From contig NZ_FMZM01000003.1 of the NCBI RefSeq assembly GCF_900101465.1, forward strand, positions 124,001 through 188,000: a stretch of 64,000 nt of DNA, written 5' to 3'. The notes below the pieces were generated by a model. That model was not told where the DNA came from. It searched no databases and saw only the letters and a list, made by a program, of their open reading frames with translations. Positions 1 to 64,000 of the stretch are shown here, one piece after another. Every line of letters begins with the position of its first letter. The first letter of the stretch is position 1. The DNA comes from Nocardioides lianchengensis (GTDB taxonomy: Bacteria > Actinomycetota > Actinomycetes > Propionibacteriales > Nocardioidaceae). Both the position numbers and the translations under genes were made by a program.

Positions 1-2003
<2,003 letters not shown>

Positions 2004-2106
2004 GCTTCTCCTTCTGGCCTCGAGACCCGCGAGCTCGGAAGTCCGGGGGTGTTGCTCGAGACCGTTAGTGGTTGTGCAAACTCATCGGGAAGTACTCATC
2101 GAGTGC

Positions 2107-2496
2107 TCATGAGCTGCTGCTCCAGTTTCTGTCGGTCGGTGGTGATGGATCGTGGTGCTGTACGTCGTGCTGTGCATCGCGCTCGGCGAGGTGTAGCGCC
2201 AGCGGCTCGGTGGACAGTCCCGCCCCGCCTGCGGTGAACCGCAGGGCACGGGCGAAGGCCTTCCTCCGCACCGCGAGCTCGTAGCACTCGGTCGTGGGGT
2301 GCAGGTGCGCCCCTCGACCAGGTGCGGTGCCGCGCGGATCGGGCGAGACGGCTGGTCGGCCGTCCGCGTCCGAGCCGACGGTCACCCGCAACAACTCGCG
2401 CTTGGCGGCTCGCCCCCGGCATCCGACGCAGGTCCGGACCGGCCCCAGCGGGGTCGCGATGTCCGGGCATGCCGAAGATGTCTGTTGGCGGGCCAC
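2107..2496 (-). CDS. ylxR: YlxR family (DUF448) RNA-binding protein
   Basis: This is a small 129-residue protein with the family signature RTCVGCR near residue 21 and a RGTAPGRGAHLHP segment. It lies directly upstream of infB, the standard YlxR position in the nusA operon. YlxR proteins bind nucleic acid and have been linked to RNase P and transcription in other bacteria; the role here is by family only. The start is uncertain: GTG at 2496 is used because no ATG or GTG occurs nearer the conserved RTCVGC core. The Ser/Thr/His-rich C-terminus is longer than the usual fold of about 90 residues. Unusually, two unrelated genes separate it from nusA. Confidence 0.9.
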   Translation of the reverse strand: MARQQTSSACPDIATPLGPVRTCVGCRGRAAKRELLRVTVGSDADGRPAVSPDPRGTAPGRGAHLHPTTECYELAVRRKAFARALRFTAGGAGLSTEPLALHLAERDAQHDVQHHDPSPPTDRNWSSSS

Positions 2497-2574
2497 TGCT
2501 CCTCCACCTTACCCGCAACCGGGGTGCTAGTCCGAACCGGGCGCGGCGTCGGTGGCCGACCTTAGGGTTCGACC

Positions 2575-3339
2575 GTGACTTTCTCGGACCGATTCCCGGG
2601 GCCCGGGCTCGACCACGACAGGTGGTTGCCGCACTACCTGCCCGCGTGGAGCTCGCGCGCCGCGTCCGCCGCCGCCCACCGCGTCGGCCCGGACGGCCTG
2701 GTGCTCGAGGTCCCCGTCGACCACCCGGTGTGGTGCGCCGGCGACCACGAGCCGCCGATCCGGGTCTCGGGGCTGCAGTCCGGCAGCTTCTCCGGGCCGG
2801 TCGGCAGCACGCTCGGGCAGCAGCCGTTCCGCGCCGGTCAGGTCGTGCGGGAGGAGCAGCCGCGCTTCGAGGGCCGGCTGCTGGCAGCGCCGGCGGAGGT
2901 CGCGATCCGCTGCCGGATGACGCTGTCGCCCCGCTCGATGGCGTCGCTGTGGTTGGTCGGGTTCGAGGACCGCCCCGAGCGGAGCGGCGAGATCTGCGTC
3001 TTCGAGGTCTTCGGGCGCTCCCTGCGCACCGGACCGGACGGCGCCAGCGCCGAGGTCGGCCACGGGTTCCACGCCTTCCGCGACCCCGACCTGGCCGAGG
3101 ACTTCGCCGCGCCCCGACTGCCCCTCGACGTCTCCGCGTGGCACACCTACGCCGCCCGGTGGGACGGCGCCGAGGCCGTCTTCAGCGTCGACGGCCAGGA
3201 GGTACGCCGGTGCCCGCGGCCCCCGACGTACCCCCTCCAGCTGATGCTGGCCGTCTTCGACTTCCCCGCGTGGTCGGCCGGCGACGACGACCACCTGGTT
3301 CCGCGACTCGAGGTGCGCGAGGTCTCAGGCCGCGGGTGA
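2575..3339 (+). CDS. GH16-like concanavalin-A-fold protein, cytoplasmic
   Basis: This 254-residue protein has no signal peptide. The sequence pattern (long beta-rich core, GEICVFEVFG near the centre, a late WHTYAARWDG segment, SVDGQEVRR) resembles family 16 glycoside hydrolases and related laminarinase-like lectin folds. The GH16 catalytic motif ExDxxE appears as E-I-C-V-F-E. Both glutamates are kept, but the middle Asp is Cys. Lack of an export signal together with that change makes classical polysaccharide hydrolysis doubtful. It starts with GTG at 2575, is divergent from ylxR, and its last 15 bases overlap the 3' end of the convergent protease gene. It sits inside what is normally the contiguous nusA–infB operon. 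Confidence 0.75.
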   Translation: MTFSDRFPGPGLDHDRWLPHYLPAWSSRAASAAAHRVGPDGLVLEVPVDHPVWCAGDHEPPIRVSGLQSGSFSGPVGSTLGQQPFRAGQVVREEQPRFEGRLLAAPAEVAIRCRMTLSPRSMASLWLVGFEDRPERSGEICVFEVFGRSLRTGPDGASAEVGHGFHAFRDPDLAEDFAAPRLPLDVSAWHTYAARWDGAEAVFSVDGQEVRRCPRPPTYPLQLMLAVFDFPAWSAGDDDHLVPRLEVREVSGRG

Positions 3340-4533
3340 CGAGCCGAGGGCGACCGTGGCCTGCTGGGTCGTGCCGTCGGCGTCGAGCCAGGTGAGCGTG
3401 ACCTCGTCGCCCGGCTCCAGGCCGGCCAGCACCTCGCTCAGCGCGTCCAGGTCGGCGACCGTCGTACCGTCGACGGACCGCAGGGTCGCGCCGGCCTCGA
3501 TGCCGGCGTCGGCGGCGGCGGTGCCGACCGCCACCGAGCCGACCTGGAGGCTCTGGTCCACACCGACCCCCAGGTACGCCGACGCGCCGATCCGCACCGT
3601 CCCGGACTCCTCGCCGGACTCGACCTGCTCGACGACGGCCAGCGCGTCCTCGATCGGCACCGCGTAGCTCTCCGCGACCCGGGTGCTGCTGGAGGCCGCG
3701 GTGGTGATGCCGACGACCTCGCCCTCGTCGTCGAGCAGCGCGCCGCCGGAGTAGCCGCCCACGACGTAGGCGTCGGTCTGGATCAGCCCGGTCAGGTCCT
3801 CGCCCTCGATGCCCTGCTCGGCGGCGGTGGTGATCGACTCCTCGAGGGACGTCACGGTGCCCGTCGACGCGGACAGGTAGCCCTGCCCCTCGGCGTTGCC
3901 CACGGCCGTGACGGCCTCGTCGACGCTCACCCCGTCGTCGTCCAGGTCGACGACCGCGAGGTCCTCGGCTCCGTCGAGCTGCAGCACGGCGACGTCCGAC
4001 TCGGGGTCGGCGCCCAGCACCTCGGCCTGGTAGGTCCCCCCCGTCGTCGCCACCGTGACGCTGACCGCGGTCGCGCCCTCGACGACGTGGTAGTTGGTGA
4101 CCACGACCCCGGACGCGTCCAGCACCAGTCCGGTGCCGGCGGCCTCGCCGGCCGCGGTGACGGTCTCGATCAGGACCACGCCGGTCGACTGGGCGTCGGT
4201 CGCGTCGGTCTCCGTGGCGGTGGTCCCGCCCGCCGCCGCCTCGTCGTCACCGGACGGCCCGCCACCGGCGGCGCTCCAGTCCGGCCGGGAGCCGCTGCCG
4301 GGAAGCGGCCAGGTCTCGGTCGTCGTCGTGGTGGCGCCGCTCGCCGCGGGCGAGACGGTCGGCTCGGCGGACGCCACCACCCGCCACGTCAGTGGTACGG
4401 CGACCGCCGCGGCGAGCACGCCGCCGGCCAGGCCGCCCGCCACGACCGAGCGCCAGCGGCGCCGGGCGGGAGCGGCAGGAGCGGTCACGGGGACCGGAGC
4501 GGGAGCGGGGGTCTCGGGAGTCGTGGTGTCCAT
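3325..4533 (-). CDS. Membrane-anchored trypsin-like (HtrA-type) serine protease with PDZ domain
   Basis: The 402-residue product has a short Pro/Ala-rich cytoplasmic tail, one transmembrane segment (about 28–50), a Ser/Thr/Gly-rich linker, a chymotrypsin-fold protease and a C-terminal PDZ domain (about 305–395). The catalytic triad is readable: His in VVTNYHVVEG (about 149), Asp in ESDVAVLQL (about 180), and Ser in GYSGGALL (about 260). GYSGG replaces the more usual GNSGG. The architecture matches PepD/HtrA-type envelope proteases that degrade or sense misfolded extracytoplasmic proteins. It is convergent with the GH16-like gene (15-base overlap) and lies downstream of nusA on the same strand. 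The substrate is unknown. Confidence 0.9.
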   Translation of the reverse strand: MDTTTPETPAPAPVPVTAPAAPARRRWRSVVAGGLAGGVLAAAVAVPLTWRVVASAEPTVSPAASGATTTTTETWPLPGSGSRPDWSAAGGGPSGDDEAAAGGTTATETDATDAQSTGVVLIETVTAAGEAAGTGLVLDASGVVVTNYHVVEGATAVSVTVATTGGTYQAEVLGADPESDVAVLQLDGAEDLAVVDLDDDGVSVDEAVTAVGNAEGQGYLSASTGTVTSLEESITTAAEQGIEGEDLTGLIQTDAYVVGGYSGGALLDDEGEVVGITTAASSSTRVAESYAVPIEDALAVVEQVESGEESGTVRIGASAYLGVGVDQSLQVGSVAVGTAAADAGIEAGATLRSVDGTTVADLDALSEVLAGLEPGDEVTLTWLDADGTTQQATVALGSSPAA

Positions 4534-4682
4534 GGGGACACCTCACATCGGGGACCTGCGGGATCTCGGTGTGCTGGCTGTGCGGGGACTGAGTCTGATC
4601 GCGAGACCAGGATCGGTCTCCACGCGCCGGCTTCGGTCCCTTCGATACGACGCTCGTCCCTCACGTCACTCAGGACACCGCC
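4534..4682. other. nusA–protease intergenic spacer with degenerate REP-like sequence
   Basis: This is a 149-base gap. It holds a small dyad (GAGACC…GGTCTC, about 4601–4618) and a CTTCGATACGACGCTCGTCC stretch (about 4640–4660). The latter resembles the GATACGCTCGC-type ends of the REP-like element at 30.8 kb. No convincing gene is seen. Confidence 0.35.
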
Positions 4683-5666
4683 TCAGCCGTCGCTGGCCGT
4701 CTCATCGTCCGAGCGGATGTCGATGCGCCACCCGGTCAGCCGCGCGGCGAGCCGGGCGTTCTGGCCCTCCTTGCCGATGGCCAGGGAGAGCTGGAAGTCG
4801 GGCACCACGACGCGCGCGGAACGCGCGGCCAGGTCGATCACCTCGACCGAGTGCACCCGGGCCGGGGACAGCGCGTGCGCGACCAGCTCGGCGGGGTCGT
4901 CGGACCAGTCGACGATGTCGATCTTCTCGCCGTGCAGCTCGGCCATCACGTTGCGGACCCGCTGGCCCATCGGGCCGATGCAGGCGCCCTTGGCGTTCAC
5001 CCCGGAGGTCGTCGACTTCACCGCGATCTTGGTGCGGTGACCGGCCTCGCGGGCGATCGCGGCGATCTCGACCGTGCCGTCGGCGATCTCGGGGACCTCC
5101 AGCGCGAAGAGCTTCTTGACCAGGCTCGGGTGGGAGCGCGACAGGGTGATCTGGGGTCCGCGCATCCCCTTGCGGACCGAGACCACCAGGCACTTGATGC
5201 GGGTGCCGTGGGAGTAGTTCTCGCCGGGGACGCGCTCGCTGACCGGCAGCAGCGCCTCGAGCTTGCCGAGGTCGACCATCACGTCGTCGGGGTTGCGACC
5301 CTGCTGGATCACGCCCGAGATGATGTCGCCCTCCTTGCCGGAGAACTCGCCGAAGCGGATGTCGTCCTCGGCGTCGCGCAGCCGCTGCAGCATGATCTGC
5401 TTCGCCGTGGTGGCGGCGATCCGGCCGAAGCCCTGCGGCGTGTCGTCGTACTCGTCGCCGACGTGGTTGCCCTCGTCGTCGGTCTCGCGCACCAGCACGG
5501 ACACGTGCCCGCTCTTGCGGTCGAGGACGACGCGCGCGGTCTCCTGCGCGCCCGGCGTCTTGTGGTACGCCGTCAGCAGGGCCTGCTCGATGGCCTCGAC
5601 GAGCACCTCGAAGGAGATCTCCTTCTCGCGCTCCAGCATCCGCAGGATGCTCAGGTCGATGTCCAT
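4683..5666 (-). CDS. nusA: Transcription termination/antitermination factor NusA
   Basis: NusA binds RNA polymerase and nascent RNA to modulate pausing, termination and antitermination. The 327-residue protein begins [22 protein letters not shown] and has the NusA N-terminal domain (about 1–125), an S1 domain (about 130–200, [17 protein letters not shown]-type end) and two KH domains (about 200–325; [16 protein letters not shown] and [17 protein letters not shown]). It stops just after KH2, without the acidic C-terminal repeats of enterobacterial NusA, which is normal for Actinobacteria. Its ATG overlaps the rimP stop by one base (TGATG), indicating translational coupling. Confidence 0.98.
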
Positions 5667-6160
5667 CAGTCAGTCTCCTCGGTGGCACGGTTGAACTCGA
5701 TCTGGACCAGGGCCTTGCTGACCTCGGCGTAGGGCACCACGCGCTCGCTGCCGTCGACGTCGAGGGTCACGGCACCGGCCGGGTCCTCCTCGGACGACCG
5801 GATCCGTCCGACCACGTCCGAGCCGTCGGTGAGCACGACCCGCGCGAGACGGTCGGCGTTGCGGCGCCAGTGGCGCGGGAGGGTGAGCGGGCGGTCGACG
5901 CCCCGGGAGGTCACCTCGAGCGTGTAGGGGTGCTCCCCCATCACGTCGGAGGCCTCCAGGACCCGGTCGACCTCGCGGGTCGCCTCGGCGACGTCGTCGA
6001 GGGTGACCCCGCCGTCCTTGTCGACGGCGACGCGCAGCACGCGACGCTTGCCGGCCGGGGTGATCTCGACCGCCTCGACGTCGAGCTCGAGCGCCTTCAG
6101 GGGGTCGGCGAGCTCTGCCTCGATCCGGTCCCTGATGGTGTCCTGGCTGGGCCTGCTCAC
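5666..6160 (-). CDS. rimP: Ribosome maturation factor RimP
   Basis: RimP assists 30S subunit assembly. The 164-residue product shows the family core: an N-terminal domain with [24 protein letters not shown], then [32 protein letters not shown], and a C-terminal SH3-like domain with [25 protein letters not shown] at 6160 is chosen as start because it gives the usual family length; the reading frame stays open far upstream only because of GC bias. It is the first gene of the rimP–nusA unit and is divergent from the lipoprotein gene at 6260. Confidence 0.96.
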
Positions 6161-6259
6161 GGCTGCGCGACCTCCCTGTTCTGTTGTCTGGTGCCTGTCC
6201 TGGTCGCCCACCCTAGCCTCTGCGCGACGTGGTGACATCTCGGCGGATAGGGTCGCGCC

Positions 6260-6757
6260 GTGCCGCGTCGTCCCCCCTCCGTCACCCGTCGTACGACGGT
6301 CGGCGCGACCCTCGTCGGCCTGGCCGGGCTGGGGGTGCTCAGCGGATGTGACCTGGACGACCTCGACCCCCGTTCGGACCCCGCGGACCCGGACGGCCCG
6401 GCTGTCTCGGCTCCTCCGGAGGACGCCGACACCGTCCTGGTCGCGAGCGTTGTCGTCGATCTGACGGCCACCCTCGCGGCGGTCCGGGCGCTGCCCGCGA
6501 CCGACCGAGCCGGCTTCCGGCCGCTGGTCCGCCTCCACCGGCGGCACCTCGCCGAGCTGGACGCGCCCGCGGAGGAGCCGGCCACCCCGTCGGACTCCCC
6601 GACCACCGCGCCCGTCGCCGCCGCCGAGGTCGTGCGCCAGGAGCAGCGCCTGCAGCGCCGGCTGGTCACTGCGGCCGTCGCCGCCGAGAGCGGCGAGCTC
6701 GCCCGGGTCCTGGGCTCGATGTCCGCCGCCGTCGCGCAGCAGCTGGCGGTCCGATGA
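6260..6757 (+). CDS. Putative lipoprotein of unknown function
   Basis: This 165-residue protein has an N-terminal [16 protein letters not shown] segment and a lipobox LSGC (Cys about residue 29), so it is probably a lipoprotein. The twin arginine ahead of the hydrophobic stretch allows Tat export. The mature region is Ala/Glu/Arg-rich and helical, with no recognised domain. Its stop overlaps the start of the DUF4439 gene (ATGA), and in many actinobacteria a similar exported helical protein sits next to the DUF4439 gene downstream of rimP. Start GTG at 6260; a TAGGGT hexamer immediately upstream could be a -10 box. Function not known. Confidence 0.75.
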
Positions 6758-7170
6758 GCGACGTCGAGGTCCTGCAGACCGTGCTGGCCGCCGAGCACGC
6801 GGCCGTCTACGTCGTCGGAGCCCTGGGCGCCCAGACCTCCGCCTCGGCCCAACCGGCCCTGTACGGCGCCCTGCGCGACGCCTACGTCGCCCACCGTGAC
6901 CGACGCGACGAGCTGGTCGACCGCCTGCTGCGGCTCGACGCCGCCCCGGTCCCGGCCGCGGCCGCCTACGAGCTCCCGGCCGACCTCGGGACGGTCGCCG
7001 CGGTGACGGCCCGGGCCCGCGAGCTGGAGGCCGGCTGCGCCGCGACGTACGGCTTCCTGGTCGGCAGCACGAGCGGCGCGCTGCGCCGGTGGGGCGTCGG
7101 GGCGCTGACCGACGCCGCCGTGCGGGGGCTGGCCTTCGGGGCCGCCGCCGAGCCCCTGCCCGGCACCTGA
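6754..7170 (+). CDS. DUF4439 ferritin-like domain protein
   Basis: The 138-residue helical protein begins [24 protein letters not shown] and matches the actinobacterial DUF4439 ferritin-like family, with [10 protein letters not shown]-type and HRDRRDEL segments in the helices that carry metal ligands in ferritin-like folds. It overlaps the preceding lipoprotein gene by four bases (ATGA), so the two are translationally coupled. Metal binding is plausible from the fold but not shown. No signal peptide is present. Confidence 0.85.
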
Positions 7171-7211
7171 GCGGGCCGGACATACATCAGCGGCCCGGTG
7201 CTGGTCGGTTG

Positions 7212-7236
7212 CGGGGAACTCCCGAGATGTTCCCCG
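7212..7236. promoter_or_regulatory. Perfect 8-bp inverted repeat downstream of DUF4439 gene
   Basis: CGGGGAAC (7212–7219) and GTTCCCCG (7229–7236) are separated by 9 bases, 42 bases past the DUF4439 stop. It could be a T-less terminator hairpin or a protein-binding site. Confidence 0.4.
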
Positions 7237-7323
7237 GAACCGACAAGCACGCGGACCGCTGGCGGCCTGGACACGTAGGCCTGCGAAGGGCCGCCCGATG
7301 TGGGGACCGACGGCTGATCCTTC

Positions 7324-7339
7324 TTGCACAAGTCTGCAA
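7324..7339. promoter_or_regulatory. TTGCA-N6-TGCAA dyad
   Basis: TTGCA CAAGTC TGCAA. It is one of three related sites around the M43 protease gene; the others are at 7380–7401 and 8449–8474. Confidence 0.4.
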
Positions 7340-7379
7340 CACGGGTCCGGTCAGCGCGACCAGGGGCCGTCCTCACAAA

Positions 7380-7401
7380 TGTGCATTGCACAAACCTGCA
7401 G
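7380..7401. promoter_or_regulatory. TGCATTGCA dyad downstream of M43 protease gene
   Basis: TGTGCA T TGCACA (7380–7392) merges into a TTGCA-N6-TGCA site (7386–7400). It lies 12 bases beyond the protease stop codon and matches 17 of 19 positions with the upstream site near 8455. Confidence 0.45.
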
Positions 7402-7412
7402 TCGAGACGGGG

Positions 7413-8348
7413 TCAGCCCCGGTAGGCCGACCACATCTGGGAGGCCCGGGAGCTCTGCCCCTCGGTGAACATCGTGTAGCAGCTGTCGTAGCTGTAGTCC
7501 ATGAAGTTGTGGATCGGGTCGAGGCCGGGCAGCGAGCAGGAGTCCCGGCCGGCGGGGCAGCCCGAGGTGGAGCCGGACTGGGCCGGGGTGTCGGAGACCT
7601 CGTCGTTCGTGCTCGTGCACCCGCCCTGGAACGTGTGGTAGAGCCCGAACCAGTGTCCGGCCTCGTGGGTCGCGGTCTCGCCGAGGTTGTAGTTGGTGGC
7701 CGAGCCTCCGGGCAGCGACGAGTACTGGACACGGATCCCGTCGATGTCGGGGTCCGAGGAGTAGTCCCACGGGAAGGTCGCGATGCCGAGGTAGTCGAAG
7801 TCGACCAGCCAGATGTTCAGCGCGTTCGCACCACCCTGGCGGGTCTGGGCCCGGTAGCTCTCGCTCTGCTGATCCTGGTGCCACGCGGTGTTGGAGTACC
7901 GGTCGGTGCCGGCGAGGTAGAAGCTGAAGCCGGTGTCGGCCGCCTCCGCGGACTTGCCGCCGGCGAAGCTGACGTTCATGACGTCGATCTGCTCGGCGAT
8001 CTGGGCGTCGGTGACGTCGCCGTTGCCGGACGCATCGCGCATCACGTGCACGTAGACCGGCACCGACGCGGCCGCCGCCGACGCCTCGCGCCGAGACGTG
8101 CCCTGCGCCGCCAGCCGGCCGGCCACGTCGTCGCGGATCCGCTCCTGCTCGAGCGCGCTGATCTCGCGGTGGTCGTGGGCGTGGCCGCCGCCCCGGGCCG
8201 CGGCCGCGTCGTCGTGGGCGTCGCCCGCGAGGCACGCACCCGAGCTCTCCGAAGGCACGAGCGCGGTGGCGGACGGTGCGGAGAAGGCCAGGGCGCCGAC
8301 GCCGAGGGCGGCAGCGGCGGCGAGACGGAGGGGGCGGTGGAGGCGCAT
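7413..8348 (-). CDS. Secreted M43 (cytophagalysin/pappalysin-type) zinc metalloprotease
   Basis: The 311-residue product has a signal peptide (MRLHRPLRLAAAAALGVGAL…, cleavage near residue 32), a His/Asp-rich propeptide-like region, and a metzincin catalytic domain. The zinc motif HEAGHWFGLYH lies near residues 227–237 and the Met-turn NFMDYS near 282. Cysteines around GGCTS, SGCPAG and DSCSLPG probably form the disulfides seen in M43B proteases. ATG at 8348 is chosen because it begins a proper signal peptide and follows an AGGA-containing RBS; in-frame codons further upstream would bury the signal. Expected role: extracellular protein degradation. Related palindromic sites flank it on both sides. 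Confidence 0.93.
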   Translation of the reverse strand: MRLHRPLRLAAAAALGVGALAFSAPSATALVPSESSGACLAGDAHDDAAAARGGGHAHDHREISALEQERIRDDVAGRLAAQGTSRREASAAAASVPVYVHVMRDASGNGDVTDAQIAEQIDVMNVSFAGGKSAEAADTGFSFYLAGTDRYSNTAWHQDQQSESYRAQTRQGGANALNIWLVDFDYLGIATFPWDYSSDPDIDGIRVQYSSLPGGSATNYNLGETATHEAGHWFGLYHTFQGGCTSTNDEVSDTPAQSGSTSGCPAGRDSCSLPGLDPIHNFMDYSYDSCYTMFTEGQSSRASQMWSAYRG

Positions 8349-8448
8349 GCAGAAGGTCCTGTTCCCGAGAGATGCCGCCCCCGGACGGGCGGCGACCGCA
8401 CGATCGTGCCCCAGCAACTGGTCTAGACGGGAGATCGTCCGGCGTGCG

Positions 8449-8474
8449 GGTTCCTGCATTGCAGGAACCTGCAC
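8449..8474. promoter_or_regulatory. Perfect 10-bp dyad upstream of M43 protease gene
   Basis: GGTTCCTGCA (8449–8458), one base, then TGCAGGAACC (8460–8469). It also contains TTGCA-N6-TGCA (8459–8473). It lies about 100 bases upstream of the protease start and just past the HAD gene stop. It looks like an operator, though a hairpin terminator for the HAD gene is possible. Confidence 0.5.
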
Positions 8475-8478
8475 GGAC

Positions 8479-9183
8479 TCAGGCCCAGCCGCGGACGACC
8501 CCCAGGACGTCGAGCAGCCGGTGCACGACGGCGTCCGGCGTGCCCTCGGTGTGCCCGACCTGCTCGGGCGGGATGACGCTGTGCGGCACGTGGATCGCCC
8601 GCAGACCGGCGTTCTGGGCGCCCCAGACGTCGTCGAAGAGACGGTCGCCGACGTACACGCAGCGGGCGGGATCGGTGGCCCCGACCGCGGCCATCGCCGC
8701 CTCGAAGGCGTGGTGGGACGGCTTCGTCCACGGCACCTCGCTGGTGTAGACGGCGCCGTCGACCAGGTCGAGGACGCCGTCCCGCTCGAAGAAGCCCTCG
8801 TGCCACGCGCGCGGCCAGATCGTGTTGGAGAGCACGCCGACCTTGACCCCGTCGGCGCGCAGGGACTCCCACAGCGGGCGGACGTCGGCGTCGGTCTCGG
8901 TGTGCGGCACCCAGAAGTCGTAGTAGGCCTGGAGCAGGTCGGGGTCGTGCGGGAGTCCGGCCTCGGTGAACAGGTCGGCGATGGTGGCGCTCTGCTGGTG
9001 GTCGCGGCTGCGGCCCCAGACGGCCTGGTTGGCCGCGTGAAGCCGGGCCTGGGAGACCTCGACGGGGTGGTCGACGTCGACGACGGCCTGCGCGAGCGCG
9101 AGCGACTCGGCGTGGAAGTCGACGTCGTGCCAGCGGGTCAGCGTGCCGCCCCAGTCGAAGATCACCGCGTCGATGTGTCCCAT
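8479..9183 (-). CDS. HAD superfamily hydrolase with atypical motif I
   Basis: This 234-residue haloacid-dehalogenase-like protein has nucleophile Asp in FDWGGTL (about residue 10), motif II Ser in VGVLSNT, motif III Lys in WTKPSHHAFEAA, and motif IV in YVGDRLFDDVWGAQNAG. The usual acid/base Asp two residues after the nucleophile is Gly (D-W-G-G-T rather than DxDGT). This occurs in a subset of HAD proteins and may reduce or change phosphatase activity. ATG at 9183 fits the fold start and has AAGGTG as RBS. The gene is divergent from 9207 with only 23 bases between. Substrate unknown. Confidence 0.88.
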   Translation of the reverse strand: MGHIDAVIFDWGGTLTRWHDVDFHAESLALAQAVVDVDHPVEVSQARLHAANQAVWGRSRDHQQSATIADLFTEAGLPHDPDLLQAYYDFWVPHTETDADVRPLWESLRADGVKVGVLSNTIWPRAWHEGFFERDGVLDLVDGAVYTSEVPWTKPSHHAFEAAMAAVGATDPARCVYVGDRLFDDVWGAQNAGLRAIHVPHSVIPPEQVGHTEGTPDAVVHRLLDVLGVVRGWA

Positions 9184-9189
9184 GGGCAG

Positions 9190-9201
9190 CACCTTAAGGT
9201 G
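9190..9201. promoter_or_regulatory. 12-bp palindrome giving a Shine-Dalgarno-like AAGGTG in both directions
   Basis: CACCTTAAGGTG lies in the 23-base gap between two divergent genes. On each strand it places AAGGTG 5–6 bases before the start codon (ATG 9183 on minus, GTG 9207 on plus). Both transcripts must therefore start within or across each other's gene. Confidence 0.5.
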
Positions 9202-9206
9202 AGCCG

Positions 9207-9893
9207 GTGACCGGCATCGGGACCCTCGCCGAAGGCCCGCTGCACGCTGCCGTGAAGCAGTGGCTGGCCCGGCCCGGCGATCGGTTCGAGGTGCCGGTGG
9301 ACCGGTTCGTCGTCGATCTGGTCCGCGCGGACGGGGAGCTGGTGGAGATCCAGACGGGCGGCTTCGGACCGCTCGGGCCCAAGCTCGACGCGCTGCTCGA
9401 CGGGCACCGGATGCGGATCGTGCACCCGGTGCCGGCCGAGCGCCGGATCGTCCGGGTCGACGCCGACGGGGTCGTGCTGTCGGAGCGGCGCTCGCCGAAG
9501 GCGGCCTCGGTGCTGGAGGTCTTCGACCGGCTGGTCGCGTTCCCGTCCCTGATCGGGCACCCGCACCTGGTGGTCGAGGTGCTGCTGTGCCGCGAGGACC
9601 ACGTCCGCGGCCCCGCCCCGACCCGGACCGGCGGCAACCGGCGTCGTACCAAGGACCCCGGGACGCGGCACCTCGACGCCGTCCTCGCCCGCCACGAGGT
9701 ACGACGACCGAAGGACGTGCTCGGCCTGCTGGGGGCCGAGCTGCCCGACGCGCCGTTCACGACCAAGGACCTCGGCGCCCTGATCGGCGCGCCGACCGTG
9801 CTGGCCCAGCGGGTGGTCTACTGCCTGCGGCTGATGGAGCTCGTCGAGCCGGCCGGCAAGGACGGCCGGGCCCCGCTCTACGTGCGGGCGTGA
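9207..9893 (+). CDS. Conserved hypothetical, possible PD-(D/E)XK nuclease fold
   Basis: The 228-residue protein is not a family I can name with certainty. Near the N-terminus it has VDRFVVDLVRADGELVEIQTG followed by GPLGPKLDALL. The spacing of Asp, then Glu-Ile-Gln, then Lys in a later helix resembles a D…ExQ/K nuclease core. The C-terminal part (about 150–225: RPKDVLGLLGAELPDAPFTTKDLGALIGAPTVLAQRVVYCLRLM) looks like a winged-helix DNA-binding segment. Together these suggest a DNA-acting protein, but that is inference. GTG start at 9207 with an AAGGTG RBS. It is convergent with proS, 7 bases apart. Confidence 0.7.
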   Translation: MTGIGTLAEGPLHAAVKQWLARPGDRFEVPVDRFVVDLVRADGELVEIQTGGFGPLGPKLDALLDGHRMRIVHPVPAERRIVRVDADGVVLSERRSPKAASVLEVFDRLVAFPSLIGHPHLVVEVLLCREDHVRGPAPTRTGGNRRRTKDPGTRHLDAVLARHEVRRPKDVLGLLGAELPDAPFTTKDLGALIGAPTVLAQRVVYCLRLMELVEPAGKDGRAPLYVRA

Positions 9894-9900
9894 CCCTCGC

Positions 9901-11685
9901 TCAGTGGCGGACCAGCCGCACGAGGTGGTCGACCACGTGATCGGCGGAGACGTCCTCGCGCTCGCCCGAGCGGCGGTCGCGGACCTCGACCGTGTGCGAC
10001 TCGGCCAGGCTCTTGCCGACCACGACGACCGTCGGGACACCGATCAGCTCGGCGTCCTTGAACTTCACGCCGGGGCTGATCCGGCCGGCGCGGTCGTCGT
10101 AGAGGACCTCGATGCCCTGGCCGGCCAGCTCGTGGGCGATCCGCTCGGCCGCGGCGAACGTCGCCTCGTCCTTGCCGGCGGCGACCAGGTGGACGTCGGC
10201 GGGCGCGACGTTGCGCGGCCAGCACAGCCCGACCTCGTCGAGGGTGCCCTCGGCGATCGCGGCGACGGCGCGCGAGCAGCCGATGCCGTAGGAGCCCATG
10301 GTGACCGTGACGAGCTTCCCGTTCTCGTCGAGGACCCGCAGGTCGAGGGCATCGGCGTACTTGCGGCCGAGCTGGAAGATGTGGCCCATCTCGATGCCGC
10401 GGGCGGTCTCGAGCACGCCGCCGTCGCAGTTCGGGCAGGGGTCGCCGTCGCGGACCTCGGCGGCCTCGATGGTGCCGTCGGGGGTGAAGTCGCGGCCGGC
10501 GACCAGGTCGAGGACGTGGCTGCCGGGGGCGTCGGCGCCGGTGACCCAGCGGGTGCCCTCGACGATGCGGGGGTCGACGAGGTAGCGGATGCCGGACTCG
10601 TTCTTCTCCCCCAGCACGCCGGGGCCGATGTAGCCCTTGACCAGGCTGGGGTGCTTGCGGAACTCGGTCTCGTCGAACGGCTCGACCTCGATGGGCTCCA
10701 GCTGGCCCTCCAGGCGCTTCTGGTCGACCTCGCGGTCGCCGGGCAGGCCGATGGCGACCGGCTCGCGGGTGCCGTCGGGGTGCTTCAGCATCACCAGGAC
10801 GTTCTTCAGCGTGTCGGCGCCGGTCCAGGCGCGGTCGGGCCGGGGGTACGACGCGTTCAGGTGGTCGACCAGCGTCTGGATGGTGGGGGTGTCGGGCGTC
10901 TGCTCCGCGTGGGCGGCGGGCGCGTCGTCGTACGCCACGGGGCTGGGCGGGCGGACCTGGACGGCCTCGACGTTCGCGGCGTAGTCGCAGGTCGTGCAGC
11001 GGACGTAGGTGTCCTCCCCGACGGCGGCCTTGGCCAGGAACTCCTCGGACCGCGAGCCGCCCATGGCACCCGAGGTCGCCTTGACGATGACGTAGTCGAA
11101 GCCGAGCCGGTCGAAGATCCGGACGTAGGCGTCGCGGTGCTTCTGGTAGCTCTCGTCGAGGCCGGCGTCGTCCACGTCGAAGGAGTAGGAGTCCTTCATC
11201 GTGAACTCGCGGCCGCGCAGGATGCCGGCGCGGGGACGCGCCTCGTCGCGGTACTTGGTCTGGATCTGGTAGATCGACAGCGGCAGGTCCTTGTACGACG
11301 AGTACAGGTCCTTGACCGTCAGCGTGAACATCTCCTCGTGGGTGGGGCCGAGGAGGTAGTCGCCGCCCTTGCGGTCCTTCAGGCGGAAGATGTTGTCGCC
11401 GTACTCGGTCCAGCGGCCGGTGGCGTCGTAGGGCTCGCGGGGCAGCAGTGCGGGGAAGCTCAGCTCCTGGGCGCCCATGCCGTCCATCTCGTCGCGGACG
11501 ATGGCCTCGATCTTGCGCAGCACCTTCAGGCCGAGGGGCAGCCAGGTGTAGATGCCCGGGGCCGCGCGGCGGATGTAGCCGGCCCGCACGAGCAGCCGGT
11601 GGCTGGGGACCTCGGCATCGGCCGGGTCGTCGCGCAGCGTGCGGACGAAGAGGCTCGACATGCGGAGGATCCGGGGGGTGCTCAT
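9901..11685 (-). CDS. proS: Prolyl-tRNA synthetase
   Basis: This class II synthetase charges tRNA-Pro. The 594-residue length matches the bacterial type with an inserted editing domain (about 230–395) between the catalytic motifs. Visible features are motif 2-type [30 protein letters not shown] (about 113–122), [16 protein letters not shown] and the C-terminal anticodon-binding domain with [23 protein letters not shown] at 11685 gives [13 protein letters not shown]; the second Met eight residues on is a fallback. The apparent open frame running upstream to 12801 is a GC artefact across the DoxX and GNAT genes. Confidence 0.97.
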
Positions 11686-11729
11686 GGGGCGCAAGGCTAC
11701 TTCCCGGACTCCCCCGTCAGCGAACCAGT

Positions 11730-12095
11730 TCACCCTTCCCGGGTCGCCCGCAGCGCCGCGCGGATCATCGGCAGCTGGAGCGGCAGCCGGGCGTAGGCCG
11801 CGGCCTTGAACGTCGTGTTGCGGGTCTTCGACGCGTCCTGGGCCATCTGCACGTTGCCGGGGAAGACGCCGACCAGCAGCAGCACGCTCGCCCAGCCGGC
11901 CAGCCGCCGGGTCCGAGGCACCGCCAGGCCCGCCGCGCACAGCAGCTCGGCGACCCCGCTGGCCAGGATCACCTCGCGGTGGGCCGGCACCCACGACGGC
12001 ATGATCGGCTCGTAGACCTCGGGCTTCACGAGGTGGATGGTGCCGCTGACGGCGAAGCCGGTGGCGAGCACCTTGACGCTGGTGGGGAGGCTCAT
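11730..12095 (-). CDS. DoxX-family small membrane protein
   Basis: This 121-residue protein has about four hydrophobic helices ([56 protein letters not shown] and a weaker terminal helix) and a GxxHLxxP-type start seen in DoxX-like proteins. DoxX-like proteins are membrane partners in respiratory or thiol-stress complexes in some actinobacteria; no such partner is beside it here. It follows the GNAT gene by 12 bases and precedes proS, all on the same strand. Confidence 0.8.
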
Positions 12096-12107
12096 CGCGC
12101 CACCCTC

Positions 12108-12953
12108 TCAGAACATGACGGTGGAGAACCGGGCCGTCTCGCGGAAGCCGACCGTGGCGTAGGCGCGGCGGGCCGGGGTGTTCCACTCGTTGACGTAGAG
12201 CGACACGACCGGGGCGATCTCGCGCCGGACCAGCTCGGCGACGGCGGCCATGCCGGCGATCGCCAGGCCCTCCCCACGGCGGTCCGGCGGCACCCAGACC
12301 CCCTGGATCTGGGCGGCGTACGGCGAGGCGCAGGCGACCTCGGCCTTGAACACCAGCCGTCCCGCGTCGAACCGCGCGAACGACCAGCCCCGGTTCATCA
12401 GCTGGGTGACCCGGGCGCGGTAGAGGTCGGCGCCCCCGCCGTACTCCGGGGAGATGCCGACCTCCTCGGTGTACATGGCCACGCAGGCCGGGTAGAGCTC
12501 GTCCAGGTCCTGCCGGGTCGTGCGGCGTACGGCGGGGTCCGCGGCGGCCAGGGGCGCCTCGCTCAGCTCCAGGTGGGGCTGGCCCCAGCGGGTCTCGCGC
12601 GGTCGGCCCCAGGAGCCCGCGACCCCGTTCCAGAGCACCCGGACCGCCTCGTGCGGGCCGACGATGGTCGAGACCGTGCGGCCGCGGGTCAGCGCCCGCT
12701 CGGCGAAGGTGCGGGCGTCGTCGGCGCTGGCCTGCACCGGGACCAGGTTGGCCCCCACGTGACAGGCCGCGACCAGCTCGCCGTCCTCGAAGCGGCCCCA
12801 CATCTCGCCGCCCAGCCAGCGCGGCTCGAGGTTGGTCGTCCGGGCGCGGTAGTCGGCGAAGACGTTGACCACCGGGTCCTGCGCGGTGAGGCGGAGGAAC
12901 GCGTCCAGGTCGGGGGCTCCGAGGGGGCGCACCCCGTGACGCGTCGTCAGCAC
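12108..12953 (-). CDS. GNAT acetyltransferase with N-terminal DUF4081
   Basis: The 281-residue protein carries an N-terminal DUF4081-type domain (about 1–130) and a C-terminal GNAT domain (about 145–281). The acetyl-CoA loop is in [29 protein letters not shown], followed by [20 protein letters not shown]. In Mycobacterium the same gene type (Rv2867c) lies immediately downstream of ispG; here one small membrane gene intervenes. The acceptor substrate is unknown. Start ATG at 12953; the order ispG–SHOCT-like–GNAT–DoxX–proS is all on the minus strand. Confidence 0.88.
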
Positions 12954-13008
12954 GGGCTGAGCCTACGTCCCGGTCGCCGGGCCGGGGAGACGGGCGGCAC
13001 GAGGGGTC

Positions 13009-13488
13009 TCAGAGCTCGTCGAGGATCGCCCGACGGCGCTCGCCCCACTCCTCGTTGCTGACCAGCTCCTCGTCGCGCAATCGGTCGAGCCGCCGCAGCC
13101 GGTCGGCCACGTCGTCATGGTCGTGAGCGGCGGCGGGCGCCGGGGCCGCCTCGACCTCGCGCCGACGCATCGTCGAGGCGAGGTACGTCGTCTCCAGCCC
13201 GGTCTCGGTGAACAGCGCCATCCGGGCGGCCTCGTCCTCGTCCAGGCCGGACCGGCGTGCCATCCCGCGAGCGGTGGTCACGCGCCAGTACGCCGTACCG
13301 GCCGCGGCGATCACGCCCAGGATGATGATCAGCGCGACGAACCCGCCGAACCCGTCGGACGGGTCGCCGCTGTTCTCGAAGCTGCGGTGCCACTCCCCGC
13401 CGTAGTACGAGCAGGTCGGCAGCTCCCCGAACTCGTTCGCCTCGAAGCACGAGCTGGGAGCGTCCTCGAGATCACCGGTCCAGAGCAT
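13009..13488 (-). CDS. Single-pass membrane protein with SHOCT-like C-terminus
   Basis: The 159-residue product has an acidic, Cys-containing N-terminal segment (Cys near 14 and 26), one transmembrane helix (about 48–66, GFVALIIILGVIAAAGTAYW), a cytoplasmic linker and a C-terminal SHOCT-like helix pair (DRLRRLDRLRDEELVSNEEWGERRRAILDEL). SHOCT modules are short oligomerisation motifs found at termini of membrane proteins. There is no signal peptide. It sits between ispG and the GNAT gene on the same strand. Its function cannot be assigned. Confidence 0.75.
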   Translation of the reverse strand: MLWTGDLEDAPSSCFEANEFGELPTCSYYGGEWHRSFENSGDPSDGFGGFVALIIILGVIAAAGTAYWRVTTARGMARRSGLDEDEAARMALFTETGLETTYLASTMRRREVEAAPAPAAAHDHDDVADRLRRLDRLRDEELVSNEEWGERRRAILDEL

Positions 13489-13537
13489 GGCGGAACTCTA
13501 GGTCGCGCTCCGGGTGGACCGGATCGGTTTCGGCCGA

Positions 13538-14689
13538 TCAGCCGACGGTGACCTCGGCGCCCGCGCCGTCGACGGCCTCCATGCCCTCGGCGATGCGCAT
13601 GGCCTCCTCGATCAGGGTCTCGACGATCTGCGACTCGGGCACGGTCTTGATGACCTCGCCCTTGACGAAGATCTGGCCCTTTCCGTTGCCGGAGGCGACG
13701 CCGAGATCGGCCTCGCGGGCCTCCCCCGGACCGTTGACGACGCAGCCCATGACGGCGACCCGCAGCGGGACCTCCATGCCCTCGAGGCCGGCGGTGACCT
13801 GCTCGGCCAGGGTGTAGACGTCGACCTGGGCGCGGCCGCAGGACGGGCAGGAGACGATCTCCAGCTTGCGGGGCCGCAGGTTCAGTGACTGCAGGATCTG
13901 GATGCCGACCTTGACCTCCTCGACGGGAGGCGCGGAGAGCGAGACCCGGATCGTGTCGCCGATGCCCTTGCTGAGCAGCGCGCCGAAGGCGGTCGCGGAC
14001 TTGATCGTGCCCTGGAACGCCGGGCCCGCCTCGGTCACGCCGAGGTGGAGCGGCCAGTCGCCCTCGGCGGCGAGCAGCTCGTAGGCGCGGACCATCACGA
14101 CGGGGTCGTTGTGCTTGACCGAGATCTTGAAGTCACGGAAGCCGTGCTCCTCGAAGAGGCTGGCCTCCCACTTGGCCGACTCGACGAGCGCCTCGGGCGT
14201 CGCCTTGCCGTACTTCTCCAGCAGCCGCGGGTCGAGCGAGCCGGCGTTGACGCCGATCCGGATCGAGGTGCCGTGGTCCTGGGCGGCCCGGGCGATCTCC
14301 TTGACCTGGTCGTCGAACTTGCGGATGTTGCCCGGGTTGACCCGGACGGCCGCGCAGCCGGCCTCGATGGCCGCGAAGACGTACTTGGGCTGGAAGTGGA
14401 TGTCGGCGATCACCGGGATCTGCGACTTGCGGGCGATCGCGGGGAGCGCCTCGGCGTCGTCCTGGCTGGGGCACGCGACCCGGACGATGTCGCAGCCCGA
14501 CGCGGTGAGCTCGGCGATCTGCTGGAGGGTCGCGTTGACGTCGGAGGTGAGCGTCGTGGTCATCGACTGCACCGAGACCGGGTGGTCGCTGCCGACCCCG
14601 ACCTTGCCGACCTGGATCTGGCGGGTCGGACGGCGCGGGGCGAGCACCGGCGGCGGCGCCGCGGGCATCCCCAGGTTGATCTCGGTCAT
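13538..14689 (-). CDS. ispG: 4-hydroxy-3-methylbut-2-enyl diphosphate synthase (flavodoxin/ferredoxin type)
   Basis: IspG (GcpE) carries out the penultimate MEP-pathway step, converting 2-C-methyl-D-erythritol 2,4-cyclodiphosphate to HMBPP with a [4Fe-4S] cluster. The 383-residue protein has the TIM-barrel start ([26 protein letters not shown]), the cluster cysteines in CPSCGR (about 280) and [10 protein letters not shown] (about 313), and the conserved NPGNIR. It lies two genes from dxr, the second enzyme of the same pathway, separated by the pyruvyl-transferase-like gene and rip1. Confidence 0.97.
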
Positions 14690-14726
14690 GGCGCCAATCT
14701 ACTGGGCGGGGCCGCGGCGCCCCTCA

Positions 14727-16151
14727 TCAGCGCTCGCGGCGACCGGCCCGCCGCAGCACCCGCTCGGCCAGGCCCGGTCGGCCCGCCGGCACGGCCTGGG
14801 CCTGCGCCTCCGCCAGGCTCGCCCGGGTCCGCGCAAGCACGGTCCGCGTCTCGTCGAGCCGCGCCTGGGTGGCGTCGAGCTCGTCGCGGATGCCGGGCAA
14901 GTCGTGGTGGGCGGCCTCGGCCGCGGCCGCGAGTGCGGCCAGCCGGGTCTCGGCCCGCTCCTCGCGCACGGCGTCGGTGAGGCCGGCCGTAAGCTCGCCC
15001 ACCCGGTCGGCGATCGCGCGGACGTTCTCGTCGGCCAGCCGCGAGAGCCGGGCCGACGCCTCCCGCACCTCGGGGCGGTTCCGGGCGCCGAGCGCGGCGC
15101 CCATCGCCTCGTCGAGGTCGGTCACTGCCACGTGGAAGGGCATGTGCTTGTCCCAGTGCCGCGCGTAGCGGGTGGGCTTGGTGCGCTCGAAGGTCACCCG
15201 GGGCAGGTCGTACGACGCCGCGACGATCCGGACGTGCAGCGACGTCCCGATCACCAGGCGGGCGTCGCGGATGGCCTTGACGACGTCGAGCGGCTGCCGG
15301 CCGGTCGCGAACTCGATCTCGGTGGACGGCGACAGCTGCTGCAGCCGCTCGGCGATCCGCTCGCAGTCGGCGACCGAGTCGTGGCTGGTGGCCAGGCCGG
15401 CCATGACGAAGCGGACCTTCGAGCCGCCGAGGTGCCGGCTCGCGGCCAGCTGCTCGGCGATCGTCTCGTGGCCCATCAGCGCGGCGAGCCCGGACGAGAC
15501 CTGGAGGACGACGACGTCGCTGTCCGGATCCGGCTCGTACGGCTCGAGGACCCGCAGCGTGTGCACGACGTCCGGGGCCAGCGTGTGCTCGACGCCGAGC
15601 TCCTGGAGGTACTTGCTGGAGGGCTTGTCCCGCACGGAGACGACGTCGGCCGTCCGCAGCACCGCCGCCATCTCGTGGCGGACCTTGACCGAGCGCGTGG
15701 TGAGCCCGGCGATCCCGACCGAGTTCAGGACCGAGACCGCGCCGCCGTTGAGCGGGAAGGCCCCCACGGTCGGGACGTACGGCGAGGTGATCGGCGCCCC
15801 CGCGACGGCCGCGGACAGGATCTCGCGCTGCCGCGCCGGCGTCGCGGTCTGGTAGGCGGCGAACTCGCGGGGCGGGACCGCCATCCGGAACGCGCCCTCC
15901 AGGTCGAGCGCCCCGACCTGGCCACCGACCGACCAGACGACGTCGTACCGGTGCTGCTGGAGGTGCTCGCCCGTCGCCACGACCTGGCGGTCGAGCAGCT
16001 CGGTCATGTCGGCCGCGAACGGGGCGGAGGCCACGATCTCGCTGCCGGCCAGGTAGCGCTCGGTGAGGAGCAGGAAGAGCAGGTCGCCGAAGTTGTCACG
16101 CTCGTAGGCACCGACGGTGAGCACGCGCGGGGTGGTGTCGGGGTGGTTCAA
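14727..16151 (-). CDS. Polysaccharide pyruvyl transferase family protein with coiled-coil tail
   Basis: The 474-residue protein begins VLTVGAYERDNFGDLLFLLLTERYL, the N-x-GD start of the WcaK/CsaB polysaccharide pyruvyl transferase family. Later it has VSVRDKPSSKYLQELGV, TLAPDVV and VIGTSLHVRIVAASYDLPRV, which are characteristic family segments. Residues after about 365 form a long helical/coiled-coil tail (RLAALAAAAEAAHHDLPGIRDEL…). Members add pyruvate ketals to cell-surface glycans. TTG at 16151, after AGGAG, gives the natural N-terminus. It splits ispG from rip1, which are adjacent in mycobacteria. Confidence 0.87.
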   Translation of the reverse strand: MNHPDTTPRVLTVGAYERDNFGDLLFLLLTERYLAGSEIVASAPFAADMTELLDRQVVATGEHLQQHRYDVVWSVGGQVGALDLEGAFRMAVPPREFAAYQTATPARQREILSAAVAGAPITSPYVPTVGAFPLNGGAVSVLNSVGIAGLTTRSVKVRHEMAAVLRTADVVSVRDKPSSKYLQELGVEHTLAPDVVHTLRVLEPYEPDPDSDVVVLQVSSGLAALMGHETIAEQLAASRHLGGSKVRFVMAGLATSHDSVADCERIAERLQQLSPSTEIEFATGRQPLDVVKAIRDARLVIGTSLHVRIVAASYDLPRVTFERTKPTRYARHWDKHMPFHVAVTDLDEAMGAALGARNRPEVREASARLSRLADENVRAIADRVGELTAGLTDAVREERAETRLAALAAAAEAAHHDLPGIRDELDATQARLDETRTVLARTRASLAEAQAQAVPAGRPGLAERVLRRAGRRER

Positions 16152-16229
16152 GGTTCTCCTCGGTCGGTCGCGACCCCGTCGGTCGCGGATGGTGCACCGT
16201 CGAGAAGGCTACCGCCCGCCAGGCGCTTT

Positions 16230-17591
16230 CTAGCCCTCCAGGTGGAGGGGTACGACGAGGTCGCCGACGATCAGCACGACGCCCATCACCACGAAGCCCA
16301 TGGCGACGACGTAGGCGATCGGGAGCAGCTTGGCCGCGTCGACGTACCCCGGGTCCGGTCGGCGCCGGAGCCGGGCGAACCCGCGGCGCAGCGCCTCCCA
16401 GAGCGCGCTGGCGATGTGGCCGCCGTCGAGCGGGAGGAGGGGGACGAAGTTGAGCATCCCGATGAAGAAGTTGAAGCCGGCGATGAGCATGACCAGGAAC
16501 ACGGCCTTGTCGACGACCGGGAACTCGTCGTGCGACACGGTCTCTCCGGCCAGCCGGCCGCCGCCGACGATGCTCATCGGGCTGTCGGCCGCGCGCTCCT
16601 CCAGCCCGACGATCGCCTGCGCGACGTCCCAGACCTTGACCGGCAGGGTGCCGAGCGCCTGGACCGTGTCGACGGTCATCGTGCCCATCTGGTCGAGGGT
16701 GAAGAGCACGCCGCCCTTCTCGGTGACCGTGTGCGTCGTCGGGACGACGCCCAGGAACCCGACCTCGGTCAGCGTCTCGTCGGAGTCGGACGTCGGGCGG
16801 GCCTCGACGGTGGTGCTGGTGGTGCCGGTCAGCGGCTTCCCGTCGCGCTCGTAGCCGATGGTCGCCGTGCCGCCCTTGTTGTCGCGGATGAGGTCGCGCA
16901 ACTGTTCCCAGCCGGCGATGGCGGTGCCGTTGAAGGTGGTGATCGTGTCGCCGGGCCGCAGGCCCGCGCCGAGGGCCGGGCTGACCGGGTCGGTCTCCTC
17001 GCAGGCGCGGCCGCTCTCGGAGTAGGGGATGACGCACTCGGAGATCGCGTCGACCACGGGCGCTCCGGCGTCGACCTCCGAGGTCTTCACGCCGTAGGTG
17101 GAGAAGACGAGGAGGAACAGGAAGAAGGCGATCAGCAGGTTGACGGTGGGCCCGCCGCCCATGACGACGACCTTCTTCCACCACGGCAGCTTGTAGAAGA
17201 GACGGTCGGTGTCCTCGGGCTTGACCAGCTCCCACTCGGCCGCGCGGGCGTCGGTGATGAGTTGGGTGAACATGCCGGTGTTGGACTTGCGGACCTTGTG
17301 GACCGGGTTGCCGTCCTCGTCGTACGTCACGTCGTCGACGAGGTCCTCCGCCCCTGGGGGCAGCATGCCGACGATCTTGACGTAGCCACCGAGCGGGATG
17401 GCCTTCAGGCCGTACTCGGTCTCGCCGACCTGCTTGCTCCACACGGTGGGCCCGAAGCCGATGAAGTACTGCGTCACCTTGCCACCGAAGCGCTTGGCGG
17501 GAATGAGGTGGCCGAGCTCGTGGAGCCCGATCGAGACCAGGATGGCGACCACGAAGATCGCCACCCCGAGCAGGTAGAACAGCGCGGTCAT
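16230..17591 (-). CDS. rseP: Site-2 intramembrane metalloprotease (Rip1/RseP family)
   Basis: This membrane-embedded zinc protease cleaves anti-sigma factors and other transmembrane substrates. The 453-residue protein has HELGH at residues 23–27 in TM1, a periplasmic/extracytoplasmic PDZ domain (about 190–310, [21 protein letters not shown]), and the second active-site motif in [12 protein letters not shown] near 384. It corresponds to Mycobacterium rip1 (Rv2869c), also next to dxr. Its ATG overlaps the dxr stop by four bases (ATGA), so the genes are co-translated. Confidence 0.95.
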
Positions 17592-18688
17592 GCGGGTCCT
17601 TCGATCAGTCGGGTCGCCTCGGCGCGGGCCCAGGCGTCGGCGGCGAGGATGTCGTCGATCGCCACGCTCGAGGGTACGTCGTGGCGACTGAGAACAGCCT
17701 GAATCGTCGCCACGATGTCGACGAACGCGAGCGCACCCCGCCGGAAGGCGTCGACGCAGACCTCGTTGGCGGCGTTGTAGACCGCCGGAGCGGTGCTGCC
17801 GGTCTCCCCCGCCGCGCGGGCCAACGCGACCGCCGGGAAGGCCTCGTCATCGAGCGGCAGGAACTCCCAGGTCTCGGGCCGGGTCCAGTCGACCGGCGGC
17901 GCCGCGTCCGGCACCCGGTCGGGCCAGGCCAGACCGAGGGCGATCGGGATGAGCATGGTCGGCGGGCTGGCCTGCACCAGCGTCGAGCCGTCGACGAACT
18001 CGACCATCGAGTGGACGACGCTCGTCGGGTGCACGACCACCTCGATCCGGTCGAAGGGGATGTCGAAGAGCAGGTGCGCCTCGATCACCTCCAGGCCCTT
18101 GTTGACCAGGGTCGCGGAGTTGATGGTGATCACCGGGCCCATGTCCCAGGTCGGGTGGTTCATCGCCTCCTCCGGCGTCACGTCGGCGAGCTGCTCCCGC
18201 GTCCGACCGCGGAACGGGCCGCCGCTCGCGGTCAGCACCAGGCGTCGTACCTCCTGCGGCGTGCCGCCGCGCAGGCACTGGGCCAGGGCGGAGTGCTCGG
18301 AGTCGACCGGGACGATCTGGCCGGGCTTCGCGCGCTCGAGCACCAGCGGGCCGCCCATGATCAGCGACTCCTTGTTGGCCAGGGCCAAGGTGGTGCCGGC
18401 GTCCAGCGCGGCCAGCGTCGGACGCAGGCCGACGGCCCCGGTGATGCCGTTGAGGACCACGTCGCAGGGCCGCCCGGCCGCCTCGACCGACGCGTCCTCC
18501 CCCAGCCCGGCGAAGGCCGGCGCGAACTCCTTGACCTGCTGCTCGAACAGGTCCGGGTTCGAGCCGCCGGCGGTCAGCCCGACGACCCGGAAGCGGTCCG
18601 GGTTGCGACGGACCAGGTCGAGGGCCTGGGTGCCGATGGAGCCGGTCGAGCCGAGGACCACGATGTCGCGAGATGTCACGTGCGCCAT
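17588..18688 (-). CDS. dxr: 1-deoxy-D-xylulose 5-phosphate reductoisomerase
   Basis: Dxr makes MEP from DXP using NADPH and is the committed step of MEP isoprenoid synthesis. The 366-residue protein has the NADPH-binding GSTGSIG at residues 13–19, NKESLIMGG (about 110), [13 protein letters not shown], and the metal-binding SGGPFRG and NHPTWDMG segments. The length is slightly under the usual 380–400. It is divergent from gabT with a gap of about 29 bases and overlaps rseP by four bases downstream. Confidence 0.97.
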
Positions 18689-18717
18689 CGTCCCAGGTCG
18701 GCTCTACAGTCATCCCC

Positions 18718-20064
18718 ATGACCTCGATCCCCGCCATGGGCGGCCCCTCGCTCCCGCAGGAGCGACGCCTCGTCACCGCCATCCCCGGTCCCGGCTCGCT
18801 CGAGCGGCTGGACCGCAAGAAGGCGTACGTCGCCGACGGCGTCGGCACGATGCTTCCGGTGTTCGTGGTGGCCGCGGGCGGCGGCATCATCCTCGACGTC
18901 GACGGCAACGCCCTGATCGACCTGGGCTCCGGCATCGCCGTGACGACGGTCGGCAACAGCGCCCCCGCAGTGACCCGGCGGGTCACCGACCAGGTGGCGG
19001 CGTTCACCCACACCTGCTTCATGATCACGCCGTACGACGGCTACGTCGACGTGTGCGAGCAGCTCGCGGAGCTGACCCCCGGCGACCACGCGAAGAAGAG
19101 CGCGCTCTTCAACTCCGGCGCCGAGGCCGTCGAGAACGCGGTCAAGATCGCCCGCGCCGCGACCGGCAAGGACGCGGTGGTGGTCTTCGACCACGCCTAC
19201 CACGGCCGGACCAACCTCACGATGGCCATGACGGCCAAGAACATGCCCTACAAGCACGGCTTCGGGCCGTTCGCGGGCGAGGTCTACCGCGCCCCGATGT
19301 CGTACCCGTTCCGCGACGGCCAGTCCGGCGAGGAGGCCGCGGCCCGCGCGATCGACGTCATCGACAAGCAGGTCGGCGCCACCAACCTGGCCTGCGTCGT
19401 GATCGAGCCGATCCAGGGCGAGGGCGGCTTCATCGTGCCCGCGCCGGGCTTCCTGCCGGCGATCGCGGCCTGGTGCGCGAGCAACGATGTCGTCTTCGTG
19501 GCCGACGAGATCCAGTCCGGCTTCTGCCGCACCGGCGACTGGTTCGCCAGCGACGACGAGGGCGTCGTCCCCGACCTGGTGACCACCGCCAAGGGCATCG
19601 CCGGTGGCCTGCCGCTGGCCGCGGTGACCGGCCGCGCCGACCTGATGGACGCGGTGCACGGCGGCGGACTCGGCGGCACGTACGGCGGCAACCCCGTCGC
19701 CTGCGCCGCCGGCCTGGGCGCGATCGAGGAGATGAAGGAGCACGACCTCGCCGGTCGGGCGCGGGCCGTGGGCGAGCGGATGCGCTCGCGGCTGGCGGCG
19801 CTGCAGGCCGAGCACCCGGTCATCGGCGACGTCCGAGGCCGCGGCGCGATGATGGCGATCGAGCTGTGCACGCCCGGCACGACCGAGCCGGACGCAGCTC
19901 GCGCGGCGGCGGTGTCGTCGTACTGCCACTCGCAGGGGGTCGTGACCCTGACCTGCGGCACCTGGGGCAACGTCTTCCGCTTCCTGCCGCCGCTCTCGAT
20001 CTCCGACGAGCTCCTCGACGAGGCCTTCGACGTGGTCGCGGAGGCGTTCGCGGCGACCGTTTGA
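18718..20064 (+). CDS. gabT: 4-aminobutyrate aminotransferase
   Basis: This PLP-dependent class III aminotransferase converts GABA and 2-oxoglutarate to succinate semialdehyde and glutamate. The 448-residue protein has ALFNSGAEAVENAVKIAR, DHAYHGRTNLTMAMT, PIQGEGGFIVP, VADEIQSGFCRTG, and the PLP lysine in TAKGIAGG (residue 292). These match actinobacterial GabT. ATG at 18718 is preferred; an upstream in-frame ATG at 18673 would overlap dxr. No succinate-semialdehyde dehydrogenase gene is adjacent. It would take the GABA made by the polyamine genes at 29–44 kb. Confidence 0.95.
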   Translation: MTSIPAMGGPSLPQERRLVTAIPGPGSLERLDRKKAYVADGVGTMLPVFVVAAGGGIILDVDGNALIDLGSGIAVTTVGNSAPAVTRRVTDQVAAFTHTCFMITPYDGYVDVCEQLAELTPGDHAKKSALFNSGAEAVENAVKIARAATGKDAVVVFDHAYHGRTNLTMAMTAKNMPYKHGFGPFAGEVYRAPMSYPFRDGQSGEEAAARAIDVIDKQVGATNLACVVIEPIQGEGGFIVPAPGFLPAIAAWCASNDVVFVADEIQSGFCRTGDWFASDDEGVVPDLVTTAKGIAGGLPLAAVTGRADLMDAVHGGGLGGTYGGNPVACAAGLGAIEEMKEHDLAGRARAVGERMRSRLAALQAEHPVIGDVRGRGAMMAIELCTPGTTEPDAARAAAVSSYCHSQGVVTLTCGTWGNVFRFLPPLSISDELLDEAFDVVAEAFAATV

Positions 20065-20074
20065 CGGGAACCGC

Positions 20075-20088
20075 TTGACGCGCGTCAA
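20075..20088. promoter_or_regulatory. 14-bp perfect palindrome upstream of the amidohydrolase gene
   Basis: TTGACGCGCGTCAA lies between the gabT stop and the GTG start at 20110. TTGAC also resembles a -35 hexamer. It is a candidate operator for a dimeric repressor. Confidence 0.45.
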
Positions 20089-20109
20089 CTACGGGAGTTC
20101 CATGCCCGT

Positions 20110-21939
20110 GTGACCTACGACACGATCATCCGGGACGGGCGCTTCTTCGATGGGAGCGGCGGGCCCTCCGCCGTCCGGCACGTCGGGATCCGCGACGGCA
20201 AGGTCGCCGGGATCTCCGCCGAGCCACTCGACGAGACCGGCTGCGGGGACGTCGTCGAGGCGGCCGGGCAGTGGGTGCTGCCGGGCATGGTCGACATCCA
20301 CACGCACTACGACGTGGAGGTCCTCAACGGACCCGACCTGACCGAGTCGCTGCGCCACGGCGTCACCACGATCCTGCTCGGCTCGTGCTCGCTGTCGACC
20401 GTCCACGTGGGCGGGGTCGACGCCGGCGACCTGTTCGGCCGGGTCGAGGCCATCCCGCGCCAGCACGTCATCCGCGCGGTCGACGACCACCAGACCTGGC
20501 GCACCGCCAGCGAGTACGTCACCGCGCTCGAGGACCGCCCGCTCGGCCCCAACCTCGCGTCGTTCATCGGCCACTCCGACATGCGCACGGCGACCATGGG
20601 CCTGGACCGGGCCACCCGCAAGGAGGTGAAGCCCACCCGCGCCGAGCAGGCCCGGATGGAGCGGATGCTCGTCGACGCGCTCGACGCCGGCTTCGTCGGC
20701 ATGTCGGCCCAGCAGCTGCTCTTCGACAAGCTCGACGGCGACCTGTGCCGCTCGCGCACCCTGCCGTCGACGTACGCCGGCGGCAAGGAGATGCGCGGGC
20801 TGCGCAAGATCCTGCGCCGGCGCGGCCGGGCCCTGCAGGCCGGACCCGACGTCGGGCGCCCGCAGACCGTCGTGACGCAGGCCTTCGGCTCGCTCGGACT
20901 GTTCGGCAAGCCGCTGAAGACCAGCCTGCTGTCGGCCGCCGACATCAAGGCGATCCCGTTCGTCATCTACCTGCTCCGCGGCCTGGCCGGGGTCGTCAAC
21001 CGGCTCGGCGGCGACTTCCGCTGGCAGCACCTCCCGGTCCCGTTCGAGGTGTACGCCGACGGCATCGACCTGGTGATCTTCGAGGAGTTCGGCGCGGGCG
21101 CGCAGGCCCTGCACCTGCAGGAGAAGCTGGCCCGCGACACGCTGATGCGCGACCCGTCGTACCGGGCGCGGTTCCGCAAGGACTACGAGAGCAAGTACGG
21201 CCCGCGGGTCTGGCACCGCGACTTCTTCGACGCCCAGGTCGTCGCCTGCCCCGACGAGTCCGTGGTCGGCAAGTCCTTCGGGCAGGTCGGCCTGGAGCGC
21301 GGCGGCGCGCACCCGGTCGACGCCTTCCTCGACCTGGTGCTGGAGCACGGCACCGCGATGCGCTGGCGCACCACCATCTCCAACCACCGCCCCGAGATCC
21401 TGAAGAAGATCGCCCGCGAGCCCGGCGTCCAGATGGGCTTCTCCGACGCCGGCGCCCACCTGCGCAACATGGCCTTCTACAACTTCGGGCTGCGGCTGCT
21501 GAAGCACGTGCACGACGCCGAGCAGGCCGGCCAGCCGTTCATGACCATGGAGCACGCCGTGCACCGGCTGACCGGCGAGCTCGCCGACTGGTACGACCTC
21601 GACGCCGGCCACCTGCGCCTCGGCGACCGCGCCGACCTCTTCGTCCTCGACCCGGCGCGGCTCGACTCGTCGCTCGACGAGTACGCCGAGGCCCCCGTCG
21701 AGCAGTACGACGGCCTCTCGCGGATGGTCAACCGCAACGACGCGACCGTGCCGCTGGTGATGGTCGGTGGCCGGACGGTCTGGCGCGCCGGGCGGGCGTC
21801 GTCGCTGCTCGGCCGCGAGCGGACCGGACGGTTCCTGCGGGCCGGCGAGCAGTCGCGCGAGCCGCTGACCGCGCCCCGTCGTACCTCGTCGCCGGCGGCG
21901 GCGCCCTCGGTGCCCTCGGTGCCCGAGGTCGCCTCGTGA
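20110..21939 (+). CDS. N-acyl-D-amino-acid deacylase-like amidohydrolase (amidohydrolase family 3)
   Basis: The 609-residue protein begins TYDTIIRDGRFFDGSGGPS, followed by KVAGI and PGMVDIHTHYD. The metal motif HTHYD has His at residues 64 and 66. Further family features are SFIGHSDMR, GFVGMSAQQL, and a late GFSDAGAHLRNMAF. These match the D-aminoacylase branch, which uses an amidohydrolase TIM barrel with one or two zinc ions. Actual substrates of actinobacterial members vary and cannot be told from sequence. Its stop overlaps the start of the SnoaL-like gene, suggesting a two-gene unit. Confidence 0.88.
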   Translation: MTYDTIIRDGRFFDGSGGPSAVRHVGIRDGKVAGISAEPLDETGCGDVVEAAGQWVLPGMVDIHTHYDVEVLNGPDLTESLRHGVTTILLGSCSLSTVHVGGVDAGDLFGRVEAIPRQHVIRAVDDHQTWRTASEYVTALEDRPLGPNLASFIGHSDMRTATMGLDRATRKEVKPTRAEQARMERMLVDALDAGFVGMSAQQLLFDKLDGDLCRSRTLPSTYAGGKEMRGLRKILRRRGRALQAGPDVGRPQTVVTQAFGSLGLFGKPLKTSLLSAADIKAIPFVIYLLRGLAGVVNRLGGDFRWQHLPVPFEVYADGIDLVIFEEFGAGAQALHLQEKLARDTLMRDPSYRARFRKDYESKYGPRVWHRDFFDAQVVACPDESVVGKSFGQVGLERGGAHPVDAFLDLVLEHGTAMRWRTTISNHRPEILKKIAREPGVQMGFSDAGAHLRNMAFYNFGLRLLKHVHDAEQAGQPFMTMEHAVHRLTGELADWYDLDAGHLRLGDRADLFVLDPARLDSSLDEYAEAPVEQYDGLSRMVNRNDATVPLVMVGGRTVWRAGRASSLLGRERTGRFLRAGEQSREPLTAPRRTSSPAAAPSVPSVPEVAS

Positions 21940-22385
21940 CCCGTACGCCCGAGGAGGCGGTGCGGGGACTGTGGCGGACGCTGTCCGCGCGCGACTACGA
22001 CGGCATCGCCGACTGGGTCACCGACAACTGCCTCTACATGGACATGCCGCTCGGCCCCTCCCTCTCCGCGCGGGGACCCGTCGACATCGCCAAGCGGCTG
22101 CAGGTCGGCTGGGGCGGGCTGGCGGCGTACGAGAACCACGACGGGGTGCTCGTCGCCTCCGGTGACGACGTGATGTACGAGCACTCGGAGACCTGGACGT
22201 TCCCCTCGGGCGAGGTGGTTACCCTCCCCTTCGCCACCGTGCACCGGGTGCGGGACGGGAAGGTGTCGCTGTGGAAGGACTACTGGGACTACGGCGCGAT
22301 CATGAACAACGCGCCCGCGTCCTGGGTGGAGTCGCTCGCCACCGCCGACACCAGCTGGGTCTACGACGCGACGGCTGACCTCTGA
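21936..22385 (+). CDS. SnoaL-like / NTF2-fold protein
   Basis: The 149-residue protein runs MTRTPEEAVRGLWRTLSARDYDGIADWVTDNCLYMDMPLG and ends VRDGKVSLWKDYWDYG, the typical cone-shaped NTF2 fold of SnoaL-like and limonene-epoxide-hydrolase-like proteins. GTG at 21936 overlaps the amidohydrolase stop (GTGA). Family members bind small hydrophobic or polar ligands, with or without enzymatic activity. Coupling to an amidohydrolase suggests action on the same compound, but this is inference. Confidence 0.85.
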   Translation: MTRTPEEAVRGLWRTLSARDYDGIADWVTDNCLYMDMPLGPSLSARGPVDIAKRLQVGWGGLAAYENHDGVLVASGDDVMYEHSETWTFPSGEVVTLPFATVHRVRDGKVSLWKDYWDYGAIMNNAPASWVESLATADTSWVYDATADL

Positions 22386-22456
22386 TCCGCCTGCCCCCCG
22401 ATCCCACCCGGGGTATCGTCGGCGACCCGCGTCCCCGAGAGAGACCAGAGACAGCC

Positions 22457-23332
22457 ATGACTGACCCCCGCGTCCACCTGCGCCTCGCGCGCGGCAAGCG
22501 GCGCGCCGCAAAGGTCCTGGCCCTCGCGCTGGCCACGGTCGTGACGGCGAGCGTGCTCGGGGCGACCGGCGCCTCTGCCCACAATGACGGGATCGCCGGA
22601 CGCTCCCAGGGCGGTACCGCCGACAAGGGCGACGAGCAGGACGGGTCCTGGATCCAGCCGACCGAGCAGGTCTTCTTCCCCCATGTCCGGGACGGCTTCA
22701 AGGACTTCGCGGTGTTCAACATCTACGCCAGCCAGTACGAGAACGGCACTGCGGACATCACCGATGAGAACGGCGACGTCGTCCGCTCCCTGCGCTTCGG
22801 TGACGCGCCCCGGGGTTCGAACGCAAGCTCGCAGGCCCGCTGGGACGGAGGGGACGAGACAGGACGGATCGCGGGCGTCGGCACCTACCAGGCGCACATC
22901 GCGGCCGACCTGGGTATGTGGGTCGACGGGGAGTACGTCGTGACCACCGTCAGGGAGACTGTCCAGGTACGCATCGCGTCCGGGATCCGCAACCGCGCCT
23001 TCACGATCACCCGCGCCGCCGCGAGGACGTCTCGCCGGACGAGTGGCGAGGGATGCCGGACCCGGAAGATCGACCGGGACCTGGCGCTGAAGTGCCGGAG
23101 GGGCACGTTCGCGTCGGCGTCGTGGCGGGTGCGGCTGCCGAGCCGTGCCACGAAGGTGCGCTGGGACCTGGTCCGCGACTCCGCGAGCCGCCGCGGCGGA
23201 CCGGGGCGCCGCATGGAGACGGCGGCCCGGAAGAACCGACGCCTGCTGGTCGTGACCGCCACCGTCACCCGCTCGCGCCACCAGCGCTACGACGCCGTCG
23301 TCGTCCGCTACCACCGCCGGGTGCGCGTCTGA
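22457..23332 (+). CDS. Secreted protein with FlgD-like immunoglobulin segment
   Basis: The 291-residue protein has a long N-terminal signal peptide (KVLALALATVVTASVLGATGASA, cleavage near 42). A middle region (DITDENGDVVRSLRFGD…ARWDGGDETGRIAGVGTYQAHI) follows the FlgD-Ig pattern of a strand, W(D/N)GxD and GxY, as found in many surface proteins. The C-terminal third is very Arg-rich and basic, with a Cys pair (GEGCRTRK, ALKCRRG). It probably acts outside the cell. No specific function can be assigned. Confidence 0.75.
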   Translation: MTDPRVHLRLARGKRRAAKVLALALATVVTASVLGATGASAHNDGIAGRSQGGTADKGDEQDGSWIQPTEQVFFPHVRDGFKDFAVFNIYASQYENGTADITDENGDVVRSLRFGDAPRGSNASSQARWDGGDETGRIAGVGTYQAHIAADLGMWVDGEYVVTTVRETVQVRIASGIRNRAFTITRAAARTSRRTSGEGCRTRKIDRDLALKCRRGTFASASWRVRLPSRATKVRWDLVRDSASRRGGPGRRMETAARKNRRLLVVTATVTRSRHQRYDAVVVRYHRRVRV

Positions 23333-23367
23333 GCCCGGATCCAGGCTGAGCGAGCGGGGAGAGCCCG

Positions 23368-25194
23368 TCAGGCGCCGGTGATCCCCAGCAGCGCGTCGCC
23401 GTACTTCTCGAGCTTGGCGGCGCCGAGCCCGGAGACTCCGGCCAGCTGCTCCCGGCTCGTGGGCCGTACCGCGGCGATCTGGCGCAGCGTCGCGTCGTGG
23501 AAGACGACGTACGCCGGGAGGCCGGCCTCCTTCGCCGTCGCCGCCCGCCAGGCGCGGAGCTCCTCGAAGAGCGCCTCCCCCGCGGCGTCCAGCGGGACGT
23601 CGTCGGCCTTGGCCTTCCGGCCGGAGGCCGAGGAGCGACGGGTGGCGGAGGGCTTCACCTCGTGGCGCAGCCGGACCTGCCGCTCGCCCCGGAGCACGGC
23701 CGAGGACTCCTCGGTGAGCTCGAGCGTGCCGTAGCCGTCGTCGCCGACGGTCAGCAGCCGCTGCGCGAGGAGCTGGCGTACGACGCCGCGCCACTGCCGC
23801 TCGTCGAGCTCGGTGCCGATGCCGTAGACGCTGAGCGAGGTGTGGTCGAGCGACACGATGCGGTCGTTGGTCCGGCCGAGCAGGATGTCCACGACGTGGC
23901 CGGCGCCGTACCGCTGGCGGCGCTGGGCGAGGCGGACGATCGCGGACAGGAACTTCTGGGCGGCGACCGTGCCGTCCCAGGTCTCCGGCGGGGCCGTGCA
24001 CGTGTCGCAGTTGCCGCAGGCCGGGCCCGCGGGCTGGCCGAAGTAGGCCAGCAGCTGGCCGCGGCGGCACTCGACGGTCTCGCAGAGGGCGAGCATCGCG
24101 TCGAGGTTCGCACCGAGGCGGCGCTTGTGGGCGGCGTCGCCCTCGGAGGTCTGCACCATCTTGCGCTGCTGGACGACGTCCTGGAGTCCGTAGGCCAGCC
24201 AGGCCGTGGCCGGGTTGCCGTCGCGGCCCGCACGGCCGGTCTCCTGGTAGTAGCCCTCGACCGACTTCGGCAGGTCGAGGTGGGCGACGAAGCGGACGTC
24301 GGGCTTGTCGATGCCCATCCCGAACGCGATGGTCGCGGTGATGACCAGGCCGGGCTCGCGCAGGAAGCGGGACTGGTGCTCGGCGCGCTGCCGGGCGTCC
24401 AGGCCGGCGTGGTACGGCAGCGCGGGGATGTTGTTGCGGGACAGGAAGGTCGCCGTCTCCTCGACCGAGCGCCGCGACAGGCAGTAGACGATGCCCGAGT
24501 CGCCCGCGTGCTCGGTGCGCAGCAGGTCGAGGAGCTGCTGGCGGGGGTTGTCCTTCGCGACGATCCGGTACTCGATGTTGGGACGGTCGAACGACGACAC
24601 GAACACCCGGGCGTCGTCCAGACCGAGCCGGGTGACGATGTCGGCCCGGGTCGCCTCGGTCGCCGTCGCGGTCAGCGCGATCCGGGGTACGGCGGGCCAC
24701 CGCTCCCCGAGCACGGCGAGCGCCAGGTAGTCGGGCCGGAAGTCGTGGCCCCACGACGAGACGCAGTGGGCCTCGTCGATGGCGAACAGCGCGATCTCGC
24801 CGCGGTCGAGCAGCGCGAGGGTGGAGGGTGCCGAGAGCCGCTCCGGGGCGAGGTACAGCAGGTCGAGCTCGCCGGCGACGTACGCCGCCTCGACCGCGCG
24901 CCGCTCCTCGGAGGACTGGGTCGAGTTGAGGAAGGCGGCCCGGACGCCGAGCGCGCCGAGGGCGTCGACCTGGTCCTGCATCAGGGCGATCAGCGGGGAG
25001 ATGACGACGCCGGTGCCGGGCCGGACCAGCGACGGGACCTGGTAGCACAGCGACTTGCCCCCGCCGGTGGGCATCAGCACCAGGGCGTCGCCGCCGCTGA
25101 CGACGGTGTCGATGATCTGGGCCTGGTCTCCGCGGAAGGCGTCGTACCCGAAGACCCGGGAGAGGACCTCGGTCGGGGCGTGCGTCGTCGTCAT
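23368..25194 (-). CDS. recQ: ATP-dependent DNA helicase RecQ
   Basis: This 3'–5' superfamily 2 helicase acts in recombination and replication-fork repair. The 608-residue protein has Walker A PTGGGKSL (about 42–49), DEAHC (about 139), [11 protein letters not shown], the RecA2 motif ETGRAGRDG, a zinc-binding region ending CGNCDTC, a winged-helix RQC domain and a C-terminal HRDC domain (about 525–600, [32 protein letters not shown]). All RecQ domains are present. ATG at 25194; divergent from the DUF5701 gene. Confidence 0.96.
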
Positions 25195-25322
25195 CGCTGC
25201 CTATCGTGACGCCTCGGCCCAGCCGGGGGCGAGCCGCCGTCCACAGCGCCGCGGGGAACCAACGTCGCCGGCGGGTCGTTGGGCCCACGCGCCCTGCTCA
25301 CGACATCCCTGGAGGACAGCCC

Positions 25323-25973
25323 TTGTCGGCACCCACCGCTCTCCCGCCGCTCCCCGACCAGGCCGAACGGCTCATCGCGCTCGGGCTCGCCGAGCGGGCG
25401 GACCTCACCGCCGAGGAGGTACGACGGGCTGCGCGGACCGACGTCCCCGGCGCGCTCCTCGTCGTCCACCCGGACCGGCTGCCCGCGAGCGCGCTGGCGC
25501 CGTACCTCCGGCACCGGGAGAAGCCGGGCTTCGTGGTGACCGACCTGGGCGACGTGGACGAGTTCCGGCCGATCCCGGAGGCGGCGGTCCCGGACTCCGC
25601 CCTCTACCTCGTGACGGACCTCGACCGCGGCGACCACCTCGCCAACTGGAGCCCCGACGAGGCGCTCCCCGACGTCGTGGCCGCCGGTCGTACCCCGCTC
25701 ACCCTCGTCGAGGGCCTGCACTGGCTGCTGCAGCAGCCCGAGGTCCTGGAGCGGAACCACTGCTTCATGACGATCGGCTCGCGGCTGTGCAAGGCGGACG
25801 GGAGGCTCGACGCCCGCACGCCCGCCATCTGGATCAGCAACGGCACCGGCCGCGACGGCGCCACGAACCGGCACGCGCCCAAGGTCGGGTGGTGCTGGGC
25901 CGGCAACCGGCACACCTGGCTCGGCTTCGCCTCCGGTGCCCGGCGGCTCGATCCCGTCGGCCTCCCGCGGTAG
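25323..25973 (+). CDS. DUF5701 family protein
   Basis: The 216-residue protein matches the actinobacterial DUF5701 family, with LNWSPDEALP-like, PLTLVEGLHWLLQQPEVLERNHCFMTIGSRL, TPAIWISNGTGRDGATNRHAPKVGWCWAGNRHTWLGFASGA segments. Function is unknown. TTG at 25323 is chosen because a clear GGAGGA lies 7–8 bases upstream and the family N-terminus begins here; the frame is open further upstream without an RBS. The gene stands alone between recQ and the convergent homocysteine methyltransferase gene. Confidence 0.82.
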   Translation: MSAPTALPPLPDQAERLIALGLAERADLTAEEVRRAARTDVPGALLVVHPDRLPASALAPYLRHREKPGFVVTDLGDVDEFRPIPEAAVPDSALYLVTDLDRGDHLANWSPDEALPDVVAAGRTPLTLVEGLHWLLQQPEVLERNHCFMTIGSRLCKADGRLDARTPAIWISNGTGRDGATNRHAPKVGWCWAGNRHTWLGFASGARRLDPVGLPR

Positions 25974-25976
25974 CCC

Positions 25977-26888
25977 TCACGTCGGGGACGGGACGCCCCA
26001 GAGCGCCGCCACGTGCCGGCGGTCGGTGCCGCAGCAGCCGCCCAGCACGGCGATCGACGGGACCGCGTCCCGGACGGCGCGGGTCGACCCGGTCAGCAGG
26101 TCCAGGTCGCCGGGGTCGAGGGTCTCCATTGCGTCCAGCTCGGCGTGCGACAGGGTCGAGGCGTTCGGACGGAACCACGTCAGCCGTTCCTGCCAGGCGC
26201 CCCCGTCGAGCGCCGGGACGACGTGCGCGGGGTGGGCGCAGTTGACGCCGTACCAGTCGGCCGGGGCCTCGTCCTCGACCCGGGCGAGGGTGCCGGAGAC
26301 CGTGGTCCCGTCCGGCAGTCGACCGTCGGTCTCGACGGTGAACGAGACCGCCACCGGCAGACCCGCGGACCGGGCGGCCCGCACCACGCCCACCGCCTCG
26401 GCCGCACCGGTCAGGGTCATGGCGTGCACCAGGTCGGCACCGGCCGCGGCGAACGACTCGGCCTCGGGACGGTGGTAGGTCGCGGCGGCGTGCGCGTCGG
26501 TCCCGCCGGCCAGGTAGCCGTCGCCGCGGGGCCCGACGCTGCCGCTCACCAGCGCCCGGTCGGCGCCGGCCTCCTCCACCACCCGACGGAGCAGGGCGAC
26601 CGAGGCGCGGTTGACCCGGTCGAGCGCCGGGGCGTCGTAGCCGAGGGCGCGGCCCCAGTCATGGTTGGCCCGCCAGGTCGGCGTCTCGAGCAGGAGTCCG
26701 ACGGCGGCGGCAGCCGCGATCGCGGCGTACTCCGCGTAGTAGCCGGCCAGGACGGCCGCTCCTTCGGACTCCTCGACGAGCGGGAAGGCCGCGAACTCCG
26801 GCAGGTCGACGCCGCGGTTGAAGATCAGGTCGGTCTCCAGGCCACCGTCGGTGACCCAGGTCGATGCCCCCAGCAGGTCGGCGCCCAT
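25977..26888 (-). CDS. mmuM: Homocysteine S-methyltransferase
   Basis: This enzyme transfers a methyl group (S-methylmethionine or SAM as donor) to homocysteine, giving methionine. The 303-residue zinc enzyme shows DGGLETDLIFNRGVDLPEFAAFPLV at the N-terminus and the three zinc-ligand cysteines: VNCAHP (about 215) and the GGCCGT pair (about 281–286). There is no cobalamin domain, so it is the MmuM/YagD type rather than MetH. ATG at 26888. It is divergent from the GH3 glucosidase gene, sharing a 137-base promoter region with a CRP-type site. Confidence 0.92.
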   Translation of the reverse strand: MGADLLGASTWVTDGGLETDLIFNRGVDLPEFAAFPLVEESEGAAVLAGYYAEYAAIAAAAAVGLLLETPTWRANHDWGRALGYDAPALDRVNRASVALLRRVVEEAGADRALVSGSVGPRGDGYLAGGTDAHAAATYHRPEAESFAAAGADLVHAMTLTGAAEAVGVVRAARSAGLPVAVSFTVETDGRLPDGTTVSGTLARVEDEAPADWYGVNCAHPAHVVPALDGGAWQERLTWFRPNASTLSHAELDAMETLDPGDLDLLTGSTRAVRDAVPSIAVLGGCCGTDRRHVAALWGVPSPT

Positions 26889-26947
26889 GTTCGCTCTCCT
26901 TCGTGCCGGTCGCCGACGCAGGTGGGCGATGCGCCGAGCCCCGGCGA

Positions 26948-26963
26948 TGTGATAGAGGTCACA
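26948..26963. promoter_or_regulatory. Perfect CRP/GlxR-type operator
   Basis: TGTGATAGAGGTCACA is an exact TGTGA-N6-TCACA. It lies 62 bases upstream of the beta-glucosidase start and 59 bases upstream of the mmuM start on the other strand. A cAMP-responsive CRP/GlxR-family regulator is the expected reader. Confidence 0.65.
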
Positions 26964-27025
26964 CTAAGGCTCCTCGGCGCTCGTGTCGTCGGAGCGAACG
27001 GCTCGGGCAGTTCGAGGAGGCAGAC

Positions 27026-29311
27026 GTGAAGAGGATCTGGAGTGCGGCCGTGGTCGCCGGGGTGCTGGCGGCAGGGTGCCTGACCGCCGGGACGGTGCTG
27101 GCGAACGACGGCGGGTCGTCGTCCGACGAACGGGCGCTCGCCCCGACGCGTGGCGCCCCCAGCCGATCGATCGAGCGGCGGATCGACCGGCTGCTGGCGC
27201 GGATGACGACCGAGGAGAAGCTGCAGCAGGTGCAGCTGCTCTCCGACGGCCAGATCACCGACGCGGACGCCGCGGCGGGGGTCGGGGGCGTGTTCAGCCT
27301 GACCGACCCGGCGAAGATCGACCACTTCCAGCGGATCGCCATGACCCGCTCACGCCTGAAGATCCCCATCCTGTTCGCCTACGACACGATCCACGGCTAC
27401 CGGACGATCTTCCCGGTCCCCCTCGGCGCCGCCAGCTCCTTCGACCCCGAGGTGGCCCGGGCCGACGCCCGGATCGGGGCCCGCGAGTCGACGACGGTCG
27501 GCATCAAGCAGATCTACAGCCCGATGGTCGACGTCTCCCACGAACCCCGCTGGGGCCGGATCGTCGAGGGCAACGGCGAGGACCCCTACCTCGGCTCGGT
27601 GTTCGCCGCGGCCCGGGTCAAGGGGGCGCAGGGCGACGACTACAGCAAGCCCGACCGGGCCATCACCAGCGTCAAGCACTTCGTCGCGTACGGCGACCCC
27701 GAGGGCGGCCGTGACTACGGCACCACCGATCTGTCGGAGCAGCTGCTGCGCAACCTCTACCTGCCGCCGTTCAAGGCCGCGGTCGAGGCCGGCGCCGACA
27801 CCGTGATGTGCTCCTTCAACGCCCTCAACGGCGTCCCCGGCTGTGCCAACCACTACACCGAGACCGAGATCCTGAAGAAGGAGTGGGGCTTCGACGGTTT
27901 CATCGAGAGCGACTACACCGCGGTCACCGAGACGATCAACCACGGCACCGCCGCCGACGACGCCGACGCGGGCGCCCAGGCCCTGATGGCCGGCACCGAC
28001 TCGGAGATGGTCAGCACCACGATCCGCGACCACGGCGAGGAGCTGCTCGCGGACGGCCGGATCTCCGAGCGGCGCCTCGATGACGCCGTACGCCGCATCC
28101 TGCGCGTGAAGTTCCGCGCCGGCCTCTTCGAGCGCCCGTACGTCGACCAGGCCAAGGCGGTCGATCCGGCCAGCTTCCTCACGGCCGCCGACCGCCGGGC
28201 GGCGCGCACCGCCGCCGCGCGCTCGATGGTGCTGCTGCAGAACGAGGGGCAGACCCTCCCCCTCGACCCGACGAAGGACACCGCGGTGATCGGGCCGCTC
28301 GCCGACAGCCAGCACGACATGCTCGGCACCTGGTCGGGCAAGGGCGAGGACGCCGACGCGGTGAGCGTGCTGACCGGGATCACCGACGGGTCGTCGGGGA
28401 CGACGACGTACGCCCAGGGCTGCGCGCTGAGCAACGACGAGCCGCCGGCGTACGACCCGGCCGACGACTGCCCGACCGACGCCGGCTTCGCCGCGGCGGT
28501 GGCCGCCGCGAGCGCCGCCGACCAGGTCGTGCTGGCGGTCGGCGAGACCAAGGAGATGAGCGGTGAGGCGGCGACCCGGTCGACGCTCGACCTGCCCGGA
28601 CGCCAGCAGGAGCTGATTGACGCGATCGCGGCGACCGGCAAGCCGTTCGTGGTCGTGCTCTTCAACGGTCGCCCGCTGACCCTCACCGACGTGGTGGACA
28701 GCGCGCCGGCCGTGCTCGAGGCCTGGTTCCCGGGCGTGGAGGCCGGCCACGCGGTCGCCGACGTCGTCTTCGGGAAGGTGAACCCCGGCGGCAAGCTCCC
28801 GGTGACCTTCCCGCAGCGTCTCGGGCAGGTGCCGATCTACTACAACCACGAGCCCACCGGTCGCCCGTGCGACGTCACCCAGAAGTACAACTCGCGCTAC
28901 CGCGACCTGCGCTCCTGCGACCCGCTCTTCGCGTTCGGCCACGGCCTGAGCTACACGACGTTCGACGTCACCGACCTCCGGCTGAGCCGGTCCACGGTCT
29001 CCCGCAAGGGCCGCGTCGTCGCCTCGATGAAGGTCACCAACACCGGCGACGTCGCCGGGGACGAGGTCGCGCAGCTCTACCTCCGCGACCCGGTCGCGAG
29101 CATCTCCCAGCCGGTCCGCCGCCTGCGCGGCTTCGAGCGGGTGACGCTGAGGCCCGGCGCATCGACCACGGTGCGGTTCACCCTGGATGCGAGCGACTTC
29201 GGGTTCTACGACAACCGCGGGAAGTTCGTGGTCGAGCCCGGGGAGATCCAGGTCTTCGCGGGCAGCGACTCGACGGCGCGCCTCACCCGGTCCTTCCGGG
29301 TGACCCGGTGA
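27026..29311 (+). CDS. bglX: Exported GH3 beta-glucosidase
   Basis: The 761-residue protein removes terminal beta-linked glucose or xylose from oligosaccharides outside the membrane. The N-terminus has a signal with LAAGC (Cys18), so it is probably a lipoprotein. GH3 domains follow: a TIM barrel (about 50–370; RWGRIVEGNGEDPYL, SVKHFVAYG, KKEWGFDGFIESDY with nucleophile Asp296), an alpha/beta sandwich (about 410–620; VGETKEMSGEA), and a C-terminal fibronectin-III-like domain (about 655–755). SDY replaces the commoner SDW at the nucleophile. GTG at 27026 follows GGAGG. A CRP-type site upstream suggests catabolite control. Confidence 0.95.
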   Translation: MKRIWSAAVVAGVLAAGCLTAGTVLANDGGSSSDERALAPTRGAPSRSIERRIDRLLARMTTEEKLQQVQLLSDGQITDADAAAGVGGVFSLTDPAKIDHFQRIAMTRSRLKIPILFAYDTIHGYRTIFPVPLGAASSFDPEVARADARIGARESTTVGIKQIYSPMVDVSHEPRWGRIVEGNGEDPYLGSVFAAARVKGAQGDDYSKPDRAITSVKHFVAYGDPEGGRDYGTTDLSEQLLRNLYLPPFKAAVEAGADTVMCSFNALNGVPGCANHYTETEILKKEWGFDGFIESDYTAVTETINHGTAADDADAGAQALMAGTDSEMVSTTIRDHGEELLADGRISERRLDDAVRRILRVKFRAGLFERPYVDQAKAVDPASFLTAADRRAARTAAARSMVLLQNEGQTLPLDPTKDTAVIGPLADSQHDMLGTWSGKGEDADAVSVLTGITDGSSGTTTYAQGCALSNDEPPAYDPADDCPTDAGFAAAVAAASAADQVVLAVGETKEMSGEAATRSTLDLPGRQQELIDAIAATGKPFVVVLFNGRPLTLTDVVDSAPAVLEAWFPGVEAGHAVADVVFGKVNPGGKLPVTFPQRLGQVPIYYNHEPTGRPCDVTQKYNSRYRDLRSCDPLFAFGHGLSYTTFDVTDLRLSRSTVSRKGRVVASMKVTNTGDVAGDEVAQLYLRDPVASISQPVRRLRGFERVTLRPGASTTVRFTLDASDFGFYDNRGKFVVEPGEIQVFAGSDSTARLTRSFRVTR

Positions 29312-29323
29312 GGCCGCCTCCGG

Positions 29324-29560
29324 TCAGCGCCGCGCGGACCTGCGCTGGGCGACGACGAGCCCGACCACCAGCAGCACAGCGGCGATCTTCGCGAGCGGCG
29401 CCACCGCGTCCGAGCACGGCACCTGCTGGCCGAAGGTGTTGAAGCAGATGCCCTGGTAGGAGTGCAGCTCGGAGCGGATCGCGATCAGGTGGTGAACGGC
29501 GAGGTAGGCGCCGAGCACCAGCAGCACGCCGGCCAGGTCGCCGACGGCCCGTCGCCTCAT
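29324..29560 (-). CDS. Small two-helix membrane protein
   Basis: The 78-residue product has two hydrophobic helices (DLAGVLLVLGAYLAVHHLIAI and LAKIAAVLLVVGLVVA) joined by an exposed loop with two cysteines (GICFNTFGQQVPCSD) that could form a disulfide. Its start overlaps the stop of the saccharopine-dehydrogenase-like gene (ATGA), so it is probably co-translated. No family recognised. Confidence 0.65.
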   Translation of the reverse strand: MRRRAVGDLAGVLLVLGAYLAVHHLIAIRSELHSYQGICFNTFGQQVPCSDAVAPLAKIAAVLLVVGLVVAQRRSARR

Positions 29561-30771
29561 GCGTCCAGCTCCTGCTGGCCCCACGGGCTGCCGTACTCGG
29601 TCAGCAGGTCGAGGAACGGGACGGCGTCGAAGGCCTCCGGGCCGAGCACGCCGGCTCCGCTCCAGGTGCCGCGGGCGAGCAGCTCGAGCGCCACGACCGG
29701 GTTGATGGCGGTCTGCCAGACCACGCACTGGTGGCCGTACTCCTGCATCGTCCACTCGTTGTCGACCACGTGGTAGAGGTACGTCGACCGAGGCGCGCCG
29801 TCCTTGCCCTTCCCCGTCACCCACAGGCCCGCGCACGTCTTCCCCGTCATCCGCGGGCCGACCGTGGCGGGGTCGGGCAGCACCGCGGCGACCACGTCGC
29901 GCGGGCTGACCTCGACGCCCTTGACCCGCACCTTCTCGGTGCTGTCGAGGCCGAGGGTGTGCAGCACCTTCAAGATGTTGATGAACTCGTCGCCGAGGCC
30001 GTACTTGAAGGTCGCCCGCTTGCAGTCGACCCAGCGCGGCATCAGGAGCACCTCCTCGTGCTCGACGTTGACGCACTCGACCGGCCCGATGCCCTCGGGG
30101 AAGTCGAAGACCTCGGGCTCGCTGAACGGCGCCGTCGTGTGCCACGCGCCGTCCTGCCAGACCACCGGCGGGTTCAGGCACTCCTCGATCGTGGTCCACA
30201 TCGAGAACGACGGCGCGAAGATCTCGTGGCCGTCGTCGTCGGTGACCACCAGGTTGGCGCCGTCGCGGGTGCCGAGCTCGTCGATCTCGCTGAACAGGTG
30301 GTCGGCGGCGTACCGCGCGAAGACGTCGGAGAGGCCCGGCTCGACGCCGATGCCGACCAGCGCGAGCCTGCCGGCGTCCTGCCAGTCCTGCTCCACGGCG
30401 AACTGCTCGTCGCCGAGCTTCACCCCCGTCTTCTCGTACGGCGCCTCCGGGTGCGGCCTCGACAGCGACATGGCCATGTCGAGGTAGTCGGCGCCCGCGG
30501 CGAACGCGCCCTCGAAGATGCTCATGTTGAAGACGGGGTCGACCGCGTTCATCACGTGGGTGATCGCGTGCTCGCGCACCAGCGCGGCCACGGACTCGGC
30601 GCTGCTCGCGTCGACCTGCGCGGCGGCGTACCGCTCGTCGGTGGCGGCGGCCCGCTCGGCCTTCGCCGCGTCGTAGTCGGCGATCACGATGGTCTCGAAG
30701 AAGTCGCGACGGGCGGCGATCGCAGTGAACGCGCCGCCCACGCCGCCGGCTCCGATCAGGAGGATTCTCAT
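29557..30771 (-). CDS. Saccharopine dehydrogenase family oxidoreductase
   Basis: The 404-residue protein has an N-terminal Rossmann fold (MRILLIGAGGVGGAFTAIAARR) and the saccharopine-dehydrogenase-like C-terminal domain (GVEPGLSDVFARYAADHLF, CAGLWVTGKGKDG). Family members include lysine 6-dehydrogenase, saccharopine reductase and carboxynorspermidine synthase. Its place beside an aminobutyraldehyde-type dehydrogenase and polyamine genes suggests an amino- or imino-group oxidoreduction in polyamine or lysine metabolism, but the reaction is not determined. The downstream membrane gene overlaps its stop. Upstream it is separated from the aldehyde dehydrogenase by the 36-bp tandem array. Confidence 0.87.
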   Translation of the reverse strand: MRILLIGAGGVGGAFTAIAARRDFFETIVIADYDAAKAERAAATDERYAAAQVDASSAESVAALVREHAITHVMNAVDPVFNMSIFEGAFAAGADYLDMAMSLSRPHPEAPYEKTGVKLGDEQFAVEQDWQDAGRLALVGIGVEPGLSDVFARYAADHLFSEIDELGTRDGANLVVTDDDGHEIFAPSFSMWTTIEECLNPPVVWQDGAWHTTAPFSEPEVFDFPEGIGPVECVNVEHEEVLLMPRWVDCKRATFKYGLGDEFINILKVLHTLGLDSTEKVRVKGVEVSPRDVVAAVLPDPATVGPRMTGKTCAGLWVTGKGKDGAPRSTYLYHVVDNEWTMQEYGHQCVVWQTAINPVVALELLARGTWSGAGVLGPEAFDAVPFLDLLTEYGSPWGQQELDA

Positions 30772-30790
30772 GTCATCTCTCTCTGCAGGG

Positions 30791-31065
30791 GGTCTCGATA
30801 CGCTCGCTGGCGCTCGCTACTCGACCAACGAACGACGGCTCGTCGGCGCTCGCTACTCGACCAACGAACGACCGCCCGCCGGCGCTCGCTACTCGACCAA
30901 CGAACGACCGCCCGCCGGCGCTCGCTACTCGACCAACGAACGACCGCCCGCCGGCGCTCGCTACTCGACCAACGAACGACCGCCCGCCGGCGCTCGCTAC
31001 TCGACCAACGAACGACGGCTCGTCGGTCGAGTAGCCGCCGAGGAACGAGGTGGCGTATCGAGACC
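30791..31065. repeat. REP-type element with terminal inverted repeats
   Basis: The element is bounded by GGTCTCGATACGC (30791–30803) and its exact complement GCGTATCGAGACC (31053–31065). The second end reaches the last base of the aldehyde dehydrogenase stop codon. The interior is an expanded tandem array. It separates two same-strand genes and has no coding capacity of its own. Confidence 0.85.
30809..31024. repeat. Six tandem copies of a 36-bp unit
   Basis: Units begin at 30809, 30845, 30881, 30917, 30953 and 30989, each starting GGCGCTCGCTACTCGACC. The four inner units end CCGCCCGCC while the first and last end CGGCTCGTC. There are no spacers. 36 bases equals 12 codons, so every frame reads through the array, which explains the apparent repetitive ORFs here. 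Confidence 0.95.
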
Positions 31066-32498
31066 TACTCACCGATGTAGCTCATGACGTGCTTGATCCG
31101 GGTGTAGTCCTCCATGCCGTACATCGAGAGATCCTTGCCGTAGCCGGAGTGCTTGAACCCGCCGTGCGGCATCTCCGAGACGAACGGGATGTGGGTGTTG
31201 ATCCACACCGCGCCGAAGTCGAGCTTGCGCGACATCCGCAGGGCCCGGGCGTGGTCCTTGGTCCAGACGCTGGAGGACAGGCCGTAGTCGACGCCGTTGG
31301 CCCAGGTCAGCGCCTGCGCCTCGTCGGTGAACGACTGGACGGTCATGACCGGGCCGAAGATCTCGGTCTGCACCTGCTCGTCGTCCTGGCGCAGCCCGGA
31401 GAGGACGGTCGGCTCGTAGAAGTAGCCGCGGTCGAACTTGCGGGCGCCGCCGGTCTGGATCGTCGCGTGGTCGGGCAGGCGGTCGACCATGCCGGTGACG
31501 TGGGCGAGCTGGTTCGCGTTGTTGAGCGGACCGAAGTACGTCGACTCGTCGTCCGGCAGGCCGGTCGGCATCCCCTTCGCCGCCTCGGCCAGCGCCGCGA
31601 CGAACTCGTCGTGAATGCCGGCCTGGACCAGGACCCGGGTGGCGGCGGTGCAGTCCTGGCCGGCGTTGAACAGCCCGGCTCCCGCGATGCCCTCCGCCGC
31701 GGACGCGATGTCGGCGTCGTCGAAGACCACGACCGGGGCCTTGCCGCCGAGCTCGAGGTGGACCTTCTTCAGGTCGTGGGAGGCGGCCTCGGCGACCTGC
31801 ATGCCGGCCCGGACCGAGCCGGTGATGGCCACCATCTGCGGCGTCTTGTGGGCGACCAGCGCGCGGCCGGTGCCGCGGTCGCCGCAGACCACGTTGAGGA
31901 CGCCCGGCGGCAGGAACTCCTGGCACAGCTCGGCCAGCAGGGTCGAGCTCGCGGGCGTGGTGTCGCTGGGCTTCAGCACGATCGTGTTGCCGGCCGCCAG
32001 CGCGGGCGCGATCTTCCAGATCATCATCAGCAGCGGGTAGTTCCAGGGCGTCACCTGTCCGACCACGCCGACCGGCTCGCGTCGTACCCAGGAGGTGTGG
32101 TCCGTCATGTACTCGCCCGCCGACTTGCCCTCGAGCAGCCGGGCCGCACCCGCGAAGAACTTGAAGTGGTCCGAGGCGTAGCCCATCTCCTCGTCCAGGG
32201 TGATCTGTATCGGCTTGCCGGTGTCACGGCACTCGACCGCGTTGATCTCGTCGATCCGCTCCTCGATGGCGCCCGCGATCTTGAGCAGCGCGTTGGAGCG
32301 GTCCTGGGGCGTGGCGTAGGCCCAGCCGTCGAAGGCCGCGTCGGCGGCGGCGTAGGCCCGGTCGACATCCTCGTCGCCGGACAGCGGCGCGTGCGCGTAC
32401 ACCTCCCCCGTGGTCGGATCGATCACCTCGTAGGTCTCGCCCGAGGCGGAGTCGACGAGCTCACCGTTGACGACGTTCTGGAAGGTCTGGTCTGCCAT
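31065..32498 (-). CDS. Gamma-aminobutyraldehyde-type NAD-dependent dehydrogenase
   Basis: This 477-residue aldehyde dehydrogenase superfamily enzyme has TPWNYPLLMMIWKIAPALAAGN, KPSDTTPASS, catalytic Glu in HLELGGKAP (about 249) and the catalytic Cys283 in FNAGQDCTAATR. AGQDCTA is typical of PatD/YdcW-type aminobutyraldehyde and betaine aldehyde dehydrogenases. It would oxidise 4-aminobutanal, formed from putrescine by the aminotransferase at 35.3 kb, to GABA. Divergent from the VOC gene with a 47-bp paired motif between them, shared with the aminotransferase promoter. Confidence 0.92.
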   Translation of the reverse strand: MADQTFQNVVNGELVDSASGETYEVIDPTTGEVYAHAPLSGDEDVDRAYAAADAAFDGWAYATPQDRSNALLKIAGAIEERIDEINAVECRDTGKPIQITLDEEMGYASDHFKFFAGAARLLEGKSAGEYMTDHTSWVRREPVGVVGQVTPWNYPLLMMIWKIAPALAAGNTIVLKPSDTTPASSTLLAELCQEFLPPGVLNVVCGDRGTGRALVAHKTPQMVAITGSVRAGMQVAEAASHDLKKVHLELGGKAPVVVFDDADIASAAEGIAGAGLFNAGQDCTAATRVLVQAGIHDEFVAALAEAAKGMPTGLPDDESTYFGPLNNANQLAHVTGMVDRLPDHATIQTGGARKFDRGYFYEPTVLSGLRQDDEQVQTEIFGPVMTVQSFTDEAQALTWANGVDYGLSSSVWTKDHARALRMSRKLDFGAVWINTHIPFVSEMPHGGFKHSGYGKDLSMYGMEDYTRIKHVMSYIGE

Positions 32499-32519
32499 GC
32501 CCGGAGCCTAGTGAGGCCA

Positions 32520-32566
32520 CAACGAAATCTGTAGCCTCAACGTGTTACATCTGACGGATTTCGTTG
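32520..32566. promoter_or_regulatory. Paired operator of the polyamine regulon (copy 1)
   Basis: CAACGAAATCTGT (32520–32532) and ACGGATTTCGTTG (32554–32566) are near-perfect inverted half-sites spanning 47 bases between the divergent aldehyde dehydrogenase and VOC genes. The promoter at 35251–35297 has the same layout and length. Confidence 0.7.
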
Positions 32567-32579
32567 AAAAGAGGCCGCG

Positions 32580-33008
32580 ATGCGCATGGGTACGACGATC
32601 CCGGCCTTGCCCGTCCGCTCCGTCGAGGCCTCGACCGAGTTCTACGTCGAGCGCCTCGGCTTCGAGGTGCTGCACACCGACGGCCACCTCGGCGTGCTGC
32701 AACGCGACGATGCGCAGCTGCACCTGTGGCAGGCCGGCGACACGTCCTGGAGCGGCCGCGCCGACCTGGCCGCGAGGCCGGTCGTCAGCGGCGCCGAGTC
32801 GTTCCTGGCCGGTACGGCGAGCTGCCGCATCCAGCTCGACGGCGTCGAGGGCGTCGAGGGCGTCGACGCCCTGTACGACGAGATGGCCGCCGCCGACGTC
32901 CTGCACGGCGTCAGCGGCCGCGGCCCGCTCGACACCGACTACGGCACCCGCGAGTTCCACGTGCTCGATCTCGACGGCAACCTGCTGACCTTCTTCGTCT
33001 GGCGCTGA
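32580..33008 (+). CDS. VOC superfamily (glyoxalase/bleomycin-resistance-like) protein
   Basis: The 142-residue protein has the paired beta-alpha-beta-beta-beta pattern: MGTTIPALPVRSVEASTEFYVERLGFEVLHTDG, then LHLWQAGD, and at the end YGTREFHVLDLDGNLLTFFVWR, with a C-terminal Glu-free metal-site strand typical of antibiotic-binding VOC proteins. It lies beyond the aldehyde dehydrogenase promoter and shares its paired operator. Possible roles are ligand binding or detoxification of a reactive carbonyl made during polyamine breakdown; neither is shown. Confidence 0.85.
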   Translation: MRMGTTIPALPVRSVEASTEFYVERLGFEVLHTDGHLGVLQRDDAQLHLWQAGDTSWSGRADLAARPVVSGAESFLAGTASCRIQLDGVEGVEGVDALYDEMAAADVLHGVSGRGPLDTDYGTREFHVLDLDGNLLTFFVWR

Positions 33009-33011
33009 CCG

Positions 33012-33593
33012 TCAGTCGGCAGGCACCGGCGCCGAGAGCGACGGCCAGATGACGCCGTCGGGGCCGTCGACACCGCGCGAGCCTCCGTCGTCCACGAAAC
33101 GGTGGTAGGTGGTCGCCACGACCCCGAACCGCACCGGACCCCGCGTGGCCAGGCAGGACCGCGGCACCCCCACGCGGATCGTGCCGGCTCGGTAGTCGAC
33201 GCGGTGCCGCGCCCCCGGACAGTCGATGTCGCCATCGTCGCTGCCCACGCCCACCCGACCTCCCGGACGGCGGGCCGAGATGTGGACCGCTACCGCGTAG
33301 AACTCCCCGCGGACGACCATGAAGAACTGCACCCCGGTGCGGGCCTTGCGGCTCAGGTCCCGGAACCTCGCGACCACCACGACGCGGCTGTCGGTGTGCC
33401 GGGCTCGGAAGGCGAGCAGGTCACCAGCCGCGACGTCCGGCACCACCTGATCCCCGTCGGAGTCCACGACGTCGCCCGCGACGTCCGTGACCCGATCGGA
33501 TCCGGCCTGGGCCGGTGCGAGGGCACCCAGCAGCAGCGCGGCGGTCGCGAGCGGAGCGACGAGGACTGCGGTCGTCGTACGGCGGAGGTCCAT
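33012..33593 (-). CDS. Secreted protein of unknown function
   Basis: The 193-residue protein has a signal peptide (MDLRRTTTAVLVAPLATAALLLGALAPAQA, cleavage about residue 31). The mature part has a repeated Asp/Val pattern (VTDVAGDVVDSDGDQVVPDVAAGDLLAFRARHTDSRVVVVARFRDL) resembling beta-sandwich domains of exported actinobacterial proteins, and one Cys pair (DIDCPG, RSCLATRG). ATG at 33593 gives the natural signal start; a GTG five codons upstream is the alternative. It is convergent with the VOC gene, 3 bases apart, and downstream of the amidohydrolase. Confidence 0.72.
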   Translation of the reverse strand: MDLRRTTTAVLVAPLATAALLLGALAPAQAGSDRVTDVAGDVVDSDGDQVVPDVAAGDLLAFRARHTDSRVVVVARFRDLSRKARTGVQFFMVVRGEFYAVAVHISARRPGGRVGVGSDDGDIDCPGARHRVDYRAGTIRVGVPRSCLATRGPVRFGVVATTYHRFVDDGGSRGVDGPDGVIWPSLSAPVPAD

Positions 33594-33617
33594 GCGAGCA
33601 GTCTCCACCGCCCGGCG

Positions 33618-35237
33618 TCAGGCCTCGTGGACCGGCACGCCGTCGACCCACGTCGAGACGACCCGCGCGGCCCCGATCTCGTCGACCGGGCCGGCGAACG
33701 GGTCGCGGTCGAGCACCACGAGGTCGGCGGCGAAGCCCGGGTGGATCCGGCCGGAGTCGTCGCGGTGGTTCACCCAGGCGCTGCCCGAGGTGTAGGCCGC
33801 GAACGCGGTCTCCAGCGCGAGCGCCTGCTCGGGCAGGAACGGCGTCTCACCGGCCGGCCCCTCCTCGTCGTACGCCCGACGGTTGACGGCGACGTGGACG
33901 GCGGCGAGCGGGTCGGGGGTGCTGACCGGCCAGTCGCTGCCCGCGACCAGCCGACCGCCGGCGCGGTGGATCGCGCCGAAGGGGTACTGCCAGCCGGCCC
34001 GCTCCTCCCCCAGGAACGGCAGCGTCAGCTCGACCATCTGCTCGTCGAGGCAGGCCCAGAGCGCCTGCATGTTCGCGGCGACGCCGTACTCGGAGAAGCG
34101 GGGCACGTCGTCGGGGTGCACCAGCTGGAGGTGCGCGATGTGGTGGCGGTTCTCGGCCCGCGGCCGGTCCGGCCGCACCAGACCGGCGAAGGCGTCGAGA
34201 GCCTCCCGGACGCCGCGGTCGCCGATGCCGTGGACGTGCACCTGGAAGCCCGCCTCGTCGAGCAGCCGCACATACCTCTTCAGCGCGTCGGGGTCGACGA
34301 AGGAGTGTCCGGCGTTGTCGGTGGCGTGCCCGCAGCGGTCGAGGTACGGCGCGGTCAGCGCGGCCGTGCCGTTCTCCGCGACGCCGTCCTGCATCACCTT
34401 CACGCTGGTCGCGCGCAGCCGCCCGTGGGTGTACGTCGCCCGCCGCTCGACCAGCTCGGCGACCTGCTCCTCGCCGCGGTCGCGGTCCCACCAGAGCGCG
34501 CCGACGACGTACGCCGTGAGCTCGCCGCTCCGCGCCGCCCGCAGGTACGACGGCGACGCGTCGGCCATGCCCGCATAGTCGCCGAGGATCGCGTCCTGCC
34601 ACCCCACGACACCGAGCGAGTGGAGGTGGCGCTGGCCCTCCAGCAGGCCCGCGTAGTACTCGTCGGGGTGCGTCTCGGGGGCGTGCCGGGCGACGAGGTG
34701 CATGGCGCCCTCGTGCAGGGTGCCGGTGGGGCGGCCGTCGTCGTACCGCTCGATCCGGCCGTGCGGCGGGTCGGGAGTGCTCGCGTCGATGCCGGCCAGC
34801 TCCAGCGCGCTGGTGTTGACCCAGGCGCCGTGGTGGTCGCGGTTGGGGAGGAAGACGGGACGGTCGGGCACGACCGCGTCCAGGTCGGCGGCCGTCGGCG
34901 TCCCGCCCGGGAAGGCGGCCATCGCCCAGCCGCCGCCCTCGATCCACGGCCGGTCCGGGTGCGCGGCGGCGTACGACGCGATCCGCTCGAGGTACTCCTC
35001 CCGCGTGCCGAGCTCGGACAGGTCGCAGCGGGTCCGCTCGAGGCCGCCCTGGACCGCGTGCACGTGCGCGTCGACGAACCCCGGGGCGAGCAGGCCGCCC
35101 CGCAGGTCGACCTCCCGGTCGCCCGGCCGGCCCACGCCGACGGCCACGATCCGGCCGTCCTCGACCAGCACGTCGGCCGCGCCGCGGTGGTGGTGACCGT
35201 CGAAGTAGGTGCCGTTTCGGAAGCGCGTGGAGACCAT
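33618..35237 (-). CDS. YtcJ-type amidohydrolase
   Basis: The 539-residue protein begins with a short beta domain (FRNGTYFDGHHHRGAADVLVEDGRIVAVG) then LLAPGFVDAHVHAVQGG, the metal HxH of amidohydrolase family 3. Later features are GWQDAILGDYAG, VHVHGIGDRGVREALDAF, NRHHIAHLQLVHPDDVPRF and a final GSDWPVSTPDPLAAVHVAVNR. YtcJ-like enzymes hydrolyse amides or ureas of diverse substrates. It shares a divergent promoter bearing the 47-bp paired motif with the aminotransferase gene, so it may act on an acylated polyamine or related amide. That is an inference from position. Confidence 0.88.
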   Translation of the reverse strand: MVSTRFRNGTYFDGHHHRGAADVLVEDGRIVAVGVGRPGDREVDLRGGLLAPGFVDAHVHAVQGGLERTRCDLSELGTREEYLERIASYAAAHPDRPWIEGGGWAMAAFPGGTPTAADLDAVVPDRPVFLPNRDHHGAWVNTSALELAGIDASTPDPPHGRIERYDDGRPTGTLHEGAMHLVARHAPETHPDEYYAGLLEGQRHLHSLGVVGWQDAILGDYAGMADASPSYLRAARSGELTAYVVGALWWDRDRGEEQVAELVERRATYTHGRLRATSVKVMQDGVAENGTAALTAPYLDRCGHATDNAGHSFVDPDALKRYVRLLDEAGFQVHVHGIGDRGVREALDAFAGLVRPDRPRAENRHHIAHLQLVHPDDVPRFSEYGVAANMQALWACLDEQMVELTLPFLGEERAGWQYPFGAIHRAGGRLVAGSDWPVSTPDPLAAVHVAVNRRAYDEEGPAGETPFLPEQALALETAFAAYTSGSAWVNHRDDSGRIHPGFAADLVVLDRDPFAGPVDEIGAARVVSTWVDGVPVHEA

Positions 35238-35250
35238 GTCCGCCTTCCTA

Positions 35251-35297
35251 CAACGAAATCAGTCGAGAATCACCCCTTGTAACAACGGATTCACTTG
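35251..35297. promoter_or_regulatory. Paired operator of the polyamine regulon (copy 2)
   Basis: CAACGAAATCAGT (35251–35263) and ACGGATTCACTTG (35285–35297) lie between the amidohydrolase and aminotransferase genes. The span is exactly 47 bases, as in copy 1, and the second half matches 10 of 13 positions. Confidence 0.65.
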
Positions 35298-35330
35298 CTT
35301 ATCAGGGGGTGGACCGCGCACCATGGAGAC

Positions 35331-36719
35331 ATGAGCGCGGACTACGACCACCTCCAGCAGGCAGCCAAGGACCACCTCTGGATGCACTTCACCCGGCACG
35401 ACTCGTACCGGGACGCCGACGTACCTCTGATGGTGCGGGGCGAGGGGGCCTACCTGTTCGACGCGAAGGGCAAGAAGTACCTCGACGGGCTGGCGGGTCT
35501 GTTCGTGTCGCAGCTCGGCCACGGCCGCACCGACCTGGCCGAGGCCGGGGCGGCGCAGGCCAAGGAGCTGGCCTTCATGCCGTTGTGGTCCTACGCCCAC
35601 CCCAGCGCCATCGAGCTGGCGGAGAAGGTCGCGTCGTACGCGCCGGGTGACCTGAACCGCGTCTTCTTCACCAGCGGCGGCGGCGAGGCCGTCGAGACCG
35701 CGTGGAAGCTCGCGAAGAACTACTTCAAGCTCACCGGCAAGCCGATGAAGCACAAGGTGATCTCCCGCGCGATCGCCTACCACGGCACCACCCAGGGCGC
35801 CCTGTCGATCACCGGCCTGCCGCTGCTGAAGCAGCAGTTCGAGCCGCTCGTGCCCTCGACGTTCCGGGTCCCGAACACCAACATCTACCGCGCCGACGAG
35901 TCGACCGGCGGGTTCCTCGACGGCAGCGACCCCGAGGCCTTCGGCCGCTGGGCCGCCGACCAGATCGCGATCGCCATCGAGAACGAGGGCCCCGACACGG
36001 TGGCCGCCGTCTTCCTCGAGCCCGTCCAGAACGCCGGCGGCTGCTTCCCGCCCCCGCCCGGCTACTTCCAGCGGGTGCGCGAGATCTGCGACCAGTACGA
36101 CGTACTGCTGGTCTCCGACGAGGTCATCTGCGCCTTCGGCCGGCTCGGCCACATGTTCGGCGCCGAGCGCTACGGCTACCAGCCCGACATCATCACCTGC
36201 GCCAAGGGCATCACCTCGGGCTACGCCCCGCTCGGCGCGATGATCGCCTCCGAGAGGCTGATGGAGCCGTTCCTCGCCGACGGCGCGATGTTCGCCCACG
36301 GCTACACCTTCGGCGGCCACCCGGTCTCCACCGCGGTCGCGCTCGCGAACCTGAAGGCGTTCGAGGAGGAGAAGGTCCTCGAGAACGTCCGCGACAACGA
36401 GGCCACCTTCCGCGCCACCCTGGAGCGCCTGAAGGACCTCCCGATCGTCGGCGACGTCCGCGGCGACGGGTACTTCTACGGCATCGAGCTCGTCAAGGAC
36501 AAGACCACCAAGGAGTCGTTCACCGACGAGGAGTGCGAGCGCCTCCTCTACGGCTTCGTCTCCAAGCAGCTCTACGCCGAGGGCCTCTACTGCCGCGCCG
36601 ACGACCGCGGCGACCCGGTCGTCCAGCTCGCTCCCCCGCTCATCTGCGGCCCCGAGCACTTCGACGAGATGGAGCAGATCCTCCGCGTCGTCCTCGACAA
36701 GGCCTCCTCCCTCCTCTGA
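35331..36719 (+). CDS. Class III aminotransferase, probably putrescine/polyamine:pyruvate type
   Basis: The 462-residue PLP enzyme begins DHLWMHFTRHDSY and has LFDAKGKKYLDGLAGLFVSQLGHGR, FFTSGGGEAVETAWKLAKNYF, YHGTTQGALSITG, FLEPVQNAGGCFPPPPGYF, VSDEVICAFGRLG and the PLP lysine in ITCAKGITSGYAPLGA (Lys292). The FTRH-type opening and QNAGG segment resemble omega-amino acid and putrescine (SpuC-like) aminotransferases. It would convert putrescine to 4-aminobutanal for the dehydrogenase at 31.1 kb. A class III beta-alanine or taurine specificity cannot be excluded. The upstream region carries the shared operator. Confidence 0.9.
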   Translation: MSADYDHLQQAAKDHLWMHFTRHDSYRDADVPLMVRGEGAYLFDAKGKKYLDGLAGLFVSQLGHGRTDLAEAGAAQAKELAFMPLWSYAHPSAIELAEKVASYAPGDLNRVFFTSGGGEAVETAWKLAKNYFKLTGKPMKHKVISRAIAYHGTTQGALSITGLPLLKQQFEPLVPSTFRVPNTNIYRADESTGGFLDGSDPEAFGRWAADQIAIAIENEGPDTVAAVFLEPVQNAGGCFPPPPGYFQRVREICDQYDVLLVSDEVICAFGRLGHMFGAERYGYQPDIITCAKGITSGYAPLGAMIASERLMEPFLADGAMFAHGYTFGGHPVSTAVALANLKAFEEEKVLENVRDNEATFRATLERLKDLPIVGDVRGDGYFYGIELVKDKTTKESFTDEECERLLYGFVSKQLYAEGLYCRADDRGDPVVQLAPPLICGPEHFDEMEQILRVVLDKASSLL

Positions 36720-36726
36720 CCCACCG

Positions 36727-36800
36727 CCGAGTCATCAGAAGTAGAGGGCCCAGTCAGCAGAAGTGGGGGGCCGAGTCAGCACCAGTAGTGCTGACTCGGC
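36727..36800. repeat. Palindromic TGACTCGGC repeat, copy A
   Basis: Two degenerate forward units (GCCGAGTCATCAGAAGTAGA and GCCCAGTCAGCAGAAGTGG) are followed by a perfect hairpin at 36770–36800: GCCGAGTCAGCAC, loop CAGTA, GTGCTGACTCGGC. It lies just past the aminotransferase stop and 64 bases before the DUF559 gene. The hairpin is the exact reverse complement of the one in copy B. Confidence 0.85.
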
Positions 36801-36863
36801 GTTCTCCACAGGCTGCGGAGGACCCGGTGTGGGGCGTACGTCGTACCGGGCATCCCGTTCGGC

Positions 36864-37805
36864 ATGCCGCTTCCGCTGCCTCATGACTTTCCGCTCCCCC
36901 GCCACCTGCCGTTCACCCGCGCCGACGCGCTGCAGGCCGGGTTGCGCGACTGGGGTCTGCGGCAGCTGGCCCATGAGGGTCGACTGCGGCGGCCCGTCCG
37001 CAACGTGTACGTCGACGCCTCCCTCCCCGACTCGCTGGAGCTCCGGTGTCGCTCCCTCGGTCTGGTCGTCCCGAAGGACGGGTTCATCTGCGACCTGACC
37101 GCCGCCTGGATCCACGCCGGCGAGAAGTCTCTCGCGCCCGGGGACCACGAGCGTGTGCCGCCGGTCTCGTGCTTCCGGCCCAGTGACGGCGGTACAGTGC
37201 GCAACGCGATCACCACGAGCGGCGAGCGATGGGTGCGCCCCGACGACCTGATGGAGATCCACGGGCTCGTGGTCACGACGCCCCTCCGGACGGCCCTCGA
37301 CCTCGGACGCCTCCAGCGGACCGCGGACATGCGTCTGTGGGGAATGTCGTGCATGGCCGCGGCGGGCGGGTCCACCCGCGACCGGATCGCCTACGAGCTC
37401 GACCGGTTCCGGAAGCAGCGCGGCATCGTGCTGCAACGGCTCCTGGTGGAACGAGTCGATCCCGGCCTTGACTCCTTCGGCGAGGCGGCCCTGGACAACC
37501 GGTGGTGGGACGCGGGCCTGCCACCGCCCGAGACCCAGGTCGAGATCGAGCGCGACGACGGGTCGTCGTACTTCCTCGACCTGGGGCTCCGCGCGGAGCG
37601 CTTCGCCGGGGAGTACGACGGCCGCGCCTGGCACACGACCGACGAGCAGCGTGAGCACGACCGCGGCCGGCGCGGGTGGATCCGCGACCACCGCGCCTGG
37701 CGGATCGAGACGTTCACCGAGGCCAACACGTTCGGACACCACCAGGACGCCGAGCGCCTGCTCCGCGACGCCTTCGCCGCCCACCGCGGCGTCCGCTACC
37801 TCTGA
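36864..37805 (+). CDS. AbiEi-like winged-helix protein with C-terminal DUF559 (Vsr-like nuclease) domain
   Basis: The 313-residue protein opens with a small winged-helix segment (FTRADALQAGLRDWGLRQLAHEGRLRRPVRNVYVDAS) of the kind found in AbiEi-type antitoxins. A middle domain contains TTPLRTALDLGRL. The C-terminal DUF559 domain (about 205–305: SFGEAALDNRWWDAGLPPPETQVEIE, EYDGRAWHTTDEQREHDRGRRGWIRDHRAWRIETFTE) resembles very-short-patch-repair endonucleases. Stand-alone genes of this architecture are abundant in Nocardioidaceae; their function is not known to me. No AbiEii partner is adjacent. Copies A and B of a palindromic repeat bracket it in opposite orientation. ATG at 36864 is used. Confidence 0.85.
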   Translation: MPLPLPHDFPLPRHLPFTRADALQAGLRDWGLRQLAHEGRLRRPVRNVYVDASLPDSLELRCRSLGLVVPKDGFICDLTAAWIHAGEKSLAPGDHERVPPVSCFRPSDGGTVRNAITTSGERWVRPDDLMEIHGLVVTTPLRTALDLGRLQRTADMRLWGMSCMAAAGGSTRDRIAYELDRFRKQRGIVLQRLLVERVDPGLDSFGEAALDNRWWDAGLPPPETQVEIERDDGSSYFLDLGLRAERFAGEYDGRAWHTTDEQREHDRGRRGWIRDHRAWRIETFTEANTFGHHQDAERLLRDAFAAHRGVRYL

Positions 37806-37828
37806 CCGCCCCCACACCTGACCCGTCC

Positions 37829-37905
37829 CGCCGAGTCAGCAGTAGTTGTGGGCCGAGTCAGCACTACTGGTGCTGACTCGGCCCACAACTACTGCTGACT
37901 CGGCG
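37829..37905. repeat. Palindromic TGACTCGGC repeat, copy B (36-bp perfect stem)
   Basis: The arms 37829–37864 and 37870–37905 are perfectly complementary over 36 bases with a 5-base loop TACTG. The central 31 bases (37852–37882) are the exact reverse complement of copy A. It lies between the convergent DUF559 and potC genes, where it could also act as a bidirectional terminator. Confidence 0.92.
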
Positions 37906-37918
37906 CGGGGCTGGCGGG

Positions 37919-38716
37919 TCAGGTGAGGGTGGCGCGGCGACGGCGGTTGTTGACCTCGCCGGCGACGACGACGGCGACGGAGAGCAGGAACATGAGGGTG
38001 CCGACGACGTTGACCTGCATCGGGACGCCGCGCTGGGCGACGCCCCAGACGTACATCGGGAAGGTGGTCTCGGTGCCGGCGTTGAGGTTGGTGATGATGA
38101 AGTCGTCGAAGGAGAGCGAGAAGCTCAGCAGCGCGGCGCCGACGATGCCGGGGAGCACCAGCGGGAAGGTGACCCGCCAGAAGGTCTGGGCCGGGGTGGC
38201 GTAGAGGTCCATCGCCGCCTGCTCGAGCGTGTCGTCCATGCCCGCCAGGCGGGCCCGCACGGTGACGACGACGAACGACAGGCAGAACATCACGTGCGCG
38301 ATGAGGATCGTCCAGAAGCCCAGCTGGCCGGCGAAGCCGGCGGCGACGAACAGGGCCAGCAGCGACGAGCCGAGCACGATCTCCGGGGCCGCCATCGGCA
38401 GGAAGATCAGCAGGTTGCTGGCCGAGCGGCCGGCGAAGTCGTAGCGGACCAGCGCGAACGCGGCGAGCGTGCCGAGGACGGTCGCGATCAGGGTCGCGAG
38501 CGCGGCGATCAGGACGCTGGTGACCAGAGAGTCGCAGAGCCCGTTCGGGCCGCAGAAGTTGGTCCAGTTGTCGAGGGTGAACCCGTCGAAGCGGTAGACG
38601 TTGCGGCTGGCCGGGTCGTTGAAGCTCATCAGCACGACCACGAAGATCGGGACGAACATGTAGACGAGGACCAGCAGGCCCAGGAAGAGCACCAGGTGCT
38701 CGCGGATCCACCTCAC
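37919..38716 (-). CDS. potC: Polyamine ABC transporter permease (PotC type)
   Basis: This is the second inner-membrane permease of the importer. The 265-residue protein has six predicted helices (first LVLFLGLLVLVYMFVPIFVVVLMSF) and the EAA-loop LEQAAMDLYATPAQTFWRVTFPLVLPGIVGA that docks on the ATPase. GTG at 38716 overlaps the potB stop (GTGA), so the two permeases are coupled. It is the last gene of the minus-strand potD–potA–potB–potC unit, ending 13 bases from repeat copy B. Confidence 0.93.
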   Translation of the reverse strand: MRWIREHLVLFLGLLVLVYMFVPIFVVVLMSFNDPASRNVYRFDGFTLDNWTNFCGPNGLCDSLVTSVLIAALATLIATVLGTLAAFALVRYDFAGRSASNLLIFLPMAAPEIVLGSSLLALFVAAGFAGQLGFWTILIAHVMFCLSFVVVTVRARLAGMDDTLEQAAMDLYATPAQTFWRVTFPLVLPGIVGAALLSFSLSFDDFIITNLNAGTETTFPMYVWGVAQRGVPMQVNVVGTLMFLLSVAVVVAGEVNNRRRRATLT

Positions 38717-39573
38717 AGCAGCTCCTCCGTCCCGGCGCGACGCACGTAGACCAGCACCATGGCGAGGATGACGATCATCAGCATCGTCGAGAGCGCCGCC
38801 GCGGCCGGGTAGTTGTTGGCCTCGACGAACTGGCTCTGGATGACGCTGCCGATCATCCGCTGCCCGGTGCTGCCGAGCAGCTGGGCGTTGATGTAGTCGC
38901 CGACGGCCGGGATGAAGGTCAGCAGGGTCCCCGAGACCACGCCCGGCAGCGAGAGCGGCCAGGTGACCTTGAAGAACCCGACGAACGGGTGGGCGTAGAG
39001 ATCGCTGGAGGCCTCGATCAGCCGCGGGTCGATCCGGTCCAGGCTCGCGAAGAGCGGCAGGATCATGAACGGCAGGAAGTTGTAGACCAGGCCGGCGATC
39101 ACCGCGACCGGCGTGGCCAGCAGCCGCCCGTCGTCGCCCAGGATCTGCAGGAACTGCAGCGTGTTCACCACGAAGCCGTCGTCAGCCAGGATCAGCTTCC
39201 ACGACAGCGTGCGGACCAGGAAGCTGGTGAAGAACGGGGCGATGACCAGCACCAGGAGCAGGTACTTCCAGCGGCCGGCCTTGAAGGCCATGGCGTACGC
39301 CAGGACGTAGCCCAGCACCAGGCACAGCAGGGTGGCGACCCCGCCGTACACGAGCGAGCGGAAGAGCGGGCCGGAGTAGTCGCTGATCGCGTCCCAGTAG
39401 TTCGAGAAGTGGTACGTCATCTCGAAGCCCTCGACGTCCGACCCGCTGGGGTCGTACAGGCTGGTCGCGATGAGCGAGTAGAACGGCAGGACGAAGAACA
39501 CCAGCAGCGTCAGGAACGCCGGCAGCAGCAGGAGGTAGCCCGTCCTCCCCCGCCGGCGGGTCATCTCGGCCAT
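38713..39573 (-). CDS. potB: Polyamine ABC transporter permease (PotB type)
   Basis: The 286-residue permease begins with a basic tail and TM1 GYLLLLPAFLTLLVFFVLPFYSLIATSLYD, followed by a periplasmic loop (FSNYWDAISDYSGPLFRSLVYG) and further helices. Its EAA-type loop is LIEASSDLYAHPFVGFFKVTWPLSLPGVVSG. It pairs with PotC to form the channel for spermidine/putrescine-type substrates. It starts 3 bases after the potA stop and overlaps potC by four bases. Confidence 0.93.
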   Translation of the reverse strand: MAEMTRRRGRTGYLLLLPAFLTLLVFFVLPFYSLIATSLYDPSGSDVEGFEMTYHFSNYWDAISDYSGPLFRSLVYGGVATLLCLVLGYVLAYAMAFKAGRWKYLLLVLVIAPFFTSFLVRTLSWKLILADDGFVVNTLQFLQILGDDGRLLATPVAVIAGLVYNFLPFMILPLFASLDRIDPRLIEASSDLYAHPFVGFFKVTWPLSLPGVVSGTLLTFIPAVGDYINAQLLGSTGQRMIGSVIQSQFVEANNYPAAAALSTMLMIVILAMVLVYVRRAGTEELL

Positions 39574-39576
39574 CGC

Positions 39577-40740
39577 TCAGTCGCCCTTCTGGGCACCGGC
39601 CGAGGCGTCCTGGGAGAAGTCGAGCAGGAAGGCGTACTCGGGGCGCCAGGACAGCTCGACCCGGTCGCCGCGCCGGAAGATCCGGGTGCGGCCGGTGTTC
39701 TGGGCGAAGACGGCGAGCTCCTGGCCCCAGGGCATCCGGACGAGGTACTGCGTCGAGACGCCGTTGAAGCTGACGTCGGTGACCACCCCGCCGGGGATGG
39801 TGTTGCCGGGGGCGTCGAGCGCCTCGCCCTCCTCTCCGATCAGCACCTTCTCGGGCCGGATGCCGATCCAGCCCTTCTCGCCGTCGGTGTGGGTCCGACC
39901 GGTCGGCACCGAGACGCCGATACCGTGCATGTCGACCGACGTCACGTCCGAGCCCCGCGAGACCACGGTGCCCTCGATCAGGTTGGACTGGCCGAGGAAG
40001 TTGGCGACGAACGTCGAGCGCGGGTTCTCGTACAGCTCCTCCGGGGCGCCGAGCTGCTCGATCACGCCGGCGTTCATCACCGCGACCGTGTCGGCCATCG
40101 TCATGGCCTCCTCCTGGTCGTGGGTGACGTGGACGAAGGTGAGCCCGACCTCGGTCTGGATCCGCTTGATCTCGATCTGCATCGAGCGCCGCAGCTTCAG
40201 GTCGAGCGCACCGAGCGGCTCGTCGAGCAGCAGCACCTCGGGCCGGTTGATCAGCGCCCGCGCGAGCGCGACCCGCTGCTGCTGACCGCCGGAGAGCTGG
40301 GTCGGCTTCTTGCGGGCCTGGCTGTCGAGCTCGACCAGGGCGAGCATCTCGCGGACCTGCGCCTCGACGTCCTTCACCTTGCGCCGCTTCAGCCCGAAGG
40401 CGACGTTCTCGAAGATGTCGAGGTGCGGGAAGAGCGCATAGTTCTGGAAGACCGTGTTGACCGGCCGCTTGTAGGGCTTGGCGTAGGTGATGTCGTCGCC
40501 GGCGAGCCGGATCTCCCCCGACGTGGGCGTCTCGAGCCCGGCCACCATCCGCAGGGTCGTCGTCTTGCCACAGCCCGACGGCCCCAGCAGCGCGATGAAC
40601 GACCCACGCGGTACGTCGAGGTCGAGCGTGTCGACCGCGGTGAAGCCGTTCGGGTAGGTCTTGCTCACCCCACGCAGGCGCAGTCCGTCGTACGACGAGT
40701 CGCCCACCTGCTCGGTCGGCACGTCAGCCACCTGTGACAT
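39577..40740 (-). CDS. potA: Polyamine ABC transporter ATP-binding protein (PotA type)
   Basis: The 387-residue ATPase has Walker A GPSGCGKTT (about 51–59), the signature LSGGQQQRVALARAL, Walker B VLLLDEPLGALD, and the switch His in FVHVTHDQEEAMTMAD. The C-terminal 130 residues form the TOBE/regulatory domain (FLGQSNLIEGTVV…IGIRPEKVLIG) usual in PotA and MalK-like subunits. It energises import with PotB/PotC. Its first 17 bases overlap the end of the binding-protein gene, consistent with tight coupling. Confidence 0.95.
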   Translation of the reverse strand: MSQVADVPTEQVGDSSYDGLRLRGVSKTYPNGFTAVDTLDLDVPRGSFIALLGPSGCGKTTTLRMVAGLETPTSGEIRLAGDDITYAKPYKRPVNTVFQNYALFPHLDIFENVAFGLKRRKVKDVEAQVREMLALVELDSQARKKPTQLSGGQQQRVALARALINRPEVLLLDEPLGALDLKLRRSMQIEIKRIQTEVGLTFVHVTHDQEEAMTMADTVAVMNAGVIEQLGAPEELYENPRSTFVANFLGQSNLIEGTVVSRGSDVTSVDMHGIGVSVPTGRTHTDGEKGWIGIRPEKVLIGEEGEALDAPGNTIPGGVVTDVSFNGVSTQYLVRMPWGQELAVFAQNTGRTRIFRRGDRVELSWRPEYAFLLDFSQDASAGAQKGD

Positions 40741-41914
40741 TGGCCCAGTCTCCTTCGTACTCGTTGCTCTGCTTGGCGTCGAGCGGCATGAAGTCGAAGG
40801 TGTTCGCCAGCATGTCGTCGTCGGGGAAGATCAGCGGGTTCGAGGCCAGGTCGGGATCGATCTTCTCCATCTCCTCCTGCGCCCCCTTGACCGGGCAGAT
40901 GTAGTTGACCCAGGCCGCGAGCTGGGCGGCGACCGCGGGCTCGTAGTAGTAGTCGATCCACTTCTCGGCGTTGGCCTGGTGGGTGGCCTGGTTGGGGATG
41001 AGCATGTTGTCGCTCCACAGCGACAGGCCCTCCTCCGGCACCACGAACTTGATGTCGGGGTTGTCGGCCTGCAGCTGGATCACGTCGCCCGACCACGCCT
41101 CGCAGGCCAGGATGTTCCCGGCCGCCAGGTCCTGGGTGTAGTCGTTGCCGGTGAAGGCCCGGATCTGGCCGCTCGCGACGACCTCGCGCAGCCGCTCGAT
41201 CGCGACGCCCCACTGGTCGTCGGTGAAGTCGTCGGGGTTCGCGCCGGTGATCTTCAGCAGGAAGGCCATCGTGTCGCGCATCTCGGACAGCAGCGTCACG
41301 CGTCCGCGCAGGTCGGCCCGGGTCAGCAGCTCCTCGAAGCTGCGCACCTCCCCCGTCTTGGACGCGTTGTAGGCGATGCCGGTCAGGCCGGTCTGCCAGG
41401 GCGCGTGGAACTCCAGGTCGGGGTCCCACTGCCGGTTGCGCAACGGGTCGATCAGGTTGGCGTGCAGGTTGGGGACGTTGGCCTTGTCGTAGGGCTGCGT
41501 CCAGCCGAGCGAGATGAACCGCGCGGCCATCCAGTCGGTCAGCATCACCAGGTCGCGGTCGATCGACGTGCAGCTGCCCAGCTGGTTGCGGACCTTGGCG
41601 TAGAACTCGGCGTTGTCGTTGACGTCGTCGGAGTAGTCGACGGCGATGCCGGTGCGCTCCTCGAAGATCGAGAGCGTCGAGGGATCCTCGTCGGCGTCGA
41701 TGTAGCTCGGCCAGTTCGACACGATGAGCTTCATCTGGCTGGCCGACAGGTCGGTGGCCCGGCAGCTGGCCGGGTCCTGCTCGAAGCCGTCGGTCCCGAA
41801 GAACGGCAGCTTCAGCGCAGCCGCGCTGGCCCCCAGGAAGGCCACCGCCCCCACTCCCTGCAGCATGGTCCGACGCGACGTCGCGAGACGGGGTCCCGGC
41901 GTTCCTGTAGACAT
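40724..41914 (-). CDS. potD: Polyamine ABC transporter substrate-binding protein, Tat-exported (PotD/PotF type)
   Basis: The 396-residue protein has a twin-arginine leader (TSRRTMLQGVGAVAFLGASAAAL) and then KLIVSNWPSYIDADEDPSTLSIFEERTGIAVDYSDDVNDNAEFYAKVRN, the N-terminal lobe of PotD-like proteins. Later features are MTDWMAARFI-like, YDKANVPN, GIAYN, and QATHQANAEKWIDYYYEP. It captures extracellular putrescine or spermidine for PotABC. ATG at 41914 is preceded by AAGGGAG. It is first in the operon and divergent from the Lrp gene across a CAACGAAATC half-site. Confidence 0.93.
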   Translation of the reverse strand: MSTGTPGPRLATSRRTMLQGVGAVAFLGASAAALKLPFFGTDGFEQDPASCRATDLSASQMKLIVSNWPSYIDADEDPSTLSIFEERTGIAVDYSDDVNDNAEFYAKVRNQLGSCTSIDRDLVMLTDWMAARFISLGWTQPYDKANVPNLHANLIDPLRNRQWDPDLEFHAPWQTGLTGIAYNASKTGEVRSFEELLTRADLRGRVTLLSEMRDTMAFLLKITGANPDDFTDDQWGVAIERLREVVASGQIRAFTGNDYTQDLAAGNILACEAWSGDVIQLQADNPDIKFVVPEEGLSLWSDNMLIPNQATHQANAEKWIDYYYEPAVAAQLAAWVNYICPVKGAQEEMEKIDPDLASNPLIFPDDDMLANTFDFMPLDAKQSNEYEGDWANVTGG

Positions 41915-42007
41915 GCGGCTCCCTTCGAGCAGACGCTCTCGATTGCTCGGATCGTGCCACCTCAGGGGGGTGCCGACAAGCGATCCGGTCGATTGGAAAC
42001 CTGTTCG

Positions 42008-42017
42008 CAACGAAATC
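42008..42017 (+). promoter_or_regulatory. CAACGAAATC half-site between potD and lrp-type gene
   Basis: This is an exact copy of the first half-site of the two 47-bp operators at 32520 and 35251. It lies 93 bases upstream of potD and 64 bases upstream of the regulator gene. No clear second half-site is seen at the equivalent distance. Confidence 0.5.
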
Positions 42018-42080
42018 CTTTGTACGACGTCGCGCGCGCCGCTGCTTGGCCGGATCGGCCCCGCCTGCGAGCATGGCTCC

Positions 42081-42554
42081 ATGAGCCCGAAGCAGGAGCG
42101 TGGCGCGGTCCAGCTGGACGACGTCTCGAAGGCCATCATCGAGCAGCTGCAGCAGGACGGACGGCGCTCGTACGCCGCCATCGGCAAGGTGGTCGGTCTC
42201 TCGGAGGCAGCGGTGCGCCAGCGGGTGCAGCGGCTCATCGACGGCGGCGTGATGCAGGTCGTCGCGGTGACCGACCCGCTCGAGCTCGGGTTCGCGCGGC
42301 AGGCCATGGTCGGCGTTCGGGTGTCCGGCCGGCTGGAGCCGGTCGCGGACGCCATCGCCGCCATCCCCGAGGTCGACTACGTCGTGATCACCGCCGGCAG
42401 CTTCGACCTGCTGGTCGAGGTGGTCGCCGAGAGCGACGAGCACCTCCTCGAGGTCATCTCGGGCCGGATCCGCGACACCGAGGGCGTGCTGTCGACCGAG
42501 ACCTTCATGTACCTGCGTCTGCACAAGCAGACCTACTCCTGGGGCGTCCGCTGA
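42081..42554 (+). CDS. Lrp/AsnC family transcriptional regulator
   Basis: The 157-residue protein has an N-terminal AsnC-type helix-turn-helix (LDDVSKAIIEQLQQDGRRSYAAIGKVVGLSEAAVRQRVQRLIDGGVMQ, about 13–62) and a C-terminal RAM ligand/oligomerisation domain (FARQAMVGVRVSGRLEPVADAIAAIPEVDYVVITAGSFDLLVEVVAES). It is divergent from the pot operon and immediately followed by the FAD oxidase. It is the obvious candidate to read the CAACGAAATC motif and to sense a polyamine or amino-acid intermediate; that assignment is inference. Confidence 0.93.
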   Translation: MSPKQERGAVQLDDVSKAIIEQLQQDGRRSYAAIGKVVGLSEAAVRQRVQRLIDGGVMQVVAVTDPLELGFARQAMVGVRVSGRLEPVADAIAAIPEVDYVVITAGSFDLLVEVVAESDEHLLEVISGRIRDTEGVLSTETFMYLRLHKQTYSWGVR

Positions 42555-43939
42555 GCGGGTACGCCGGCCTCTCCCTCTGGCACGAGACCACCGACACCGA
42601 CTGGGCCCCGCGCCCGGCCCTGCCGGGCGACCGCGAGGTCGACGTGGCGATCGTCGGCGGCGGGCTGACCGGGCTGTGGACGGCCTACTACCTGGCCGAC
42701 GCCGACCCCTCCCTGCGGATCGCCGTGCTGGAGTCGGAGGTCGCCGGCTTCGGCGCCTCGGGCCGCAACGGCGGCTGGTGCTCGGCCCTGTTCCCCGCCT
42801 CGCTCGACAGCCTCGCCGCCATGGCCGGAGGCGGTACGACGGGCCGCGCGGCCGCCCTCGCCCAGCACGCGGCCATGCGCGCCACCGTCGACGAGGTGGT
42901 CCGCGTGGCAGCCACCGAGCACCTCGACGCGCACGTCGCGAAGGCCGGCACCGTGGTGCTCGCGCGCAGCCGCGCCCAGCTCTCGCGCGCCCGGGCCGAG
43001 GTCGCCCACGCCCGCTCGTGGGGCCGCGGCGACGACGACCTGCGGCTGCTCGACCGCGGCGAGGCCGACGCCGTGCTGCGGGGCAGCCGCTCGCGCGGTG
43101 CGACGTACACGCCGGACTGCGCGGCGCTGCACCCGGCCCGGCTGGTGCGCGGACTCACCGACGCGGTGGAGCGGCGAGGCGTCACGATCCACGAGCAGAC
43201 GCGCGTGACCCGGATCGAGCCCGGGGCGGCCGTCACCGAGCACGGCACGGTGCGCGCGTCGACCGTCGTCCGCGCGACCGAGGGCTACACCTCCCAGCTG
43301 GCCGGTCACCGCCGCGCGGTCGTCCCGGTCTACTCGCTGATCATCGCCACCGAGCCGCTCCCGGCCGAGACCTGGGACGAGATCGGCCTGGCCCGGCGCG
43401 AGACGTTCAGCGACCACCGCCACCTCATCGTCTACGGCCAGCGGACCGCCGACGACCGGCTGGTCTTCGGCGGTCGCGGCGCGCCGTACCACCTCGGCTC
43501 GCGGATCCGCCCCGAGTACGACCGCGACGAGCGGGTCTTCGCCGGCCTCTACGCCAGCCTGGTCGACCTCTTCCCGGTGCTGGCCGGCACCCGCGTCACG
43601 CACGCGTGGGGCGGCGCGCTCGGCATCCCCCGCGACTGGACCGCCTCGGTCGGCCTCGACCCGAGCACCGGCCTGGCCTGGGCCGGCGGGTACGTCGGCG
43701 ACGGCCTCTCGACCACCAACCTCGCGGGCCGCACCCTGCGCGACCTGGTGCTCGGTCACGACACCGACCTGGTCCGGCTGCCCTGGGTCGGCCACCGGTC
43801 GCAGGACTGGGAGCGCGAGCCGCTGCGCTGGCTCGGCATCAACGCCGGCCTGCGCGCGATGACCCTCGCCGACGCCGAGGAGTCCGTGACCCGCTGCCCG
43901 AGCCTGGTCGCCAAGGCCGTCTCGCCCCTGCTGCACTGA
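42551..43939 (+). CDS. PuuB-like FAD-dependent (gamma-glutamyl)putrescine oxidoreductase
   Basis: This DAO-family flavoprotein has the FAD dinucleotide fold VDVAIVGGGLTGLWTAYYLAD, the GASGRNGGW segment that is characteristic of PuuB-like amine oxidases, and the C-terminal GYVGDGLSTTNLAGRTL. The expected N-terminus (SLWHETTDTDWAPRPALPGD) has no ATG, GTG or TTG. The likely start is CTG at 42551, overlapping the Lrp stop (CTGA). A GTG at 42644 would give a protein 31 residues shorter, starting at the first Rossmann strand. It probably oxidises putrescine or a glutamylated derivative, giving a second route beside the aminotransferase. Confidence 0.88.
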   Translation: MSGYAGLSLWHETTDTDWAPRPALPGDREVDVAIVGGGLTGLWTAYYLADADPSLRIAVLESEVAGFGASGRNGGWCSALFPASLDSLAAMAGGGTTGRAAALAQHAAMRATVDEVVRVAATEHLDAHVAKAGTVVLARSRAQLSRARAEVAHARSWGRGDDDLRLLDRGEADAVLRGSRSRGATYTPDCAALHPARLVRGLTDAVERRGVTIHEQTRVTRIEPGAAVTEHGTVRASTVVRATEGYTSQLAGHRRAVVPVYSLIIATEPLPAETWDEIGLARRETFSDHRHLIVYGQRTADDRLVFGGRGAPYHLGSRIRPEYDRDERVFAGLYASLVDLFPVLAGTRVTHAWGGALGIPRDWTASVGLDPSTGLAWAGGYVGDGLSTTNLAGRTLRDLVLGHDTDLVRLPWVGHRSQDWEREPLRWLGINAGLRAMTLADAEESVTRCPSLVAKAVSPLLH

Positions 43940-43962
43940 GCCCATCCGTCCCGAGGAGAACC

Positions 43963-44721
43963 ATGCGCGCCCTCGTCCGCCGTCCCAGCCCCCGCATGGC
44001 CGAGGGCCTGATCACCCACATCGCCCGCACCCCGGTCGACCTCCCCCTGGCCCAGCGCCAGTGGGAGGCGTACGTCGCGGCGCTGCGCGCCGAGGGCTGG
44101 GAGACCGTCGAGGTCGCGCCGGCCGACGACTGCCCCGACGCGGCCTTCGTCGAGGACACCGTCGTCGTGTACGGCGACCTCGCGGTGATCAGCCGCCCGG
44201 GGGCCGACGAGCGCAAGCCCGAGACCGCCGGCACCGAGGAGGCGCTACGCGGCCTCGGCTACCGGATCGCCCGGATCGAGGCGCCCGGCACCCTCGACGG
44301 CGGCGACGTGCTGAAGCACGACGGAACCGTCTGGGTCGGGCTCGGCGGACGCACGAACGCCTCCGGGCTGGAGCAGCTCGCCGCCCTGCTGGGACCGCTC
44401 GGCGGGCGCGTCGTCGGCGTACCCGTGGCGAAGGTGCTGCACCTGAAGTCGGCCGTCACGGCGCTGCCCGACGGCACGGTGATCGGCTACGAGCCGCTCG
44501 TCGACGAGCCGGCCACCTGGGACGCGTTCCTGCCGGTGCCCGAGGAGCCGGGCGCGCACGTCGTCCTGCTCGACGACCGGTCCGTGCTGATGTCCGCGAA
44601 CGCGCCCCGCACCGCCCGGCTCTTCGAGGAGCGCGGCCTGCGGGTGGTCACCGTCGACATCTCCGAGTTCGAGAAGCTCGAGGGCTGCGTGACCTGTCTG
44701 TCGGTGCGGTTGCGGGGGTAG
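43963..44721 (+). CDS. Dimethylargininase-like amidinohydrolase (DDAH family)
   Basis: The 252-residue protein has the pentein fold of DDAH/arginine deiminase enzymes: RRPSPRMAEGL, FVEDTVVVYGDLAVISRPGADERKPET, LDGGDVLKHDGTVWVGLGGRTNASG, catalytic His in VLHLKSAVTALPDGTVIGYE and catalytic Cys near the C-terminus in EGCVTCLSVRL. DDAHs hydrolyse methylated arginine to citrulline plus methylamines; related enzymes act on arginine or agmatine. ATG at 43963 with GAGGAG upstream, 23 bases after the FAD oxidase. A role supplying or processing guanidino compounds in polyamine metabolism is plausible. Confidence 0.9.
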   Translation: MRALVRRPSPRMAEGLITHIARTPVDLPLAQRQWEAYVAALRAEGWETVEVAPADDCPDAAFVEDTVVVYGDLAVISRPGADERKPETAGTEEALRGLGYRIARIEAPGTLDGGDVLKHDGTVWVGLGGRTNASGLEQLAALLGPLGGRVVGVPVAKVLHLKSAVTALPDGTVIGYEPLVDEPATWDAFLPVPEEPGAHVVLLDDRSVLMSANAPRTARLFEERGLRVVTVDISEFEKLEGCVTCLSVRLRG

Positions 44722-44752
44722 CCCTCGGCTGCTCGCGTCCACTGCCGGTGTG

Positions 44753-45184
44753 TCAGTCGACCGCGGCGGCCGCCCGAGCGACGACACTCGCGTACTCCTG
44801 ACGATCGAACGTGAAGGGTCCGAACCCCTCGTAGTCCCAGCTCGGACGACGGTCCTGGCTGAAGTGGGACCAGGTGACGTCCGATCCGGCGACGGTGACG
44901 CGGGTGGTGAGCGGCCAGCAGCCGACCTCGCCGCAGTCGCAGCCGAGCACCCACGCGTGCCCGGGCCGGGGCCACTGGCGCTGCTCGCGGGCTTCGTAGT
45001 AGCGGCCCAGGTCCCCGAACCGGAAGTGCGCCGGGACGATCCCGCCGTAGCCACCCGACGGTTCGTAGCCGCGGCGAGCCTCGTAGGCGGCGATCAGGTC
45101 GACGAGTGATCGGCCGTCGATCACCGGCACGAGTGCCGTCGCCCCGTCCTCGACCGTCACCTCGAAGTCCAGCGCGTTGGCCAT
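44753..45184 (-). CDS. Hypothetical protein with CxCxxxxC motif
   Basis: This 143-residue protein belongs to no family I can name. It has MANALDFEVTVEDG, then GGIVPAHFRFGDLGRYYEAREQ, and a compact cysteine motif LGCDCGEVGCWPL around residue 80, likely a metal site. This is followed by VTVAGSDVTWSHFSQDRRPSWDYEGFGPFTFDRQEY. It has no signal peptide or membrane segment. It is convergent with the DDAH-like gene, 31 bases apart. Confidence 0.65.
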   Translation of the reverse strand: MANALDFEVTVEDGATALVPVIDGRSLVDLIAAYEARRGYEPSGGYGGIVPAHFRFGDLGRYYEAREQRQWPRPGHAWVLGCDCGEVGCWPLTTRVTVAGSDVTWSHFSQDRRPSWDYEGFGPFTFDRQEYASVVARAAAAVD

Positions 45185-45264
45185 GCGCGGATCGTGTCAC
45201 GCGGGAGGAGCTCCCCTGGTGGCGATCCAGCGGCCCGAGGGGATGGCCGCCGAGGAGGCGGGCC

Positions 45265-45639
45265 TCAGTCCCGCCACCAGGCGATGGCCGACCGCCCGGC
45301 CGGGGAGGCGAGGAACACCGCGAACGCCGCCACGGCCAGGAGCACGACCAGGTGCAGGCGCCGCGTCGTGTCGCCCAGGTCATCGCGGCGCCACAGCACG
45401 ACCGCGCTCGCGAGTCCGGCCAGGCCGGCGGCGACCGGGGCCAGGACGAGAGTGAGCGACCCGCCGAGGCTCCACAGGGCGTCGGTGCCCGCGGGCGCGG
45501 TGAAGTCGGTGACGGCGGACGGGAGCACGACGAGGACCGCGAAGCCCACCAGGGCCACCGCGACGACGCCCACGGCCAGGCGCACGTCCGACCTGGCCGC
45601 GTGGTCGATGTCGTCGTGCTGCGGTCGCGCCGTCGTCAT
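45265..45639 (-). CDS. Three-helix membrane protein, unknown function
   Basis: The 124-residue product has three hydrophobic helices (LAVGVVAVALVGFAVLVVL, SLTLVLAPVAAGLAGLASAVVLW, LHLVVLLAVAAFAVFLA) and short hydrophilic ends. ATG at 45639 (MTTARPQHDD) is chosen; the frame is open further upstream without good start signals. No domain recognised. It lies between two small hypothetical genes on the same strand. Confidence 0.6.
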   Translation of the reverse strand: MTTARPQHDDIDHAARSDVRLAVGVVAVALVGFAVLVVLPSAVTDFTAPAGTDALWSLGGSLTLVLAPVAAGLAGLASAVVLWRRDDLGDTTRRLHLVVLLAVAAFAVFLASPAGRSAIAWWRD

Positions 45640-45712
45640 GGACGAATGATGACGCCCACCGACCGGTCCCACAACGGCCGCCGTCCGGCACGCACGGCGT
45701 CCGACCCCGGGA

Positions 45713-46081
45713 TCACGAGTCGAAGTACTCCTGGAGCGACAACTGGGGGGCCCGACCGTGCCGGGCCGTGTAGGCCTCCACGATCTCGCTCTCCACGTCC
45801 TCGCCGGCCTGCAACCGGACCAGGTACGGCAGGAGCCAGGACAGGTCGCCCGCGGCGAACTCCTCCTCGAACGACGGGTTGAGGCCGGTGCCGTCGAGGA
45901 CCCGGGAGAGCGGGATCTGTCCACCGACGTTCGCCGCGTGCGGGCCGATCGAGAAGGACATCCGGGACTTCGGACCGGCGGGGTGGACGGCCACCTCGAC
46001 CGGATGCGGGTAGTCGCCCGGCCCGGTGCGCGCCACCACGAGGAACGTCAGCAACTCGCCATCACCGCTCAGCATGCTCAT
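45713..46081 (-). CDS. Hypothetical cytoplasmic protein
   Basis: This 122-residue acidic protein (GELLTFLVVARTGPGDYPHPVEVAVHPAGPKSRMSFSIGPHAANVGGQIPLSRVLDGTGLNPSFEEEFAAGDLSWLLPYLVRLQAGEDVESEIVEAY is its core, in segments) has a predicted beta-rich first half and a helical second half. No signal peptide, membrane segment or known domain is seen. It ends 71 bases from the three-helix membrane gene and begins 27 bases after the M1 peptidase stop, all on the minus strand. Confidence 0.6.
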   Translation of the reverse strand: MSMLSGDGELLTFLVVARTGPGDYPHPVEVAVHPAGPKSRMSFSIGPHAANVGGQIPLSRVLDGTGLNPSFEEEFAAGDLSWLLPYLVRLQAGEDVESEIVEAYTARHGRAPQLSLQEYFDS

Positions 46082-46108
46082 GCGCCCCTCTCAGCACGTC
46101 CCCGGCAC

Positions 46109-47536
46109 CTAGCTCCGCAGCCCGTTCGCCCGGGTCGCCGCCGGCGCGTGCGGCGCGCGCAGCCAGGCCCGGAAGAACCGGCCGAGGTGCTCGCCGCTGA
46201 CCTGCTCGGCCAGGTCGACGAACTCGCGGGTGCTGCCGGTGGTCCCCCGGTGCGTGCGCACCCAGCGCCGCAGCAGCCGGTCGAAGTCGCGCTGGCCGAT
46301 GCGGGTGCGCAGGGCCTGGAGGGCCATCGCGCCTCGCTGGTAGACGGGCGTGTCGAAGATGTGCTCCGCGCCCGGGTCGTCGACCCGGATCTGCCAGAAG
46401 TACTCGTTGGCGCGCAGGTCGCGGTAGTTCTGCGCCAGCCACTCCCGGCCGCTGGGCCCGCCGTGCTTCTCGGTCCACAGCACCTCGAAGAAGGTGGCGG
46501 GGCCCTCGTTGAGCCAGATGTCGCGCCATCCGCGCACCGTGACCGAGTCGCCGAACCACTGGTGGGCGAGCTCGTGGACCACGGTGAGGGTCGCGTCGCT
46601 CGTCATCACCGGGTACGTCGGCCGGGTCTGGTTCTCGAGCGCGAACCCGACGGGCAGCGCGGTGGTCAGTCCCCCGGTGCTGGAGAACGGGTAGCGGCCC
46701 AGCCGCCGGCTCAGCCACGCCGTGATGGCGGGCGTACGACGCATCAGCCGCATCGAGCTCGCCTGCTGCGCGGGCGACAACCGCTCCGAGACCGCGACGT
46801 ACCAGGGCAGGCCGCGGTAGGTGCCGGACGCGGTCCGGAACCGGCCCGCCGCGAAGAACGCGAGGTACGGCGCCATCTCCTCCGCGCTGCGCCAGTGGGT
46901 GGTGGCCAGCGCCCCGTCGACCGTGCGCCCGGCCAGGGTGCCGTTGCCGATGACGTCGAGGTCCCGCGGGACCGTCACCCGTACGTCGAGCCGCGCGCGG
47001 TCGCGCGGGTGGTCGTTGGCCGGGAACCACCACGGCGCCATGTGCGGCTGGTTCATCGCGACCACCTCGTGCCGGTCGGCGAGCCAGTTCTGCTCCCCGG
47101 CGTACTCGATCGGCTCGGGGAAGCCGTCGTACGCCACGTCGACGGCGACGGTCCGACCCCGCGGCACGGGCTGGGCAGGAGTGATCCGGAGCTCGTGCGG
47201 GTCCGGCTTGTCGAAGGAGGCTGGGACGCCGTCGACCCGCACCGACTGCACGGGCAGCAGCAGGTCGAGGTTGAACCGGGACAGGTCCTGGGTGGCGCGC
47301 AGGGTGACCCGGGTCTGGCCGCGCAGCCGCCCGGTGGCCAGGTCGTAGGCGACGCGGACGTCGTAGTGGCCGACGTCGATCCCGCCGTTGCCGTCGAGCG
47401 GGAAGTAGGGGTCCCCGATCCCGGCCGCTCCGGCGACGGGATCCGCCTGGACGGACACCGCGGGGGCGATCGGAGCGACGAGCGCGGCGGTGCACGCGAG
47501 GGCGACGAACGGCCCGAGGACCCGGAAGGAGCGCAT
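46109..47536 (-). CDS. Secreted M1-family metallopeptidase
   Basis: The 475-residue protein has a signal peptide (VLGPFVALACTAALVAPIAPAVSV) and a mature start DPYFPLDGNGGIDVGHYDVRVAYD, the M1 N-terminal beta domain. The zinc site is VHELAHQWFGDSV (about 319–331) with the third ligand in WLNEGPATFFE. At this length it has the N-terminal and thermolysin-like domains only, lacking the large C-terminal helical domain of aminopeptidase N. It probably trims extracellular peptides. Divergent from the MBL–rhodanese gene. Confidence 0.92.
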   Translation of the reverse strand: MRSFRVLGPFVALACTAALVAPIAPAVSVQADPVAGAAGIGDPYFPLDGNGGIDVGHYDVRVAYDLATGRLRGQTRVTLRATQDLSRFNLDLLLPVQSVRVDGVPASFDKPDPHELRITPAQPVPRGRTVAVDVAYDGFPEPIEYAGEQNWLADRHEVVAMNQPHMAPWWFPANDHPRDRARLDVRVTVPRDLDVIGNGTLAGRTVDGALATTHWRSAEEMAPYLAFFAAGRFRTASGTYRGLPWYVAVSERLSPAQQASSMRLMRRTPAITAWLSRRLGRYPFSSTGGLTTALPVGFALENQTRPTYPVMTSDATLTVVHELAHQWFGDSVTVRGWRDIWLNEGPATFFEVLWTEKHGGPSGREWLAQNYRDLRANEYFWQIRVDDPGAEHIFDTPVYQRGAMALQALRTRIGQRDFDRLLRRWVRTHRGTTGSTREFVDLAEQVSGEHLGRFFRAWLRAPHAPAATRANGLRS

Positions 47537-47592
47537 CCGAGAAATCTAGACCACCGGGGGCCGTCGGGCTCGCGTTCCCGAGAGCCCAGGTG

Positions 47593-47615
47593 CTATAACT
47601 CTACTGAGTTTATAG
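47593..47615. promoter_or_regulatory. AT-rich inverted repeat upstream of the MBL–rhodanese gene
   Basis: CTATAACTC (47593–47601), four bases, GAGTTTATAG (47606–47615). It stands out as AT-rich in very GC-rich DNA, 24 bases before the start codon. It is a candidate operator for a sulfur-sensing ArsR or CsoR-type repressor, as known for similar genes in other bacteria. Confidence 0.5.
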
Positions 47616-47639
47616 ACTTTAGATCGGTGGAGGTCCCGG

Positions 47640-49013
47640 ATGCCCGTTCGGATGCACGTGGTCACCCTGGAGGTCCCCGAGCTCGGGAACCGCTGTCACC
47701 TGGTCCACGACGGCAGTCGTGCGCTCGTCGTGGACCCACCCCGCGACCTGGGGATCGTCGAGCGCGCGGCCGAGCAGGCGGGGGTCGAGATCACGACCGT
47801 GGCCGACACCCACATCCACAACGACTACGTCTCGGGCGCCCTCGGGCTGGCGCGCCGACACGGAGCCGACTACCTGCTCTCGTCCGACGAGCGGGTCGAC
47901 TTCGAGCGGGTGGGCGTGCGGCACGGCGACGTCGTCCCCGTCGGGGGCCTCGACGTCCGCGTGCTCGCGACGCCGGGCCACACCCGGCACCACCAGTCGT
48001 TCCTGGCCTGCGCCCCCGGTCAGCCCGGCGCCCTGTTCAGCGGTGGCAGCCTGCTGCACGGCAGCGTCGGCCGGACCGACCTGATCGACCCGCGCCTGGC
48101 GCTCGACCTGGCCCGGGCCCAGTGGGCCAGCGCCCGACTCCTCGGCGACCTCGACCCCGCGACCGAACTGCACCCCACCCACGGCTTCGGCAGCTTCTGC
48201 GCCGGCAGCACCCTCACCGCCGGCACCGGCGAGGACGGAGACATCGTGACCATCGGCGACGAGAAGGACCGCAACCCGGCCTTCGGCAGCGACCGCGACG
48301 ACTACGCCCGCGAGCTGGTCGCGGGCTACGGACCGATCCCGGCGCACTACCCGCACATGGACCCGCTGAACCGGGCCGGCGCCGGCCGCGCCGCTCCGCG
48401 ACCGGCCCGACCGGCCACCGCCGAGGAGGTCTCCGACGCGATCCTGCGCGGGTCCTGGGTGGTCGACCTGCGCGGCCGCGACGAGTTCGCGGAGGGCCAC
48501 CTCGCCGGCTCCGTGAGCGTCGAGTACTCCACGCAGTTCGCGACGTACGTCGGCTGGCTGGTGCCGTGGCAGGACGACATCGTGCTGCTCACCGACTCGC
48601 CGCGACTGCTGGCGCCCGCCCTGCGCGACCTGGCCCGGATCGGCATCGACGGCGTCGGCACCCACGTCCTGCCGCAGGAGGCGCCGCTCGAGGCGACCTA
48701 CCGCCGCGCGACCTGGGCCGACTTCCGCACGCCGCCCACCGATCCTCGGGTCGTGGTCGACGTCCGCCAGCGCGACGAGTACGAGCAGGGTCACCTGCCG
48801 GGGGCCGTGCACGCGCCGGTCCAGGACGTCGAGCTGGTCGCCGCGACGCTGCCCGCCGGCGAGCTGTGGGTGCACTGCAAGTCCGGCTACCGCGCCGGCA
48901 TCGCCGCCAGCCTGCTGCACCGCCTGGGCCGCTCGGTGGTCCACGTCGACGACGCCTGGGAGCACGTCGCCGAGCAGGGCATCCCCACGACCACCGGCGA
49001 CCTGGCCGCCTGA
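47640..49013 (+). CDS. Metallo-beta-lactamase–rhodanese fusion (persulfide dioxygenase/sulfurtransferase-like)
   Basis: The 457-residue protein has an N-terminal metallo-beta-lactamase domain with THIHNDYVSG, ATPGHTRHHQSF and HPTHGFGSFC, the ligand pattern of ETHE1-like persulfide dioxygenases. Two rhodanese domains follow. The first (about 265–350) has no active-site Cys (loop VLLTDSPRLL). The second has Cys413 in WVHCKSGYRAG. The layout suggests oxidation or transfer of sulfane sulfur from persulfides. ATG at 47640 follows GGAGG. AT-rich DNA lies on both sides. Confidence 0.9.
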   Translation: MPVRMHVVTLEVPELGNRCHLVHDGSRALVVDPPRDLGIVERAAEQAGVEITTVADTHIHNDYVSGALGLARRHGADYLLSSDERVDFERVGVRHGDVVPVGGLDVRVLATPGHTRHHQSFLACAPGQPGALFSGGSLLHGSVGRTDLIDPRLALDLARAQWASARLLGDLDPATELHPTHGFGSFCAGSTLTAGTGEDGDIVTIGDEKDRNPAFGSDRDDYARELVAGYGPIPAHYPHMDPLNRAGAGRAAPRPARPATAEEVSDAILRGSWVVDLRGRDEFAEGHLAGSVSVEYSTQFATYVGWLVPWQDDIVLLTDSPRLLAPALRDLARIGIDGVGTHVLPQEAPLEATYRRATWADFRTPPTDPRVVVDVRQRDEYEQGHLPGAVHAPVQDVELVAATLPAGELWVHCKSGYRAGIAASLLHRLGRSVVHVDDAWEHVAEQGIPTTTGDLAA

Positions 49014-49385
49014 GCGCGGCCGGCCCTCCGGACCTATCCGAACGAGGAGTGATACCTGTTCCACTTTTAGTCTAGTTTCTAGATGTTACTTATTGACTCT
49101 GCGCCTGCTGTTCGGCCTCACCAACCCGAGGCCGACCGACTCCGTCTGCTGATCGCCGAGTCGGCAGAAGTTGCGGGCCGAGTCAGCACCAGTGGTGCTG
49201 ACTCGGCCCGCACTTTCTGCTGACTCGGCGCCTAATCCGGTTGCGCTGTGGAGAACCGGGGCCGGATGCTGGGGGTCTGCGTCGGCGTCCTGCCGGTGCC
49301 CGTCGAGAGGAGCGTGACATGTCCATGACTGTCGTTGGCCTGTCCGCAGACCACCCCCTCCTCTCCCGATGGAGCACCACCACCG
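49014..49385. other. Intergenic stretch with AT-rich segment and hairpin
   Basis: This 372-base gap holds an AT-rich segment (about 49050–49097), palindromic repeat copy C (49154–49230), and a short ORF at 49319–49423 with a good RBS. Nothing else coding is seen. Confidence 0.7.
49154..49230. repeat. Palindromic TGACTCGGC repeat, copy C
   Basis: The arms of 37 bases (49154–49190 and 49194–49230) pair at 34 positions. The core GCCGAGTCAGCAC, CAGTG, GTGCTGACTCGGC matches copies A and B. Unlike them it is not next to a DUF559 gene; it lies between the MBL–rhodanese and RIO kinase genes. Confidence 0.85.
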
Positions 49386-49423
49386 ATGACGCACGACTTC
49401 TCGCACGACCCGCAGCACCCTGA
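49319..49423 (+). CDS. Possible 34-residue leader ORF overlapping the RIO kinase start
   Basis: ATG at 49319 is preceded by AGAGGAG at ideal spacing, a better ribosome site than the kinase itself has. The ORF ends inside the kinase gene in another frame. It may be a translational leader or merely chance; no homology is recognised. Confidence 0.25.
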   Translation: MSMTVVGLSADHPLLSRWSTTTDDARLLARPAAP

Positions 49424-50255
49424 GCTCGACCCCCGTTTCGTCTTCGACTTCCAGACGTACGACGACGTCGCCGACGGCCAGCGCTGGACCACCTGGTACG
49501 ACGTCGAGCCGCTCTCCCGCGGCCCCGAGCCGCGCCCCGACTGGGTCGTCACGTCCCGCGGGGCGATCGACACCGAGCTCGGCATCCTGAAGACCGGCAA
49601 GGAGGCCGATGTCTTCCTCGTCGAGCGGGCCGACCCGCACGAGCCCGACCGCGGGGTGGTGATGGCGGCCAAGCGCTACCGCGGCACCGACCACCGCACC
49701 TTCCACCGCGCCGCGTCGTACACGGAGGGGCGCAGCATGAAGCGCTCCCGCGACGAGCGGGCGATCAAGCGCAAGAGCACCTTCGGCAAGCTGGTCGCGG
49801 CCGGCGAGTGGGCGGTCTCGGAGTGGGACGCCCTGAGGCGCTGCTGGGAGCTGGGCCTGCCGGTGCCCTACCCGGTGCAGATCGACGGCACCGAGATCCA
49901 GATGGAGTGGATCACCGTCGAGACCGAGGACGGGGTGGACACGGCTCCGCGGCTGGCCCAGACCCGGCCGGAGCCGGCGCTGCTGCGGTCCTACTTCGAC
50001 CAGCTCCGCGACACCCTGGCCACCCTCGTCCAGCACGGGATCGTGCACGGCGACCTGTCGCCGTACAACATCCTGGCCGCCGGCGAGCGGCTGGTGGTCA
50101 TCGACCTCCCGCAGATCGTCGACCTGGTCGGCAATCTCAACGGGATGGACTTCCTGATGCGCGACTGCACCAACGTCTGCACCTGGTTCCGGGCGCGCGG
50201 GCTCGACGTGGACGAGAACGACCTCTTCGCGGAGCTGCTCGCGCACGCCTTCTAA
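49386..50255 (+). CDS. RIO-family serine protein kinase
   Basis: The 289-residue protein is an atypical RIO kinase. It has a glycine-poor nucleotide loop around GILKTGKEADVFLVE, a lysine in VMAAKRYRG, catalytic Asp223 in HGDLSPYNIL and metal-binding Asp240 in VVIDLPQIVD, the RIO hallmark. RIO kinases of eukaryotes and archaea act in ribosome maturation; the role in actinobacteria is unclear. ATG at 49386 gives MTHDFSHDPQHPELDPRFVFDF. The upstream region carries the repeat and a possible leader ORF. The LOG-family gene follows 10 bases later. Confidence 0.9.
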   Translation: MTHDFSHDPQHPELDPRFVFDFQTYDDVADGQRWTTWYDVEPLSRGPEPRPDWVVTSRGAIDTELGILKTGKEADVFLVERADPHEPDRGVVMAAKRYRGTDHRTFHRAASYTEGRSMKRSRDERAIKRKSTFGKLVAAGEWAVSEWDALRRCWELGLPVPYPVQIDGTEIQMEWITVETEDGVDTAPRLAQTRPEPALLRSYFDQLRDTLATLVQHGIVHGDLSPYNILAAGERLVVIDLPQIVDLVGNLNGMDFLMRDCTNVCTWFRARGLDVDENDLFAELLAHAF

Positions 50256-50265
50256 CCTTCAGGGC

Positions 50266-51351
50266 GTGAAGCGCACCCGCGGCCGCATCGTCCACGTCGA
50301 GTCGCTCGCAGACCTCGACCACCGGCTGGCCGCGGGGGCGCGGCGGCTCAGCGGCTGGCGGGTGCGGTCGGTCGACCTGACCGATCGCACCGCCGAGCTG
50401 CAGGCCTGCCGGGTGGCCGGCGCGTCGTTCCTTGGCTGCCGGTTCGCCCCCGGCGTCGCCGACGAGATGACGGCGGCCGGCGCGCTGGTGCTCCCGGCGA
50501 TCCCGGACGTGCCGGTCGACGTGCACCGCGGCGGCCTCTACTCCCCCGCCGACCTCTACGACACCCCGTCCTACGACCGCTCCCTCGACGCCCGTGCCTA
50601 TGCCTGGGCACAGAGGCCCGGCGACGCGGAGGCCGAGCTCGCCAAGACCCTGCACGACCACGCGATCGACCAGGCGCTGCAGGCCTGGACCGACGGCCGG
50701 CACCTGGTGGGCGTGATGGGTGGCCACGCGGCGCTCCGCGGCGAGCAAGGGTACGACGCCGCCGCGCGGCTCGGGCACCTGCTCGGCGCGACCCACGTGG
50801 TCGCCACCGGCGGCGGGCCCGGCGCCATGGAGGCCGCCAACCTGGGCGCGCGGCTGGCCGACCGTCCCGCCGCCTACCTCGACGACGCGCTGGCCGAGCT
50901 GGCCGCGACCCCGTCGTACCGACCCTCGGTGACGGCGTGGGCCGACTCCGCCCGGGCGGTGGCCGGGCGGTTCCCGACCGACCGCGAGACCCTCGGCATC
51001 CCCACCTGGCACTACGGCCACGAGCCGCCGAACCTGTTCGCGACGGCGATCGCGAAGTACTTCCGCAACGCGGTCCGCGAGTCGGTCCTCCTCGAAGTCT
51101 GTGACGCGGGCATCGTCTTCCTGCCCGGGGCCGCCGGGACCGTGCAGGAGGTGTTCCAGGACGCCTGCGAGAACTACTACGCCGACGAGGCGTCGGTGGC
51201 GCCGATGGTGCTGGTCGGGGTGGAGCACTGGACCCGCACGCTGCCGGCCTGGCCGCTGCTGCAGGCGCTGGCCCGCGGGCGGGCCATGGAGCCGCACGTC
51301 CACCTGGTCGACACCGTCGAGGAGGCGGCCGCGCTGGTCAGGGGCGGGTGA
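50266..51351 (+). CDS. LOG/Rossmann-fold nucleotide-binding family protein
   Basis: The 361-residue protein has the lysine-decarboxylase-like (LOG) fold with GVMGGHAALRGEQGYDAAARLGHLLG, VVATGGGPGAMEAANLGA, and VFLPGAAGTVQEVFQDACENYY, which carries the PGxxGTxxE nucleotide-binding motif. LOG enzymes release ribose 5-phosphate from nucleotide monophosphates; the N-terminal 110 residues here are an additional domain. GTG at 50266. Its last 14 bases overlap the convergent esterase gene. Confidence 0.88.
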   Translation: MKRTRGRIVHVESLADLDHRLAAGARRLSGWRVRSVDLTDRTAELQACRVAGASFLGCRFAPGVADEMTAAGALVLPAIPDVPVDVHRGGLYSPADLYDTPSYDRSLDARAYAWAQRPGDAEAELAKTLHDHAIDQALQAWTDGRHLVGVMGGHAALRGEQGYDAAARLGHLLGATHVVATGGGPGAMEAANLGARLADRPAAYLDDALAELAATPSYRPSVTAWADSARAVAGRFPTDRETLGIPTWHYGHEPPNLFATAIAKYFRNAVRESVLLEVCDAGIVFLPGAAGTVQEVFQDACENYYADEASVAPMVLVGVEHWTRTLPAWPLLQALARGRAMEPHVHLVDTVEEAAALVRGG

Positions 51352-52483
51352 CCCATCTCAGGGCGTCGCCGAGGGTGCGGCTCCAGGCGATCCACCCGTG
51401 GTCGCCGGCGGTCTCGCGGTAGGCGTGCTCGTAGCCCCGGTCGGCCAGCGCGTCGCGCAGCCGCCGGTTGGCCTCGACCATCATCGCGCCCTCCAGCAGG
51501 CCGACCTCGACGTGGAAGGTCACCGGCACCCGCGGGCTGCTGCGCACGAGCGCGGTGAGCCACTCCTCGCCGCTCGGCTCGCGCCAGTGCCAGTAGGACC
51601 CGGACTGGCTCACCACATGGCCGAAGACGTCCGGGTGCCGCAGCCCGAGGTACGCCGCGTTCAGCCCGCCGTAGCTCTGCCCAGCGACGACCGTGCGCGC
51701 CGGGTCGGCCGGCAGGCCCCAGGTCTCGCGCGCCCACGGCACGAGCTCGGTGGCCATCGCGTCCGCGAACCGCTCGTCGCCGACCAGCTCGACCCCGCGC
51801 CGGCCCTCCGGACACTCATGCATGATCACCACCGTCGACGGGAGCTCCTCGCGGGCCACCAGGTCGTCGAGGATCGTGGCGACTGGCGACGACGCTCGCC
51901 ACTGCCAGCCGTCGTGCAGCAGGACCAGCCAGGCCGGCTGCCCCTCGTCGTACCCGGCGGGGGTGTAGGACCAGAGCCGGCGGGTGTCGCCGAGCAGCTC
52001 ACTGGCGAAGGAGTGCTCGCGCACGGTGCCGGTCGCGGCGGGCGCCGGCGCCGGCCCGGCCTCGGGGCGCAGGTCCGTGACGGAGAAGGTGGGCGTCCAC
52101 TCGCCGGGCAGCGGCGGTACGTCGAGCCGCGCGTCCGGCCCGGGGTGCTGCCGGCGGGCGTGCGGGTCGGGCCGCGGCGCCTCGTTCAGCGGCTGCCGGT
52201 CGGGACCCAGCTCGACGTACCCGTAGCCGTGCACGGTCCGCGCCGGCGCCCGGAACCTCGCCGTCCAGGTGTCGGTGTCGCCGACGCGGGTCAGCGGGTG
52301 GCGGGCGAAGGTCTCGTTGAGGACGGGGCTCGGGGTCCCGACCATCTCGACCCCGGTCACCGACGGGTCGCTGGCGCGCCAGGGATAGGTGAGCTCGACC
52401 TCGTCGGTCGTGTCCGGGACCGGGTCGACCAGGGGCGTGCCCCGGCGGGCCACCTCGGCCCAGAGCGCGTCGACGTCGTCCAC
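51338..52483 (-). CDS. Enterochelin esterase-like alpha/beta hydrolase
   Basis: The 381-residue protein has an N-terminal carbohydrate-binding-like domain (about 1–125, EVELTYPWRASDPSVTGVEMVG) as in Fes enterochelin esterases and a C-terminal esterase D-type hydrolase. The nucleophile is Ser270 in VAGQSYGGLNA, and the catalytic His is in ETAGDHGWIAW. Fes enzymes open ferric siderophore rings to release iron. No siderophore gene is adjacent, so the substrate is inferred only from the family. GTG at 52483 (MDDVDALWAE) fits the family start. Confidence 0.87.
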   Translation of the reverse strand: MDDVDALWAEVARRGTPLVDPVPDTTDEVELTYPWRASDPSVTGVEMVGTPSPVLNETFARHPLTRVGDTDTWTARFRAPARTVHGYGYVELGPDRQPLNEAPRPDPHARRQHPGPDARLDVPPLPGEWTPTFSVTDLRPEAGPAPAPAATGTVREHSFASELLGDTRRLWSYTPAGYDEGQPAWLVLLHDGWQWRASSPVATILDDLVAREELPSTVVIMHECPEGRRGVELVGDERFADAMATELVPWARETWGLPADPARTVVAGQSYGGLNAAYLGLRHPDVFGHVVSQSGSYWHWREPSGEEWLTALVRSSPRVPVTFHVEVGLLEGAMMVEANRRLRDALADRGYEHAYRETAGDHGWIAWSRTLGDALRWVTRP

Positions 52484-52503
52484 GCCGCCTGATCCTAGGG
52501 AGG

Positions 52504-53631
52504 TCAGGCAGCGAGCCGGGTCACCCGCTCGGAGGCCACGGCCCGGTAGTGCTCCACCAGCCGGTCGTTGACCGAGCGCCACGACCGGCCGTTGACGCTG
52601 CGCCGCGCGGCCAGCCCCATCCGGCGCCGGTAGAGCTGGTCGTCGGCGAGCCGCCCGACGTACGACGCCAGCTCGGCCGCGTCACCGGGCGTGTAGAGGT
52701 GGCCGGCCACCCCGTCCCGGACGACGTCGACCGGCCCGCCGGCCCGTGGCGCGACGACCGGGACCCCGGAGGCCAGGGCCTCCTGGGCCGACTGGCAGTA
52801 GGTCTCGTGGCGGCCGGTGTGCACGAACACGTCGAGGCTCGCGTACGCCGCCCCCAGCGCGTCGCCGTGCAGCACGCCGAGGAAGGCGGCGCCGGGGAGC
52901 AGGGTGCGTAACCGCTGCTCCTCCGGGCCGCCTCCGACGAGGACCAGGCGGTAGCGCGGGTCCTCGGCCAGGTGGCTCAGCAGGTCGAGCTCCTTCTCGG
53001 GCGCCAGGCGGCCGACGTACCCGACGAGCAGCCGGCCGTCGGGCGCGAGCTCCTGGCGCAGCGCGGTGGAGCGTCGTACCGGGTGGAAGGCCTGCAGGTC
53101 GACGCCGCGCGGCCACAGCACCGTGCGCGGCACGCCCAGCTCGTCGAGCTGGCGCAGGCTCGCGCTGGACGGCGCGAGGGTGAGGTCGACGCGGTGGTGG
53201 ATCCGGCGGGTCAGGCCGGCCATCGCCCGGCAGCCGCCGGCGATGCCGTAGCGCTCGGCGAAGCCGACCAGGTCGGTCTGGTAGATCGCCACGGTCGGGA
53301 TGCCGAGCTCGGCCGCCGCCCGCGTGGCCTGGTAGCCCAGCGTCGCCGGCGACGCCACGTGCACGACGTCGGGGCGGAAGCGGAGCATCACCGCGCGCAG
53401 CCGGCGGCGGGTCTCGAGCCCGATCCGGAAGTCGCGGTAGAAGGGCAGGCTGGCGCCCCGCGCGTGGGTCACCGGGAACCCCGCGTACGACGGCGGACCG
53501 GTCGGCGCGACCAGCTCGGCCTCGTGGCCGGTGGCGGCGAGGTGCTCGAGGACCCGGCGCACGGAGTTCGTGACGCCGTTGACCTGCGGCAGGAAGGACT
53601 CGGAGACGATCAGGACCCGGAGGTTCTCCAT
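52504..53631 (-). CDS. GT4 glycosyltransferase, probably GDP-mannose-dependent alpha-mannosyltransferase
   Basis: The 375-residue GT-B enzyme opens LRVLIVSESFLPQVNGVTNSVRRVLEHLAATGHE and has LLVGYVGRLAPEKELDLL, and the donor-site EX7E motif in HETYCQSAQEALASGVPVVAP. The NGVTNSVRR opening and overall pattern resemble mycobacterial MgtA and PimB-like mannosyltransferases that build lipomannan or phosphatidylinositol mannosides. The acceptor cannot be fixed from sequence. ATG at 53631; 20 bases from the esterase gene. Confidence 0.88.
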   Translation of the reverse strand: MENLRVLIVSESFLPQVNGVTNSVRRVLEHLAATGHEAELVAPTGPPSYAGFPVTHARGASLPFYRDFRIGLETRRRLRAVMLRFRPDVVHVASPATLGYQATRAAAELGIPTVAIYQTDLVGFAERYGIAGGCRAMAGLTRRIHHRVDLTLAPSSASLRQLDELGVPRTVLWPRGVDLQAFHPVRRSTALRQELAPDGRLLVGYVGRLAPEKELDLLSHLAEDPRYRLVLVGGGPEEQRLRTLLPGAAFLGVLHGDALGAAYASLDVFVHTGRHETYCQSAQEALASGVPVVAPRAGGPVDVVRDGVAGHLYTPGDAAELASYVGRLADDQLYRRRMGLAARRSVNGRSWRSVNDRLVEHYRAVASERVTRLAA

Positions 53632-53694
53632 GGCCCGGACGCTAGGAAGCGCACCTCAACAACGGCCGAGAGTGACGTGGACGACACGTGAACC

Positions 53695-54687
53695 TCAGCG
53701 TGCCAGCGGGTACGCCGCACGCCGCGCGAGCGTCGCACCCACCACGGCCAGGCACACCGCGGCCGCGACCAGGTCGCTGAGCAGCTCGCTCCCCGCGGAG
53801 ACCTCGACGTCGTACGGCTCGTTGAGGAACGGGGCCACCGCCCCCACCAGGAAGGCGCCGATCGCCAGGGTGGTGGTGTGGCGGGAGGTCCACCGTGTGC
53901 TCCGCGACCAGGACCCGACGAGGAGCACGACCAGGGCGATAGCGACCGCGGCGACCACCAGGGCGCCCGCGCCCTCGCCCGGCAGGTAGAGCAGGTAGGC
54001 CACGAACCCGACGACAGCCAGCGCCCAGGGCGGGGGCACCCGGGACGGGCGTGCCGGTCGGGCGGGCCACCACCACGCGACTAGCGCGAGGACGAGCACC
54101 GCCCCGAGGGCCACCGCGGTCTGCAGGGGCGCCGCCTGGAAGCCGTCCCCCTCGTCCTCCTTCACGCCGACGTGGTTGACGACGGAGGCCAGGGCGTAGA
54201 CCACCGCGACCACCCCCAGCGCCCGACGCGAGAGCCACGGCTCCGTGGGCCGCTGCGACCAGGCCTCGGCGACGACGATCGGTACGGCGATGCTGGCCAC
54301 GACGTGGCCGGCGAGGAAGGCGACCAGGTAGTAGAGGCTGACGTCGATCCCGGGCACGTGCACGGGGTGCTGGAAGTCGTAGCGGCCGTACGCCGGGTTG
54401 AACAGCGACTGATCGACCACGCCGGCCTGCAGCACGCCGAAGGCGGCCGCGAGCAGGAGGATCGTCGGCCACCCGCGCCCGGTACGCCGGGCCAGCTCGC
54501 GGATCAGCAGAGCCGCGCCGCCGTACAACGGGGCCAGGAAGAGCAGGATCGGCACGATCAGGGTGACCGGGAAGCCGCCCCAGGCCATCTCGGCCGACCA
54601 CGGAGCGAGCAGCACGAGCACCAGCACCGGGCCCCACCGCGTCCACCTCACCCCCGCGACGCTAGGGCCGGCGATGTCGCCGGGCAT
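53695..54687 (-). CDS. Polytopic membrane protein of unknown function
   Basis: The 330-residue protein has about eight to nine hydrophobic helices, among them WGPVLVLVLLAPWSAEMAWG, LTLIVPILLFLAPLYGGAALLI and LGVVAVVYALASVVNHVG. Conserved-looking polar residues fall between helices (RELARRTGRGWPT, NPAYGRYDF). It matches no transporter family I can name. ATG at 54687 is used; GTG at 54651, directly before the first helix, is an equally likely start. Confidence 0.72.
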   Translation of the reverse strand: MPGDIAGPSVAGVRWTRWGPVLVLVLLAPWSAEMAWGGFPVTLIVPILLFLAPLYGGAALLIRELARRTGRGWPTILLLAAAFGVLQAGVVDQSLFNPAYGRYDFQHPVHVPGIDVSLYYLVAFLAGHVVASIAVPIVVAEAWSQRPTEPWLSRRALGVVAVVYALASVVNHVGVKEDEGDGFQAAPLQTAVALGAVLVLALVAWWWPARPARPSRVPPPWALAVVGFVAYLLYLPGEGAGALVVAAVAIALVVLLVGSWSRSTRWTSRHTTTLAIGAFLVGAVAPFLNEPYDVEVSAGSELLSDLVAAAVCLAVVGATLARRAAYPLAR

Positions 54688-54890
54688 CGGTCGAAGGTCG
54701 CCCCTGTCGGTGTCCGAAGTCGCGCACCCGCGGTCCGTTCTGCGCAGGGGTGCACTCCCCTGGCCGTGACTGGATAGTCGGCCCCGTGCGTGCGTTCCGC
54801 CGCGCGGGACGAACTGATCAGTCAGATGGGCGAGTGGCGACGCCGGTGCCGCACGATCCGGGGACGCCCTCGGCTCGATAGTCTGCGCAC

Positions 54891-55403
54891 ATGCTGGCCG
54901 ACGGAGAGAGCGGCTCGAAGCCGCTACTCCTGCTAGATGTGGACGGGCCACTGAACCCCTGGAAGGCGAAGCGCACACCCGCCGGGTACGAAGAGCATGT
55001 CATCGAGAACTTCGGAGTTCGCCTCAACCCAGCCCATGGCCCGATGCTCCTGAGCGTTGCGGAGATCTTCGAGATCACGTGGTGCACGACTTGGAACCAA
55101 GGCGCCAACGTCGACATCGGTCCGCGGATAGGCCTGCCCAGGCTGCCAGTACTCGAATTGGATCTGGAGGATCACGAGGCTGCGCAGTTCAAATGCCCCT
55201 CTCGTCGCCAGTTCTGGAAGGTCAGCCAGGTGATAGGAGCGGTCGGCACGCGGCCGTTCGCATGGCTAGACGACGAAGTCTCGCGCTACGACCGAGCCGC
55301 GGTCCGACACCGGAAGGCCTGCCTGAGATTCGTAGACCCCGGCAAGGGTCTACGACAGAAGGACATCGACTTCATCGTCCGCTGGGCCTTGACCATCGAG
55401 TAA
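54891..55403 (+). CDS. HAD-domain protein, lower-GC and probably acquired
   Basis: The 170-residue protein has HAD motif I in PLLLLDVDGPLNPW (DxD) and an acidic motif near the C-terminus in PFAWLDDEVSRYD. The pattern resembles small HAD proteins related to the HAD domain of Swiss-Army-Knife RNA-repair proteins; that link is tentative. Its codons use visibly more A/T at third positions than the neighbouring genes, consistent with transfer. It stands alone, divergent from the membrane protein gene. The upstream 200 bases show no clear promoter dyad. Confidence 0.75.
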   Translation: MLADGESGSKPLLLLDVDGPLNPWKAKRTPAGYEEHVIENFGVRLNPAHGPMLLSVAEIFEITWCTTWNQGANVDIGPRIGLPRLPVLELDLEDHEAAQFKCPSRRQFWKVSQVIGAVGTRPFAWLDDEVSRYDRAAVRHRKACLRFVDPGKGLRQKDIDFIVRWALTIE

Positions 55404-55577
55404 CTCCGCTTAGCTGCCTTGCGCCACGATGCGTCACTCCGCCTGGTACGCCGCGAGCCGAGGTTCGCAGACGATCCGATCCGCCGTCAGCTCCCGCGAC
55501 GAGACGGGCGTCGCCTTCCGCATCGTGGTCGCCTCAGCGGCCCGACCACGCACTGCCGGTTCCTCTAGGCTTCGGGC

Positions 55578-55808
55578 ATGGACGAAGACCCGAAGCCGGA
55601 CGTGCTGACGCTCGTCCAGGCCGCGGGTGGCGCCCTCCTCGGAGTCTGGTGGATCTCCGATGGCGTGGTGGGGCTCGGCGTCGCCTGGTTGGGGTTCGCG
55701 ATCTTGTCGCTCGCCTCGTGGTTCGTACGGCGTCGGCCAGGCCGGACTCCGTGGTGGGCGCGGACCGTCTCCTGGGCCGGTGTCCGCTCGCGGCTACGTC
55801 GTGCCTGA
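55578..55808 (+). CDS. Small membrane protein
   Basis: The 76-residue product has two hydrophobic helices (VLTLVQAAGGALLGVWWISDG, VGLGVAWLGFAILSLASWFV) followed by a basic Arg/Trp-rich tail. Its final eight bases overlap the next small membrane gene, so the two probably form a pair. No family recognised. Confidence 0.55.
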   Translation: MDEDPKPDVLTLVQAAGGALLGVWWISDGVVGLGVAWLGFAILSLASWFVRRRPGRTPWWARTVSWAGVRSRLRRA

Positions 55809-56040
55809 TCCGACGGCGCGAGCGCGCGTCAGCGTGAGATCTCGCGTCCTCGGGTGGTGGCGGCGCAACCCGCTCTTCGTCGTCCTGTGGGCCGGCTTCG
55901 CCGTCACCTGGGCGCTGAGGATGCCCGCGTCGTACGGATCCCGGTGGGACTCGTTCCTCGCCGATGCCGCCTGGCTCCTGCTGATCGGCTGCGGCGTCGT
56001 CGGCCTCGTGGGTCGCCGGAGCAGCAACCGAACCCGGTGA
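55801..56040 (+). CDS. Small membrane protein, coupled to the preceding gene
   Basis: The 79-residue product begins at GTG 55801, inside the end of the preceding gene. It has a basic N-terminus (TARARVSVRSRVLGWWRR) and two helices (PLFVVLWAGFAVTWALR, FLADAAWLLLIGCGVVGLVG). The pair resembles a two-component small membrane unit, but function is unknown. It is convergent with the GNAT gene, 15 bases apart. Confidence 0.5.
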   Translation: MPDPTARARVSVRSRVLGWWRRNPLFVVLWAGFAVTWALRMPASYGSRWDSFLADAAWLLLIGCGVVGLVGRRSSNRTR

Positions 56041-56055
56041 CCGGTCCACCCCTGG

Positions 56056-56847
56056 TCAGAGCGTGAGCCGGTAGTCCCGCTCCTGCCCGTACGACGTGAA
56101 GCCGGCCCGCCGCAGGATCGGCCCGGAGGTCTCGACCCGGCCCTTGACCAGGGCCATCGACGCGTCGTGCGCGACGGCGTACTGCAGGCGGGCGGTCAGC
56201 ACCGAGCGGTAGACGCCCCGGCCGCGGGCGGGCGACACGACGCCGGCGCCCCAGAGCCGGGCCACGCCGTCGACGACCGTCAGCCCTCCGGAGCCGACCG
56301 CGGAGCCGTCGACGTACGCGACGGCCGTCGAGCCCCGACCCTCGCGGTGCGCCTCGGCGGTCTCCTCGGCCAGCTCGCGCAGCCGCTCCTCGTCGGGCAG
56401 GCCCCCCTCCTCGAACGCCGCGATGCTCACCTCCAGGTGGTCGCGCGTCGTCGGCCCGTCGAGCGCCCAGCGGATCTCGACGTCCTCGGGCGCCGAGACG
56501 TCGGGCACCCCGCCGTCGAGGTCGAGCGCGAACACGTCCACGGTCTCCACGACCTCGGCGTCGAGGTCCTCCAGCGTCTCCACCAGCGCGGCCGGGGCGT
56601 CGACCCCCACCCGGACCACCAGCTCGGCGAAGCCCCAGGCCTGGACCCGGCCGGCCGCCTCGGCCAGCAGCCGGTCGACGTCGTCCTCGACGTCGGAGCC
56701 GGTCGCGGCCAGGTGCATCAGCGTCGGGGGTACGGCGAAGTAGTCCGGCCACCGGACGAGCAGCAGCTCCTCGGTGGAGTACGACGTCGCGTCGTCCGGG
56801 AACCACAGCCAGGCGGCCGACGCGGCGGCGACGTCCTCGGGCGTCAC
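56056..56847 (-). CDS. GNAT family N-acetyltransferase
   Basis: The 263-residue protein has a divergent N-terminal half (PEDVAAASAAWLWFPDDATSYSTEELLLVRWPDYFAVPP) and a C-terminal GNAT domain with AVAYVDGSAVGSGGLTVVDGVARLWGAGVVSPARGRGVYRSVLTARLQYAVAHDAS, where ARGRGVYR is the acetyl-CoA pyrophosphate loop. Two GNAT-like lobes are possible. GTG at 56847 begins five bases after the rlmN stop, so the two genes may be co-transcribed. Substrate unknown. Confidence 0.85.
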   Translation of the reverse strand: MTPEDVAAASAAWLWFPDDATSYSTEELLLVRWPDYFAVPPTLMHLAATGSDVEDDVDRLLAEAAGRVQAWGFAELVVRVGVDAPAALVETLEDLDAEVVETVDVFALDLDGGVPDVSAPEDVEIRWALDGPTTRDHLEVSIAAFEEGGLPDEERLRELAEETAEAHREGRGSTAVAYVDGSAVGSGGLTVVDGVARLWGAGVVSPARGRGVYRSVLTARLQYAVAHDASMALVKGRVETSGPILRRAGFTSYGQERDYRLTL

Positions 56848-56852
56848 CGGAG

Positions 56853-57998
56853 CTACTCGGTCGCGGCCAGCTGCCCGCAGGCGCCGTCGATCTCGCTGCC
56901 GCGGGTGTCGCGGACGGTCGTGGGGATGCCCTTGGCCTCCAGCCGGCGCACGAACTCGCGCTCGTCGGCGGGGTCGGAGGCGGTCCACTTCGAGCCGGGG
57001 GTGGGGTTGAGCGGGATCAGGTTGACGTGCACCCAGCCCCAGTCGCCGTACGACTGCAGGACGTCGCCGAGCAGGTCGGCGCGCCAGGCCTGGTCGTTGA
57101 TGCCGCGCATCATGGCGTACTCGATCGAGACCCGGCGCTTGGTGAACCGGGCGTAGTCCCAGGCCGCCTCGACGGTTTCGGCGACGGAGAATCGGGTGTT
57201 GATCGGGACCAGCTCGTTGCGCAGCTCGTCGTCGGGGGCGTGCAGGCTCAGCGCGAGGGTGACCGGGATGCCCTCCTCGGTCAGCTGCCTGATCCGCGGG
57301 ACCAGGCCGACCGTGGACACGGTGATGCCGCGCGCGGACATCCCGAGCCCGTCGGGCGAGGAGTCGGTCATCCGTCGTACGGCGCCGATGACGGCCTTGT
57401 AGTTGGCCAGCGGCTCGCCCATGCCCATGAACACCACGTTCGAGACCCGGCCCGGCCCGCCCGGGACCTCGCCGCGGGCCATGGTGCGGTGGGCGGCGAC
57501 GACCTGCTCGACGATCTCGGCGGTCGACATGTTGCGCTGCAGGCCGCCCTGGCCGGTGGCGCAGAACGGGCAGGCCATCCCACAGCCGGCCTGGCTGGAG
57601 ACGCAGACCGTGGCCCGGTCGGGGTAGCGCATCAGCACCGACTCGACGAGCGCGCCGTCGAAGAGCTTCCACAGCGTCTTGCGGGTGGTGCCCTTGTCGG
57701 CCTCGAGGGTGCGCAGCGGCGTCATCAGCGTCGGCAGCAGCGCCTCGACCAGCTCGGCTCGCTGGGTGGCGGGCAGGTCGGTCATCTCGGCCGGGTCGTC
57801 GACCAGCCGGGAGAAGTAGTGGGTGGAGAGCTGCTTGGCCCGGAAGCCCGGCAGCCCGTGCTCCTCGAGCAGCGCCTTGCGGCCGGCCGCGTCGAGGTCG
57901 GCGAGGTGCCGCGGGGGCTTCTTGCGCCCGCGGGGCTCGTCGAAGACCAGCGGCAGCGTCGTGGCGCCGGCGGGCTGGTCGGGGGTGGTGTCAGCCAT
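56853..57998 (-). CDS. rlmN: Dual-specificity 23S rRNA/tRNA adenine C2-methyltransferase RlmN
   Basis: This radical-SAM enzyme methylates A2503 of 23S rRNA and A37 of some tRNAs. The 381-residue protein has the cluster motif [11 protein letters not shown] (about 138–148), [25 protein letters not shown], and the C-terminal catalytic Cys in [14 protein letters not shown] at 57998 has GGAGG just upstream. It precedes the GNAT gene. Upstream lies three tandem 11-base CCCCGACG… units and a REP-type element before glpD. Confidence 0.96.
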
Positions 57999-58076
57999 AA
58001 CGCCTCCAGTGTCCCACCCACGACCAGCCCCCGACGAAACCCCGACGCAACCCCGACGCGACCCGGCCCACCCGCT

Positions 58077-58196
58077 GGTTGAGGTGCGAGCGAAGCGAGC
58101 CCCGAAACCCGGTGAGCCGACTTGCGGCCTCGATCGAGGCCGCAGGTCGGCAAGACGGGTTTCGACACGGTTGCTGCGCAACCTGCTCAACCACCG
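58077..58196. repeat. REP-type inverted repeat between rlmN and glpD
   Basis: TGGTTGAG (from 58077) and CTCAACCA (to 58194) are outer inverted repeats; CGAAACCCG and CGGGTTTCG are inner ones. The centre is an 18-bp stem with one mismatch (58117–58150, CCGACTTGCGGCCTCGAT). It is related in style to, but different in sequence from, the element at 30.8 kb. Confidence 0.75.
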
Positions 58197-58207
58197 GCGG
58201 TGGCACC

Positions 58208-59926
58208 TCAGCTCAGCGGTACGACGTCCGCCGCGCCCAGCCGGGCCGCGTCGGCGGTGGCGTCGTCCGGCATCTGCTGGCTCTCCAGCTCGGCCGCGAC
58301 CCGCTTGCGGTAGTGCTCGACCTCCAGCCGCGTCTGGTCCTCGCTCCAGCCGAGCACCTCGGCCACCAGCGCCGCGACCTCGTCCACGACGCCCACCCCG
58401 CGGTCGAAGGTCTCGATCGAGATCCGGGTCCGGCGGGTCAGCACGTCGTCGAGGTGCCGGGCGCCCTCGTGGCTGGCGGCGTAGACGACCTCGGCCCGCA
58501 GGTAGTCCGGCGCCCCGGCCAGCGCGCCGCCCAGGTCGGGCCGCTCGTCGACCAGCGCCAGCACCTCGTGGACCAGCGAGCCGTAGCGCTTCAGCAGGTG
58601 CTCGATCCACACCTCGTGCAGGCCGTGGCGGCGGGCCAGCACGTGCCGGCCGTTCCACAGTGCCTGGTAGCCCTCGGCCCCGAGGAGCGGGACGTCCTCG
58701 GTCGCCGACTCCGGGATCCGGCGGTCGAAGTGGGCCGCGAGCCCGAAGACCGCCTCGTCGACGGCGTCCTTGGCCATCACCCGGTAGGTCGTGTACTTGC
58801 CGCCCGCGACCACCACCAGGCCGGGCGCCGGGTGGCCGACCGCGTGCTCGCGGGAGAGCTTCGAGGTGGCCTCGGACTCCCCCTCCAGCAGCGGGCGGAG
58901 GCCGGCGTACACGCCCTCGACGTCGGCGCGCGTCAGCGGCGTCTCGAGCACCTCGTTGACGTGGTGGAGCAGGTAGTCGATGTCGGCCTCGCTGGCGGCG
59001 GGGTGCGACTTGTCGAGGGTCCAGTCGGTGTCGGTGGTGCCGATGATCCAGTGCCGGCCCCACGGGATCACGAACAGCACCGACTTCTCGGTCCGCAGGA
59101 TCAGCCCCGACTCCGAGCGGATCCGGTCCTTGGGCACCACCAGGTGGATGCCCTTCGACGCGCGCACGTGGAACTGCCCGCGCTGCCCGCCGAGCTCCTG
59201 CGTCTCGTCGGTCCAGACGCCGGTGGCGTTGAGGACCTGCCGGGCGCGGATGGTCAGCTCCTCCCCCGACTCCAGGTCTCGTACGACGGCGCCGGTCACC
59301 CGCTCGCCCTCGCGGACCAGCGCGGTGACCCGGGTCCGCGAGGCCACGTCGGCGCCGTACGCCGCGGCGGTGCGCGCCAGGAACATCGTGTGCCGGGCGT
59401 CGTCGACCTGGGCGTCGTAGTACTGCAGCGCGCCGACCAGGGCGTCCTTGCGCAGCGACGGCACCAGCTTGCGGGCACCGCGGCGGGTCAGGTGCCGGTG
59501 CAGCGGTACGCCGGTCGGGCCGGCCGCGCGCGCCATGGCGTCGTACAGGGCGACTCCGGAGCCGGCGTAGAGCCGCTCCCAGCCGCGGTGCTTCAGCGGG
59601 TAGATGAACGGCACCGGGTGGACCAGGTGCGGCGCGAGCTTCAGCAGCATCAGGCCCCGCTCCTTGAGCGCCTCGGCGACCAGCCGGAAGTCGAGCATCT
59701 CCAGGTAGCGCAGCCCGCCGTGCATCAGCTTGCTGGAGCGGCTGGAGGTGCCCGAGGCGAAGTCGCGGGCCTCGACCAGGCCGACCCGCAGGCCGCGGGT
59801 GGCGGCGTCGAGAGCGGAGCCGGCGCCGACCACGCCGCCGCCGATGACCAGGACGTCGAGCTCCTCCTCGCTCATCCGGCGCAGCGACTCCTGGCGGAAC
59901 TCCGGGGACAGGGCGATGGATCGCAT
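58208..59926 (-). CDS. glpD: Glycerol-3-phosphate dehydrogenase (FAD)
   Basis: This membrane-associated flavoenzyme oxidises glycerol 3-phosphate to dihydroxyacetone phosphate, passing electrons to quinone. The 572-residue protein has the FAD fold [21 protein letters not shown] (about 25–45), [18 protein letters not shown], and the C-terminal GlpO/GlpD helical domain with [23 protein letters not shown]. It overlaps the glpK stop by one base (TGATG). It ends the glpF–glpK–glpD operon, just before the REP-type element. Confidence 0.96.
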
Positions 59927-61443
59927 CAGTCGACGTCCACCCAGTCGAGGGTGCGCTCGACGGCCTTCTGCCAGCCGGCGTACCCCTCCGCACGCTGGTC
60001 GTCGTCCCATTGCGGGGACCAGCGCTTGCCCTCGTTCCAGTTCTTGCGCAGCTCGTCGGTGTCCTTCCAGAAGCCGACGGCGAGCCCGGCAGCGTACGCC
60101 GCGCCCAGGCAGGTGGTCTCGGCCAGCACCGGACGGCTGACCTCGACCCCGAGCACGTCGGCCTGGATCTGCATGCACAGCTCGTTGGCGGTCACGCCGC
60201 CGTCGACCTTCAGCACCTCCAGCTTCACGCCCGAGTCCTTCTCCATCGCGTCCGCGACGTCCTTGGACTGGTAGCAGATCGCCTCCAGGGTGGCGCGGGC
60301 GACGTGGGCGTTGGTGTTGTAGCGGGAGAGCCCGACGATCGCGCCCCGGGCGTCGGAGCGCCAGTACGGCGCGAACAGCCCCGAGAAGGCCGGCACGAAG
60401 TAGACGCCGCCGTTGTCCTCGACCTGCCGGGCCAGCGACTCGCTCTGCGAGGCGCCCGAGATGATGCCGAGCTGGTCACGCAGCCACTGCACGGCCGAGC
60501 CGGTGACGGCGATCGAGCCCTCGAGCGCGTAGACCGGCTTGTCGTCGCCGAAGCGGTAGCAGACCGTCGTCAGCAGACCGGCCTTCGAGCGGACCAGCTC
60601 GGTGCCGGTGTTGAGCAGCATGAAGTTGCCGGTGCCGTAGGTGTTCTTGGCCTCGCCGGGCTCGAAGCAGACCTGGCCGACGGTCGCAGCCTGCTGGTCG
60701 CCGAGGATGCCGGTCAGCGGCACCTCGCCGCGGAACGGCCCGTGCGCGTCGGTCTTCCCGTAGCCCTCCGGGTCGCTGGAGGAGCGGATCTCCGGCAGCA
60801 TCGCCCGCGGGATGTCGAAGAGCGCGAGCAGCTCGTCGTCCCACTCGCAGGTCTCGAGGTCCATCAGCATGGTGCGGCTGGCGTTGGTCACGTCGGTGAC
60901 GTGCGACCCGCCGTCGGTGCCGCCGGTGAGGTTCCAGATCAGCCAGGAGTCCGTCGTACCGAAGAGGGCGTCGCCCTTCTCGGCCGCCGCCCGCACCCCG
61001 TCGACGTTCTCCAGGATCCACTGGATCTTGCCGCCGGCGAAGTACGTCGCCGGCGGCAGCCCGGCCCGCTCGCGGATCAGGTCGCCGTGACCGTCGCGCT
61101 CCAGCTTGGAGGCGATCTTGTCGGTACGGGTGTCCTGCCACACGATCGCGTTGTAGTACGGCCGGCCGGTGTTCTTGTCCCACACCACGGTCGTCTCGCG
61201 CTGGTTGGTGATGCCGACCGCGGCCAGGTCCGCCGCGGTCAGCCCGGCCTTGCCGAGCGCGGTCTGGATGACCGAGCGGGTGCGCTCCCAGATCTCCACC
61301 GGGTTGTGCTCGACCCAGCCGGCCTTCGGGAGGATCTGCTCGTGCTCGAGCTGGTGGCGCGCCACCTCCTCCCCCGCGTGGTCGAAGATCATGAAGCGGG
61401 TGCTGGTGGTGCCCTGGTCGACGGCGCCTACGTAGGTCGTCAC
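59926..61443 (-). CDS. glpK: Glycerol kinase
   Basis: GlpK phosphorylates glycerol to glycerol 3-phosphate. The 505-residue FGGY kinase has [14 protein letters not shown] at the N-terminus, [45 protein letters not shown], and the C-terminal [13 protein letters not shown]. It is full length for the family. The GTG start at 61443 follows AGGAGG. It is downstream of glpF and coupled to glpD. A second, divergent glycerol kinase gene lies at 63.2 kb. Confidence 0.97.
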
Positions 61444-61486
61444 GGTTCCTCCTGTGCTGGTGGTGGGTCGCGGTGGACGGTGCTGC

Positions 61487-62317
61487 TCAGCTGCGGGCGG
61501 GGACGGGCTCGCTGACGGCCTCGTCCTCGTCCTCGTCGAGCGCGGGGTCGGTGAGGTGGTTCTCGATGAGGACCTTGAACAGGAACCCGCCGATCAGGCC
61601 GCCGATGATCGGGGCGACGATTGGCAACCAGAAGTAGAGATCCCCGTTCTGGTCGTTCATCGCGCCGCCGTACCCGGTGATCAGGGAGGCCAGGCGCGGG
61701 CCGAAGTCGCGCGCCGGGTTGATCGCGTAGCCGGCGTTGGCGCCCCAGGCCATGCCGATCGCCACGACCAGCAGGCCGACGACGACGGGGCCGAGGTTGG
61801 CCATGGGCGGGTTGTTCCACGCGGTGGTGACGGCGAAGATCACGAACACCAGGATCGCGGTGCCGATGACCTGGTCGAGGAACGCCGTCGAGATGCTCAC
61901 GTCGGCGCCGCCGTTGCCGGGCAGCGTCGAGAAGATGCCCTGGGTGGCGATGGTGTGGTCGGGGTCGACCGCGCCGATGAGGTCGGCGTACGACGCCCGC
62001 ACCAGGAGGGCGGCCACGAAGGCGCCCAGCGTCTGGGCGAGGACGTACGGCGCCACCTTGCGCCACTCGAAGCCCTTGAAGGCGGCGAGCGCGATGGTGA
62101 CGGCCGGGTTGAGGTGGGCGCCGGAGATGCGGGCGGCGACGTAGACACCGAGCGTCACGCCGAGCCCCCAGGCCCAGGCGATCGAGTCGTGGTCGCCGAG
62201 GCTGCCGTCGCTGCTGGTGGTCACCTGGGCGACCACGCCGCAGCCGAAGAGGATCAGGATCATCGTCCCGGCGAACTCCGCGCACAGCTCCCCGAGGAGC
62301 GGCCGTTGCTTGGTCAC
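61487..62317 (-). CDS. glpF: Glycerol uptake facilitator (MIP family aquaglyceroporin)
   Basis: The 276-residue channel has six transmembrane helices and the two MIP half-helix motifs: [13 protein letters not shown] in the first half and [12 protein letters not shown] in the second. Asp after the second NPAR is typical of glycerol-conducting channels. GTG at 62317 is preceded by AAAGGA and gives [18 protein letters not shown]. The C-terminal tail is acidic. It is the first gene of the glp operon, divergent from the IclR gene across a perfect inverted repeat. Confidence 0.95.
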
Positions 62318-62399
62318 GGTGTGGGTCCTTTCCCGAGGGGCGTCCGAGTGACGCCCACCACACAGTGCCCGCTGGCTGCGTCGATCACCACACGCGTCA

Positions 62400-62435
62400 T
62401 TCGACATCGCCGAACGACTGATCGACGATGTCGAA
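62400..62435. promoter_or_regulatory. Perfect 10-bp inverted repeat between glpF and iclR-type gene
   Basis: TTCGACATCG (62400–62409) and CGATGTCGAA (62426–62435) are separated by 16 bases. It is the likely binding site of the adjacent IclR-type regulator, controlling both the glp operon and itself. Confidence 0.7.
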
Positions 62436-62455
62436 CGGTCTCGTAGGCTGGTGCC

Positions 62456-63214
62456 ATGGCCGGCACCATCCAGTCGATCGAGCGCGCCGCCGCCGTCCTG
62501 CACCTCCTGGGCGCGGTCGGCGAGCCGGTGCCGCTCGGCGAGCTGGCCCGCACCCTCGACCTGCCCAAGCCCACCGTCCACGGGATCACCCGCACGCTGG
62601 TCGAGGTCGGCTTCGTCGTCCAGGACCCCGAGACCGGGCACTACGCGCTGGGCCGCGGCCTGCGCGACCTGGGGGCGCGTCTGGATCCCCACCTGCTCCG
62701 GGCGCGGGCGGTCAACTGGGCCGACGGCCTGGCGGCCCGCACCGGTCTGGAGGTGCAGCTCGGCATCCTCAGCGGCACCACGGTCGAGATCGTCCACCAC
62801 GTCTTCCGCCCCGACGGCTCACCCCAGCGGCTGCGCACCGGCGAGATCCAGCCGCTGCACGCCAGCGCGCTCGGGCAGGTGCTGCTCGCCTTCTCCCCCA
62901 CCAGCTCCCGGCTGCGCAACCTGGAGCTGCCCGTGCACACCCCCGCGACGCTGACCAGCCGGCTGGAGCTCACCCGCGTCGTGCAGTCCGTACGACGCCA
63001 GGGCTGGGCCCACGTGGACGGGGCGCTCCGACCGGGGGTGGCCGCCGTCGCCGCGCCGGTGCGCCACCACCTCGGCATCGGGGTGGGCGCCCTCGGCGTC
63101 GTCGGCCCCCGCGAGTGGGTCATCGGCCCGGACGGCGCCCCGCGGGCCGGCCTCGCCGAGCAGGTCACCGCCAGCGCCGAGGCCATCGCCGCCACCCTCC
63201 AGGAGCGCCTGTGA
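62456..63214 (+). CDS. IclR family regulator, probably of glycerol genes
   Basis: The 252-residue protein has an N-terminal winged helix (MAGTIQSIERAAAVLHLLGAVGEPVPLGELARTLDLPKPTVHGITRTLVEVGFV) and a C-terminal IclR effector domain (TGLEVQLGILSGTTVEIVHHV, RTGEIQPLHASALGQVLLAFS, AAVAAPVRHHLGIGVGALGVVG). It resembles GylR-type glycerol regulators of actinomycetes. It is divergent from glpF and its stop overlaps the second glycerol kinase start (GTGA). The inverted repeat just upstream is its probable operator. Confidence 0.93.
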   Translation: MAGTIQSIERAAAVLHLLGAVGEPVPLGELARTLDLPKPTVHGITRTLVEVGFVVQDPETGHYALGRGLRDLGARLDPHLLRARAVNWADGLAARTGLEVQLGILSGTTVEIVHHVFRPDGSPQRLRTGEIQPLHASALGQVLLAFSPTSSRLRNLELPVHTPATLTSRLELTRVVQSVRRQGWAHVDGALRPGVAAVAAPVRHHLGIGVGALGVVGPREWVIGPDGAPRAGLAEQVTASAEAIAATLQERL

Positions 63215-64000
63215 CCGGTTCCCGCTCGTACGTCGCCGCCCTCGACCAGGGCACCACCTCGACCCGCTGCCTGGTCTTCGACCACGCCGGCCGGATGGTG
63301 GCGGCGGCCCAGCACGAGCACCGCCAGCACTACCCGCAGCCGGGCTGGGCGGAGCACGACGCCGCCGAGATCTGGCAGAACTGCCTGCGGGTGCTGCCCG
63401 AGGCCCTGGCCTCGGCCGGCCTGGTCCCCGGCGACCTGGCCGCTCTCGGCATCGCCAACCAGCGTGAGACCACGGTCGTGTGGGACCGCACCACCGGCCG
63501 TCCGGTGGCACCGGCCATCACCTGGCAGGACACCCGGGGCGCCGAGATCGCCGCCCAGCTCGCCGACGGGCCGACCGGAGACCTGTTCGAGGAGGTGTGC
63601 GGGATGCGCCCGGCCGGCTACTTCTCCGCGCCCCGGCTGCGCTGGCTCCTCGACCACGTTCCGGGCCTGCAGCGCCGCGCCCGCACCGGCGAGATCGCCT
63701 TCGGGACCATGGAGAGCTGGCTGATCTGGAACCTCACCGGTGGCCCCGACGGCGGCGTCCACGTCACCGACGTGACCAACGCCAGCCGCACCCTGCTGGC
63801 CGACGTGCGCACCCTGCAGTGGGACCAGCGGCTGCTCGACGTGCTCGACGTCCCCGTCGAGCTGCTCCCCGAGATCCGCCCCAACGCCCAGGTGTACGGC
63901 GAGTGCCGGGTCGGCCTGCCCGGCGTCCCGATCGGCGGCGCGTTCGGCGACCAGCAGGCGGCCCTGTTCGGCCAGACCTGCTTCGCCACCGGCGAGGCCA
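63211..64000 (+). CDS. Second glycerol kinase (partial, 3' end outside window)
   Basis: The visible 263 residues form the N-terminal domain of an FGGY kinase: [48 protein letters not shown], and GAFGDQQAALFGQ. It is clearly paralogous to the glpK at 59.9 kb, with similar segments but many differences. GTG at 63211 overlaps the regulator's stop, so its expression is coupled to that of the IclR protein rather than to glpF–glpK–glpD. It may be glycerol kinase isozyme or a kinase for a related polyol. Confidence 0.9.
   Translation, partial: MTGSRSYVAALDQGTTSTRCLVFDHAGRMVAAAQHEHRQHYPQPGWAEHDAAEIWQNCLRVLPEALASAGLVPGDLAALGIANQRETTVVWDRTTGRPVAPAITWQDTRGAEIAAQLADGPTGDLFEEVCGMRPAGYFSAPRLRWLLDHVPGLQRRARTGEIAFGTMESWLIWNLTGGPDGGVHVTDVTNASRTLLADVRTLQWDQRLLDVLDVPVELLPEIRPNAQVYGECRVGLPGVPIGGAFGDQQAALFGQTCFATGEA

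Follow-up and report, generated by a model that had tools for sequence, protein, structure and literature searches.

A predicted winged-helix nuclease gene of Nocardioides lianchengensis and the dispersed palindromic repeats that bracket it suggest an enzyme-and-repeat partnership

REP/RAYT systems comprise an enzyme gene, present as a single copy between palindromes of its own, and inverted doublets of these repeats, the REPINs, which are scattered outside genes (PMC3116915). REPINs carry compensatory changes between the two arms of their hairpins, and distinct RAYTs may coexist in one genome (PMC3116915). The RAYT is the known enzyme partner of palindromes of the GTAG class, and the CGTC REPs are said to lack a dedicated transposase (PMC3733652). 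Inverted repeats are also recognised by AbiEi, which binds 23-bp copies beside its own gene and represses its own promoter (PMC7319586), and the Vsr-related enzyme VsrA has been linked to DNA damage in vivo (PMC12907096). Among the matches listed in a partial coverage of the literature, preprints excluded, no nuclease of the DUF559 or AbiEi type was tied to dispersed repeats.

The stretch of DNA analysed here (the window; 64,000 nucleotides from N. lianchengensis) contains a gene for a predicted nuclease that lies between two copies, A and B, of a long palindromic repeat (Table 1). The 31-nucleotide centres of the two copies, at 36770-36800 and 37852-37882, are exact reverse complements, and their orientation is marked by the five central bases, which read CAGTA in copy A and TACTG in copy B. 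A first-pass annotation made from the letters of the window had described these centres, a single gene between them with a winged-helix start and a Vsr-like nuclease domain, and convergent flanking genes; the centres were confirmed in the sequence, and the neighbours are indeed convergent, with an aminotransferase gene on the plus strand facing an ABC permease gene on the minus strand. Copy B is longer than that annotation stated, as its 36-nucleotide arms are 100% complementary and enclose a 5-nucleotide loop, for a total of 77 nucleotides, and as single-stranded DNA it folds with -52.2 kcal/mol (z -16.4). Copy A lacks this symmetry: two 22-nucleotide units (36726-36747 and 36748-36769), each one mismatch away from the core word, lie to the left of its centre, the right side carries none, and the z value of its single-stranded fold is -5.7. 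A search against Rfam returned microRNA hairpin models, AS-traI and isrG, each far under its gathering score and therefore read as hairpin artefacts. Two further repeated structures were seen in the window. A 36-nucleotide unit is arranged head-to-tail at 30765-31052, in six overlapping 108-nucleotide copies with 69-95% identity to the reference, and is possibly coding; the segments 60648-61434 and 63229-64000 form long inverted arms that are about 75% complementary and are probably a pair of diverged paralogs on opposite strands.

Table 1. Coordinates of the nuclease gene, its neighbours and the repeat copies within the window.
Feature	Position	Strand	Description
Class-III aminotransferase gene	35295..36719	+	Left neighbour of the nuclease gene, context only; Pfam
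Copy A	36725..36802	+	Two 22-nt units and a 31-nt palindromic centre; 61 nt ahead of the nuclease start codon
AbiEi-type winged-helix and DUF559/MTES_1575 (Vsr-like) nuclease gene	36864..37805	+	313 aa
Copy B	37829..37905		Full four-unit palindrome; 23 nt past the nuclease stop codon
ABC transporter permease gene	37919..38716	-	Right neighbour, convergent, context only; Pfam
Copy C	49154..49230		Full dispersed copy of the copy A/B family; no adjoining nuclease gene

The two-domain reading of the gene product held up when the family was considered as a whole. A PADLOC AbiEi model matched residues 17-158 of the N. lianchengensis protein (E 1.1e-7), and among 37 family members, Pfam matches at E 0.01 were obtained to AbiEi_4 in 24, to MTES_1575 in 31 and to DUF559 in two; the single-sequence Pfam matches of the protein itself were weak and below the cut-off (AbiEi_4, E 0.0027; MTES_1575, E 0.0062). 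Five residues, Glu207, Gln225, Asp239, Glu250 and His257, are invariant in all 62 aligned proteins, and dN/dS relative to the homolog from the related genome G187 is approximately 0.26 (dN 0.192, dS 0.742). Together, these observations make it likely that the product is an active enzyme under selection, with a nuclease activity that is predicted from the conservation of its motif. A search of solved structures gave one weak match, to the mobile intron protein 3r3p (E 0.89), which was not used, and structure prediction without an alignment reached a pLDDT of 33. No viral homologs of the protein and no PHROGs matches were found, and neither direct neighbour, by Pfam an aminotransferase on one side and an ABC permease on the other, is an AbiEii (DUF1814) toxin gene.

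Homologs occur in 170 of 196 Nocardioides genomes and in 19 of the 296 genomes of a phylum sample, N. lianchengensis being counted in both. When 61 loci were joined by similarity on either flank, a procedure that may over-merge, they fell into 13 groups, the two largest with 20 and 17 members. So small a number of sites indicates that the gene is mostly inherited in place and is not itself a roaming cassette, and the notion of a minimal mobile cassette, raised in the first-pass annotation, was abandoned. Two nuclease loci on different contigs of one genome (L193 and L194 of G206) have equal flank scores and common 64-nucleotide flank repeats, possibly as a result of recent duplication or an effect of assembly. 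In addition, up to seven homologs per genome were seen in G254, G290 and G312, which belong to one genus.

A search of the whole N. lianchengensis genome (5.29 Mb, 25 contigs) for the 31-nucleotide centre, with no more than three mismatches, returned 36 copies; the reversed control pattern returned none in the same search, and a chance origin was therefore rejected. The hairpin is thus present in many copies, but the association of such repeats with the gene family, on which the earlier suggestion of a pairing turned, is strong across genomes. The repeat is modular, with a 22-nucleotide unit that comprises the core GCCGAGTCAGC and an 11-nucleotide spacer and is used in both direct and inverted orientation. 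Both outer units are present in nine copies, one in 24 and none in three. In the nine copies with both, which are all that the arm-matching test covers, changes in the spacer tend to match across the arms, with 16 mismatches versus 29 expected (p = 0.0004). At one locus, L079, the units form a direct array without a palindromic centre. Inspection by eye, in place of a formal motif search, for the unpaired GTAG-type tag that marks one end of a REP palindrome found GTAG in many of the copies, inside the palindrome (CAGTAGTGC) and not as an end tag.

The words AGTCAGCA and GAGTCAGC, typical of the N. lianchengensis repeat, were not found in L117-L119. A family restricted to the species was suggested by its absence from 57 relatives and its occurrence in only four unrelated contigs elsewhere; this reading proved wrong because the sample had left out G187, a carrier, with the same repeat type at the site orthologous to 49154. 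A second dispersed family of the N. lianchengensis genome, GCCGAGTCGGC-GCACAGGTGC-GCCGACTCGGC, was seen at L051:64-95, with a variant at L046:1928, and no bracketed nuclease partner was found for it in this genome, in which GCCGAGTCGGC words number 126 versus 30 for the control.

Bracketing was assessed in 60 homologs, each taken with up to 20 kb of sequence: the 450 nucleotides on the upstream side of the gene were compared with the 450 on its downstream side, and the longest exact match in inverted orientation had to reach 16 nucleotides. The first 40 genes, from 38 genomes, are the 41 best matches outside the N. lianchengensis genome minus that of G078, which lies near a contig end, and were picked regardless of repeat content. 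A third batch of 20 genes was partly picked for high core counts and for second homologs; it is included in the core-cluster counts, the random-placement survey and the 50-genome ratio, and figures for the first 40 are given separately. By this measure, 25 of the first 40 genes are bracketed, and 40 of the 60 overall. Of the 464 other genes with 200-500 codons that these stretches contain, only 2 are bracketed (genes called by codon usage and not taken from annotation), as are 1 of the 81 with gaps of at least 50 nucleotides on both sides and 1 of 600 random placements; one self-repeat match in the flank survey, at L177, is a run of N. The repeats thus adjoin this gene family well above chance (25/40 against 2/464). 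Furthermore, clusters of the core lie within 600 nucleotides upstream or 500 nucleotides downstream of 29 of the 60 genes, and the remaining 1.1 Mb or so contains three.

A local-alignment score for inverted similarity between the two flanks gave a median of 77 for own pairs and 23 for swapped partners over 61 genus genes (p = 1e-30), with one of the 62 genus rows omitted for a short flank and the upstream limit of L209 probably misplaced; in one homolog set, the limits of open reading frames were set by rule. By gene, 21 of the 61 exceed the 99% point of the null and none exceeds its maximum, because related partners share units. Among homologs from other genera, the inverted score exceeds the 99% point of the null in 11 of 28 (p = 2e-7) and fails to do so in 17; the direct orientation also exceeds it in 11 of 28, as palindromes would give, so that orientation is not proven in these genera. 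Plain hairpins stand on both sides of several of these genes (L211, L217, L222, L224 and L227). At the second N. lianchengensis homolog (L086), and at L169 and L185, no convincing bracket was found. Comparison of flanks therefore supports the view that bracketing belongs to this gene family throughout the genus and, to some extent, in other genera. In the three relatives whose whole block is closest (G187, G076 and G062), the conserved gene was accompanied by different repeats, not by none, which answers the earlier concern that the gene might be conserved where repeats are lacking.

The units are also particular to each gene. Six genomes had more than one homolog examined, and in these the similarity between the two flanks of the same gene has a median of 79 (17 genes), and that between genes a median of 29 (16 pairs); the two top between-gene scores come from the duplicated locus of G206 (122) and from two genes of G193 (60). 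Gene specificity of the units, with paralogs in one genome carrying different units, is supported by these alignments.

In most cases tested, the unit that brackets the gene is also the unit that is dispersed in that genome. The ratio of GCCGAGTCGGC to control words has a median of 5.3 (2.0-10.2) in 19 genomes in which this core brackets the gene and of 1.5 (0.8-3.4) in 19 in which it does not (p = 1.4e-7), and over all 50 genomes the medians are 6.8 and 1.5, respectively. Among the 196 Nocardioides genomes, a ratio of at least 3 is reached in 51 of the 170 with a homolog and in none of the 26 without. Related loci and genomes are not independent, so shared ancestry is partly counted repeatedly in these across-genome tests and in the array spacings discussed below.

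A second unit gave the same picture. The 13-mer GACCCGCCCGAAA, first noticed beside the genes of G009 and G202 and at a gene-less site in G205, is present in 135 copies in G009, 155 in G205, 118 in G202, 90 in G164 and 52 in G186; among the 196 genomes, G210 has 10 copies and each of the other 190 at most four. A bracket of GACCCGCCCGAAA was predicted beforehand for homologs of G205 and G164 and was borne out in both, so that the 13-mer brackets the gene in all four of the high-copy genomes in which a homolog was found. It is absent from two other homologs of G009 and from the other homolog of G205, and no homolog was detected in G186, an assembly 69% complete, or in G210, although both carry GACCCGCCCGAAA. 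Outside the genus, in another family, GATCAAGAGGTTTG was counted 82 times in G420, with copies on either side of the gene, and not at all in 19 other genomes. The exception is G254, whose bracketing unit is not dispersed (11 occurrences versus 9 for the control, one mismatch allowed). In the genus of G254, G290 and G312, a bracket is seen at L211, and the lack of dispersal of the tested unit perhaps reflects a stage without spreading.

The dispersed copies lie at the 3′ ends of genes. Of the 36 N. lianchengensis copies, 19 have convergent neighbours, 17 co-directional and none divergent ones, against a background in the same loci of 10, 56 and 47, respectively, and no copy among the 36 lacks a gene whose 3′ end faces it. 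The 18 copies of a second family in G009, G202 and G205 are distributed similarly, with 12 convergent, 6 co-directional and none divergent (background 32, 125 and 57), so that none of the 54 copies examined lies between divergent genes; orientation was scored on the same codon-usage gene calls. Such placement is what ordinary bidirectional terminators, flanking the nuclease gene by coincidence, would show, an alternative that the first-pass annotation had itself put forward. It is also what tolerated insertions would show. The part of that alternative that stood is the 3′-end location, and its weaker part emerged from orthologous sites: at C7:93724, N. lianchengensis and G187 both have a native hairpin that resembles a terminator, and only N. 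lianchengensis has the repeat, and the site orthologous to 49154 is without a repeat in G122. By-eye inspection found no T run after the copies viewed, which speaks against terminators to the extent that such runs can be expected; actinobacterial terminators may lack them. Coincidental terminators would, moreover, leave the bracketing of one gene family unexplained, and we regard this as a decidedly improbable account of the repeats.

Seven site comparisons, that at C7:93724 among them, bear on how the copies came to their positions. No repeat was found in two (L057 in G187 and 49154 in G122), the same family in one (49154 in G187) and another family in two. In one of the latter, the L048 site, G009 carries its own GACCCGCCCGAAA palindrome after the left gene, and in the other, the unit at the L067 site in G076 is the one that brackets the second homolog of G076 (L188). 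The remaining two comparisons are less clear: the L058 site in G187 contains other arrays, and the L077 site in G202 has no repeat but a different neighbouring gene. Orthologous sites thus argue for insertion and turnover of the repeats. At an aminotransferase/permease junction that lacks the gene (L122 in G129), an array with a period of roughly 22 nucleotides and a different core, GGGCGCCACCTCGGCCCTGCGC, was observed, which implies that arrays can persist or arise there without the gene.

That repeats occur at many 3′ junctions, and that the same junction may hold different families in different species, might instead mean that the gene entered, or persists passively in, repeat-rich intergenic sites with no trans-acting link to the repeats around it. 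Passive residence would not lead one to expect that paralogs in one genome carry different units (79 within and 29 between genes), that a core ratio of 3 is reached in none of the 26 genomes without the gene, or that other genes of the same regions are so rarely bracketed (2/464). We therefore find it barely credible.

The arrangement of the units within arrays is compatible with a DNA-binding protein. All 65 same-strand distances between cores of up to 45 nucleotides are 21-22, 31-34 or 42-43 nucleotides, and such spacings, near whole helical turns, fit a protein that binds at successive sites along one face of the double helix. The same phasing would be expected if the repeats were sites of a regulator, with the gene-side copies as its operator, the scattered copies as a regulon or an architectural network, and the nuclease domain secondary or devoted to defence, and AbiEi antitoxins do regulate their own expression and bind 23-bp inverted repeats in pairs (PMC7319586). 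For the upstream copies, binding at an operator would suffice as an explanation, which counts against a more elaborate model. However, core clusters are found downstream as often as upstream (22/60 and 21/60 genes), the dispersed copies avoid promoters (0/36 in N. lianchengensis and 0/18 elsewhere between divergent genes), the nuclease residues are invariant, and there is turnover of repeat families at given sites from one species to the next. A purely regulatory role is therefore considered unlikely.

The bracket, the gene specificity of the units, their link with the dispersed copies, the conserved nuclease motif, the 3′-end location and the helical phasing were each observed directly. The earlier idea that the nuclease and a hairpin substrate of its own form a pair, in loose analogy to REP/RAYT, gains support from the first three of these as an association, and it is rather probable that the gene and its repeats make up a single system that operates in the manner of a REP/RAYT pair, with the enzyme acting on its own repeats spread through the genome. 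For the steps themselves, namely binding, cutting, and the spreading or mobilisation of the repeats, we infer the following course. The AbiEi-type N-terminal domain would bind the near-palindromic core of the unit on one face of the DNA, and the Vsr-like C-terminal domain would nick or cut at the inverted junction or at an extruded hairpin. The break could then be repaired, or the template switched there, in such a way that the short element is copied into new intergenic places, and selection would keep only insertions at 3′ ends, since other places would not tolerate the element. The bracketing copies probably double as the enzyme's own operator.

Taken together, the data suggest that the small nuclease gene and its repeat constitute a previously unrecognised enzyme-and-repeat partnership, built on an enzyme unrelated to RAYT; an enzyme family other than RAYT is thereby linked to repeats of its own, with a specificity that extends to the single gene. 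More tentatively, and with some doubt on our part, the actinobacterial nucleases that combine an AbiEi winged helix with DUF559 may represent a second class of enzymes that spread repeats, one that evolved independently. In this reading, each nuclease would recognise a gene-specific, phased unit and, by way of nicks or breaks and without a transposase, would disperse it over the genome and maintain it there in the form of inverted elements. If that reading is true, many orphan palindromic repeats of high-GC genomes would be accounted for. The family also offers a direct test of the origin, spread and 3′-end choice of dispersed palindromes, with many natural enzyme-site pairs in which the candidate site can be read from the flanks of each gene.

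How this arrangement relates to the systems described previously can be stated for each in turn. From AbiEi and Rv2827c, the type IV antitoxins with which it shares an N-terminal winged-helix domain (PADLOC; Pfam AbiEi_4 in 24/37), the present protein differs in having no adjoining AbiEii toxin gene, in its C-terminal half, which is a nuclease of the DUF559/MTES_1575 type, and in repeats that also lie downstream and genome-wide. The Vsr/DUF559 solo endonuclease VsrA of Caulobacter likewise has a DUF559-type nuclease domain, and the acidic/histidine motif conserved in the Vsr-like nucleases of the DUF559/MTES_1575 families is recognisable in all 62 aligned proteins of the present family; unlike the gene studied here, VsrA is linked to a cytosine methyltransferase, and the available part of that report mentions no link to dispersed repeats (PMC12907096). 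The CGTC-tagged REPs are similarly short, dispersed palindromes without an adjoining RAYT, but they were described from five phyla that do not include Actinobacteria and with no known dedicated enzyme (PMC3733652), whereas here an enzyme gene is bracketed.

The arrangement also resembles REP/RAYT itself. In both, inverted copies of a repeat stand on the two sides of the enzyme gene (here in 25/40 and 40/60 homologs, compared with 2/464 other genes), and the same repeat is dispersed as inverted doublets (36 in N. lianchengensis, 52-155 for GACCCGCCCGAAA and 82 in G420, though not in G254). Compensatory changes between arms and the coexistence of distinct enzyme genes in one genome are further points in common. 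A RAYT acting as hidden mobiliser was rejected, as a search for the RAYT/Y1 transposase domain (Y1_Tnp, PF01797) gave no matches in the N. lianchengensis genome and was positive in 5 of 14 control genomes. Unlike in REP/RAYT, the enzyme here combines an AbiEi-type winged helix with a Vsr-like nuclease, and the units are arranged in arrays with a period of 21-22 or 31-34 nucleotides. The proposed system thus works like REP/RAYT, yet it is not a member of that class, as the enzyme that defines it is a different one.
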